A DNA stretch of 64,000 nucleotides, from the NCBI GenBank assembly GCA_963457665.1, contig OY735233.1, positions 29,396,637-29,460,636 on the forward strand. The letters are read 5' to 3'. Numbering within the stretch: position 1 is the first letter of the stretch; every line of letters starts with the position of its first letter. The position numbers and the translations under genes were made by a program. Shown here piece after piece: positions 1-64,000 of the stretch. This DNA comes from Thysanoteuthis rhombus (lineage: Eukaryota > Mollusca > Cephalopoda > Oegopsida > Thysanoteuthidae). The notes under the pieces are model-generated. The model ran no database searches, was not told where the DNA came from, and saw nothing but the letters and a program-made list of their open reading frames with translations.

Positions 1-2440
1 GCAGTTCCCAGTAGTGCTGTGGTCTGTACGGTCTCTATCCTTCCCCTAATCCCGATCTCCTCTAGTCTCACCCTCAGCGTTTTGGGGACAGTTCCTAGTG
101 CGCCCACTATGACCGGTACTACCCTGGTTTTCATGTTCCACACCTTCCTCAACTCTCTTGCTAGGTCCTGGTATTTTTCCCTTTTTTCACCCTCCTTCTT
201 TTTTACTCTCTGGTCTGCAGGTACAGCAACGTCTACTATTTGGCAGGCCTTCTTTTTTTGTCTACTATTACTAAGTCCAGTCTTCTTGCCTGGATGAGGT
301 GGTCAGTTTGGATGTCAGAGTCCCAGAGTAGTTTGTGGTTGTCATTCTTCAAAACTGCCTCTGGCTTGTGCTGATACCACTTTTCCACATGGTTGAATCC
401 CATTTGTTTGCTTAATTCCCAGTGTATCATCGTTGCTACTCTATCGTGTCTATGCTTATACTCCTTCTGGGTGAGTTGACTACATTCACTAGTTATGTGG
501 TTTACTGTCTCATCTCTTTCACCGCACATGCGGCATTTGCTGTTTGTCTGTGTTCTGTCGATTTTTGTTTTTATGTAGTTTGTCCTTATGCTTTTGTTTT
601 TGGCTGCCATGATGAGCGATTCTGTTTCTCTCTTAAGGTTTCCCTTTCGTAACCATGTCCATGATTTCTCGTCTGCTATATATTTTATCTGTCTTTTAAA
701 CTCGCCGTACAATTTTTTCCCTTCCCACTTTTCTTTTCTAGTTTGCTGTACTGTTCCATTGTTTTCTACTTTATTGTTTGTTGCACTATCCCTCGCGCTC
801 TTTATGATTTTTTCACTATTTGTTTGCACATATCTATCTAGGACTTCTTTAGCTCTCTGGACACAATCTTCTATGCTGATGAGCCCCCTACCACCTTCTT
901 TTCTCTTAACGTATAGTCTATCTGTATCATCCCTAGGGTGTAATGCTTTATGCATCGTCATAAGTTTCCTTGTTCGCCTATCCATTGATTGGAGCTCTTC
1001 CTTTGTCCATCCTAGGAATGGTCCTGTATACCTAACTACTGACACAGCCCAGGTGTTCATTCCTTTTATTAGATTTCTGCTATTTAATTTGGTTTCTAAT
1101 ATTTTCCTTATCCTTCTGAGGTATTCTCTCTTTATTTTCTCCTTCATCTCTTCCCGTTTTATCGTGTCACATTCAAGGACACCTAGGTACTTGTATCGGT
1201 CTTGTGCAGTCAATGCCCTAATCTTGTTGTTGTCCGGAAGTTCAATTCCCTCAGTCATTGAAAGCCTTCCTTTGTGCATCACCATGATTGCACATTTTTC
1301 TATCCCAAACTCCATTCCTATGTCCTCACTATATTCCCTTACTTCGTTGAACAGAGTCTCAAGCTCTCCCCTGTTTTTTGCAAACAATTTAATATCGTCC
1401 ATGTACATTAAGTGGTTGACCTTTCCTTTTGTTTTAGAGAAGTGGTATCCTTTGCTGTTTTTCAGGATTCTGTTAAGCGGTATCATTGTTAGAACAAATA
1501 ATAGTGGGGACAACGAGTCTCCTTGGAAGATTCCCCTTTTTATCCCTACCTCGGCTAGTTTGTCCCCTGCGGCTGTCAGATCTACTTTTCAGTCTTCCAT
1601 CGAATTACCAATGAATTTAACCACCGGTTCGCTAATTTTGAACATTCTAAGGCATTCGAGTATCCAGCTATGTGGAATCATATCGTATGCCTTTTTGTAA
1701 TCTATCCATCCCATTGCGATATTCTTTCTCCTTTTCCTTACTTCTTTTAAGATCATCTGGTCTATGTAGAGTAAATCGTTTGCCCCTTTGGTTCCTATCC
1801 TACACCCTTTCTGTTCTTCTAGTAGTAGTCCCCTTCTATCCATTGACATGTATATTCTCTCTGCTATTTGCCCGGTCAGGATTTTCCACATAAGTGGTAG
1901 GCACGTGATTGGTCTATAGTTACTTGCTATGTTCCCCTTTCCCGGGTCTTTTTGGATGAGGGTGGTTCTGCCTTTAGTCATCCATTCTGGTGCTTTGCCT
2001 TCATTTAGACAATTTTGGAGTAGGTGAGTGAGTCTGCCGTGTAACGTGGTAAATTTTTTGAACCAATACCCATGGATCCCGTCGGGCCCCGGTGCTTTCC
2101 AGTTGGCTACTTTCCTAAGAGTATGTTTCAATGTGTTTTCATTCAGTACTATCGGTTCCCCCTTGTCTATATCTTCTAGTTCTTTTCTCATGTTTCCTAA
2201 CCATTGCGGTGTTACGTTGTGTCTTTTTGGGTGCCCCCATATGCTATTCCAATAGTTCTTGGCCTCTGTGGCATCAGGTTTCATGTCCTGCCTTCTTTCC
2301 CCATTTAAATCTTGGTAAAACTTTTTCTCATTGTTTTGGAATGTGCGGTTTTGTGTGTATTGGGCCGTTCTTAGTCTGTATCTTTTTAGTCTTGCCTCTT
2401 TGGCTAGTCTTTTCTGGTGTAACTCTTCGACTACAGTTGC
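1..2440 (-). pseudogene. Broken LINE polyprotein: reverse transcriptase, CCHC knuckle, restriction-like endonuclease
   Basis: The protein would reverse-transcribe its own RNA at a nicked chromosomal target. Visible RT motifs, in order on the minus strand, are KAPGPDGI (about 2100), NYRPITCLPL (about 1925), IDYKKAYDMIPHSWI (about 1700), GIFQGDSLSPLLF (about 1530) and the catalytic YMDD (about 1405). A C-x2-C-x8-H-x4-C knuckle lies near 545-490. The endonuclease segment RRLDLVIVDK is followed by IVDVAVPADQ. There are two lesions: a TGA at 1589-1591 in an otherwise continuous frame, and a one-base loss near 236-245 that puts the last part (VDVAVPADQR, then about 70 codons to position 1) in another frame. 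A start at the ATG at 2284 is arbitrary, because the frame is open to about 2440. So few lesions imply a fairly young copy. Confidence 0.85.
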
Positions 2441-2443
2441 GAT
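1..2443 (-). mobile_element. RLE-type non-LTR retrotransposon (R2/R4-Dong-like), 5'-truncated, runs off the window
   Basis: A LINE on the minus strand whose 3' end lies beyond position 1. Coding sequence reads from about 2440 down to 1 with reverse transcriptase first, then a CCHC-type zinc knuckle and a restriction-like endonuclease, the order typical of the R2, R4 and NeSL groups. The 5' side stops abruptly at a (TTA)n tract at 2448-2470, where the reading frame meets stop codons. The Dong/R4 group is known to insert into TAA repeats, so the tract may be a target site; this is inference. No 5' UTR or DNA-binding N-terminus is visible, so the copy is truncated. Confidence 0.85.
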
Positions 2444-2447
2444 GCCC

Positions 2448-2470
2448 TTTTATTATTATTATTATTATTT
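2448..2470. repeat. (TTA)n microsatellite at the LINE 5' junction
   Basis: About seven TTA units directly abut the truncated 5' side of the LINE. It may be part of the target or a remnant of another element's tail. Confidence 0.9.
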
Positions 2471-2597
2471 GTCATCGTTGTTGTTGCTGTGGATCTTGTT
2501 TGTTTCTTACACTGCGCACATTCTTTTGATAACAAATATTTTATGTCTACATAATTAATCAGGTTTTATGCAGCTATTCCGACCGCCACATTTTTAT

Positions 2598-2604
2598 TAC
2601 CACC

Positions 2605-2665
<61 letters not shown>
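2598..2665. repeat. (ACC)n/(ATC)n compound trinucleotide repeat
   Basis: ACC units grade into about fourteen TCA units. The open frames across it are simple-repeat artefacts. Confidence 0.95.
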
Positions 2666-2894
2666 CTTTCAGATGATGATGATATAATAAAGAAGCAGGT
2701 ATTTTTTGTTTATTCATTTGTAGCCCAGGTCGATTAAGGACATGGTAATTGAATGTTTTGTATGTGTAATTAATTGCTGGATTTTAATTGGATCTCCAGT
2801 CAGCGTTATCCATTTACATTATCTAGCGAACTCCTGAAACATTTTTTCGTATTGATGGAAATCTACCATCTCTAACTGCAACAACTTCCGTTTT

Positions 2895-3240
2895 TACAAA
2901 CACTACCAAAGCTCTTCTGATTACTAACACTACTACAGCTATTATTCCTACTAACACTACTGAAGCTCTTCCTATTACTAACACTACTACAGCTATTATT
3001 CCTACTAACACTACCAAAGCTCTTCTGATTATTAACACTACTACAGCTATTATTCCTACTAACACTACCAAAGCTCTTCTGATTATTAACACTACTACAG
3101 CTATTATTCCTACTAACACTACCGAAGCTCTTCTGATTACCAATATTGTTGAGGTTATCATTATTACTAACACCGCCAAAGCTATCATTATTACTAACAC
3201 TGCTACTTCTGTTATTAATACTAACACTGCAGAAACTATT
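2895..3240. repeat. Minisatellite with 54-bp unit (two 27-bp halves)
   Basis: The motif CACTACCAAAGCTCTT or a close variant recurs at 2901, 2955, 3009, 3063 and 3117, an exact 54-bp period. Each unit is two diverged 27-bp halves, one containing AAGCTCTTCTGATTA and the other ACAGCTATTATTCCTA. Degenerate half-units continue to about 3240. The minus strand is open for 134 codons with an 18-residue hydrophobic repeat (VLVGIIAVVV core). Because 54 is a multiple of three, this is expected of a stop-free repeat and is not evidence of a gene. Confidence 0.9.
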
Positions 3241-5869
3241 ATTATATTCTTTGTAGAGATGATGCAGAATTTTGAAGGACTCGTTACAGCTTTAGGGGAG
3301 ACAGGTGAATTTTATATTTCATAATTTAGAAATCGGGAAATTACATGAATTATAGGTTTAATTTGTGATTCATACGTTATATGTTTCTATGTGTACAGTT
3401 ACCATACATTTATCATTATATTCATCAACGTCACAAAGTTTTATGTTAGAAATTTCTCCCTTTTTTTCAGTCTTACCACCTCTCCTTAATCGTCTCTTTT
3501 TTTTAACTCTTCTATTTCGTAATGATCATGAAAAGGCAGTAAAAAGATGGCAATTAATAAATCTTAGCGTTATTGAAAGTTTCGCTTTTAGTTTCATGTA
3601 TTTCATTGAACGGTGCAGAGATTTTCCTACTCCGAAAAAAACCCCGTATCAATCGATTGGTGATTAGTAAAGTAATTTTTGACAGAAAAGTCAGAGGGTT
3701 TTTAAGGAAGTGTATGAGTTCAGTGCGCTCTTTAGTTCTGCGGATAGTTTTAGAATAAGAAGTAATAAATGGTTGGTCATTTATACCAAGTTTCTGGGTT
3801 TCATATTTTAATCTTTACCTGAAGTTGTCTATGAAACAAATTAATGCCCGTAAGTCCTACCTTGGCTTTATATTATTTCTCCTGTTGTATTGACTGATTA
3901 GGACGTTCCACTATACGGCTTTAATTGTGAGAAAAGGAATATATGTACCAAGGATAAATTCCACCCCGTGTATACATCTTTCTTTCGATAAAGAAAGATG
4001 TTATATATTTTTGAAAGAATATTGCTTACTCAAACGCCGTATCGTTGTATATCTTCCTAAGTTGAATGCGACTGAGTTAAACATGTAAATGTCAATTTGT
4101 TGGAAGTTAGAGATAAAGAAAAAAACAGTCACAGAAATATAACAAAAATGGTCATACGATAAGAAAAATCCTTTTTGACCTAAGGCCAAATTTATGGGTT
4201 ACCCATTGTGGCACGCCTATACTTTTAGGAATTTAATTCAAAGCCCTTCTTTTAGCTAGATATCTGAAGCGTTACTCCTGACGACAACTCCTTATAAGAT
4301 TCCTGAATACACGTGTTCAATTACTTTTTTTCCCCGGTGCTTCTAACCGGTTACTTTCTCCAAGATTGGTATCATTTCACCAGCCACCATTTTTTCCCAG
4401 TCTTCTAATTCTCCTTTCTTCGAGAAGCGCACATGCACCAAAACCCACGTGTTTTCTGTCTTACATAATCTATCCGTTGAGTGTTTTTCAGCGTTAGAGA
4501 ATGGTCCCCAAATTGTTCACACACGATCCTAAATACTTCGCCCACAACTTGGCAGTTACTTAAACGCACTGATTCCCGGTCTCCATTACCGTTCCTTGTG
4601 GATCAACAACAGTTCCGACACCTTCATTCCGACACTCGACAAAAATTATGACGGGGCAAAGCTCCTATCTCACACTTAAAAGCTATTTCCCTTCTTCTCT
4701 CTTCTTCAATTAACACGATTGTATCCACATGTTCATCATGTTCTGTTTAATCTCAGCGTCCACAATCAAACTTTGCATATTCTCCCTGCTGCCATAGCCA
4801 ACGCATATCTCCCGTCCTCCTTCAATATTCCCAGTGACGTTGGTGCATAGTGCAAACAACCTAACCACGTGGACAGAAAATCCCTTGTCTACTTCTACAT
4901 CTTATCGTCATACACAACCAACAGCCTTTTACTACTCTCCCTTTTACTACTACACAATATGCGAACTATCTAATCAATAGATAGTGAATTCCTAACTTTT
5001 GTCGATGCAATAAAACCTACATCAGTGACGAATGAGCAAACTATCACTGTCCATTGCCCTAACCACTGTACTGCAGGGAATACTCAATGTCTTTCAGAAT
5101 GGCCGACATTAAAATCTATCAAGATGAATAAAATAATGGAGCAGCTGACATTGATTCTCATGATAATTTGAAAAGCTCTATTAGTTGGGGATGGTTCCTA
5201 AATCGGGTGTCTACTGACATGAAATTGTACTCTTGACGACCAATTCATTATCAGAATCTCTTCGATGGATTCGGGTGAAATTGTGAATTGTTATTCGCTA
5301 ATCTCACATTCATATCATCGAGGAGATGCGTGGAAGAGTAATGAAAAAAGACACACATGACAACTTTTTCAATGGAGAGAGGAAGGAAAAGGTTTGGCTC
5401 ATGGATACCCTTCGTGTTGCTTGTTTGATATTTAAATCTGTACAATAAATAGCAATAATCCTTGCAAAGTACCCGCTTTCCGGGGCTTCTGTTTGTCATG
5501 AATAACTGAACTAAGTTTGTTGATATCAACTGGTATATTAATTCTGACCTCTAATAGTTGCACACACAATGAATGTACCAGTTACCAAACCAGGACTAGC
5601 AAAGGGACAGAATACAGAAACTAAAAGGGTACATATCTTTTTCATGCACCTTACTTCAAAAGAGACGATAACATTTGCTTTTTTGTTTGTTGGTTAGTTT
5701 TTACTTTCAGTTACCAAACACAGCATTTCAGCAACTTATCACATCAGGGGTTAGTAAGAAGGGACCTATTTATGCCACAGAATCAAGAAAAGTGAAAACA
5801 AAAGAGAAAATCTCAAGCTTATTGATGCTGGAATTGTTATTTATTTACCTCTGTCAACAAAGTTGAAAT
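3241..5869. other. Intergenic, no recognised gene
   Basis: AT-rich sequence without a recognisable coding segment. A perfect 12-bp-stem hairpin with a CGAT loop lies at 3974-4001. About 4430-5100 is less AT-rich and has patches of low stop density on the plus strand, but I recognise no protein in it. Confidence 0.6.
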
Positions 5870-6180
5870 AAGATATTTATTCGCGTCTGTTCATTAGATG
5901 TTTTGTTCATCGGACTACATGAGATCTCCTAAGTTACTGAATTAAATTTTGTGAAAGGCTGGGCAATAGAGTAAGGAAGAGGTGGTAAAATTTAGGGATA
6001 GATCTAGGAATTATTTTCTGATTGACGGATATTTTTCTCTTTTTTTTTCAATTACGTTCATTCATACGCTTTTTACTGTCCACACGATATCTCCAAAAGT
6101 TCTCAATGAATTTCAATGATATTTTATGACGATAGACCATCAAAGAACTGATTCGGTTTAAGGACAGATCTATGCACAAT
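5870..6180 (+). repeat. Dispersed repeat family A, copy 1
   Basis: Shares the modules CACACGATATCTCCAAAAG, then TCTCAATGAATTTCAATGA, and a GATCTAGGAATT-TTTTCTGATTG stretch with copies near 14, 24.8, 27.3 and 36.5 kb. It has no coding capacity. Confidence 0.7.
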
Positions 6181-6453
6181 TACTCCAAAAGAAGTAATTA
6201 TGTATTGTGTGCTTTCTAGTTATATGGATTATCTGTAAATATAAAAGCAATTTTTGTCTTATCACTTATTAATGTTTTCGTAATTCATTGACATTTTTAT
6301 ACTATCAGGATCAAATTCTATTCGAAGTATCACGATATGTATATCAAACGACATTTTTCCACCTGAAGAAAAAAAGGCATTACTGAGTTATGGACAAATC
6401 AATTATATGTGCATTTTTGATACCTTATCATATATATTTGCGTTTTCCAATCT

Positions 6454-6476
6454 TATATATATATATATATATATAA

Positions 6477-6562
<86 letters not shown>

Positions 6563-6570
6563 ATGTGTGT
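6454..6570. repeat. Compound (TA)n(TG)n microsatellite
   Basis: About 60 bp of TA with single interruptions runs into about 48 bp of TG. Confidence 0.98.
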
Positions 6571-6875
6571 ACCCATTGCCGTTTGTTAAAACGAAACAGC
6601 TCACTTTTCAGCCCGAAGGAATGACTGACGTCACACTTAAATCGTTCCTCGCGAAGTTCTCGCGGGTAAATGCATCCCGGGTGGCTAACCAGATGTTAAT
6701 AGAATGCTTTTCTGTTTTGTCTTACTTCTCGGGCCTTAGCGGGTGGGAACTGGGTGTTGCTCGTCAAAACATCCTATTACTGGAACTATCAGCATCCACC
6801 CGATGTAAACTTCATTCATTTATTAGAGCAATCATTATTAGTAGCTTCAGTTACCCAAGATCTCTGCCTAAATCA

Positions 6876-6878
<3 letters not shown>
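6571..6878. other. GC-richer unique block between two microsatellites
   Basis: About 300 bp of clearly higher GC than its surroundings. It contains a CRE-like TGACGTCA at 6625-6632 and CpG-bearing stretches such as CCTCGCGAAG and TCTCGCGGG. One plus-strand frame is open throughout, but I recognise no protein family. It may be part of a transposable element or a small regulatory island. Confidence 0.4.
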
Positions 6879-6879
<1 letters not shown>

Positions 6880-6937
<58 letters not shown>

Positions 6938-7024
6938 ATATTTGTGGGACTGAAAGTATGCAGAAAGACGAAAACAAATGAAGGGGAAAATGATAAGATA
7001 CCTATCTCTCTCTCGCTCTCTCTT

Positions 7025-7060
<36 letters not shown>

Positions 7061-7076
7061 AATATATATGTGTGTG
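6880..7076. repeat. (TA)n microsatellites with intervening (CT)n
   Basis: A 55-bp TA run at 6880-6934 and a TC/TA run at about 7002-7076 flank roughly 70 bp of non-repetitive sequence. Confidence 0.95.
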
Positions 7077-7228
7077 TTTACGTTCACACGGAAGATCAAT
7101 GAGATTGATGTGAAACTAAGTACATGCAGGTAAGTATACGTCGGCATAGATGCGAAGTACATTTCCTTGTGACGTCAGAGAAAAATGGAAAATTATTATA
7201 AAGAAGAGACATAAACAAAAAGCAATCA

Positions 7229-7235
7229 ATCAAGC

Positions 7236-7282
<47 letters not shown>

Positions 7283-7530
7283 GAAGGAAGAAAGAAAGGA
7301 AGAAAAAAGAAACAAATAAAGAAAGGAAGAAAGAGGGAGATGGAAAGAAGAAGAAAGAAAAAAGGAAAGCTAAGAAGAGAGGGAGAGGTAAAAAGCTCGA
7401 GAGAGAGAGAAAGAGGTGGGGAAAGAAAGAGAGAACTACAGAAAAAGAAAGAAAAAAGAAACAGATGAGACAGGGAAAGAAAGAGAGAGAGGGGGGGGAG
7501 AGAAAGAGATGATGAAAGAGGGAAAGAGAA
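7229..7530. repeat. 300-bp polypurine tract seeded by (GAAA)n
   Basis: Nearly uninterrupted purines on the plus strand, beginning with about fifteen AAAG units and decaying into mixed GA-rich sequence. The lysine-rich plus frame and serine/phenylalanine-rich minus frame are products of this composition. Confidence 0.95.
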
Positions 7531-8927
7531 TTGTATAAAAGAATCCTGACAACCTGGGTAATCTCATTCACATATTTAATGAAGGAATGAAAGGCGTGTA
7601 TTTATTTCTACATGTACAAAAATAACAAGAAATAATACTAATGAAAAAAAATCCCGTATGCACCTGACTATACAAACAAACATTTACTCTATAATCATTA
7701 TAGAGAGATATTAGAGAGATATATACACCAAGACCGTCAGTGCTGGGGTTTTAACCCCAGGGCTGGGTTTTTCGATACTTGCCTATATTTCTGGATTTTT
7801 TTTAATCTAATGGAATTTAGGTTTTCCCATACATAACAGTTTTTCAAGTTATTTGTTACATAAATTTGTCGAGTGACAACTGAAAACAATTATTCTTTTA
7901 TCAGTATTCCACATCAGACATTTCGTATGTAAAGATGCTTATTAAATGTATGTAGAATTTACGTATGTTTATATTTCACAATACGAATTTTGTCTATTGC
8001 TTACAAGTTGTGAAAAACAATTTTTTCCTCATTTCACCTCTTGATTTTCAACTATAAACTACAAACTGAGCAAGGGTTGTTGAAGAATAGACTGCGAAAT
8101 GTTCTTTGCATGAACCCGTTAAAAAGTTATCTGTTCCAGAATAATATTGAAATCTCGTATTCATTGAGTTTAATATTTAATGTATGGAACTACAGAAGTA
8201 TTTGTGACTAGTTTGCTTATCGCTTGAGTTTGAGAATCAATTGACTTTTACACCTTTGTAAATCCGCCTCAAATCTCAAGTTTTTTTCTGTCAAACCAAT
8301 CCGGCGGAAAATAGCGCCGAGCTAATAAGAACGTACTAACTTTGACAGTACCGTTGTACGATCTGGATCGTTGTGCAGTTAATTCATGAATTTATGCAGA
8401 CATTTTTGGACGCGTGGAAACTAATCCCTAATTCACAATAATGAATGAAGAGTAGTCAAAAGAATAGAAAAAACATGTTATGTACAATCTTTTGAAAATG
8501 AGTGGTTGCAAAAACCTGAATTTGAAAATTACCGAAAAAAGAACTGATCAGATATATTCGGAAAGTTGTGACATTATGAACCTATTCTTCAAGACAAAAA
8601 ATAGCTGACAATTGAGACGAAATGATCTCGATTTATGAAGATATCAATGAATAGTAATAAAATCAAATTTATTTTTAACACTATACGTAGTAACTGACAA
8701 GTGAATGGTAATAAATAATTTATATCAAAGCTGCTTTAGTGTGTTTTAGGTTTTCAGGGTCTTTGTATAGAATCTGGATTCATTGGAGAGCAAGTCTGGG
8801 ACTTTTCAGGAAAACAGTAAAAGAATATTCCAGAGAAAATCTATTGGAATTCTCACATCTGCAGAAATACCTTGATTCATAAATTTATGCGGAAAAATGC
8901 GCAAGTGCGCGCACACACACAAATACG
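7531..8927. other. Intergenic, one dispersed-repeat match
   Basis: No gene recognised. An 8-bp-arm inverted repeat CTGGGGTT-TT-AACCCCAG lies at 7743-7760. The segment 8616-8705 matches 51,156-51,245 (family F). Confidence 0.6.
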
Positions 8928-8980
8928 ATCTCTCTCTCTCTCTCTTTCGCTCTTTCTCTCTCTCTCTTTCACTCTTTCTT

Positions 8981-9018
<38 letters not shown>
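8928..9018. repeat. (TC)n-rich tract
   Basis: TC dinucleotides with scattered interruptions. Confidence 0.95.
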
Positions 9019-9328
9019 ATCTATGTGTGAATGTACTTATGTTGGTAGGGTTTTGGAAATAATATGAAATAATGTATGAGGGATTTTCCCAAATAGACGA
9101 TGCTGCAATTAGAAAATCTCTTCTCAGTACCGTGGGAAAAGTTGCTATGGTTGAAAAGCCACACGTAGTTTGCGTATAACATTTGAATATATTGCTGTAG
9201 CATATGCACAAACGCTTAAATACGTTAACAGATGCACACTCTGGAAAAACATATATATTCATCATAGATAAATGCAAATTTATGGATGTGTATTCATATG
9301 CAAACCCACTCACAAAGACTCTTTCTTT

Positions 9329-9348
9329 ACACACACACACACACACAC

Positions 9349-9436
<88 letters not shown>
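9329..9436. repeat. Self-complementary (CA)n-(TA)n-(TG)n microsatellite
   Basis: CA (9329-9349), TA (to about 9393), then TG (to 9436). The order makes the CA arm complementary to the TG arm, so the tract can fold as one long hairpin or cruciform. Confidence 0.97.
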
Positions 9437-9438
<2 letters not shown>

Positions 9439-9721
9439 GCATGGACCCCATAAAAATGACGGGTCACATATTTGCTGTATTAAGGTCACGAACCAACAAA
9501 TCTACAGAATTTGGATCTTTAGGTAAATTGAAACCAAAAACAGCAGGAGCAGGACCCGGTCAGTTTCAGTGTTTCGGTTGTATCTTTTTTAGTTTTTATG
9601 TTTTATGTGTTTTTGATTTGCAATGATAAGAGGATAAGATATAAGAATGATTTTGAGCAATAAAAAGCTACGGATTAAGTATATTGATGGTCATATTATA
9701 CTCGAGTAAATACGCATATGA

Positions 9722-9895
9722 ATATTCAATATTGAATTAATTAAATTAGATATCAAATTAATGAAATTAAATATTGAATTAATAAATTTAGATATTGAAT
9801 TGATGAAATTAGATATCAAATTAATGAAGTTGAATAATAGATCAATAAAATTAGATATCAAATCATTATAGTCAATTATTAGATTAACAAATATT
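9722..9895. repeat. AT-rich minisatellite, about 21-bp unit
   Basis: Tandem variants of AAATTAGATATCAAATTAATG, about eight units. The minus strand reads as repeated FINLISN-like heptads, a by-product of the period. Confidence 0.85.
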
Positions 9896-10141
9896 TTGTA
9901 ATTCCATCCCATTGTCTGCTTTCATGTCAAAGTACTTGTCAAAGTGATCTTTGATTTCCGATCACATATTTCCGTTTTGTTTAGTTTTTCAAATTAGGTC
10001 ATCTTTATGACGACTTTCTCTGCTTTGATATCCTCTTCTCCTAACTCTGTCTGTCTGGCAATAATACTTCAGACTTGAAATACTGATCCTTTTAACTCTG
10101 AAGCCGATCAAATAAGCAAGTGATATTGTTATCCATATAGA

Positions 10142-10143
<2 letters not shown>

Positions 10144-10203
<60 letters not shown>
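10144..10203. repeat. (TG)30 microsatellite
   Basis: About thirty uninterrupted TG units. Confidence 0.98.
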
Positions 10204-10206
<3 letters not shown>

Positions 10207-11601
10207 AGTGAGCGTGCATGTAAATAGACGAGTCAAGTTTTAAACACAGAATGTTCACAAAAGTTTGCATTTCAAGCTGTCTCAGAGATCTATTTCACTT
10301 GCATCAAAACAATCACATTTTCAGAAAAATTGAGAATGTGCCTGGTACATAATATCCAAATAGAATGGGTTCGCGAAAAATATCTTCCTCCTGTAATGGC
10401 TAACTGGGTAGCTCGCGAGAAATTTAATGTCCTTTAAGGTCTCCTTACTCTGGCAGTTGGTATTATTGCAATTCCGGATAATTCATAGATTGTGATGAAG
10501 ACTGGAAGTAATGAGTGTCCTGGAGCGGTTGATGAGATATTTCATCGATATAACGTCACGCAAAATATCATGATCCCATATTAAGAAATAGACTCATCAT
10601 TGTTTTTTTTTTTCTGAAAATTCGCCCAGCGCCACATCTATTTGAAGATCAGGTAAATCGCCTACACCAACCATATGATATCACAAGGTATCATCTCAAC
10701 AATTTTGGGAAAAACAGTTTTTTCTTGGATGAAAAAAAAACCCACCATTCCTGCTCCTCCTGCAAAAAATTACAAAAAGTAAAAGTAAATAGTCGGACTG
10801 ATAATCTACTTAGCCGACAGAGGGGCAAACATTCTCAAGTTGGGCGGCTACAAAATGGCGAGAAAGCGAAACTGGTAAATGTTATTCCAATTAATTTGCA
10901 AAGTATCATTGCTGATTATTCCTCAGACATTTCAAGGAGTCTTAGTCGGTCCAACACAAAACGAAATTTGGAATTCTACAGGGGAAAAGGTTTTGATGCC
11001 AAATCTAAAATGTGGTCGTTTTTTTTTTGTCTTTTTCTTTTTTACTATTTTTCTTTTATTAATGTCGTACTTTTCACTCGCTTTTCTCATGGTTTCTTTT
11101 TTTCGTTTCCTCAAATTTACGAAAGAATTCAGAAATCGTTTTGCATAGCGGAACCATGTTCTTACAATTATAAATTGAGCTTATTAAGGATTATGTAAAT
11201 GAAATAATTGAGCCAATAAGATTGATCCCACGTTTGATTGCAAATTTTTTTGGTAACTCCCGAACCCCTTTTCAATGATTATTTTGCTACGTCAAGTGTT
11301 TTTCACTGGATTTTCACAGATTTCCGTCAAAATATCTTTACATACACTAATCACGTTCACTACTGTGCAAATCGGAAAAATTTCTCTTGTCAGTATCTTT
11401 TTTTCAAACAAGTATTGATATATGAGAAGTAGACAAAGACAGACATGAGTATGGAATAACAAAATAACCAACACTTCTCTTTTTATAAAGCTAATATCAC
11501 ATATCGCTTAATTTGCATGAACTTTTTTTTGTTTTCTAGGAGTACATCAATTCATTGGCTCTGACAACAATGTGCCATTTCGGCTACTTAGAGGTCAAAT
11601 A
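10204..11601. other. Intergenic, no recognised gene
   Basis: A 157-codon open frame at 10,725-11,198 lacks any family signature and ends in a poly-T-driven phenylalanine run. I see no splice or domain support. Confidence 0.6.
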
Positions 11602-11602
11602 A

Positions 11603-11650
<48 letters not shown>
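11602..11650. repeat. (TTA)n microsatellite, left block
   Basis: About sixteen ATT units immediately 5' of the 11,651-11,812 insert. Confidence 0.97.
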
Positions 11651-11812
11651 TGGAATCTCACACCAGTTGCCTGGTGGTAACCGCTGGAGTTTGAGTGACA
11701 GCAAGTCTCCTCAAGTCTCCAGCCCTCCTCTCCTAGTACTCATAGGTCGCAGTAATTCTGCGATTTACAGTTTCACACCGGTTGCCCAATGGTTATTGCT
11801 GAAGGCTGAGTT
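11651..11812 (-). mobile_element. Probable 3'-terminal LINE fragment between two (TTA)n tracts
   Basis: Read on the minus strand, a short coding-like end (STRRGGLET then TGA) is followed by about 75 bp running straight into (AAT)n. About 48 bp is present twice in degenerate form, around GGCAACTGGTGTGAGATT and GGCAACCGGTGTGAAACT. This looks like the 3' end of an RLE LINE of the 1-2443 type inserted in TAA repeats, but the matching 3' end of that element lies outside the window, so the link is unproven. Confidence 0.45.
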
Positions 11813-11855
11813 AATATTATTATCATCATCATCATCACTATTATTATTATTATCA

Positions 11856-11938
<83 letters not shown>
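11813..11938. repeat. (TTA)n microsatellite, right block
   Basis: TTA/TCA units merging into about 78 bp of pure ATT. Confidence 0.97.
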
Positions 11939-12140
11939 GATAGAAAGAAATTAGATCATCGCTATCAGGATGAGCACGAACGCAGACCCCATACTATCAT
12001 TTTTCAATTGCAAATCATCCAGACTTTTTGCATCCCTTGAGTTACCACTTTTTAGGAGTACTTTTATTCAATACCGCTACAATGCACCGTTTTGACTTAT
12101 CAAGGAGTCACAAGGATAAATCGAACTAGAATCTTAATAT

Positions 12141-12141
<1 letters not shown>

Positions 12142-12181
<40 letters not shown>
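12142..12181. repeat. (TAGA)10 microsatellite
   Basis: Ten uninterrupted tetranucleotide units. Confidence 0.97.
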
Positions 12182-13164
<983 letters not shown>

Positions 13165-13789
13165 TCAATTAGATAATACGGAAAAGAAATTCCAGTTACA
13201 TTAAAGTTTCATGCTAAAAGCAATTTCTAATGATGTAACTGAAATATCTTTTCACTGCTCTGTGAAACAATAAATCATCAACAACCCACGACGTTTTTTT
13301 TTTCAAAACTGACATTCTTTTTCATGACTCTTTTCCCGTCTCTATAATCCTATCTGTAAAGAGGAAAAAGAAAACAAAGAGAAGTCTGTATGATTTTCAA
13401 GATTCTGATTGGTTAACAGTTGTGTCGTAATTGTGCATTGTTTGAAAATTAACAATGTATTCGTTCAGTTACCCAGTCCAGTTTAAACCATATGCCACGA
13501 GCGCAAATTTGGTGTATTGGTAGACTTGATGGTACTAAATTTTACAATTTTAGTTTTGTATGTGTCTCCAGAATATGGAAATGATTGATGGACTTTTGGG
13601 TCGCCTTGCTGATTCGGTATATTGGTACTCTTAGTCTATTAGACAATGGAAGTTGAGAGTTAAATCTTGCCAACCAGAGTAAATTATCTGTCAAAAACCA
13701 TCCAGATTCGGGAAGATTGCTGACAGTTTTTTTAATGAATATTCAGGGTGTTCATTTTGAAATTAAAAATGGAAGAGTAATTGAGCCCA

Positions 13790-14665
13790 GAATTTGATCA
13801 TCACTTCATCTGCTGCCTATTACCCACCCTTCTAGAAAATCTCATCGAATTTCACTGGGGATTGTTGGGGGTATCATGTCGACGATCAGGAACAAATACT
13901 GAAATATATGGAAAAAAAACTCACTAAAACCTCTCGATCGGATACATATTCTGCAATCAACCTCAATACATTTGAAGAATTACTTCATCCTTGCGGTACG
14001 ACCCACCCTTCAGCAAAATCTCATTGAAATTCATTGAGAACTTATGAAGATATTGTGCAAAACAACAGGGATGAATACAGAAATATAAGTATAAAAAAAT
14101 AAAAAATAAAAATAAGGAAATATCTCTGAATCAAAAACGATTTCCTGGATCGCGCTCCAAAATTTGATCATGTACTATCTGATACTTGCGTTACCTACCC
14201 ATAAAATTTGATTGAAATTTCTTGAGAACTGTTTGATACATCGTGTGAACAGACAGGGGTGATCAGATAAATTAATGGGGGAAAATCACAAAAATATCTC
14301 TAAATCAAAATCGAATTCCTGGATCCACACCAAAATCTAATCACTTTAGAGATATCCTGTAGGCAGACAGGAACGAATACAAATTGAAATGCATGAATAG
14401 AATACTAAAATGTAAGAATATTTCTCATTCAAAAATGAATTCCTGGGTCGCCTCTATAATGTACTCCTTTCTCACGCTATACATTACCACAATATTATAT
14501 TGAAATTCATTGAGAATGTTTGGAGATATTGTGGGGCCAAACAGGAGTGGATATAGTAATGTATGAAAAGAAGGCGAACATAATTCTCAATCAAAAACGA
14601 ATCCCTGGATCCACGGCATTATCTTCCACAAAGTTTCATTGAAATTCATTTCGAAGGTGTTATTA
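13790..14665 (-). repeat. Family A tandem block, five or six degenerate units, inverted orientation
   Basis: Units begin near 13,793, 13,968, 14,161, 14,333, 14,455 and 14,615, so spacing is roughly 120-195 bp. Each carries versions of AAAACGATTTCCTGGATC, AAATTTGATCA and TTGAAATTCATTGAGAA, the reverse complements of the modules in the plus-oriented family A copies. It is non-coding. Confidence 0.75.
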
Positions 14666-14739
14666 TGTTCATAGAGGCGAATGAATATGAAAATAAACGC
14701 GAAAATATCTCCTTCCGTATTTCTTTTTTCATAATTTTT

Positions 14740-14990
14740 TGTATTCGTTTCTGTATTTCTACGTGATATCTCTAAAAGTTGAATGGAAGTTGAAAGAATG
14801 GCAGGGTAGGCAACATTGTACGGGAGAAATGGGATAATTTCGGATGGATCTAGGAATTTGCTGTCGATTGATTGATATTTTTGCATTTCGTCATACATTT
14901 CTGTTTCTCTTCCTGTCAAGACGATAACTCTAAAAGTTGCTAATGAAGTCAATAAATTTCATGGAAGGGTTAGCGATGGGTCACGGAAAA
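14740..14990 (+). repeat. Family A copy in direct orientation
   Basis: Contains GTGATATCTCTAAAAGTTG and GGATCTAGGAATTTGCTGTC. It faces the inverted block just upstream. Confidence 0.7.
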
Positions 14991-16830
14991 AGTGAGTCAA
15001 CTTTGGAACAAACCCATTTCGTCATAATCGAAAGAAATGTACATTCACATCGATCCACTTTGAATTTCTAAAATTATATGATTACTCGCTTAAGCTTGCT
15101 TTCAGGCATATCAATCAAGCATTTTTGATCAGTTCTGGCACCTTTGAAAACTCATAACAATCATTTTACTACCATATTCTGTACCAATATATCCGTGGCC
15201 CATGGACTATTTAAGACCAAGAAGATTTTCTTGGTTTTCACGAACTGGTACATATAAAAAGTGACACAATATTTTCAGCAACACAAAATATGCTAATTTC
15301 AATGGAGTTTTCTTTGTCCAAATCAAAAGGGGAAATATATCATGGTGCAAGTAACATGCTGGGGAAAAATCAGATGTTGTTTCTAAAATTTCAATAATCC
15401 CATCAAGAGACTTGGTTAACCACTGCCATGGGTATTCCTGAGAATAGATGTCATTAAAACAAACTCTCGACGCCTTGAAATTCTGTTTCCAAGAAATTAA
15501 TATTGATATATTGATCTATTGTTGGTGATTCAGCTCATCGTCGTCTTGTTTGGGTTCCATCCAAGAAAACATTGAATGAGAAGTTGATGCTGAGGAATAT
15601 ACACAGAAGAAGGCGTGCTCCTTTGACAAGTTCTGATTAACACGGTGGATTATTCGCACTTCGTGTTTTTTTAGAAAAATGTTTTTGCGAGAAATTGGCA
15701 ATGGCTGTTGGAGCGAAAATGGTGGGATGCAATTTACAAATGCTGAAATTTTCATTTTATTTTGGTCATCCACTCTGACAGAAGTTATCTTCATCATCAC
15801 ACAACTTGTTCAAAACTTTGCAAAGTCAGAATATGGCAGCTATTAGCGCACAATGGCTTGCTGCCCTGACTGTTCAGATATCCGGAGATATGCGAAGTGA
15901 TGCTTTCTTTGAATTGTTCTTCAAAACTGTAGCTGTGGAATAGAACTATACCCTCTGGTGGAAGAGCCTACTATGCCATGAAAGCAAAATAGTTGAAATT
16001 GTGTGACGATGGGACACATTGATAGTTGTTAAGGTGCTTCTACTTGCCATCATGTGAATGTTGAAGATCGTTACAAAAGGATTTACTTTGAAGTTATCGG
16101 TACTATAGTTCGTTCGTTTAAGGTAAGTTTCAAAACCTTTGCAATAGCATTCATAGCAAGCAAGACGGTGATGAGCTGAATCACCAGCGATAGATCAATG
16201 GAACCGATGTTAATATTAATGACTTAGGAACAGAATTTCAAGTCGTCGAGATTTGTTTCAATTTCATCTATGCACAGTTTAAAAAGCTATAAAATGAGGA
16301 AAGGTGCACATCCCAAACATAATTTTGATATGAAAACTGCTACACGTCAATGACTGCATCGCCGTAGTGATCATTTTTACAGATACATAAGACTAAAACA
16401 TTAGTACGATTGAGTATGTTAGAGGAGAGGTTCTATTCTCTGATATATTGAGCAGCTATGAGGAATAATCAGATTATTTGTTGCACTTCATGGGTACAGG
16501 TTCTCTACGTTTGGTAAATTCAATAAATCTGACTGTCAAATCTGATGACCTGAGTTTATATAGTAGTTTTTCTTTTATCAGCAAAGGCGCAGTTGATGTT
16601 GAAAAAGCAGAGTCGATCAAACATCATCCCTCATGATTTTAATATGTTGCTTTATCTTTGTATTTTTAGCATCATGTCATTATATATGTAGAGTGTTATT
16701 TGATATAGGGTATCATCATAATGTGTTGTATATGGATGTTATTTTTACTGTGCATCATTTAATTTGAGGAAACGGAGGGCTTACTCACTCAAGTGACCCG
16801 AAAACGTATTTGTCAACGAGGATACAATAG
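14991..16830. other. Intergenic, possibly decayed coding material
   Basis: 15,510-16,300 has moderate GC and short open patches on both strands, including 94 minus-strand codons at 15,516-15,800, but no motif I can name. It could be an old DNA-transposon or LINE relic; I cannot support either. Confidence 0.4.
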
Positions 16831-16831
16831 G

Positions 16832-16886
<55 letters not shown>

Positions 16887-16887
16887 G

Positions 16888-16939
<52 letters not shown>
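16831..16939. repeat. (TA)n(TG)n compound microsatellite
   Basis: About 70 bp of TA with single interruptions, then 36 bp of TG. Confidence 0.98.
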
Positions 16940-16940
<1 letters not shown>

Positions 16941-17574
16941 AAAATTTCATTCAGATGGGTCACTTTGGCTCATTTGGGCCAATAAGCCATTCAATTGGAC
17001 CAAAATTTATAAAACAAAGTGACTTTTTGAGTCAGAAAACGCTTAGTCAGCCTCGGTTATGGAAGTTTTTGATATGTATTTAATGTAAGGTGGCGTTTAT
17101 AGAATATGTGTCATTTAATGCATGTCAAATCTATAATAATACTATGTCATATAAAGATTTGTCACCTTTCTTGAGCAAATGCAAAAACAACCGTCTTACA
17201 CACGTCAATGGTGAAAAGAACTAGAGTATCAAAATGTCTAGTACAGCAGCGAGACAAATTCCGACATGAATTGATAATCCACAAAAAAAAAAAAACGAGA
17301 CGAAAGATATTTTATTAAATGAAGGCAAGGAGGCAAAATTTCAGATGTTATAGAGACTCTCAATCAATGGTCTTTTATTGTAACTACTTGTGTAGGTCAG
17401 GTCAGTGTTACAAAGCTATAAAGAAAGTCTGAAGAGCGTGCTAAAAAGCTGAGTCACAACGATTTCAAAGCAACAGACAGTTGATTGTTCTGATGGAATT
17501 TTAGGTTTGGCATTTAATTCAAGAAAGCGAACCATGATGAAAAAAGCACAGACACCGAAAATGTTAAACAGTAA

Positions 17575-17808
17575 AATTCATTAAAACTGGCAAATTTACA
17601 AAAAAAACTACAACTAAAATGTAGACAGGAAGACAATTGCAATGTCTATAAAACAGGAATATTTGATGATGATACACCAGGCGGCCCCTTAGCCTACAAA
17701 CATACAGCGTTCTTCGATTCTAAGAAGAGAACTGATTGTGTAGCTGAGTTGTTCTGTTTTGATGTGCCTAGTAGAGAAGATAGTGAATTTGATAAATTGG
17801 ATATCTAA
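17575..17808 (+). other. 77-codon open stretch of coding-like composition, unrecognised
   Basis: The stretch is bounded by TAA at both ends and has no early ATG. The last two thirds have a protein-like, acidic composition (FDDDTPGGPLAYKHTAFF, then SREDSEFDKLDI) unlike the AT-rich frames around it. Upstream sequence in all frames is full of stops and there is no clear splice acceptor. It may be a relic of a mobile-element ORF or chance. No function is assigned. Confidence 0.25.
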
Positions 17809-17946
17809 TGGAACTAGCTCATTAAAATTTCCTTGTGGCAACGCTATTAAACTTCAGCTGTTTGATGGTTGACAAAAGGCTCTTTTTTAAAAATAGAATT
17901 TTTTATACTCTCACCATTTATAAGTATGCATGCATGCACACGCGAG

Positions 17947-17960
17947 TTAGAGAGAGAGAG

Positions 17961-17998
<38 letters not shown>
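17947..17998. repeat. (AG)n(TG)n microsatellite
   Basis: A short AG run followed by 34 bp of TG. Confidence 0.97.
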
Positions 17999-19542
17999 GA
18001 GAGTACCAAGGTTCTCTATGCGACTGTCTTCAGGTCGTCATCTTTTTCTGCTTCGTTTCCAGTGGCAACGACGTCATTCATACATGTTGCTGTTATTGTT
18101 AAAAATATTTATTTCTTTGTTCCACTTGACGAGGCCCAATTCATTTGTTTCGGTTTGAGGATGAATTTTCTGAGGAACTCCTTCTTAATGAGATCCATTT
18201 GGATCCATCTTTGACTGAGTTTCAGAAATTCTAGCTATTTATCATTGCACTATCTATATATATGTTCGTCTCATCTTATGCCAATGACCATGCATAACTA
18301 TTGCAACCCCTGAAAACCCAAACTTTAATAAGTGACTGATGTACAGAATGAGTCCTTAGCGAAAACACAGATATCACACAATGCTTAGATACTTATAAAG
18401 ATAGACTTTAGACAGAGGCCAAATATGATTCAAGATTTTTCTACTTCTTACAACGCTTACAATGACGAGCATCCAAAGAATTTCTTTTCCTACAACTTAT
18501 GATACTCAGACACGAGAATTATTTGCAGTTTTGGAACACCAATTACTTATATCCATTTGTACTTTCGAATGAAAAAGCAATTCTCATAATTGATTTACCA
18601 ATCATCAGATAGAAGGTAACATTACTCTTCCTTTAAGTGTCGCAAATTGCGTAGGTGTAATATATTAGGTCTTTGTTATAAAACGACGCATACGATGATT
18701 ATATTAATATACACTTTCCACTAGATACATAACACGAGCCAAATTTATATCCAAAGATGACATCATATCACCCTTGATTAAATATTACTCATGCAAGGCG
18801 TTGAATCATTAATCTAAACTGGATATGCCACGTATGCGTTGTAGGCAGTGAAGTCGGAAAATATTCAGGCATAAAACACTCACTGACCAGCGCAACAGAC
18901 CATGACATGAGATTAATCATCTGATCAATGACTGTATTCAATTAACGCTGACAGAGAGAAAGTGAAGCACACACACACCAAAAGACACGAAGCGAAACAA
19001 ATATTTTCTAAGATAGGGAAGTAGATGTTTTTCTGATTTTTTCGGTGCACTCTACGCCAAGTTTTCTCACATTGACATTTGACAAATATCTGCTTGAAAT
19101 AAGGTGAACTAATTGATTGAGATATTTGATTTGTCGAACCATACTTGATCTTAGTTATTTATTCGATGAATTCTTCAGAGAAAATTTATATCGCAACGAT
19201 TGCTGTGAAATCTGGAATAAAACAACGTTTGTTTCTCAATCATTAATTAAATAGTAGCTCGATTGACCGACAAAAATAATTATACATCATAAATTACATG
19301 TATATATAAAGAAAATTGAGGAATGAAAGTTGATTTTCGAAAACCACATAAGAATGAGACATTTTACAAGTACACGAATAAACTAAGTGCTGTAAGTATG
19401 CTACACCAATCACTCAAGTATGAAGAGTCTGGATTTTACTTGGGTCTGAATGATGACAACACATCAATCTATCTCACCAATATGTATAGATGTAAACAAA
19501 AATGGGAATGAACTGGTTGGGATAGACGGATAGATATGAACA
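17999..19542. other. Intergenic, no recognised gene
   Basis: Unique AT-rich sequence; I see nothing I can name. Confidence 0.6.
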
Positions 19543-19579
19543 GACACACACACACACACACACATGCACACACACACAC

Positions 19580-19613
<34 letters not shown>
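19543..19613. repeat. (CA)n(TA)n compound microsatellite
   Basis: CA with one TGCA interruption, then a short TA run. Confidence 0.97.
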
Positions 19614-19908
19614 GTAAGGTTAGATAAGGTTAGATAGGTATAAACTGACTAAATATACAGATGGGCTGGCTTAAAGTTTTGTATGTGATGAAGCATTTTA
19701 ATATTTTTAAATTCTTTTTATATTCTCACACCTACACCTTTTTCGAATCCACTGACCTATACAACTTATACAAACTATAACTAACAAAACAATTGTGTTG
19801 CATTTTTCAAAGCAGACTTTGTCATTCTAATGCCACTGTATGAAACAAGCATACATATTCAATTAGCGAAAGAAAATTAGGTTTAGCTGTTATAAGCGTA
19901 ATTGTTCT

Positions 19909-19911
<3 letters not shown>

Positions 19912-19959
<48 letters not shown>
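19912..19959. repeat. (TA)n microsatellite
   Basis: About 23 uninterrupted TA units. Confidence 0.97.
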
Positions 19960-19960
<1 letters not shown>

Positions 19961-20292
19961 TTACATACAATTGTTTGGTTTTCATTCAGTGTTAATTATG
20001 AAATGACACCATCTTATAAGCTTAATGACAACACATTGGAAGTACGTACTTATCAAACAAGTCTATAGTCTACGCTGATTACGATGGTTTTGTTAAACTT
20101 CGTAAAAGTCTATAAAGAATTGAAATACGAATTAAATGACTGTGGTAAACATTGATTCTCTCTGAAACATCCCATACAGGAGAATATCGTAAACACTTAT
20201 AAGGAATAACATCCTCCAAAAATGCTAATACACAAATATTTATATGCAAGGTGTTCGATAGATAAATAGATACATCGATAATTTTGAGCTAT

Positions 20293-20378
20293 TCATTACC
20301 AGCGGCTGTTTTACTCAATGGTAAAAGCTACGCTACGTTGAAGCGGCTACCTTAGCGGTTGTAGGTTCAATTTCTGCT
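20293..20378 (+). repeat. tRNA-like sequence (SINE head or tRNA pseudogene)
   Basis: An A-box-like TTACTCAATGGTAAAAGC and a B-box-like AGGTTCAATTTCTGC are spaced about 45 bp apart, with a T-arm-like GTAG/CTGC stem around the B box. The acceptor stem does not pair well, so a functional tRNA is unlikely. A tRNA-derived SINE head is the simplest reading. Confidence 0.4.
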
Positions 20379-20761
20379 GTAGCTTCATTTTCTTTAATTG
20401 TTTATTTTATTTGCATTGTCTAGGCCAAGTGATACATTCACCTTTTGATAATGGGAGATCTTTTCAAAAAGAGTTTCAATTTGATATAACGCTATTCATA
20501 ATCATATATGTGTGTGTGGGGGTATTTAAGTAAAAGAACTTTCCCCAAAATCTTCTAAAAAAATAACATTTCATAAATCAAAGTGCATGTAAAAAGTTTG
20601 TAAATATGATCGTCATGGTTCTTATTGTTGTTGTCCTTATGACGTTTATTTCAGATAAATAACATTCCTAAACGAATCGAAAAAGATATCATGTCAGCAT
20701 CATCTTGAATCTTCTTGTGTCGGCTATCCATCAATTTCCTCATCTGATTCAACTTTTATGC

Positions 20762-21065
20762 CAGTGGTTCCCAAACTTTTTAAATCACAGCACCCATCAG
20801 GAATTTTTATATCGACGACTTTGGTCAGAAATAACAGAATAGATGCATTTATGTTCACGTGTTAGATAAAAATAATGAAGTGCGTAAATTAAATTCATGA
20901 AAAATTACGTTTCCTCCTTTGGTGTGTTCGGTGATCCTGTTGCTCACTGCAGAGTTTCTGGTAAGAAAACTCAACTGAAAGGAAAAAATTTCGAAAGTTC
21001 ATTTTGAAGGCCGATAGGGCCTCCTCAATTTGAAGATCAGCGCTCCTCGGTTGACCTTAGCGCTA
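20762..21065. mobile_element. hAT-like terminus, one inverted-repeat end only
   Basis: Begins with CAGTGGTTCCCAAACTTTTT, the terminal sequence typical of Charlie-type hAT elements. The expected reverse complement is not found downstream. A piece with AGGGCCTCC and CAGCGCTCCTC near 21,010-21,045 resembles internal hAT sequence, but the right end is lost or too diverged. There is no transposase. Confidence 0.5.
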
Positions 21066-23189
21066 TAGTAAACTAAACTTAATCTATATCAAGGATCACT
21101 TTTCATAGGTAAATGTTCTAACGATTAAATAATCTTTGATAACAAGATTTAAATTAGACAATTTTCGATTTGTTCAATATGTGGATAGCATATTTACACG
21201 TGAATACATATTATACAATAATTTCTTTTCCAAATTTCATCAGAAATATCACAATATCTGAGGGAAGATGTTCTGATGGATTTACCGGGGAAACAGTAAT
21301 CTTTGCGACTTCACTAATATGTATCAATGCCTTTTCACTGCAATTTGATTACTTGAAAAAAAAGAAGAAATAAAAACCCTAACAACAATCATAATAGTGA
21401 TAAAGGATTACAATATCAATAGAAAATAGATTAAAGTCTTTATCATCAGATTTAGAATTGTAATGAAGGAAAATATGTTACATCATTTTTTTAATCCCTA
21501 GTAAAATTCAAGAAGCTTTTCACCAACTTTCAATTTGTCTTTGTTGTCTGATAGAACGGCGACATCCATTTTCCGACAATTCTTCATTTCTTATGATGAC
21601 AAAATCTGGTCGCTTCGGTTGGATACTCTGATCCATTAGAACCTTATTTTTTTCTAATGTCCAGAACAGCTTTAACGATTTTTTCATGTCATTTGCAGTT
21701 CAATCATTGTTAACTATCATATCCACTTGACACCAAGTCATTTCTTCAGTTTTAAAATCCTCACAGTCACTATAGTTTATACACTTGCCATTTTTATGGG
21801 ATTTCTGCTTGTCTACCTACAAGGAATGTGGGACTGTTCCCAGTGATTTAATGATCATGGATATTGCGTGTTTTCGAGTACACAAATACACTAATAGCAG
21901 TAAGTATAAAAGTATAATCCTCTACCAGAATATCCGTTCATAGAATTGGACGAGTATTGAAAAAAGAACCATTCAAATTGACATTCTAAACAACTGACCG
22001 TCTTTTCTGAAAAGAAGCTTTAATCCATATCTCGTACTTTCATGCAATGATATTTGTTTCACTCAGCCAAGTTTCTTTCAATGTAAAGAATAAAAATGAA
22101 AATATAAAAATAACTAATTGTGACTTGGGAAACTTTTGCACTTCCGGTCATCAAATAAGATTTAATGTAATTTATAGCTGAATCATATACATAATCCCAA
22201 TTTGTAAAGCACCCACTGAAGACTGACCTCTCTATTAGTGGCCTACTTTTCCATTACAACCAGTTGCTCTTAGTCTGTATCACAAAGTACAGCCGCTCCG
22301 TCAGCTTGAAGATGGACTGATGGATATTGAGATGTACGTGTAAACGAGCAAGAACAAGGGAAGGAGTGGTAATTTGGGCAGCTGGTGCTAGCAGACTTGT
22401 TCGTTTCTCTTCATCATAGGACGACCTATGAAGCTTCAGTTACGATTGCTAAGAATAGGATGTGCAGTAGGCTTGTTTGTGCTGCCTGAAGGCTTTGGGG
22501 GCCTGGATCGTACTTTGCTGTTGATATATTCTTAGCAGGGTTATTTGTTACATTCCCCAAAGGGGCAAAGTAATGTAAAGGAAGGAAATGTTGAGACGAA
22601 ATGTTGGAAAAAAGTGGTCGGGAGGGAGAGAAATAAGAAAATAAAGAAATGGAAGGAGGAATGCTCTCATTTCTTTCTTGGAGAAAAAGGAGAAAGCAGA
22701 GAATAGCGGGATAGGCAGATAGATGAAAGAGAGAAGGGTTTGCGAGTGGGATATATGAAAGAGAGAAAGTAATAATATTGGCACGTGTTTCAAGAAAATG
22801 CGTCTTTGATTCTCTTAATGTGTGGGTGTTATTGCATAAATACATTGAAGAGCAAGGAATATCTTCAGTGACAACAGAACATGTAGGTATTTATGGGTTT
22901 GAGAATTGTGTTTCCATGCTGTACGAGAATTGGATGACAAATTTAACTGTTTACTTTACTTCGTCTGGTTTACTAGACATTCTCATGCAAGGTTTCCTTT
23001 TTCTCGGTAGCCGTTATCTATATTATATTAAGTTTGAAATCAAATATCTTTGCTTAGTTGCATTTTATCGAAATTGATAACGTTCAAAAGTAGAATGAGT
23101 AATAATCTGTGGCAAAGTCACTGATGAGAACGGGTTTGGGGAACAAGCCGTGTGTTGAGGTTATATCCTGAATTTATGCTCGGGACTCA
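21066..23189. other. Intergenic, no recognised gene
   Basis: Unique AT-rich DNA. A GA-rich stretch lies near 22,570-22,770. The open frames over 22,426-22,845 reflect that composition bias. Confidence 0.6.
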
Positions 23190-23260
23190 CAAAGGGGTCG
23201 AGTGATATCAAAACGTGCTGCTGGGTGTCCCAGGCCACAGTTTGATCCCGTGGGTAATTT
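23190..23260 (+). repeat. tRNA-like sequence
   Basis: Contains a D-arm-like GGTCGAGTGATATC, a CTGGG/CCCAG stem, and a T-arm-like hairpin CCAC..TTTGATC..GTGG. It is followed by A- and T-runs. Either a tRNA-derived SINE head or a decayed tRNA gene. Confidence 0.4.
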
Positions 23261-23849
23261 TGAAAAAATTTTTTTTTTTTTTTCAATGAATGATCAATTT
23301 CGGGACCGTTTTGAAACTAAGTAGGTATATGCTGTACTCCCATTTCCATCACTTGCCACTGTGTGAATTTTTCTTTTCAAGTTGGTGGAATGATAATTAT
23401 AAAAGATGGAATTTCATTGTTTTATTACTGTTTTCGAGATATTCCAAAGTATTTCATTTCATGGAAAAAATCCAATGATTTCGCTTTTTTGAGACCATGA
23501 ATATTCTAGTGAAAAGGATTATTACTGCTTCCATTCCAGACACCTTTGCATCCGTATTTCAATTAAATTATTTTGAAAAAAGATTGTGAATGCAGAAAAA
23601 GACAGTCGTTCACGAGCTTTTTGATGTTAATTGCTGCTGGTCCTCGACATCCGGACTTGAAAGATAATTGTAAGCTTTCAGAACTATCAAATAGGCGATA
23701 ACGCTGAACATTTATAAAATGAATTCGAAGCAGCTGTCAATAAGAACATAGCTTTACTTATCAACATTACCTTTTAGGAACCGTCAACGAAACCTGTAAC
23801 CAGAAGTCAACAGATTCTGGCTGGCCGTATGTATGTATCACGCATATAG

Positions 23850-24168
23850 ACCGCATCAATGGAGCTAGAGGGATGAAAAATAAAACATTTACTCCTTATA
23901 AAAACGTTTTTTTTTTCAAAATTGAAAAAAAATATTTTAGAGGTGTATTCAGTTTGTCATGTAAGTTTATACTAGTTTTATCCCTTGTTTTTTAAATCAT
24001 AGTTTTTTTAGCGACCACTGTCCAACAGAAGACCAGATGGGTAACTTGTTCATTGATCACACATTCCTAATTTATTTAATTGATTTCTCTAAACACAGTA
24101 TGCAGCCAAAAGACATTAGTTGCCTGATGTTTTCTATTGACTAACTAACCAGACCTATCCATTTCAGC
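23850..24168 (+). repeat. Dispersed repeat family B, copy 1
   Basis: Matches 32,825-33,180 along its length. Shared anchors are AAAGCTAGAGGGATGA-like (GGAGCTAGAGGGATGA here), ACTCCTTA, TTCATTGATCAC, GCCAAAAGAC and TTTCTATTGACTAACTAACC. It is non-coding. Confidence 0.75.
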
Positions 24169-24171
24169 TTG

Positions 24172-24362
24172 GATGCCTCAGTATGAAGCAATGGTTAACG
24201 AGCTAGTGTCCATTATCAGATGTTTAATCCTCACTACACACTCTACACTTGAAGCCTTGTACCAATCTAAGTCCGAGCTATGCTTGAATATCACTAATGG
24301 GCGCGCTGGTCTCATCTCACTACACCAAACGCTGGTGTAGTCAGTTCGATTCCTGCCAAATC
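24172..24362 (+). repeat. Possible tRNA-derived SINE remnants
   Basis: AAGCAATGGTTAACGAGC with a downstream GTTTAATCCTC resembles A and B boxes. A second candidate ends in AGTTCGATTCCTGCC after an 8-bp hairpin CTACACCA/TGGTGTAG. Both are degenerate. Confidence 0.3.
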
Positions 24363-24769
24363 TGCTCTTGTCCCAGATTAAGCTAAGCTATAAGCATAAA
24401 TCCTAATAGGATTAACCAGGCTTATTACTTTTCTTTTCTAATCTCTTTTTTCAAGAATAAGTGAAGCTTAATAAGATAAATAAATTTCAAAATTCAGTGT
24501 CATATGTTGTCCTTTTTTTTGCTTTATTTTGTTTTGTTTTGCTTTTGTTTCTCACCGATTTCAATGTCCATACCTATCACGAAGTCGATTTTTTCTGTTT
24601 GTATTGTCTTTAATCTCTAGGAAATCTGTGAGGATTTCTCTGACTTTTGTGAGGTAGGTAATCTCAAATTTATGCTGAGCTCTAGTCATATTGTCATTAT
24701 TTTGTTACATAGCAGAACAGATTGAAACGTATAAGAATTACGTCTTATTATAATTCACAAAATGTCTGT

Positions 24770-25110
24770 CTGTTTGTATGTGAAAGCTTAACTCAGAAAT
24801 CACACATACCCCCCAAATTTTCATAGCTATACACCACTTAATTTCTCTAAAGGTTCACGATAGATCTCAATTTTGCTCTAAGACGGGCCATGGGCTAAGG
24901 AATAAGTGATTCAATTATAGGGTCCGATCCATGTGTAGTCAGTTAAATATCTCCGTAACACAATATCTCCAAATATTTTTTGATTGATTTCAATGAAACT
25001 ATGTGGAACTGTGGTCCATGGGACAAGACATAGTGATCAAATCTAGGACTGATCCATGTACAGTTACCTCCACTGTATCGTATCTATGCAACCCTCAATA
25101 AATTTCAGTG
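24770..25110 (+). repeat. Dispersed repeat family A copy
   Basis: Two or three imperfect units with CACAATATCTCCAAATATT, GATTTCAATGAAACTATGTGG, CATGGGACAAG and GATCCATGTACAGTTA. Confidence 0.7.
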
Positions 25111-25244
25111 TGATATATATATCGGCTGTCCATCGAATGCAATGACTAGATGAACTGATCAGAAATAACAAAAATTCAAATGTCTACCAATCTATTTACA
25201 CTCTTTTTGGATTATGAAAGTAACAGTTAAAAAAGGTGAAGGTA

Positions 25245-25345
25245 TACACACAAACGCACACGTACATATTATATATATATGTGAATGTGTGTTTGTGTGT
25301 GCGTATGTGTGTGTATCTGTGCGTATGTGTGTGTATCATTCAATT
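25245..25345. repeat. Imperfect TG-rich repeat
   Basis: TA and TG units with GCGTATGTGTGTGTATC repeated twice. Confidence 0.8.
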
Positions 25346-27109
25346 CGGTATACCGTTTACTGTATATGCATAATTTAAAAATTCTATCAATAGTCTATCT
25401 CACTAGTTGCAACAGCTTCCTTTGTTTTCCTGTAAGCAAGATTCTTATTTAACGGAACCCGTTTGAAGTCAGATAATGTATTCGTATCTGAGTTGCTCCC
25501 TATACAAAATTCTAGAACGTTGTCGAAAAAGAAGAGAGGAAAGACAGAAAAACGTATTTCTTTGTGAAGGAAATAATAATATTAGGAACAGACGCAATAG
25601 ATGACCTCTTAGAAACGAGATAAAATGGAAGTTTTAAATGGAGTAAAAAATGGAAGACATCGTTCTACATGAAAATCCTAAATATTTTAATGGAGAATTA
25701 GAATTAACGTTAATAAAAGAAGAACGAAAATTTACTAAACCGGAAATCCATGAAATCCATGAAATTAGGCTAACGTTATCAAAAACGCGATTTGGCTCAT
25801 AACGAAAATCTATTTATATTAATTAAAAAGTCACTTTTAATCAGTCCGCTAACTTCTTGTTACCCTTTTCTTTCTCTTTCCAACCCTCAAATTATTCTTC
25901 AATTACTTTTTATGTCATATGATCGTAGATGTACGTCTTCAAATGTAATTGAAATCTGTGTATCAACACGTTGGTTCATTCCTTTCTAGTTACGGTGTGG
26001 GTGATATTTCCTATTCTTCAAACCATTCTAAATGTTTTTGGATAATGTAGAAAGTTTGATCGTTTTATCAAATAAAAATAAAAGTCATTTTTTTATATTT
26101 TTTTATATTATTTTTATTTATTTTGTCAAGCAATATTTTGTCCCTCTAATATCTGCCATCTTTCAAGCAATTACGTAGTTCTACCCAACCAGATTTTTAA
26201 AAAAATATCCCGCTTAAGAACTGCTCTTCTAGGGAATCAAAACTTTTATCTCATCAAGGTAATTCTATATAGACCTGAATATATGATCATCCGAAGATGC
26301 AATATTTGGTGAATAGTACATCTTTGTCTTTTGCCTTCAATAATTAAACGACAGGGGATCGGATATCTTTTCTTGTCAGTTTCCGTCTTTTCTTTGTTGT
26401 TAACCAAGTCTCTAAAAATACAATCACTATTATTAAACACAGAAGATACAGAGAAAAGTAATGAAGTGTTAGTGCAGTGTAATATCTGTGTGACTCAGTG
26501 AAAACATGCCAAATTCAAAGAAAAAAAAGTTGACAAAATATTTTCATTCAACACATCAGCAGCAGGAAAGATCGGGCAAGTGAGGGCGTTTGGAAAAAAT
26601 GCCGATTCGACTAAATGTAATTCTACTTTCAATATGCAAACCCGAGATTCAAGGGCGGTTCCAGGGAATTTCGACCTTTCCCCTGTGAGGGAAAAACACA
26701 AGTTTTTTTTTTGGGGGGGGGGGGGGTGTCGAATATCGAAATGAAAAAATGATTGATTAAAAAAAATAAGAAAAAATTATCCCAGGTAAGCATCAATGAA
26801 CCTCAAAAACTAGAAAATATAATATCCAGTTATCTAATTAGACAGATTAGGTAAAAAAAAAAAAATGTGCTTCTGTCCTGCTCAAAATCCTCGACATAAT
26901 ATAAATACACAATCAATGTACTGATAAATAAATATCTTGGGCGAGTGAGCATTGCCCATGCTTTAGTATTAGGTATTGCCGTTGTATTCAGAATATTGTG
27001 TTGAATTTTTCAAGTAAAAATCCACATCCCCAGTACTTACTTTTACTCGGCTATGAACATTGACTCCAGACACCGGATTGAAATAGACAACTATTTCAGT
27101 CACCAAGCC

Positions 27110-27110
<1 letters not shown>
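25346..27110. other. Intergenic, no recognised gene
   Basis: AT-rich unique DNA with a run of fourteen G at 26,713-26,726, preceded by a T-run. I see no gene. Confidence 0.6.

Positions 27111-27157
<47 letters not shown>
27111..27157. repeat. (GATA)n microsatellite
   Basis: About eleven uninterrupted units. Confidence 0.97.
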
Positions 27158-27158
<1 letters not shown>

Positions 27159-27259
27159 GAGCAGAATGAGATAGATCTGCATGCGCAAAGACAATTGAGT
27201 TTTATCATTTATGTAAAAATTGTTCTGGTTTAGTTTCATTCATAACCTCTTCCTACCGA

Positions 27260-28080
27260 ATCTTTCCATATGCCTGTTTGTTCACACGATATCTCCAAAG
27301 GTTGACAATTGATTTCTACGACACTGAAAGGAAGGGTGAACAGTTGAACGAGGAAAAAGGGGTCACATTTTGGAGCTAATCCACGTAAAATCACCTTCCC
27401 AACTTTTTAGTCACGTGGACGTACCACAAGATATCTCCAAACGTTCTCCATGAATCTCAATGAAATTTTGTGGAAAGGTGGTCATTGGGCTACGGGTGAA
27501 GTTGTTGAATTTTGCGGCAGATCCATGCACAATTAGTTCCCCTGAAAATGGTTTTGGCAGAGGTATGTACTCTCTTAGTTTCTCTTGTCTCTGTTCTATC
27601 TTTTAACCTCTGCCAACGAAGTTGGGGGATAGACGTATTCACACATATCTGTTCCTATCTGTCCTTTTCTCCAATAGTTCTCAAATCATTTCAATTAAAT
27701 TTTGTCGAAGTTTAGACCATCGGCTAACGGAAAATTGATTGAATTTTTGGGTGGTTCCAGGAATTTGTTTTCGACTGAGATATATTGTTTTATCAGACCC
27801 ATGAAGGAATGTAAGTACAAAGAAAGTTGATAAGAGGAAAGTAAATCAATATTTGTACATTTGAAGTTTTCTTCCTTGTGATATTTAATTTCATTTATTT
27901 TTTTCATACATTTTTTATTCACTCATGTCTGTTCACACTGTATCTCCAAGAGTTCTCACTCAATTGATTTCTTGAATGAACCCTGGGAAATTGCCTACTT
28001 CCATGCATTGTAGCTATATATGAACTAATTTCAATTCATTTTCAGTGACAATGGTTTTGACAGAGGTATGCACTCTTTGA
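27260..28080 (+). repeat. Dispersed repeat family A, longest direct-orientation copy
   Basis: Three consecutive units. The motif ATATCTCCAA occurs three times, and GGCAGAGGTATGTACTCTC near 27,555 is echoed as GACAGAGGTATGCACTCTT near 28,060. This copy best shows the full unit order. Confidence 0.75.
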
Positions 28081-28134
28081 TTGCTTTCTAGTTCTTGGTG
28101 AAAATAAATTAGTTTCTAAATTAGATCAAAATGA

Positions 28135-28137
<3 letters not shown>

Positions 28138-28195
<58 letters not shown>
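28138..28195. repeat. (TA)29 microsatellite
   Basis: Uninterrupted TA run. Confidence 0.98.
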
Positions 28196-28197
<2 letters not shown>

Positions 28198-28857
28198 CGT
28201 CTGTTGGTGGAAACGAAATCTCTCCGTTCCATATATAACTTGACAGGTGCATGCCGTAGAAAATAACATACGATGAGGAAAAACACTCCGTCATTACAGG
28301 TGTGTGAGCAATATATCGTATTTAATATAGACTTGAATAAATGGTGGATGGCAGACTCTTATGAGAGAATTTTTGATAGTTGTGTGATCACCATAAGATA
28401 ATTTTTTTCATGTAAAAAATAAGTATTAATCTTAATGGATCGGTTTGATTTGGCCTTGATAACCTCTCCGATAAAATCTTTTTGTAAAGTTGAATATTTG
28501 TGGATCGGTGTATGCAGTAATGTTCGTAGCGTTTGCGTACGAAATCAGCCAAAATGACAGCAAATATGAAGAGAGGAATTACAAGCAAAACATATTTTCA
28601 ATTAAAATATAATTGTTTAATCATGAATTATCAAAAAAGAATATAAGGGATCAATTGAATTAATTGTTAATAATATCAAAATATAATTGAAATGTGACTT
28701 TTGCACACACAAAATGAATATGAATGTCTTTAGAACATAAAGGGTAATTGATCAAATATACGTAGATATCAATATTGTAATTGTGTATTCACGGAGAAAA
28801 ATGTAAAGTGATCACTCAAAGAGAATTTCAGTAAGAAGTCAGTATTGTAAGAGGGAC
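28196..28857. other. Intergenic, no recognised gene
   Basis: No supported feature. Confidence 0.6.
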
Positions 28858-28948
28858 GGACAGTGAAAGATAGACAGACGGACAGAGAAAGATAGACAGA
28901 CGGACAGATAGAGAAAGACAGACAGACAGACGGACGGATAGAGAAAGG
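28858..28948. repeat. GACA/GACG-rich minisatellite
   Basis: A unit like AGATAGACAGACGGACAGAGAA is repeated about four times. Confidence 0.9.
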
Positions 28949-30849
28949 ACGAAGGTTTACTTTAAAATGTTGGTCCACGTGCTCAGAAACGAAAAAAGAC
29001 CTGCGAGACCGAAATTGCCTCTTATCTATGAAGCTTCTTTATATGAAAACAGCTCTAGAAAAGAGCACACAAGCCAATACTAATGAATTTTGTCTTCAAA
29101 TGGTAAATCAATTGATCCATAACCTATCTGAAAATGGCCCCCTTGAGAATGGCCCCCAAGTTGCTTTCGGTGATTATAAATTCAGGTGTAGTGCATCGCC
29201 CCAAGTTGGCAGTTACATATATCATTCCGTAATTATTCCTTTGTTTTCGCTCCATTAACTCAATTTCGGTGACTACTTGCATAAATAATATAGATATATT
29301 CGCTTAACCTAAACTGATGCAAGGTAACATTGATAAAGTATACTACAGAAATCAAACTCACTATCAATGGGTTGTAAGAAAACCGTTCCATGCGTAGCTT
29401 GAAGATAGCTAACTGAGATAACGAATATGTAACAAATACGCATGCGCATTACTGACTGCTAAGGCTGACTAGAACCTAAGGGGCAGATCTTTTCGCCTTC
29501 CAAGACAAGAGTCTATTTCTGACCTTTTCAACCAGAATAAACTGAATTATTCCTATAGTCGACATAAAACGCTCTTATAACTTGATGAAAACATGTAAAC
29601 AAATTAAACATAAAAGACGGAGATATTAAAAAATATCAGGTTCATTAGTCATCTATAAATGATGAACAAGGAAATACATATGATCTGATTGAGATAAAAG
29701 GTATGCTTTTCCTCATATGCATGGAGTTCATAATACCAGGAATAACACAAACATGGAATGAATGTAACTAGATGAAGTATGAGAAGGGAAGAGGAAAAAC
29801 GAAAAAACAATAGCGAATTGACAATGAGAGAAAATAAGAGAAAAAGGCTTTAAGAAACAAATGTCAACATTTTTATGCACCCAGAGGAAACACCCCTTTG
29901 TATTTCAAAGGAATTGCCCCTGCTTTAAATGGTTGCACTAAAATACTTACGCATAAAGCAGATAAGCGATTTAAAGAGAAAAAAAGACCTTACCCCTGTC
30001 TGACAATCTGGATGGCATTAATAACAACTTTTTTTAGCAACAGTTTCTTTTTTTTTGTCGAAGGTGCTACTACCAGAGCATGAATAGCCATCAGCCGGCG
30101 CCTGACAATAACTTCATTTGTGTATAAGAAAACAGTTGACTCTTTGTTGTTGGTATTAGTTAAGCACGCCCTTTGACGTGTGGGATAACCTTGAGGTTGT
30201 TTGGACAAGGTACAGCAACATCAAGTCTTTCAACGTGTGTGGACATGACATAAAAACGCCAGGCTTTTTCGTGCAAACTGCTTTTGAAGTTTTCTATGCC
30301 GGATCTGTGTCCTTCGATTGAGGCTTCCGACATGTTTCGTAAGTTATTCCTTGAATAGAGTACTGGAATCGAATGCATCATAAGATTAAAAGTAGATTCT
30401 AGATTGTTGCAGACTAGTTAGTGGCAATAATGTTAAACTATTTTTTAATCCGTGTAAACATCATTATTTATATTCTATAGAACGAAGATCTGTATTTTGA
30501 AAAACGGTTATCAAAATATATCGAAATATTCTATTGAAGGCCAGTGTCAAACTGATCTAAACAGTATCAAATATCTTGTACTTCGATATTTACAGTGTAT
30601 ATAGAGATTGATTAAAATAATGGACAGTAAAAATGGACAGCATATTACACTTGTTAACCATCACTAGACTTATTGAGAAACTAGAGATTTCACGAAATCT
30701 CTATTTTCCCAATTTTGCTGTAACATATTGCAAGATAGGAGATGAAGACACACACGCACACAGTTACAGGGGTAGAGAAAGATGGAGAAGATGCACTTAC
30801 AGCTTTCAGATTCATCTTCTTCAATCCATTTCGTGGTGGGCTCAAAAAA
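28949..30849. other. Intergenic, no recognised gene
   Basis: Unique DNA; short open frames lack family signatures or splice context. Confidence 0.6.
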
Positions 30850-31205
30850 GGTAATGCACTTTCGTGAAGCTTAAAAAGATATCAACTTTTTATGGAGCTT
30901 AAATAGATATTATATTTCAATGGAGTTTGATGAGATATTTCCTTTCGTGAAGTTTAAAAAGATATTACCTTTCCATGAAGTCTCAGATTGTATTACCTTT
31001 CCATGAAGCCTCAAATGGTATTACCTATACATGAGGCTTAAAAGGTATTACCTTTTCATAAAGTTCAGGAAGATAACACTTTTTCATGAAGCTTAAAAAC
31101 TTATTTCGTTTTCATGAAGGAAAAGGTATTATCTTTTCATGAAGCCCTTAAAGGTAAAACTTTTTCATGAAACTTAAAAGGGTATAACTTTTGATGAAGC
31201 TTCGC
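30850..31205. repeat. Minisatellite, about 30-35-bp unit
   Basis: Roughly eleven variants of TTTTCATGAAGCTTAAAA followed by GGTATTACC, with drifting unit length. It is non-coding. Confidence 0.85.
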
Positions 31206-32404
31206 CACAAGAAAGGTCTTCAAGTATGAAAAGAGAGAAAAAAAAACGTAAAGAAAGCTCCTGGATAATCGGCAGACTTGTTCGTGATTCTAAAATCCAA
31301 TGTGCTAAAATGAGCTAGAAGTACTAAAAGTTTAGGCACAACACTTATATGATACAATCGAAAAAACTGTCTTCTGGCCTACTTTCGTCAGCTAAAAGGC
31401 TAACACCGTCAGGAATCTTTCAATCCAAAATGATATTAATTGACTGGTTTTTCTCCTCATGACTTGACATTACTGGCATGTGGCGTCAATCTGACAGGAT
31501 ATTCCACCCTAATTTATTGCTTTTTCATTATTGGATTTTTAATTATGCTTGAGAAAGTTTGGATTGTCATTCTCTTTCAAATCACTATCGTATTAAACGT
31601 ATTTTGACCTATTGTTATTGAATATATGAGTTGATAGATATAGGAGGTGCTATGACTCAAAAGTTTGGAGAATTCGAACTGCTGCAATTTTGGCCACTAC
31701 TTTTTGTGAATAGTAAGCCAGCGTGCAAACAGCAGGTAGGAGAACACTTCGGGGGAAACGATGGAAATTAGATGCTAAAGAAAATGAGCTTTATTCGTGG
31801 CCAAATACCCGCACTGTTGTTTAGTACCTTATGTGCATGCATACGTTCACACATGAAGACAAAGATATAAATGAATATCTATCTATACAAAAGTTATGTA
31901 GGCAGATTAGTATGTTTAGTTGTATAATTATATGGTTTTATATGTCCTGTCCAGGTCCTGTTATAACCTCAACGTTATAATGGATTGATTAATGTGAAAT
32001 TAACACAGCTGAAAAAACTATAAGAAGGTTTTAATAAAATGAGACAATTGTTGTGACATGAAAACGAATAACACGTCACAGGAAAGTTATTCGTTTGAAG
32101 CTAAAAGAAAAGAAAAAGTGTAAGTGTGCAACTGCTTTTCAAAAACGCCAGATTTGTAAAATTTCGCCAGACTTTTCCCCCGACTATTTACTTCATTTTG
32201 TTATGAAATAAGTAACAATCTTAATCAAATAAATTTCTTTCTGTGACTTTTTTTTATATGGCACGATATCGGTGATGTTTTTGTTTTTTTCTTGAAAAGC
32301 ATTTTATAGTGAGTAATAAAAAAGCTTTCGTCTTCTTAGTGTCGAACCATTCATAAATAACCCCTTCATCTTTTGATATGATAGTTTATGCATAAATAGG
32401 CTGT
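31206..32404. other. Intergenic, no recognised gene
   Basis: AT-rich unique DNA. Confidence 0.6.
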
Positions 32405-32405
32405 G

Positions 32406-32499
<94 letters not shown>
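32405..32499. repeat. (TA)n microsatellite
   Basis: About 94 bp of TA with one TG interruption. Confidence 0.98.
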
Positions 32500-32500
<1 letters not shown>

Positions 32501-32824
32501 CCGACTAAGATAGGAACATAGATGTATAGAAATGCAATAAAAGACTGATGATAAAAAATTCAAAATATTCGATACGACACGCAGTGTTATGCTATACCTA
32601 TAATGACATTGCCGACAAATAATTTTGCTTTCACACTGAGGAACGCGTATAATACTTGGTATTTAGGGTTTGCTTTCTCTGTTGTAAGTGAGAAGCGTCT
32701 CATTGTCTTGCAAAAAAACTATTAAGAATGATAAGATTAGGAAAAAAAGAATGAATTGACAAAAAATCGACCCACAAAAACGGTAAAATGGGAAGACCAA
32801 AGCTATTTATCTATGTATTACACA

Positions 32825-33180
32825 TACAGGCCATGCCAATAAAGCTAGAGGGATGAATATTTGAACATCTACTCCTTACTTCTCGAAAAAAACATTTTTC
32901 TTCAATTACGCCCTAAATAGATTTTTAATTGAGGGTTCAATTTGTATTGCAAGTTCATGCTAAATTGATCCCTATTTTTTCCAGCGGCATTTACGCTTAC
33001 TTCTTGAAAATTCAGACTTTTATTTTGATCCCTGCCCAACAAAAAGCGAGAGAAATAATTCCTTCATTGATCACCCTATTTTCCAATTCTTTGATTGGTC
33101 ATCCCAAACACGGCATACTGCCAAAAGACGTTGGTCACATGGTGATTTCTATTTAATGACTATCCAGACCTTCCGTATTG
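32825..33180 (+). repeat. Dispersed repeat family B, copy 2
   Basis: Second copy of the 23,850-24,168 repeat, same orientation: AAAGCTAGAGGGATGAA, TTCATTGATCACC, CTGCCAAAAGACGTTGG, TGACTATCCAGACC. Confidence 0.75.
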
Positions 33181-35787
33181 TTTTTAATTATATTTGAAGC
33201 AAACAAACATGTTTACCATTAAAATTTTATTCGGTTTACTGCATTCAAATGTTTATATATTTCTTTTGCACCATGGGAATAGTGGGTTTTTGCCTCTAAC
33301 ACCATTTATTTCTATTGCCTGCACTCCGTTGTATGAAGTGTGGGGAAGTTTATTCCAACTTAAAATTGGTTTCTGCTCTTTATCACCCACATATATAAAA
33401 AGAGGACAGTAAAGATCTACGTAGTCAGCATCTTCTTCTAATTACATCTAATTCTAAACTCTGCTAAGACTTGCTGTCATAAGCAGTTTTAGCTTTCTCC
33501 AACATTTTAAAGAGTCTTATTAATTCTATAGCTGCTGGAAACACCAATTAATTCCTATCCAAATTAGTAATTGCAGTTAATCATAAGTTGTCGACCCTGG
33601 CAAATATTCGTAAAGAAGTGATTTGAGGAATTCCATCCAGAAGGTCATCAACCAACTCACCTCTATGAAATTTATGATAAAATAAAACTAAAATTCATTT
33701 CCATAGAATTCAATTCTATACAAGGAAGACGTGGAAATTCTTATTTCTAAAATTTTATATTTCAAAGAAAGTAAAGAAAAGATACAGCCATATTTCATTT
33801 TTTTTAAACCATAAAGAGCAGACATTATAAGGAAGAAACATTGGCTAAAAATGCATTGATGAGACAAAAACAAATTTTAAATGAATCTTCAACTATGGAT
33901 CAATAAGTGAATCAAATATTTCTTCTATAGATTTTGCATTTCATATGTCGTATGAACTACAAACCGTTCACGAATTGGATTACAGTCGCTTCTGTTTCTA
34001 TAATGCGAAAGAAAGTGTGCAAATCCTACTAGATATGTGATTTTTCAGTGCTCGGAAAATTAAGCCTTGTATTAAAGTTAGTTGGTTTATACAGCTATCT
34101 GGATGAATGAATAAAAAAACATATGAATGTGCAATATGTTAATACCGAGGAAACGATTTCAGCGTAAAACTTTATTAATTCACTATTGTTGTACATTCTA
34201 TTTTCCCATCGTATCAAATGAGTGGGAAATCGGGGTTGAAGAAATATTACATTCTGGTATTATAGCTTTTACAGGATGAATGTTCTTAAGCTTTGCTCAG
34301 TATGACGTAAATGGGAGCAGGAAAATGTCTGTTGCCATTCTTCCAAATACGAAAGTCCCGATGGCCTTGAAAATCAACATTCGAAATTCTCTTTTCAAGG
34401 TTTCCTTCTATTTCGGTTTGAATCCTAAGCACTGACACTGATGACGAAGGTGTGGTTATCTCTGTCACAATTGAGCTAGTGAATTGATATCTTTACCTCT
34501 TAGTAACTCGTTTCTAATTATAACACAAGTCCTTAGTGTTGATGTTGGCAACATAGTTTTCTATGTTCCTATCTGGCTAGTTTAACAAGAAGACTTGTGA
34601 TGTGACAGTAACATCAGCGACCACATTCTGTATTCAAACCGGATTCACTAAACCTATCACCCAAGATACTACAAACAACTCAATTGTCCATTTTTTGTGA
34701 AAGTATTGGTTATCACCTCTCTAGTTATGTGATCATGATCTGTGCCGGTCAGATGATGTTTTTAGCCAGAAATTAGGTGATGGGTATATAATACACACCT
34801 TTAAACCTTTCATTCGCTTCAGAAGTTGCATTGCATGTCTGAGTGGATGTCTAATTTTATATACTTGGGTGGGCTTCGAAAGCATCTGTTTACATATCCT
34901 TTTCACACCCAACTATTATATCCAGACATTAAGAACATATTAAATATTTCAATTATTTTTCTTAGACCCCACTTTCGTTGAAGAAAATCGCTCAATTGAG
35001 ATTCCGGTCTAATGGAAGTTTTAGTTTGTTGATTGATTATCCGACGGGCATCTAAGATGACGGGATTTATATAATCATGATTATGTTAGGGAGGCTTGTT
35101 GCTAAAAATATGGAAAAAAATAAGCCTATTGCCATTGCATTTTGTCAATAAAAGCAGGTAAATTTTTTGTTCTGTGATGCCGAATTTTTTTCGAGGAATT
35201 TCTGTGGTATCAACCTCATCTAATCGTTCTGTCAATAAAAAAGAAATTTTCAGACGATTAACAGTGAAAATATCACAGAATCATTCAGAGTACATGCCTT
35301 TCATCATTTCATTAATGAAGAATAATGTTTATGCAAGATAGGGGAATCTAAAGATGATTCTAATCTAAAAAGTTGTAATGATAATTGTACCGATTAGATT
35401 TAATAGCACTTTAGTCTACCGCTACCTTATCCTGTGTATTCTATTGAGAGAAGTCATTTTAGCCCATCGTGTCAGGAGGAACACCTTGAAGAAGAAAATT
35501 CATATTCATTCATCTTTCATTCTGACGGAGATGATCAGCTGGGGAATTAAAAAAGAAAAAAGTATAAAGCTGTGGCGGGGCGGGGAGAAAGCAGAGGGGC
35601 AAGAATGGTGACGATGAGGGAGAAATTGATGAAATGAAGAGGAGAAGAAGAAAAAGAAAAGGAAAAAGCTTGGTTGCATCAGGATCAAAATTCACAGCAA
35701 ATCCACTGCTAATTCTATTTCGACTGAACTTGATTACTGCAACTTTTGGATTGTATGATACATTTTCGTTATAATATCTAAGACTTT
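33181..35787. other. Intergenic, no recognised gene
   Basis: Unique AT-rich DNA with only short frames; no motif recognised. Confidence 0.6.
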
Positions 35788-35853
35788 TCAATTTAGCTCA
35801 ACCAGTATGGCAGCCTCCTGATAATCAGTTGGGAGTTCGAATTGCAGATAGGG
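35788..35853 (+). repeat. tRNA-like sequence before a (GAA)n tract
   Basis: TTTAGCTCAACCAGTATGGC resembles a D-arm/A box and GGGAGTTCGAATTGC resembles a B box, 30-35 bp apart. The position directly before a long (GAA)n tract fits a SINE head with a simple-repeat tail. Confidence 0.4.
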
Positions 35854-35860
35854 GAATGTG

Positions 35861-35991
35861 AGAAGAAGAAGAAGAAGAAGAAGAAGAAGAAGAAGAAGAA
35901 GAAGAAGAAGAAGAAGAAGAAGAAGAAGAAGAAGAAGAAGAAGAAGAAGAAGAAGAAGAAGAAGAAGAAGAAGGAGGAGGAGGAGGAGGAA
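35861..35991. repeat. (GAA)n microsatellite with (GGA)n end
   Basis: About 37 GAA units and then six GGA units. Confidence 0.98.
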
Positions 35992-36519
35992 ATGCTAAAA
36001 ACAATAATAGGCAGTTGATGTGTGCTAGTCTGGACTTCACAAAAGAAAAAGTGGATGGAAAAAGAAATGGAAATTGATCCATAACATAAAGACAGAAGAG
36101 ACGAGGTGAAAAGGAAGAAAACATTAAAAAAAAAAAAAAGAGTTGAAGAGAAAGGAACGATGGAGAAGGGAATTGTAGGGTGTTGAAAGAGGAGATTACA
36201 TCAAAATAAATCGTTGTGCAAAATAAGCTCCAGATATAGGAGAATAATTTTTCATCGTCTTAACATCAGGACTATCTCTTCTATCTGAGAAAAAAATACA
36301 AGAATAAAAATGATAATTTAGCGCTGCGAAGTATGAAATCCTAGAGAAAATAAGTCAAAATATTGAATAATAAACCCTAATGAAAAGACCAGACTGAGAG
36401 CCGACGGCGAAGAAAAAATATTACCTAAGAACTACCGACTTTTTGAACCAATCAGAAGCTGTCTGCATGAATGGCTGCTGCAGGGTTAATTCTAATCATG
36501 TTGCATTATCCCTCTGTGG
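35992..36519. other. Intergenic, no recognised gene
   Basis: Purine-biased unique DNA. Confidence 0.6.
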
Positions 36520-36710
36520 CAAGTCGTCTGTCTGTCTATCCATCTGTCTATCCATCTGTCTATCCATCTGTCTGTCCGTTTGTTTCCTCACACGATATCT
36601 CCAAAAGTTCTAAACGAATATCAACGAGAATGTTGGAGGGTTAGCAATGTACTCCAAAAAAAAATGATTAAATTTGGGGGCGAACCAGGAATTTGTTTTC
36701 GATTTTAAGG
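36520..36710 (+). repeat. Dispersed repeat family A copy with a (CTGTCTAT)n lead-in
   Basis: A CTGTCTATCCAT repeat precedes CACACGATATCTCCAAAAGT and CCAGGAATTTGTTTTCGATT, the two family A modules. Confidence 0.75.
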
Positions 36711-37528
36711 GAAGTGATTAAATGTCTATGCATTCAGAATTCTCTCGCTTGTTTTCCTATTTGTTCCATTCACTTTTTAATTAGTGTACGGTTGTTGCAG
36801 CTGTATCTGCGTTTTGGGTGCTTTCCAGTATTAACAAACTCAAGTCCATTTCAGAAGCCGGGGTTTCTGCCTTAACAACATCAACAATCCACACCTAATT
36901 TAGAAGAGTAAACTCTTCACTATTTGTCTGTTCCATCACATTAAACCACACCAATACACGAAATTAACAATTGAAATCATGACCAAGTGATCGGTAGGTG
37001 GATCTCATACTGACTGGGTCAAACTGATAAGTCATCCATATTTGCGAAAATCTGTATCATTATGTTTGATCGTTTTTTTTTTTTTATATATACATAACAG
37101 AAGTTGCAATTATCATCTTCGGTCTGAATAGAATTAGGAGTGGGATTTGACTCTGCAGTCGCCAGTCTTGCATCTTTAATTTTATTTTTCTGAGTTTTTT
37201 TTCATTTCATTTTGCTTAAATGTTGAAGGATGATGTTATACCATGAGAAAATTTCGGTGACGGTGGGGATAATGGTCGCCTAATTACCTCAAACCCAGAA
37301 TTCTCAAAACTTTTGCCTTGTACCTAAGTCGTAGTGTCCCATTTCTCTTCTGTATTTCTTCTCAAAAGGTCGTTGGGAACCACAACTATAAAGGCAATGA
37401 TGTGTATCCCTCTCCATACATAATCGGAACACTGGGTTTGATATTAAGATGATGTAAGGATTTGTATTGATGACTTTGTGTTTTAAAGGTTTGGAAAAGT
37501 GCAAATATACAGAAAATGTGCTATAAAA

Positions 37529-37530
<2 letters not shown>
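36711..37530. other. Intergenic, no recognised gene
   Basis: No supported feature. Confidence 0.6.
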
Positions 37531-37579
<49 letters not shown>

Positions 37580-37637
37580 ACACACATACATACATTTTAT
37601 ATATATATATATATATAGATAGATAGATAGATAGGTG

Positions 37638-37673
<36 letters not shown>
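37531..37673. repeat. Compound (TA)n/(GATA)n/(TG)n microsatellite
   Basis: TA, CA/TACA, TA, GATA and TG blocks in series. Confidence 0.97.
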
Positions 37674-37675
<2 letters not shown>

Positions 37676-38657
37676 TGTACGACGTGGAAAAATTAATTAC
37701 ATGGATAGTGGGGGAAAATTGACAAAATCTTCGGTCGAAGATAATGGTAGAAAATAAACTCGAAGTTTTCAATGTAATTGGTATTCTCAATGATGATGTC
37801 ATAAAAATTGGCTTGCATGTTGATGGAGATTTAAAATGCCACAACGGATTTGATATTCACAAAGGTTAACATCCAATAGAAGTGACACGAACAACTATCC
37901 ACGTCTTATAGGTTCATAGATGAATGTCAGCATCCGTGAATAACCTAAACCCAGTTACTATGTTCTAAACGGTCTGTTGCGTATAGCGGTAATTAACAAT
38001 CACCTTTTATATGCAAACTAACAAATATATCACCCGAAGTCCTGATGCTTGAATAAACATCTTTAGATTGAGAGAAACAAAAAATATCCAACTTACAATG
38101 AATTCATTGAAATACTATTCCCCTATTTTATCAACCACTCGCGTGAAAGTTTTCTTATGCAAAGCAAACGTTTGTCTATTTACTTACTCTACTGGGACTT
38201 GAATTCATTTCTATTGCTTAGTGCTGAAATGTGTAAAAGCTATCACTGGCCGAATAGATAGACTGTAAACATTTATAGAAATAACATTTGTAGATGTATT
38301 TATTGGAGTAATAATTCTATAGCATCTTTCTTCAGATATTTATGTTGTTGAGTAACATTAAACTTTCTTCTATCTACTGAACCAAATTTCTAGATAAATC
38401 CAGCCCCGTCGGATGTATTTTCCTTGTATCGAAAGGAAAATAGTCAAAGTATATAAACTGAATTTACATAAAATCTCCTATTTTGTTTTGAACCTAACGC
38501 CCGACAAACACACATCGACTGGTCCATCCCCTTAAACATCTGGGTTTTCACCGCTACCGGCCTTTCTATATGATAATTATTTTCAGAATCTATCACCGGT
38601 TACTACTAGCCACACCGTCTTGGCTGCTGATGGAGTAAAGGGTTATTGTAACCTTCT
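37674..38657 (+). other. Region upstream of the C15orf40-like gene
   Basis: No microsatellite and no other gene. The promoter and 5' UTR of the downstream gene should lie in the last few hundred bases. An in-frame TAA at 38,649-38,651 limits the coding start to 38,658. I see no convincing TATA box at a usable distance. Confidence 0.4.
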
Positions 38658-38747
38658 ATGGCTCTGTTGAAAAATTGTTTTGTTAACCGGTTTCATATAT
38701 TGAAGACTTTTTCTACAATGTCGGGAAACAAAAAGAAAAAAGGCAAA
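38658..38747 (+). CDS. C15orf40: C15orf40-like exon 1 with two in-frame ATGs
   Basis: The first ATG (38,658) has T at -3 and G at +4; the second (38,718) has A at -3. The exon ends after [10 protein letters not shown] at a GTATGA donor in phase 0. Reading into the intron gives an immediate stop. The lysine-rich [10 protein letters not shown] matches the basic start of vertebrate homologues. The 20 residues between the ATGs are predicted, not shown, to be a targeting peptide. Confidence 0.8.
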
Positions 38748-41700
38748 GTATGAAAAATAGTCTTTTTACACGTATTCAAAAAACGAAGCACTTGTTTTTT
38801 TTTCCTCTTCGACGCTTCATTGCGAAAAAAGCTTTTTTTCCGGGGGTTATTTTGTATTTCTTGTCGAATACGTCAATTCGGAACTAAACCTAATGATTCA
38901 TACCAAATTTTGGTAATTATTCCGAATTGGTGAAATTAAACATTCTGTCGATATATTTTTTGGAATAAGTGGCTAGATTTTTAAATTTTTTCGGAAAATG
39001 AAAAGAGAGAAGCTGTAAAACTGAGAACATTTGAAACTGTATTTTATTAGATTTAACCGGAAAGGATATGTTTTATTTAATGTTTAAGGTTGAAGATAAG
39101 AACATAGAGTTAATTATAAAATCTACGTTCTCACCCTGATCTTAAACCTACCTATTAACCCTATCCCATCTACTCTGACCCTGAACCTACCTAGTGACCC
39201 TAACGTATATCCCAGCACTAACCCTATTGACATACCGTATTGACCCTGCTAAAGTAAACTGTATTCTTAGATCAAAAATAACGTTATTCCATCTCTGGTG
39301 GAAATCCAGCCACTTTCAGCCGCTAAAAATAGCCATAGCATTATCCAGATTACGACCCTCATAAATATTGCATAATATTCAAGCTTACCTATCCCAAACA
39401 ATTATAGGTGATTATAATATGACGCCATAGAAACAGGTGAACTGATCACATTGATTAATTCAAAATAATGCTTAATAAAATTATAAGTTTGAATATATTC
39501 TTGACTTGACTTCATTTTTAAAATGTTTGTTCTTCGTAATAAATTTATAGTTATTTATGGTTATAGATATAAAAATGGAATTTAAATGATTTTTCATTGT
39601 CGAATTTTCAATATTTTTTTAGTTACATAAAAAATGATAAATATGTCAAATAAGATTTGATCAAATTGAAAATGTGATGGAAAAAAAGATTTATTGCTTT
39701 CAAGCAATAATAAATATTACCTTAGTAAATTAGTTGGTTTGGGCAAAAGATGTTAAGGTTTTACGAGGGGGTTCTAGGTATACAGTAAAGTCTTCATTAG
39801 CAGACCTCGAACATACAAAAATCCTGGAAATTGAGAGATGAGTACATCGAGATCTGCACACTTCACAAAAAAAAGGACATAGTTGGATGATATGACATGG
39901 TCAATAAAAATAGTGACTGGCATAAGTATACTTAACAGTATTCACGTGGGGGGGGGAGATGCTAGTTTAATAAGAAGAGAGGAGGAGGTGGGTAGAGAAG
40001 AAGCTATTTAATTCAATAAGAAGTTGAGTAGGAGGAGAGAAAATAAATTTAATAAGAGAGGGAAAAAATAAAGGTAGTTTAATAGGTTATGAAGAGAGAG
40101 GGGAGAGGAAACCAGCTTGGTAGTTTGGTTAAAGGGTTGGAGACAAAAGAAAGGATTATCATTCCTCAATGGTTGTGTGCTATGTAAGCCATCTTTGAAA
40201 GCAACTACAAAAGGCCAGAATTGATGAGTTCATATTACGTTGAAGTTTTTCTGATTGTATTCTTTTTTTTTTATGAGTTTCATTTTTTGGATTTCTCTCT
40301 ATTATCCACATTAAAATCGGATAGATTAAAATAACTTTAACATTATAGTTATATAAGTTGTCCATCATCTGAAAAATAAAAAAGTTGAAGGATTTCTCCT
40401 TGATCTTGAAAAAAAAGATGAGAGAAAAGTATGAAGAGTTATCATTTAAATTTATTCTTTAAATTCATCCAATGTTGTTTCCATCTCTGATATTTCATTT
40501 TATATGATTCCATCTCTAATTCATAATTTGATTCAATAGTTAAATATTTTCTGATAAATATATATAACAAATGCTGTAATCCCGTCTATATTATTTCATT
40601 TAATCCTCATAAATTTATGCATATCAAAATGTAGATATTCTAGTCAATTTTGGCTTCAGTAGTTGCTTTTAAAGATGGTTGACATAGGTGGTGACTCTTT
40701 ACAAAATATTGCCAAAAAGTTGGGTAAGATTTTCAAATATGATTTAATCCATGTTTCATCCATTTTTCTATTTGAATAAAAACCTTGAAAGGCCATAGAT
40801 ATTGGAAGGGATGAGGTAGAGAATGATTAGATACAGATGAAGGTTAAGAAGATCTGAGACATGAGATAATCTTAATTATCAACACCTGTGGAAGGTCCAT
40901 AGGTCCAACTAGAGAATAAGTATTCATGATAACATCTATAGTATTTCTTGATTAAATAATGATTCCCAAAGAATGTTTTTTGGAATTGCTTTAATTTGTT
41001 TTGTACTTGATACATTTTTTAGCTTTCAAAATGCTTTCAAAGTTGGTGATGTGAATAGTATTTTTATGATAATGTAACCTCAATAAAAAAAATTCTTATG
41101 ATAGAATTGTGATTCATAATTTACTCAATAACATAATTTGATTTATATCAGAATATGTTTCACAATATTTCTTTTTAATATGCTTTCCATCATTTATTCC
41201 TCAATGTTGATCCTTTCATTTACTTATAGAGTTCATCTTCTTGATGTAGCTTTCACTAAAACTAGGTTAAACAATCACAAGTCTACACACAAGTAGGTCT
41301 AATAAAGTTCAGCTTTTAATTCAATAAATTAGAAAAATGTCTGTGTAATTTCATACATGAGATTCCTTAGTTACTTTGGCTGGGTCATAAATTCAAATCT
41401 CACTGGAACTAATTATTTGGTATTTGTATATTTGATACATGTCTGATGATAAATAATCCTAAAAATAAGTTTGTGTGTGCATATATACATACATATATAG
41501 AGATAGATATTTGTATATGTATGTTAACATGTGTATATTTATAATCAATCTAAAGCAATTTATTATTGTTCACCATATTTATTAATTCAAAATATCATTT
41601 TAGTTAATTTATGCCAATATCGATAGAAGGATTTTGTTGAAAATATCACTAATACTTTTCAACTATATATTTATATATATAAATTTGGATGGCTGTGTGC

Positions 41701-44325
41701 ATGCCCTTAATGAGAGAGGATGCAAAAAAGAAAAGGGGCTTGGAATGCATGGGTTTGAACCATAGAAATATTATGACTAGAATACTCACTTGATCACATG
41801 GCTTATTATTTTCACCTGTTAGTGATGGCCGTCTCATGGACGAGTGAGATTGCATCAAAGTGAATGTTAATCATAGAAATGATGTTAACTTGTGCATTGA
41901 TATAAGCAAAGACGTGAGAAAAATATGAAAGATGGGCATAGCAAAAGCTCAAGGATGACTGTAGGTAAGGGAAATTTTGCTTATTAGAACAGGCATCGAT
42001 TTTCAAGCTTCAAATCAATACCTAAACAAAGTTTTATAGTCCTGAACTTCTAGCCATGTCAACAAAATGTACACAGTATTTAGAAGAGGAAAAGTGTATA
42101 AGATATACTTGATCTGCTGACATTTCTCAATTCTTCAGTGAAAGTTAGCATCAGTCACAGTTTCAAAACTATACATACCATATCAAAAGAGCTGTAAATT
42201 TTAGAGGTTTGATTGAAAATGCATAATATTAAGTAAGATTTCAAAACCATTAAAGATACAAACCTGATATATTTTTTGAATAGAAATAAAGATTATTGTC
42301 CACCAGTTTTTAACTGTTTACCTGATTTTGAATCGAATTGATGAACACCAACATTTTGTTAAATAGCAGCTTTTAGGATTGGACAAAATAATTGATTCTC
42401 CATTTCAATAACCAATTTTTATTTTTAATGTAGAGTTGCTCCACCTTTAGAATAAGTAACAACTTCAGATTTTTTTTCTTTCTTTCAGGGAAAGTGGTCC
42501 CTATTGTTGAGTTTCACACCCTCGCCCACTCAATATTAAAAACAGTGCACAAATAACAATTTAACAATTTCATCAATTATTTATTTACTTCTGTTTTTCT
42601 TTCATTAATTCTCTTATTTCTTTTTATTGGTGCATCTTTTCTAAAATCGTATGAGCATGGATGTAAAAACTTGTCAATTTCCAATTGGGACCACTTTCCC
42701 TATACATACAGAAATATCAGTTTATTTACAACTTCAATCATACATTTGCAAAGAGAAAAAAAGTGATAATTTATTGGAATGTTCAAATATGTAGTTTTTC
42801 ATACTCAGCAACTCACTATTAAAGTTTTGTTTATTTACGATATCTGCAATAAACACCATTTATCGTCTCATCTTCTCTATTTTTAGAATGCAATGAGCAG
42901 CGATTATATCTTTGATACAGAGGGTGAGAGTAACAGCCAATGTTATTAGAGAGGGTGAGAATAAAAGAGAGATTAAAACACCATTTTTTCTTTAAGACTG
43001 ATATTAAACTTCATTCATAAGCCAACAGCTGGAGCAGCCACTAACATTGTGACCATTTTGGGATGAGCTTGAATTGAAAATCAACCCCCCTTCCCAATAT
43101 TTTTCAAAATTTAACTTATTAGAAACCTGCCTCGGGCTCCCTGGTATACTATATGAAAATTGCATAGTGTTATGTTTGTTGGTTTTTGTAGTAGGCTGTC
43201 ACATACAGACAGATGGACAGACTTCAAGTAAATTATAAGAAGAAAATGGATTCCTTTTATAAATTAGCTGTAAAGGAGAAATCTTGCTAAATTTAGTCCT
43301 TTTTAAAGACAGATTCAGCCATCAATATAAAATAACATACTTAGCTACCCTGCGTAAAATAGGAAGCAAATTTTTGTATTCTGTGTCAACTTTTCAAGGC
43401 TTATCGAGTTGAATATTTGTTTAACTTTTTCCTCAGTTTAATCTTTTTCAAATTGTGTATTTTTTATGTATTCACTGCTGCATGCCGACAGTAAAGATTT
43501 ATATAAAAGTACAAGGCAGGATTCCTGACATTGGAAAAAAGTTATTTTTTTTGCTATTCAAAGTTGTAACTTTCAATTATTATTCTTTTGAAATTTATTC
43601 ATTTGGTGTTTGAATTTGATTGAATTTACAATTTATCAAGAAAAAATAATTAATTTATTTGTTGATGATGTTTTGTGAGTTCTGAATTCAAAATTTTCTT
43701 TGTAGTTGTTTTCTGGTTATTTAAGGAAAAAATATGTCTTACACTTTGTGTTTTATTATTTACAAAGCACAAAGAAGCCACAAGACAATAAATTAGAGAA
43801 GTTAATCGAGATAGAAATAAAGATTATATTTTCGAAGAATAAGCAAATTATAGCTATAGAACAAATAAGAAAAAATATTTGAAAAAAGCGTGCTACTGTG
43901 ATAATTAAATAAAAAATAACTAAATTCTCTGGTACTCTTTGAAAAACAAAAGAATGAAGAAATCTCTAGAACATTAAAAATTCTGATAATGAATCAATGT
44001 TACGACTGAATAACTAGAAATATGATATCAAACACAAGCAATTATCTTCATGCTATCTGATGATAAAACAAGTGAGAAAATACTGATTACTTGAACAATT
44101 TTATTTCTAATGTAAAGTAAAAGTAAATAAATGTGGAATGTAAGCAGAAATGCATTGTCTATTTGGAAATCTTATTCAGTGAAAAAATGCTCAACTATTG
44201 TAATGAACTAAATTTTCATATAACATTGGTAAATGTATGAATAAATTCAAGACCATACAGGAGAGTGTATTTTGGAAAGGATTCATTATTTTTCATTCTT
44301 TCATTTTATTATTTGTTTGGATTGG

Positions 44326-44379
<54 letters not shown>

Positions 44380-47300
44380 TATATATATATGTGTGTGTAA
44401 TAGTGATCCTGAAAAATTGAAAGTCTTCTGGGTTTTTTTATTTGCAGTCTAATAAGAGCACAGTGGAGCAAGCTGCCTCTCCAAGTCCAATTAAAGTGGA
44501 ATCAGATCAGACAATATTTCTAAAGATTATTGCAAAACCAGGTGCAAGACAAAATTCTGTGACAGGTATCTATCTCTCTTAATAATTCATCCCCATCTGC
44601 TGGGAAGCTATCATTTGTCAAATCCATTTCAAAGATGATGGTGAATTCTGCCTAATATCATCTTAATATAATCTCACTTTAAGACAATTTCATTAAATTT
44701 TCTCTGAATTGTTCATATTCTATGAAAAGTATCATGAGTGATGGACTTTGGTTTAGATTTTAATGAACAATTTAATTTAGAAGAGCATCAACTAAAGCTA
44801 TCCCCAAATTTAGTTGGCTTAGTAGAAATATCTTATCAAGGAATCCATGTTATGTTAAAGATTTCTGAAGCAATAATACAACCACATTTGGAGTATTGTG
44901 TACAAGCTTGGGTTCCACGTGTTAGACCTGGTAATTGAATTTAATTTTGAAATCAGAGACTGTATGGAGATGATTTACCAGAATGGAGTGATTTAAGTTT
45001 TATAACTTGAATCTCTCCATTCTGGTAAATTTTCTTTGTATGGTCTCTGATTAAAAAACTAGATAAACTAGAAACATTAGGTATGACTAATATGTCTGAA
45101 AGGAGGAGACTTAATCGAAACTTCCAAGATAAGTGGCTGTACAAATTATCAAATTATAATGTTTAATAAATCAGATTGTACTGGAAATTTACTTGTTAGT
45201 CCATTACAAAAGCAAAGTCACTAAAACAAATTGATTATTTTTTCCAAAAGAATTTTGAAATACTGGAATAGTTTACCATTTTATATAGAAAATAGTACAA
45301 GTATAAATAATGATAAAAAGAGTAACCTGATTAAATTTAGATCATTTGGGATAGAAAATAAATTCATGATGCAATTTTGGGAGTATCTATCTGAAATATA
45401 CGAAAGAATTTCGAGAATATGAATAAATAAAATGTGCCCCATAAATGTTTCTCTGTTCTGGTGAGATTGTGATTTTTTTTCTTCAAAGTAGAAGAATTTT
45501 GATAAAATCTCAATCTATGTCCTGAATTTTGAAATTATTAGTTTTCTCCAGTAAAAGTCATTTCGTATCCAATCAGATCAATTTGACCCTTTACCAAGGT
45601 TAACTTTGATGTGTTGGAAATCTGCACTACAAGTAGAAGAATAATTCATTACATTGAATGAAAAAAATCAAACCCTTAATTTTTTTTTCTGTCTGATTTC
45701 TGCAGATATTTCAGATGAAGGAATTGGAATCCAGATAGCAGCACCTCCAGTGGATGGTGAGGCAAACTCTGAATTGATCAAATACATCTCTAAGTTGTTT
45801 GAAATACGTAAATCTGATGTAAACCTCGATAAGGTTAGTATTTATCTACCTTTCAAAGCCAGCATGAATGATTTGACAGGAAAAATAATCAATCTCCAGT
45901 AGTGCTTGCCCTTTATAACTCCTGCATCCAATGATCACCTGGTCCTAACAACCAATTTCCCAATACACAGGCGCTTTGTAATGTTTATTGACCTTTTGTT
46001 GATGACCTCTGCAAAACACAATAGTGACTGAAAAAAAAAAAAAGAAGATTTTCTGACCACAGACTACTGAAGCCATGCTCATATTGAATAGTAAAATTTA
46101 ATGACATGAAACAGGTGATAAATTAGAAGAAACCTTAGTAATCTGCCCCTTCTTGTAATTAATTCACACCTTTCAATCATACACCATCCAAGGGGAAATT
46201 CTTCAGCATAAATATGCTTGAATAAACAAACCAAGCATATTCTGAACTGGAAAAATTTCTCTCCATAATTAATCATTTACTTGACCATCTTTTTTTTCTC
46301 TTCCTCATCTCTCTATGGTACCAATTTTATCTTTTCACTGATGCTATCAAAGATTACCTAGATATTATGTAGGTTCATATCCAGCGTCTTTTTAGTCAAT
46401 GTATGAAAAGCCTGGATTTAAAGAAATCAAACTAATTTCTCTCTCCCTCTTCTCTTTCCCCCTTTTCCTTTGCTCATTTTCTTCTTTCTCTCTATCTTTC
46501 TCTTTTCCTTTTCCTATGTTTCTCTCATTTCTTCTATCTCTCTGATTTTTCTTTCCCTCTCACTTCCACATTAGGCTAGACAGACTTCAGTGATGGACCT
46601 TTTCAAGCCCAAAGTGTAGGAAAGTGACATTTCCAATCTTGGCATGATATCCAGAAATCTGCCTATCAGGAAGTTTGCACTTCTTTTTTCTTTCAGGAAT
46701 TCTCTTATTTCTTTTCATTTTTAATAAAAAAAAATCATTTAAAAAAATTAATAATCATCAAAATGTAATTTGCCCTTCATATAGTTTCCAGGGTAATGTT
46801 ATAACATTTTATTATGATCCTTTACACATCTTACTTCCGCTTTTTCTTTAATTCCCTTTTCCTTTTCATTTTTAATGAATAAAAAATTCTTGATCTTAAT
46901 TTAGAATAAAACAAAACATCAAACAAATTTTCAATGATAAAAAATGAAAAGAAACAAAAGAATTCATGAAAGAGAAACAACTGTGAATAGAGAAATAACA
47001 TTTGAACAAATTGTTTCTTGAATTGTTTTGACCTGCTTACCTATAGATATTTTCATTTCATTTTAGTTTTTTAATTTGCAAAAGACATAGATTTTATTTG
47101 TTGTTTTTTCTTCTATTTATTACTCTATTGCATGTGATGTACATTGTACTGAGGGGAATGTATGGTCAGGACAAAGATAGTTATGAACCTCTATTGAAAG
47201 ACCACCTGCAGTGGGTGACCAATTTTGGTTTGCAGCATGTAAATAGCTGGTACTACTGTATATCCTAATGTATATATGCAAGAATGCTGTTTGTAAAGTA

Positions 47301-48469
47301 CCTTCATTGCATGCATTATTTAGACTGAACGTCCAAAAGAAAGCCAATTCTTATATTTCAGAGAAGTCATGGGCAATCAGTATAATGGACAGAATGTGGA
47401 AGTTTTTGCCCACTGTCAAATTTCAAGATGAGTTCTTATTTGTTCAGTCTTTGAACAGTGAATGAGTATAGATCTAGAAATTACTCTGCCAGAAATTTTA
47501 TTTGAAACACCTCCTATAACATGACATATTTTTCTGTTATCTTGTGGGATCCACTCTGCGAGAGTCACTCTTATCAATATTTGATAATATGTGGACAAAT
47601 ACAGCACATTTTTTATTCAAGACAGTAGAAAAAAAAGTACGTTATTAAGCAACTGATGGTCAAAAAGTCGGTCTTTTGACATGGATCCTTCTGAACACAT
47701 CTGTGCCATTTCAGATCATGAAATAAAGAAAACCCTCTACAAAATAGGATTTTCTTTGTTTCCTATATAACTTAGTTATATCCCACATGGCAGATCTTTT
47801 AAATTTGATACTAAAAGTAAAGTAAGATATTTGCATTATAAAATATTCTTAAATTGCTGAGATCATTGAATAAAAGCTGTTGTTTGAAATTAGAAACATC
47901 TGTTCACTTTTGTTTTTATGTTTGTGTGTGTATAATAAGCATATATATATATATATATATATAGGTTTTTCTTTATTACTGTAATTAATCTTCAGATGCT
48001 ATCATATATATGTATATAAAACACACCAATTAAATATAATTATTCAAATACATTTTAAAATTGGGTGTTGATTACCTGCTCTGTCATTTTAAGAATTTAT
48101 TTTATAATATCTTCCAAAGTTGTCTTAAATGTAAAATCAAATTATTTTTGAGAAATTCCATTGTCTTTATTTTCTTTATAAGATCAAAGAATAAAGGAAG
48201 ACACATTTATCAGCAAAAACTTTGATTAGTTATGATTTATCTTAGAATATATTTTATACTTTTAAATCATAAACAAAATCATTATCTTTTTTTATATATT
48301 TGCATGTTATTTTTTAAAAATTGTACATGTTTTACTTATGTTATCATATAACTCAGTTTTCTGTCTTTTTCAGGGCTCCAAATCCCGTTCAAAAACTCTC
48401 AAGATCCATGGAGGGATTACAAAAGAGACTATTTTAGCAAAACTTCAACAAGAAATTAAAAATTCCTGA
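38658..48469 (+). CDS. C15orf40: UPF0235/DUF167 (YggU-like) protein, C15orf40 homologue, four exons
   Basis: Coding exons are 38,658-38,747, 44,448-44,565, 45,706-45,833 and 48,374-48,469, joining in frame to 143 residues. The DUF167 fold is visible: [12 protein letters not shown] (exon 2), [18 protein letters not shown] and KSDVNLDK (exon 3), [11 protein letters not shown] (exon 4). These match the conserved AKPG, APP-x-GEAN and G-x-SR-x-K blocks of the family in order. All introns are GT-AG, with pyrimidine-rich acceptors. The family is found from bacteria to animals; its biochemical role is not established. The first 20 residues (ATG 38,658 to before the ATG at 38,718) hold K5, R11 and K16 and no acidic residue, like a mitochondrial presequence. 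From the second ATG the protein is 123 residues, close to the short vertebrate form as I recall it. The gene looks intact. Confidence 0.93.
38874..38929. repeat. Nested inverted repeats in intron 1
   Basis: Outer arms CAATTCGGA (38,874) and TCCGAATTG (38,921) enclose a second inverted repeat, TACCAAA-T-TTTGGTA (38,901-38,915). It lies about 125 bp after exon 1. Confidence 0.8.
38930..42486. other. Intron 1, mostly unique AT-rich DNA
   Basis: 39,120-39,250 has scattered ACCCT/TGACCCT words, too irregular to be telomeric. 39,950-40,110 is a purine-rich repeat with AGTTTAATAAGAAGAGAGG-like units. I see nothing else I can name. Confidence 0.6.
39950..40110. repeat. Purine-rich degenerate tandem repeat (family E, copy 1)
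   Basis: Three or four units of about 45 bp built on TTTAATAAGA plus a G/A-rich stretch. Related in style to 48,890-48,995. Confidence 0.6.
42487..42701. mobile_element. MITE-like element with perfect 15-bp terminal inverted repeats (family D, copy 1)
   Basis: AGGGAAAGTGGTCCC at 42,487-42,501 is the exact reverse complement of 42,687-42,701, and pairing continues inward with one mismatch. The element is 215 bp and non-coding. The inside has GAGTTTCACACCCTCGCCC, an ACTCAAT piece and AGTGCACAA, shared with 55,555-55,800. No target-site duplication is obvious, so the superfamily is undetermined. Confidence 0.65.
43080..43245 (+). repeat. Dispersed repeat family C, copy 1
   Basis: Shares AACCCCCCTT, a TTTTCAAAA piece, GGTTTTTGTAG, CAGACAGA and AATTATAA, in the same order, with 59,120-59,310. 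Confidence 0.6.
44329..44398. repeat. (TA)n(TG)n microsatellite in intron 1
   Basis: It lies 50 bp upstream of the exon 2 acceptor. Confidence 0.97.
44448..44565 (+). CDS. C15orf40: C15orf40-like exon 2
   Basis: 118 bp, preceded by TTTTTTTATTTGCAG and followed by GTATCT. It starts in phase 0 and ends in phase 1. It encodes a variable linker and the first strand with the family's AKPGA block. Confidence 0.93.
44730..45422 (+). mobile_element. CR1/L2-like LINE relic in intron 2
   Basis: C-terminal reverse-transcriptase remnants on the gene's strand: [15 protein letters not shown], then [17 protein letters not shown] (the PHLEYC-x-QAW signature of CR1/L2-type elements), [17 protein letters not shown] and [17 protein letters not shown] near the end. 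Several stops and frame changes make it a decayed fragment. It has no catalytic core. Confidence 0.75.
44951..45052 (+). other. 102-nt near-perfect hairpin, 49-bp stem with 4-nt loop
   Basis: Arms 44,951-44,999 and 45,004-45,052 pair without any indel: 40 Watson-Crick pairs, seven G:U pairs and two U:U mismatches, with loop TTAT. All seven transition-type differences are wobbles when read on the plus strand; on the minus strand they would be A:C mismatches. It lies within intron 2 of the gene and within the LINE relic. It may be a hairpin RNA or miRNA-like precursor, or an inverted duplication. The stem is long and the loop short for a standard animal pre-miRNA. Confidence 0.75.
45706..45833 (+). 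CDS. C15orf40: C15orf40-like exon 3
   Basis: 128 bp, preceded by a long pyrimidine tract ending CTGCAG and followed by GTTAGT. The split codon restores an aspartate (VT-D-IS). It encodes [19 protein letters not shown] and KSDVNLDK, the most conserved segment. Confidence 0.95.
45834..48373. other. Intron 3, no recognised feature beyond short simple repeats
   Basis: TC-rich stretch at about 46,435-46,565, T- and A-rich tracts, and a short TA run at 47,940-47,963. Open frames at 47,120-47,607 on both strands show no family motif. Confidence 0.6.
48374..48469 (+). CDS. C15orf40: C15orf40-like exon 4 (terminal)
   Basis: Preceded by TCTGTCTTTTTCAG. It encodes [14 protein letters not shown] and the C-terminal helix ending EIKNS, then TGA at 48,467-48,469. 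Confidence 0.95.
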   Translation, partial: GSKSRSKTLKIHGGITKETILAKLQQEIKNS

Positions 48470-48543
48470 CACAAAAGTTTGTTAGAATTCATTATTTTAA
48501 TTCTCCCCACCTATAAGCTGGATTTTGGTGGTATTTTCCTATT

Positions 48544-48549
48544 ATTAAA
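48544..48549 (+). promoter_or_regulatory. Candidate polyadenylation signal ATTAAA
   Basis: 75 bp after the stop codon. ATTAAA is the commonest variant of AATAAA, and I found no AATAAA nearby. Real cleavage could be further downstream. Confidence 0.35.
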
Positions 48550-48889
48550 AGCAAGCTATCATATAAGCAAAAGCAAATTATAAATCATCCAGTTTTATGA
48601 CTTGTCTTCTTCAATTCTTTTAATAGATTTTTATTTTAGATTTTTACTTTGTATTAGAGTAAAAGATACATTTAAAAAGAATTTTTTTCTGATTCCATTT
48701 TTTCACTTTTGACATCACAAAAGACAAAACTAAAACATTGAAAAATCATTGTGGGTTCTTTATGAAGTACTTCCTATGTTTTCATTTCATTATAGCCCCT
48801 CATCTATGTGGAAGTCTCTTTGCCATATTTCGTAAATGCACCACAACAGGCTGATGGCTGCTACTGACCTTGTGTGTAACATACATGGT

Positions 48890-48995
48890 AGGAAAGGAGG
48901 GGGAGAAAAGAAAGGTATTCAATAAGAGGGTAGAAATAGGGAGGGGAAAAAAGATAGGTAGATCAATGAGAAGGTAGGAAGAGAGTGGGGGGAAA
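48890..48995. repeat. Purine-rich repeat (family E, copy 2)
   Basis: Two or three units like TTCAATAAGAGGGTAG with GGGGAGAAAAGA, resembling 39,950-40,110 in intron 1. Confidence 0.55.
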
Positions 48996-49299
48996 AGATG
49001 TTACATGTTGAAGAAAGCAATCAAATATTGCAGTAGTTTCCATTTAATAATATTCCAAAGAGAAAATCCCCAAAAGAAAAGGATTTCATAATCAAGTTCC
49101 TGCCTCAGTGAACTCAAAATATCTTCATAAAAAAAGAGTAAAGTTAGGTAAATCTTTGTTAGGAAAATTATTCTGACGGCATCAAATAGGGTTTTATCTG
49201 AATAAAGAATATTACTCTCAAATAAACTCTGTAATTCAAGTCAGCTTATGGCAATAAGGGAGGTAACTCCAAGCAAAATTATACTTTTCACCTAAATAC

Positions 49300-50330
49300 G
49301 ATTGGAGAAATCTCTGTATACCCGGCGATTATTCGACACCTGGCCATTGCATGAATTTGAGATTCGACATATATCAGTCAGCACACAAGGCAGTGCCGTG
49401 TCGAGTTTCAAGTTATTTGGATCAGCAGTTCTTCAGAAATCCAATAAAATTTTAAAGATTACTGATATTTCCCCATTTCTGTATGTGATCACCTTTGACT
49501 CTCACCTAACTCTTAGAATACAATTTGCAGAAAGAAAAAAGCCTTCTGATAAGTTTTGCTATTTTGTGAGAAAAAATGGCAACTCAGTTTTTTCATCTGG
49601 CTACAATTGAAGAAATCTCTCCATATGCACCACGTTTACTCAACAATTTGCCATTATACAAAGTTGATATTTGCCAGATGTATTGGTCAGTATACAAGGT
49701 AGACTTGGTTTTGAAATTGTTTGAATCAGCAGTTCTTGAAAACTCTAATAAATGATGGTGGATCTTTCTCCATAGTTTCTGTAAATTATCTCCACTGACT
49801 TGAGAATTATCTAAATTTAGCCATAAAATATCCAAGTTGAGCATTACTGACAACAAGTAACTGAATACTTTGAAGCCATAGTTTTATATGACAGACGGAA
49901 AATCACTTTAAATGACAACTTTGGCAGACTTCTCCTCACACCATTAAGTCCACTCCTTTCCAAACATGCACCAAGAATATCCAACTGCAAACGAAGAAAC
50001 ATTTGTTGATTATGTGGTAACTGGCCATTGTATGAAGTTGATATTCACCAGATATACTACTTAGAACACAAGGCAGTGCAGTGTCAAGTTTGAATTTCAA
50101 GATTATAGAATTTTCCTCATGGTTTCTACAAATTATCTCCCTTGACTTCTATTCTTTGAATTGTATAATTTAGATATGAAATATCTGAGTTGGCAACCTT
50201 GGGAAGAAGTGACTGAAAATACTTCAAAGCCATAGTTCCATATGACAAACAGGAAATGATTTTACTTGCAATCATAGTAGGCTGCTCCATACACCATACA
50301 GTCAGGCCCCAAACATGCACCTTTATTCTG
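49300..50330. repeat. Three degenerate tandem copies of a 310-400-bp unit
   Basis: GAAGAAATCTCT-like starts, GGCCATTG(C/T)ATGAA, a CAGATATA/CAGATGTATT piece, ACACAAGGCAGTGC, ATCAGCAGTTCTT and CCAAACATGCACC recur in order near 49,302, 49,610 and 49,995. One frame of unit 1 is open for 102 codons but is not conserved in the other units, so I treat it as non-coding. Confidence 0.75.
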
Positions 50331-51077
50331 AATTATGAATATCATTGATAAGATGTTTTAGAATTCCTTTCCATGTAGCTAATCTTTTTCTAAGTGAATT
50401 TATGAAGTAACATTCTGCCTTTATAACAGATTAATTGATCCCGAAAACAACATTCCCAGATAAACAGGTTTCCCCTCTATCCAAAAGTAGAGTATTACTT
50501 TGAAAGCTTTTTAGAAGCCAAAATAGTAAAAAGCTAATATGCAATTACCTTGAATTCATTTGGAAAAATGTTTTGCCTTCCCAGACCACCAAAACAGTGA
50601 TGATGATATATTAAACTGAGTCATCAGAGGTTTTAGTGTTGGTAAATACAGGAGACTGGAGTGTAGACGAGAGCGGGGAAAAAAGTTGGCACTGCCTCTA
50701 TAATGACTCAGAGCAAAACAATTTTCACTTTTCTTCTTTTTCTGAAAAAATGGCACAAAGCAAACTTTTGAAAAACAGGAACTATTAGGATTTGAATTCT
50801 ATTGCATGATTTTTTTTTTTGAAAAGGAACTAAAAAGCTTTAAAAATGTTAAATGGTTGGTTGGAGATATTTTTATGGGCAAGTTTATTCAATCAGAAGA
50901 GCCCATACTCACAGAGGGAAAACAAAAAAAGATCCCATAGTTCAACTCAATTCCTCGACTTCTATGGAGAGAATTTCCCTCTCAAATGATCAGAGTTATT
51001 AAAACAAAGAAATTAATAACAAAAACTAATAGAGACTGACTTTTTTGCCAATCAAACAGTAGGAAACAATAATGTTC
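50331..51077. other. Intergenic, no recognised gene
   Basis: AT-rich unique DNA. Confidence 0.6.
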
Positions 51078-51560
51078 CTTGTTCAGTATAGGAGCCAAAA
51101 AAAATTCTTCAAAGATATTCAGGAAGATATTCTAAAAGACTTGTGTGCTAAGAATTATTATGAAATGGTCTCAATTTATGAAGACTTTGATTAATAACAA
51201 TAAAATCAAAAGTTACTAGCATAATATGTTGTAACTTACAAATGACTTGATTAATGTGATAAAAAAAGTTTTTGTTTGTGTTACCATAATCCAGCTAAAT
51301 CAGCAAATAGCAGGAATATTTTTTTTTACTGTTACACCCTCTAAATGCTCTAACTTGAGGAATGAAATGAATCTGGGTGAATCTCAACATTTATATCATG
51401 TTTTAAGAGGATGTCCAATTTATGATATAAATATAATATAGAATTAGACCCTTATTTTGAGTACAGTTATAGTGATATCACCAAGGAATTGTATGACTTG
51501 AGAGAATGTATAATATTCTATTATGAAGTCATCATATAGAAATAATTTGATAATACTTTT
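51078..51560 (+). pseudogene. Possible decayed LINE C-terminal region
   Basis: An open patch FFKDIQEDILKDLC ... YYEMVSIYEDFD (51,078-51,194) and a later ESQHLYHVLRGCPIYD near 51,380-51,430 recall the H-x-L-x-CP-x-Y segment at the end of several LINE reverse transcriptases. The frames are broken and the first cysteine pair is not intact. The 51,156-51,245 part has a related copy at 8,616-8,705. A weak call. Confidence 0.35.
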
Positions 51561-53510
51561 TTGGGAAGTTGTTTTTATACCTAATTGCATATTTCTGATG
51601 ACGTTTTTTTTAAACCTTTCAGGAGTTGAAATTAAGAGGAAAACTTTGGAGTGGGATTCTAATTATAGGGTACCTACTCTTGTTTACTTTGTTCCAAATG
51701 ATAATAATAATTCAATAGAAAAGAAGTGATTTGACATGGTGCTTAATGATCGACGAAAGTGACTTAAGTGAGCAAATAGGTATTGATAATTCATACTAAA
51801 ACTGGTTTATTGAGTTATATGTCATCTGTATTTTGCGTAGAACCTCGGTTTAGTTACCACTAGCCACCCTGCAACGCAATAAGGATGAGGACACGGGTAA
51901 CAAGGGAGCTAACTCAGGGGGCACTATTTAATACGATAGCATTTGAGGCAGGAGGCCAGGGGAGACAACTTTTGATTTTGGCTGGTGAAACTCATTTATT
52001 TCATATCGAGACCTGCCGTAAGAACTATGGCTTGCATTACAGTTTTATAAACTATTGTTCATGAGTTAATTCCTTAGAGAAAACAGTGCAAGCGTGATCT
52101 TAAATTTAAAATCTATTTTGTTTAAGAAATAGCTTTGTTTTATTCAGATTGTAAGATTAGGACACAAAGAATGTAAGATCATGATATGAAACGCTTTAGA
52201 TTCTATATTATAAAATATTTCATATTCATAAAATGTACCAAACATTTTAAAATAATGATAAGTTTTAATTTAATGCTATTATTTCATCTTTAACGCAGAG
52301 ATATCTGGGTGTCCTTACAGGGAAAATCTCGGTAATTTTCCTTAAATCTCCAAAACTCTTCTCGAGAATTTTCCAACACTCCATCTGTACTGGAGTCTGA
52401 ATCGTTTCAATTATTCCTCAAATATCTCTAGTATGGAAGCATTATGACTCATTTGTTGTATCTTATACATTTATGAAATTACTTTTCTGTTGACATTGTT
52501 TCCAGTACGGAATCGATATTGCGTAACTAAGACACTTGATAATTTGACTATTACGAGGTAATACCAGATATAATTGTTATGTTGCATTTATAGAATATTA
52601 CTTATTCAAATTGTATTCATGCGTGTTTTCATAAATCTTCTTGTTTTGGCTGCAATCGTTTCTTTTCTGTAATAAGTAATGAAAAACGTAGTCGACTAAT
52701 AATTGGTAGTTCAAGATTGCAAACTCAATCTTTTTATAAATCCTCGGTCTCCTCTCTCTCTTTCTCTCACTCTCTCTCTCTCTCTCTCTCTCTGTGAGTA
52801 TCTTTGTGAGAGAGAAGGAGAGAGACAGACAGACAGTGAATAAGGTCATTAGATCATATCCACGATCAGATGAAAGCAAAATAAAATTATAGAACAACAA
52901 ATCAGAAAACCTGGTTTTGAAATGTCGGTATGGATGAAGAGAAGATGGAAATACGCTAAATCATTTGAAAGATGAACAAAAAATTCAAGAACCATACTTG
53001 AATAAATGGTCTCCACAACTATTCAATGTATGTAGTCCGGATGATGTTGGTATAAACCTGTAGAAATGCACATATTTTTATGTCTTGGGTGAGGGATGCT
53101 CTAAACTCACCTTAAGATATGCTAAGCCTTCTTTATGTAATGAGCAGAGATATTTTTTTTTTGTCCATGAAGGAATTTCAATGTCATCAGCCGATGCTCA
53201 ATTAACCCCCCCCCCTATCTTTTGTATGCAACCCGATAACTTCTCTGAGAAGATTTTGGTGACAAATCCCACTATTCAATCGATGTACCAGTCAGAGTGA
53301 ATGTTCTCGAATCAAATTTGACGTTATTTATTATGTCCAAGGTCAAGACAATCTTAGAATGGTCGCTTATACTCAAATAATCCGGGCTGCACCTACTATA
53401 ATGGCCATGGTCATGTCGGTAAACTTCTAAATATGTAAATCTTTTTGTGATTATCGATTCTTTTGTATTCAAAGGTCAAAGATCAAAGTCTGTATTACAT
53501 CACCAAGAGA
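51561..53510. other. Intergenic, one (CT)n tract
   Basis: A TC/GA-rich tract lies at about 52,750-52,835. Nothing else is recognised. Confidence 0.6.
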
Positions 53511-53595
53511 ACATCATCATTATCACCATCATCAGTCCACTGCTGGACAAAGGCCTTTCCCAGCTCCTTCCATATCGACCGTGACCGTGCTAACA
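53511..53595 (-). mobile_element. 3' fragment of an RTE-type LINE
   Basis: On the plus strand CATCATCAGTCCACTGCTGG is followed by AAAGGCCTTTCCCAG. This matches the end of the element at 60,547-63,950, where GTCGTTGGACATAGACC is followed by TTCCCC behind the same trinucleotide tail. Only about 85 bp survive. Confidence 0.65.
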
Positions 53596-55237
53596 TGTAT
53601 AAATAAGATAACATACATATCACTATATCGAAGTAGCGTATTTTTAGTATGAAAAGGTCAAAAGTTCAGAAAAAAATAAATAAATCTTGCATAAAGGTCA
53701 GACGGACGAGAACGTCAAGGAAATAAATAAGTACAATATCGTAAATGAAGCAAAATAAAAATACATTGCATAATGAAAGAATTAACTCGTTAGAAAGAAA
53801 AAGCTCAGAAAATGGTGAAAAAAAATCTGCTGAGCATTAGCATTATTATTAAATACAGAACCTAAAATTAGGTTTTAGAGAGACTAAATTTGAAAAAGTT
53901 ATCTTGGTATTATCGATTTCGAGTCTCAATAGTATTTAACTAATTTCGGGTAAGGACACGAAATGGAGAAAAAAAACTAATGGTAGCTGCAGTAACAATA
54001 ACAATGGATGGAAGAACAATAACAAAAAAGGAAGGATTGGAAGGTATAGAATAACTCTAATGGAGAGTTTTTTTTTCCTTTTCAGTCAGTTATAACACGA
54101 AGTATGCTCTCTGCCTCTGTCTCTGTCTGTCTCTTTCTCCTTCTCTCTCTCTCTCTCTCTCTCTTCTTTTCTCCTTTCTATTTTGTTAGAACGAAGTTAA
54201 ATTTAGCCCGGAGATTCTCGTGTCTGTTGCTGTTGTCGTCAAAAGATCCTCGGGTGATTCAGCTATTTTTGGCCTGCTGTGAATTCTTTTTTCTTGAGGG
54301 TAAAAATGATGCCAAAAACCAAACAAAATATACTTCAAAAATGCCCCCAAGTTCATCAAAAAGTAGAGAAAAATATCAATAAGACAGAAAAATAATTATT
54401 TTTGCAGAAGATATAATCGGCCATCATTGAGTCACGTGATACTGCGATCTGCTTTCAGCAACATGAATTCTGCGTTTGTTCCACATGAACATTGAAAAGG
54501 CTGGAAGCCGTTTCAAAACATTGCTTGCAAAAAAATTTAAAGACATGAAAGATTCATAAATACGAGGAACAAGAAAGAATCATTTATTGAATGCGATTTT
54601 TTATTCTTCATCATTTATCGAAAATAGCACAAATTTTCTTACTTTTTTATCTATTCATTTACTTATTCTCTTATTTATTGTTATTTAGCATATCCTGAAT
54701 AATCGTACTGTTGTATTTTCTCAGTAACCGTACAATTTCCCTCGAAACAAATTAACGTAGCTCAAGCAGAACAGTATAAGTTAGAAAAGTCAACCTATAG
54801 AGTACCTCTGTGGCACGAGTGAGAAATTAGATTTTGAGATGTTAAAATTAGAAGAGACTGTGGCATCTGATTGCGTATTCCAGATAAGGCAGTGTATTTT
54901 TGACCCTACTGGTTCCTTGTATTTGTAGCTTCTTGTTGTTATCTCTGGTTGCGCTACTGAAGGATGGCTGTAGCATGATTTTATCTGGACAGATGCTGCA
55001 ATCATATTATTGGTCGATGGCAGGTAGATCTGAGGTAATCCAATTGATTTCTAGCTGATCAGTGCAAGATCTTCGTGACTATGATTCCAAATATTTCATA
55101 ACAAACACAAAACGGTTGATAATGTCAGTCAGAAGAATAATTTCAAGAGAGAAAAGAAATTGTAGATGAGATGACATGGACATAGTCACGAAAAGGTGTG
55201 TTACAGACAGAGAGAGACTGGACACTTTTTTAGGCAC

Positions 55238-55276
<39 letters not shown>

Positions 55277-55554
55277 GCTGCAAAAAATAGAGGAAAATGT
55301 GGAAATAGTAGATGTGATTATCAATATTATAATAACCGAATGTAGCATATTTAGAGAACAGGAATGGGTATGACTTAATGCGAAAGATGGTCCGCCAGGA
55401 ACGGGGTAAACCACTGAGATTTGACCATATAAAAGCGGTAACCATAATTGGTAAAGCCTTAAATTAGTTTATTTCTCAACTATCAATGGATTTAATGAAA
55501 TGAAAATTAAAAGCTTCTTTCAAAAACAAAAAAGAAATTGGCACAATTTAAAAA
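53596..55554. other. Intergenic, simple repeats only
   Basis: A (CT)n tract at about 54,140-54,165 and a GA/GACA tract at about 55,237-55,276. No gene recognised. Confidence 0.6.
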
Positions 55555-55800
55555 TGGTGGTTTCGATTGTAAAGTGTAAAGTTTCACATCCCCCCCTGCT
55601 AACTCAATGATAAAAAAGAGTGCACAAGGAAAAAATAAGAGAAATAATGAAAGAAAAAGAGAAGTAAGCACATATATTATATTGCTTTGATTAAAATATT
55701 GAATTGTTTTTTTTAATTTTTGCTGTTTTGAACTATCGAATGAGCAGAGGTGTTTTAGCATCAAGCGAGGAGAGGGGGTGAAACATGACCATCGTGACCA
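55555..55800. mobile_element. MITE-like element (family D, copy 2)
   Basis: Left GTTTCACATCCCCCC (55,581) opposes right GAGGGGGTGAAAC (about 55,772-55,784) as imperfect inverted ends. The inside shares AACTCAATGATAAAAA and GAGTGCACAA with the element at 42,487-42,701. Confidence 0.55.
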
Positions 55801-56306
55801 TCTCCCCTACATTTTGTCTCATTAATCTCATACACTAGGAGATAATCATTTCATGTTACTCTTTGGCTTTATTAACCTTTAATTCTAAGACAGTGAAAGT
55901 TATGATCACAATTTATACCAACAAGCTAAAACATGTCTTTGACAATGATAAAAACTTAATTATGTGGGACATTGAGATAGATCACTCAATCCAGGCCAGG
56001 AATCCAGTCATCATAAACAAGTAGACGAGAACTTATCAGATAATGGATGTCGTTGAGTAAGCTACAGAGTCAAATCGAAAGAAAGTGAAAAACTCTACGA
56101 TTATCTGGATTTTGCGAGAGAAGTGAAAAAAAAAGATGACGGCAGTGCCCATCATTATTGGCGTGCTTGGAATCAAACAGATCAGAAAAACTAAAAGTCC
56201 ATGGAAGAATCAGAACCATTCAGCTGAATAAAGTGCTGGAGTATTGGGTAGACATACCATCATTTAACCTCCACGCGCACATGGAAGAGTCATGCCAAAC
56301 CTCACT

Positions 56307-56308
<2 letters not shown>

Positions 56309-56361
<53 letters not shown>
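56309..56361. repeat. (GA)26 microsatellite
   Basis: Uninterrupted run abutting the RTE fragment. Confidence 0.98.
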
Positions 56362-56364
<3 letters not shown>

Positions 56365-56632
56365 GAGCACAATATATTAGGGATAAAAATTGTCCGAGAA
56401 TCCATAAGAAAACTCAAACGGCAATGGGCTGGTCAAGTTGCAAGCATGGCAGACAATCGATGGATATCATGACTTGGATCCGTCAAGATCACTTGCGAAA
56501 CCGAAGCCGGCAGAATACAAGATAAAGAGACAAACTAGAAAAGTTCAGAAAGTATTGGCTCCTCGACACCCATGAAAGAGGGGTGTGGCGAATCACAGGT
56601 AAGGTCTATGTCCACCAATGGACAATAAATAC

Positions 56633-56667
<35 letters not shown>
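56361..56667 (+). mobile_element. 3' fragment of an RTE-type LINE with (GAT)n tail
   Basis: Reads RKLKRQWAGQVASMADNRW, the counterpart of WAGHVARMADNRW in the element at 60.5-63.9 kb, followed by a frame-broken tail region with GTCTATGTCCACCAATGGAC and about eleven GAT units. It is strongly diverged and non-functional. Confidence 0.8.
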
Positions 56668-56802
56668 GGCCACCAGATATTACTGGTGTAAAAACTCAGT
56701 GACTATTAGTTTAGGTAGAATACAATGGCCCTCTCCCTTCGTACCCTCTTATTAGTCTATCTAATATTTCTCCACTCTCCCTTCACATCCTCATCTTAGA
56801 GT

Positions 56803-56824
56803 AAAGAAGAAGAAGAAGAAGAAG

Positions 56825-56855
<31 letters not shown>
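56803..56855. repeat. (GAA)n microsatellite
   Basis: About seventeen units. Confidence 0.98.
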
Positions 56856-57019
56856 CTGATGTTGAAAAGTGGCAGAAGGAGAAGTATAATGTTAAAAATG
56901 GGGTCGTAATGACAAGCAAAAGGGGGCTACTGTTAAAAAGGGAGTAATGTACAAAAAGTAGGGAAAATAGTAAAAGGAGCGTTTGGGTTAATGGTAAAAA
57001 GGGAAGGGCTTAATATCAA

Positions 57020-58760
57020 AAAGTGGAGAGTTCCCATTATCTTTTGACCCCCATAAAATGAAAGTAAACATTCTCCCACCATCTTTGACATCTAAAAATG
57101 AGTGGAAAAAAAAACACCCCATGATTTTTAAAATTTCAACTTAATTTTGACTTCTAAAAATAAAAATGTATGTTCCCTCCAGAATCGAGGAGGAACATCT
57201 AATCATCCACCAATTCTGACCCCTAAAAGAAAAAAAAATTGCTTTAGATTTCGACACTTGAAAATGAAATAAATTTCCCTCTCGGAATTGATCTCTAAAA
57301 GTGAAGGAAAAATCCACGCCTCAACTTTGACCCTTGAAAGTGAAAAAAAAGATTCTCTTCAATTTTGACCCCTAAAAATCAAATAAAAAATCCATTGCAT
57401 TTTAACCCTTAAATGTGAGGATAAAAACCGCCCTATTTGGATCCTTGAAGATGAAAAATCTTTGTCGTGATTTCGAACCCTAAATGTTAAAAAAGAATTC
57501 CTATCGATTTTCACCCCTAAAAGTGAAAAAATCTCATCCCACAAATTCGACCACTAAAAGTTGAAAAAAAAAAAAAAAATCGCCCCCACATCAAAATGGA
57601 AAAATTCCTCTGGATTCTGACACCCAACAGGGGAAAAAAATCTCTTCCTTCAACTTTGAACCCTGAAAGTTAAAAGAAATCCCCTTGATTTTGATCTTCA
57701 AAAGTAATTTACTCCTAAAATTTTGAAAATCCTTTCGATTCGACCCATACATCCATTTGGTTTCGACTCATAAAAGTGGGAAAAATCCATCCCATCGATT
57801 CAGACCCTAAAAGTAAAATATTCCCCCCCCCATTTTACCCATTGAGAAGACCCCACTCTTTTGACACCCAAAAGTAAAATAAACCTCCCCTCTCCAATTT
57901 TGACCCCTAAAAAAGGAAAAAAAATCGTCCCCCTATTTTGACCCCAGAGAGTGACAGAAAAAATTCCCCTCAAAGTGAAAAAAAAATTACCCCCTCAATC
58001 TCAATTTCGATCCTTAAAAATAAAAATATCACCCAACCCCAAAATATTCAACCCTTCAAGTGAAAAAAAAATTACCATCGATTTTGAAAACAACTTTTTT
58101 TGGTTTCTACCTCCAAAAGTGACCTTCCCCAATTTTGTATCTTAAAAGCAAAAAAAAAAGTTCTTTTGATTTCGACCCCTAAAACTGGGAGAAAAATCTT
58201 CCAAACAATTTTGATCCCTAAAAGGGAAGAAAAAAATCCCCCATCTCAACTTTAACCCATAAAGTGAAAGAAAATTCCCTTGCCTTTTGATCTTTAAAAG
58301 TGGGGGGATGATACCTCTTTACTTGGACCCATAAAAGTAAAAAAAAAAAAGATATATTCTTCCCGATTTTGATCCCGAGGAGTAAACAAAAAAATCCTTA
58401 TGATTTCGACCCCTAAAACTAAAAAAAAATATTGCTCTTCGATTTTAACCTCCAAAAACGAGAAAAAACTACTCTCTGATAATGAACCCTGGAAGTGGAA
58501 GAATTCTCTTTTTTTCGACCCCAAAAAGTAAAATAGAATTGCACCTCCATTTTGACGTCTAACATGGGAAAATATCCTTATCCCTCACTCAAAAAAGTGA
58601 AAAAAAAAAAAAAAAAAAAATCTCAGTCTCCGATTTGGATTTCTAAAAATAAAATATGAAAAATAATTACCCCAATATTTTGATCCCTAGAAATGAAAAA
58701 TAAAAGTTCCTTATTGATTTCGACCCCTACATGTGAAAAATAAAAGGTTTTTTTTCCATA
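57020..58760. repeat. 1.7-kb degenerate minisatellite, TTTTGACCCCTAAAA core
   Basis: Roughly 40-45 units of 30-50 bp, each with a TTTTGACCCCTAAAA-type core, a GTGAAAAAA-type A-run and a C/T-rich spacer. Units vary strongly in homopolymer length, so no frame stays open. I see no protein. Confidence 0.85.
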
Positions 58761-59119
58761 TGATCGACATAAACTACTATTCCCAAACTTTGTGTTTTGG
58801 AAAAATGTACATTAACAGTACAACATCAAAACATGCACTAATCAAAACACTGCTATTCAAGGTAACTATGAACGGCCAATAATCATTGGGATATGAGATA
58901 TGCTGAAAAATGTTTTTGCTTCTTTCTGAATAAAGAACGCAGTCTACGACACATTTTCATCTTCGAAGATTGAGTTGGGAAGAAAATAAAACATAATCTC
59001 TTATTACGTCAAATTTTTATCTCTAAAGATTGTCAACAGAAAAGAATCAAAATCTATTACGTCATCAAAAAGTATTTTTACCATTAATGAATAATCATAT
59101 GAATAAACACCCCCTTCAT

Positions 59120-59310
59120 ATGCGCCTGATTTGAACCCCCCTCAAGCATATTTCAGGAGGTGGTTTTCAAAAACTAATTTGCTAAGACACTTCCCGAGAT
59201 CAAATCCGTTTCCACAGAATTTTTTATGGATTTATATCTAGTAGTTTTTGTTAGGCAAGTTCAGATGGAGAGACAGACTTTTGGCGAATTATTATAAAAT
59301 ATATGTACTT
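59120..59310 (+). repeat. Dispersed repeat family C, copy 2
   Basis: Partner of 43,080-43,245: AACCCCCCTC, TTTTCAAAAACTAATTTG, AGTTTTTGTTAGGCAAG and AGACAGACTTTTGGCGAATT. Confidence 0.6.
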
Positions 59311-59560
59311 TTCTGCACAACTTGATCTGGAAGAAGATTGGCAGAATTTAAAGCCGTAAGATTCTGCAGAGACAAAGACGATTAAATCATTTAAAGAAAA
59401 TATCTGAAGAAATCGATTTATGCAAAATCAATAAAAGTCGCCAGAGAACACAAACACATCAATGCACATCTCTTTCTCGATACACATACGTGTATATGTA
59501 TATATACACACACACATGTATATATGTTTTATACACTTATAAAGACTTTTTTATACACAC

Positions 59561-59562
<2 letters not shown>

Positions 59563-59650
<88 letters not shown>
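59563..59650. repeat. (CA)n(TA)n compound microsatellite
   Basis: About 38 bp of CA followed by about 48 bp of TA. Confidence 0.98.
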
Positions 59651-59651
<1 letters not shown>

Positions 59652-60509
59652 GAGTAAGAATTTGCTGCACAAACACGTCTTTCGATATTCAAATGAAATT
59701 GTGTTTGAGAAATTACTCGTAATTTCCCGTATTTTAATTCCACTATCTTACTTTCGTTGTTTATTCCAATTAGAGTTACCTCTCTTGTGTTTCTGCTTTA
59801 GTTATATTCAAATTATTTGCCTTTTTCATAAACGTGTTTTTGTAGTGAATCTTTTGCATTTTATATTTTCTCTAAATCAACTTAATGTTAAATGTATCGA
59901 ACACTTTATGAAATGAACTCATCTTACATTGGATATTGCATTATATTATATTGCATCCCTGATTTAGATTATGTATATATAATTATACTCATGTTTACCA
60001 AAAATAATTTTTTTTCTTCCAATCTTCTGGTAGAATCGTGTTCATGAAATTCCCAAGTAATATTTCCGTATAAATGGATGAAATGGGGAAAAAATCAAAA
60101 GGGGAGCATAAAACCTTGAATATCGAATTTTGAATCCAAAATATTGAAGAAAGTAAAACAGTAGATATCGTAGAAATATTAACAAAACAATAAAATAATC
60201 AATTTGGAGAGTAAATTCAATTTGAAAAAGAAAAGAAAACGGCATATAATGCAAATATCACTAGAACGGTAGTGCAAAAGAGGTAAGTCAAATTTCGATA
60301 AGCAGAGGGTATAAAACAAAAGTAAGATAGAGGAAATAAAATACGATGAATTACGAGTAATTCCTTAAACGTAATTCCACTTGAAGATCGAGAGATGTGA
60401 AACTGATTTTTTGTAGAAACCATGAGTATAATTAAGTATACTAGCTTGATTTTTATAAAAATGTATTGAGCACTTGATCTATATAAAAAAAAACAATACT
60501 GAACTCACG

Positions 60510-60512
<3 letters not shown>
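59651..60512. other. Intergenic, no recognised gene
   Basis: AT-rich. Short frames on both strands show no family signature. Confidence 0.6.

Positions 60513-60546
<34 letters not shown>
60513..60546. repeat. (TA)n microsatellite abutting the RTE tail
   Basis: About 17 TA units merge into the (ATC)n tail of the element. Confidence 0.97.
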
Positions 60547-60549
<3 letters not shown>

Positions 60550-60561
60550 TCATCATCATCA

Positions 60562-63500
60562 TCAGTCTCTTAGCGTCCGTCGTTGGACATAGACCTTCCC
60601 CAGGATTTGCCACACTTCTCTATCGTGGGCGTCACGGAGCCAGTACTTCCTGAACCTGTCTAGCTCGTCTCTCCATCAAACATTTTGCCGGCCTCGGTTG
60701 CGCATGTGGTCTCGGGGAATCAACGTTGTGAGTCGTGATGTCCATCGATTGTCAGCCATTCTTGCAACATGGCCAGCCCACAGCCATTTGAGATTTTTAA
60801 TGGATTCTATGATGTCTCTAACTCTTGTCTTTTCCCAGATGTGCTGTGCTGTTTTGTGGTCTCTCCATGTGAGGCCCAGCATTATTCTTTCATGTGCGCG
60901 TTGCATGGTTCTCAACTTACGGGTCTGTCTCTTGGTTAAGTTCCATGTTTCAGCCCCATAAGTGACCATTGGGAGGATGCATTGGTTATACACCCTTCAC
61001 TTTAGGATTAATGGGATCTTATTATTTTTGAAGGTTGAGCTTGCTCTGCCAAAGGCTTGCCATCCTAGTGTGATTCTTCGTTTGATTTCTTCTTCTTTTG
61101 AGGGTCTCATGGAGATTCATTGCCCTAGGTAGATGTAGTGGTCTACTTTCTCGAGTTCTGTGTCCTCGATTTCGATCTTAGTGTTTTTATCTCCAATGTG
61201 GTTGTTGCACATGATCTTCGTCTTGCTGAAGTTCATGTGTAGGCCGACTTTCTTGCTCTCTTCATTTAGTTCATCTATCATTAGTTGGAGGTCGCGTAGT
61301 TTCTCTGCGAAAAGGGCTATGTCGTCTGCAAATCTGAGGTTGCTCAGATACTCACCGTCTATTTTAATTCCTTTACTCTCCCAGTCTTCTGAAAATCATC
61401 TCGAGGCAGGCTGTGAAGAGTTTAGGTGAGCTGGTATCACCTTGTCTTACTCCTTTCTGGAGCTGGAAGGGGTCCGAGTCTTTATGTACCCTGATAAATG
61501 AGCGGCCGTGATTGTATATATGTTTCAACACTTCAACATATACTGGATCTACACCTTGCTGACTGATGGCCTCCATGACCTTAGGGATTTCTACTGAGTC
61601 AAACCCCTTTTTGAAGTCGATAAATGCTACGGCAAGTGGTAGTTTATACTCTGCTGCTTTTTCTTTCAGTTGATTTATCGAGTGCAGGTGGTCCATGGTC
61701 GAGTAGCTTCTTCTAAAGCCAGCCTGTTCACGTGGCTGGTTTTCATCGAGTGTTTTTGTGATTCGGTTGGTGATGATCTTTGTGAAAAGTTTGTATACAC
61801 AGTTGAGTAGGCTTATAAGCCTATAGTTGTTGAGGTCTTTCGGGTTTCCTTTTATATAAAAGCATTATGATAGCAGTGTTCCAATCGTCTGGGACTTTAC
61901 TGTGTTTTAGACACAAGTTGAAGAGGACGGCCAGTTTCCTAGTGATGATTTTACCTGCTTTTCGGAGTAGGTCGATGGTGATGTTGTCTGGTCCAGGGGC
62001 AGTTCCTTTCTTCGTCTGTTTAATGGCTTCTTTCACCTCCCACGGAGTTACTTTTGGGAAGTCCTCGAGTTGTTTGCCCGTGTCTTGCGTATCTTGCTCA
62101 TTGTTTTGCAGTCCTTGTTTGGACGAATGAAGTTTTTGGTAGAATTCTCTGGCACGTTCGACAATCCTGTCTCTGTCTGTTGTTAGGTTTCCATTTTCCT
62201 CGAGTATGCTAGTTATTTGCCTTCGTCCCGAGTTGAGGAGTTTGTTTATAGCTTTGAAGCCCCGACCTTTTTCAAGAGTTGATTCAATGACTGCTGTTGT
62301 GTATCTCCTTCTGTCTTCTCTTCGTTTCTTCTTGATTAATTTGTTTAGTTCAGCCTCTTCAATTTTCTCTCTCGTTGTTGTCGGTGGCTTGAGGTTTCTG
62401 CGTTTTTCCATGAGATTTTTAGTCTCATCCGAGATTTTGCTAATGGATTGTTTGCTCATTGGCTTGAATGTAGAGGCTACTTCAATTATTGACGCTGTCA
62501 TTTTGTTGCTTAGTTCGTTGATGTTGGTGTTGTCTTGTTCAGTAAGAATTCTGAATCTGTTCCTCAATTCGAGCTTGAAAGATTGAACGTGCTCTTTTGG
62601 TATGTTTAGAGGCTGCGGTTTTGTATGGAACATTTTCCTGCGTTCTTTATTGGTGTTTATTTGTACTTTATATCGTACCATTCTGTGGTCGCAGCCTACA
62701 TTGACTTGATTTAGGACTTGGATGTCCTTGACGATATCGTTTTTGTCCGTTAGGATGTAGTCTATTTCGTTCCTTGTTTCGTGATTGGGGCTCTTCCAAG
62801 TCCATTTCCTATTGGGTCCCTTCTTGAAGAAGGTGTTCAGGATTTTGAATCCATTAGCTGTTGCAAAGTTTACAAGATCTTCTCCTCTCTCGTTACGTAT
62901 TTTGTATCCAAATTTGCCGACGCAATTTTCATTTCCTTGTCCTACCTGTGCGTTGAAGTCTCCCATGATAACATTGAAGTGTTTTCTGGTGTCTTGGAGT
63001 AGGGAGTTCAAGTCATCATAGAAGTTGTCTATTTCTTGTTGGGTTGATTGCGAAGTGGGAGCGTAGACTTGGATTATATTGAGTTTGTATCGTTTTGAAA
63101 GTTGTATGGTGACGCTGGCTACTCGGTCAGAGATGGCTTTGAAGCCAGTTATATTGTCTTTCAGGTTCTTATTGATGAGAAAGCCAACTCCACTTTGTTT
63201 TACTTTCTCTTTACCGTAGCTGTAAAGAAGATGCTTGCTTCTCAGTTCGATTAGTTCTTCTCCAGGTCTTCTTACCTCACTAATACCTATGATGTCCCAT
63301 TTGACATTTCTGATTTCACTTTCTAGATCAGTTAGGTGCATGTCAGTTGACAGTGTTCTGACGTTGTATGTGCCTATGTATAAATTTGTCCTCTTGTTGA
63401 CAGTCTTAGAGTTCTGTTGAAATGGTCGTTGTTTGAGCGGTGACTCAGTAGGAGCAGGTGGTCCCTTGATGAAGGATTCGGTGAAGGATTTGGGTAGTCG

Positions 63501-63800
63501 CTTTCGGAGCACATCACCCCTACCCAAAGTAAGTGATGTGGCTGAGTCTTTTGGGGCCGATGACCCAGCAGGAACTGACGTGCTCTTGGTGTAGTGTTTG
63601 GGTAGTCGCCATTGGAGCACATCACCCCCACCCAAAGCAAGTGATGTGGCTTGGCCTTTTGGTACCGAGGTCCCAGCAGGAACGGCCGATATAATATTTG
63701 GTGTGCAAATCATGGGGAGTAATGGGCCATGCCCTGCCACGCTGGCCCAGGACATGTTGGCAGGAGGTCTGGTGGATTGTCCACTGGGGGACAGTGGCAA
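60562..63800 (-). pseudogene. Broken RTE polyprotein: AP endonuclease plus reverse transcriptase
   Basis: The first 659 codons (63,800-61,821) are intact. After a 150-residue repeat-containing leader come the endonuclease motifs YIGTYNVRTL, GISEVRR, IIQVYAPTS, MGDFNAQVG, EIDYILTD and VGCDHRMV. The RT start KKGTAPGPDNI precedes a one-base frameshift near 61,845. The middle ([25 protein letters not shown]) is open to a second frameshift near 61,390; then FADDIALFA, the catalytic site, is in a third frame. TGA stops at 61,117-61,119, 60,997-60,999 and 60,676-60,678 interrupt the C-terminal part (WAGHVARMADNRW near 60,760). The natural stop at 60,562-60,564 is the first TGA of the tail repeat. 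The copy is non-autonomous as it stands. Confidence 0.9.
63484..63705 (-). repeat. 111-bp tandem duplication in the RTE leader
   Basis: TTTGGGTAGTCGC recurs at about 63,487 and 63,598. The 111-bp period keeps frame, so the leader has two 37-residue copies of a VPAG..APK..ATSL..G..GDVL..RLPK unit. Function unknown. Confidence 0.85.
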
Positions 63801-64000
63801 AAGAGCTCCATCGGCTCTTGATACACATCCAAACTGTTCTTGTGAAACGAGAGTGGATGTTCGGAGCTACAAGGTAAAAAAAAAATATTTTTGATATTTT
63901 TTTTTTTTTCCACAATTGATCCATTTTCCATATAATTTGGATGCAAATTCCAGTGGGAGCGACTTGGAGAATACCTCTCCCTTATATATTGAGGAACCCT

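Follow-up and report, generated by a model that had tools for sequence, protein, structure and literature searches.

The intron of a C15orf40-like gene holds a 49-bp hairpin (44951-45052) that was probably made by a short-range template-switch (snap-back) mutation within an old CR1-like LINE fragment, its arms having evolved neutrally since. We infer the replication mechanism, the 5-bp seed and the neutrality from the arrangement of the arms and the LINE reading frame. All coordinates refer to the window, the whole 64,000-nt stretch of DNA that was analysed.

An intronic 49-bp stem

The hairpin is composed of two ungapped arms of 49 nt, 44951-44999 and 45004-45052, separated by a 4-nt loop. 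Of the 49 positions, 9 differ between the arms, and on the plus strand the stem contains 40 Watson-Crick, seven G:U and two U:U pairs. A sequence-only reading had described this stem and its four-base loop in the same terms, and the recount matched it exactly.

44951..44999, plus strand: left arm, probably the resident LINE sense sequence; reads SETVWR*FTRME*FK
45000..45003, plus strand: loop TTAT, placed by the arm coordinates and the fold
45004..45052, minus strand: right arm, likely the inverted copy of the left; its reverse complement reads as 15 residues, stop-free
44961/45042, 44962/45041, 44965/45038, 44966/45037, 44967/45036, 44972/45031 and 44994/45009, plus strand: G:U pairs
44971/45032 and 44989/45014, plus strand: U:U pairs

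Folding of the locus, a check proposed with that reading, recovered the stem. The plus-strand hairpin has a minimum free energy of −65.2 kcal/mol compared with a shuffle mean of −19.3 (z −14.8; 0 of 200 shuffles as good), and the 49-bp stem stays unchanged when the full intron of 1,140 nt is folded to its minimum free energy. The minus-strand hairpin is weaker than the plus (−46.6 kcal/mol, z −11.6). When the window was scanned for hairpins whose arms are ungapped and whose loops measure 0-59 nt, 44951-45052 had the top score among those not made mainly of TA/CA-type repeat. The same scan showed another compact hairpin outside simple repeats, at 30672-30713, with 20-nt arms and a 2-nt loop.

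The hairpin is located between two exons of a DUF167 gene.

44448..44565, plus strand: upstream exon of the DUF167 (C15orf40-like) gene, joining in frame with the downstream exon
44566..45705, plus strand: GT...AG intron of 1,140 nt, containing the LINE and the hairpin
45706..45833, plus strand: downstream exon of the DUF167 gene; the joined exons match PF02594

The peptide encoded by the joined exons matches PF02594 (DUF167) with an E-value of 8.8e-18. The GT/AG ends, together with in-frame exons matching DUF167, therefore place the hairpin within an intron transcribed on the plus strand, as had been proposed from the sequence. The repeats have an appearance that suggests cephalopod DNA. The surroundings of the gene, 40001-51500, are sharply CpG-poor: of the 23 bins into which they divide at 500 nt each, 22 have a CpG observed/expected ratio of at most 0.46. 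In 2-kb bins, the ratio is 0.13-0.31 in the six bins spanning 40-52 kb compared to 0.49-0.87 in the 26 other bins, and the intron itself has 5 CpG sites (ratio 0.21). We infer that the depletion across about 40.0-51.5 kb is the trace expected from a germline-methylated gene body, and the extent of the gene may be readable from the raw sequence as the CpG-poor domain 40001-51500.

A decayed CR1-like LINE upstream of and probably around the hairpin

The intron carries the remains of a LINE, upstream of the stem and probably also downstream of it.

44807..45350, plus strand: decayed CR1-like LINE, C-terminal part, approximate limits, drawn from frame readings and the CR1 relative L001
44882-44917, plus strand: 12-residue LINE motif upstream of the hairpin, part of a 19-residue reading at 44867-44923

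The reading at 44867-44923 is what we take to be the C-terminal motif of a LINE reverse transcriptase. The 12-residue motif stops 33 nt ahead of the hairpin, and right after the right arm, from 45053, a 20-residue reading follows in the frame of the upstream motif. This 20-residue reading and GDLIE...YWNSLP, which is in another frame, both downstream of the hairpin, are presumably LINE-like as well.

L001 is the sole LINE relative retrieved, by a motif search of genome contigs that gave one match for one pattern. It contains a 32-residue reading, drops the part after TKM and then resumes, in other frames, further along the C-terminal region. Its record is titled Candidatus Arthromitus SFB-turkey and carries the CR1 LINE sequence at one contig end; the CR1 sequence in this bacterial contig is probably host DNA within the assembly. 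The 12-residue motif and IQRKFTRM at our locus correspond to a 13-residue motif and VQRRATKM in L001. Both motifs that agree are short; the 12-residue one had served to retrieve the relative, and VQRRATKM lay outside the retrieving pattern. Unlike CR1-like LINEs, the remnant is decayed and frame-shifted, bears an inverted copy, and lacks a significant L001 match in its 3′ part: a further C-terminal stretch of L001 reached a best score of 30 against the sequence 3′ of the hairpin, a value that 593 of the 2000 shuffled queries and 65 of the 576 control frames attained as well. With reverse-transcriptase motifs of the C-terminal region both upstream of and at the hairpin, the presence of a decayed CR1-like LINE at this locus, suggested earlier, is upheld.

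Three LINE motif patterns gave 0 matches in viral contigs, and a tblastn of the CR1 peptide against plasmids gave a single weak match, to a gene with a helicase-associated annotation. A 43-residue LINE piece had 0 hits in a PDB search and 0 in Pfam, and the LINE peptide strings had no match when sought in the literature. The excerpt of PMC8967140, on cephalopod LINEs, contains nothing on this locus. Better-preserved reverse-transcriptase elements with long open frames are present at 61373-63866 and 236-2449, both on the minus strand, with RVT_1 matches in 61373-61864 and 1589-2449.

The arms as probable duplicated LINE sequence

Translation of the arms hints at which of them is resident. Compared with VQRRATKM of L001, IQRKFTRM, which the reverse-complemented right arm gives at about the corresponding place, has a BLOSUM62 score of 25 (1 of 5000 dinucleotide shuffles as good) and VWR*FTRM, given in that frame by the left arm, has a score of 13 (108 of 5000), in a comparison that spans 8 residues and a single relative that has lost the part following TKM. 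When all six frames of the window were scanned, one further place, 35036, matched VQRRATKM with a score of 25. AW and the Q codon are separated by 53 nt here and by 42 nt in L001, a difference of 11 nt. A tblastn of the arm peptide within the window was circular, as the query came from the window itself, and was excluded as evidence.

Going by these frames, the left arm is likely the resident LINE sequence, and the right arm its inverted copy, in which the LINE reading is better retained. The hairpin had been suggested to replace about 35 residues of the LINE. This is not supported, because the residues in question can be read in the arms; if the left arm is the LINE and the right arm the copy, the supposedly missing residues are likely doubled rather than missing. 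The accompanying suggestion of an inverted duplication agrees with the right arm being an adjacent reverse-complement copy, complementary at 40 of 49 positions.

Template switching as the likely origin

The two arms lie only 4 nt apart over their full 49 nt, the adjacency expected of a template switch. There is no target-site duplication, as the 20-nt flanks share a word of 3 nt at most, and the first 30 matches listed by a blastn of the window comprised just the hairpin and stretches of 10-15 nt. An adjacent reverse-complement copy with neither a target-site duplication nor a second listed copy in the window is the signature of a template switch. These same observations bear on a different origin, in which the hairpin would be an inserted foldback (MITE-like) element or a part of the LINE subfamily itself. 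The 102-nt near-perfect palindrome does resemble a foldback element, whereas the flanks, the absence of a second copy among the blastn matches listed for the 64 kb and the LINE coding sequence read in the arms all argue against insertion, and we regard this origin as unlikely. The arm divergence of 9/49 (18%) suggests that the event is not recent and that the hairpin is not a library or sequencing chimera.

44995..45008, plus strand: AAGTT-TTAT-AACTT, a possible snap-back seed that would have existed before the event

In the template-switch model, a polymerase would have turned back on itself after copying some 49 nt of LINE sequence, with the 5-bp repeat AAGTT/AACTT as a possible primer. Using its own strand as template, it would have synthesised about 44 nt more before returning to the original template slightly downstream. 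The product of this single step would be a perfect or near-perfect palindrome, and neutral drift of the arms would have brought them to 9 differences in 49. The intron transcript should fold and may be a substrate for ADAR or Dicer, with an evolved function unnecessary. Our confidence in this explanation was lowered for the non-significant downstream comparison with L001.

The mechanism has precedent. In the portions of PMC8794818 available, template switching with hairpin-loop priming is described and MIR633 is named as a likely product; the largest template-switch-like pattern given there is 59 bp, but it failed the quality control of its authors. The abridged text of PMC7954356 reports that template-switch events are enriched in introns, for great-ape events in human coordinates. 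The hairpins covered in these excerpts resemble ours in the one-step reverse-complement copy beside its source and in the near-perfect stem. They differ in that the state before the event is derived there from orthologous alignment and here from one LINE relative and the reading frame. As far as the account of MIR633 in that excerpt goes, the proposed birth of the stem is alike, while our hairpin has a very small loop and is known from sequence alone. A literature search for miRNAs born by template switching gave no dedicated paper among the matches listed.

A one-sided pattern of mismatches

The earlier reading had pointed out that all transition differences are wobble pairs on the plus strand, at a chance of about 1 in 128. 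The recount agreed (7/7), and neutral simulation from a perfect palindrome, with seven transitions and two transversions, gave P = 0.0074-0.0076 for this outcome, a one-sided and post hoc probability. In each of the nine mismatches both partners are G or T, an outcome for which symmetry gives P = 0.0005. Seven of the nine fall inside 12 nt (P = 0.005), and because of this clustering they may not be independent events.

Four control segments of inverted repeats, hand-picked from the best 25 of 50 pairs with simple repeats left out, together showed G:T 15, A:C 9, A:A 6 and T:T 1. In one of them, 15510-15552/16157-16199, all five mismatches are G:T on the plus strand. This segment is the inner of two ungapped segments, the one with five G:T only, in an inverted repeat of about 90 nt (15462-15552 and 16157-16254).

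The direction of change was read from the stop codons at 44971 and 44989 and from the Q codon at 44965-44966, and so leans on one relative. Four changes could be directed, all in the left arm: two A-to-T, one C-to-T and one A-to-G; the other five are ambiguous. Under neutral drift, the one-sided wobble pattern is accountable only as chance.

A transcription-linked bias on the coding strand, with C-to-T, A-to-G and A-to-T changes, would produce all nine differences, including both U:U pairs, and the intron is CpG-depleted. Two sites where TG lies opposite TG are the remains expected of plus-strand CpG decay in both arms, and the intron with the hairpin taken out has slightly more TG than CA (70 and 55). 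The composition of the region argues against such a bias. G+T is 51.1% over 44566-45695 (52.2% to the left and 49.0% to the right of the hairpin), and 40001-51500 has TG 743, CA 721 and 50.4% G+T, which is no strand bias. The mismatches of another inverted repeat within this domain, 46685-46735/46927-46977, are G:T 1, A:C 3, A:A 3 and A:G 2. CpG decay may account for the two TG-opposite-TG sites, in keeping with the CpG-poor gene, but at 44965-44966 it would require an ancestral CGR codon, against Q in L001. The C-to-T asymmetry raised in the sequence-only reading is unsupported by the composition of either the intron or the gene-sized CpG-poor domain, and we consider a transcription-linked origin of the nine differences distinctly improbable.

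The other source considered for the wobbles was ADAR editing of the transcript in its double-stranded form, with the edits then fixed or reverse-transcribed. Each G:U is formally derivable from A:U, and, in the part of PMC9699675 at hand, most A-to-I editing in octopus is reported in introns and 3′UTRs, which would count here if the DNA were from an octopus. The coding frame speaks against this route: A-to-G changes alone would make the ancestral codon at 44965-44967 a TAA stop, where the CR1 relative has Q, and this earlier suggestion is accordingly disfavoured. The two U:U pairs are not products of A-to-G change, and RNA edits reach DNA only by way of a retrocopy. An editing origin is extremely unlikely.

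Possible selection on an RNA hairpin

The same pattern could reflect function. The hairpin would then be a young miRNA or hpRNA precursor born from the LINE, in which purifying selection on pairing made every transition a plus-strand G:U. Pairing is kept at 47 of 49 positions (P of about 0.0074 under neutral drift with the same nine changes), and the plus strand has the more stable fold. Both transversions are unpaired U:U, so pairing selection covers seven of the nine changes. An Rfam scan of the whole window gave 0 matches at the gathering score, where a new family would not match. The usual pri-miRNA has a roomy loop, and a 4-nt loop atop a 49-bp stem is atypical.

The miRNA criteria in the excerpt of PMC12594335 allow at most 7 mismatches per 20-26-nt duplex and no large asymmetric bulge; our stem has two unpaired positions in 49 and no bulge. 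The route itself has a precedent in MIR633, which apparently arose via template switching in the account excerpted from PMC8794818, and 90 novel miRNA families are reported for octopus in the available part of PMC9699675, again of weight if the DNA were from an octopus. We consider a LINE-born precursor shaped by pairing selection very unlikely. A combined history has a slim chance of being right: a hairpin born in the LINE by template switching would have been retained since then in the intron, serving as a small-RNA precursor or an editing substrate, and selection on RNA pairing would have let only G:U mutations through. If true, the retained hairpin would be a newborn RNA gene caught early. 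The wobble skew is real and suggestive, but it is unexplained and the sample is too small to show function.

Significance

The most likely account of the hairpin is a duplication by template switching within a dead LINE. The hairpin is best regarded as neutral, and its wobble skew is unexplained but weak. It is a candidate for the one-step birth of a long RNA hairpin, and the LINE frame hints at the original arm and allows some of the substitutions to be polarised. A single hairpin demonstrates neither pairing selection nor mutation bias; the wobble skew, if found across many such hairpins, would test one against the other.
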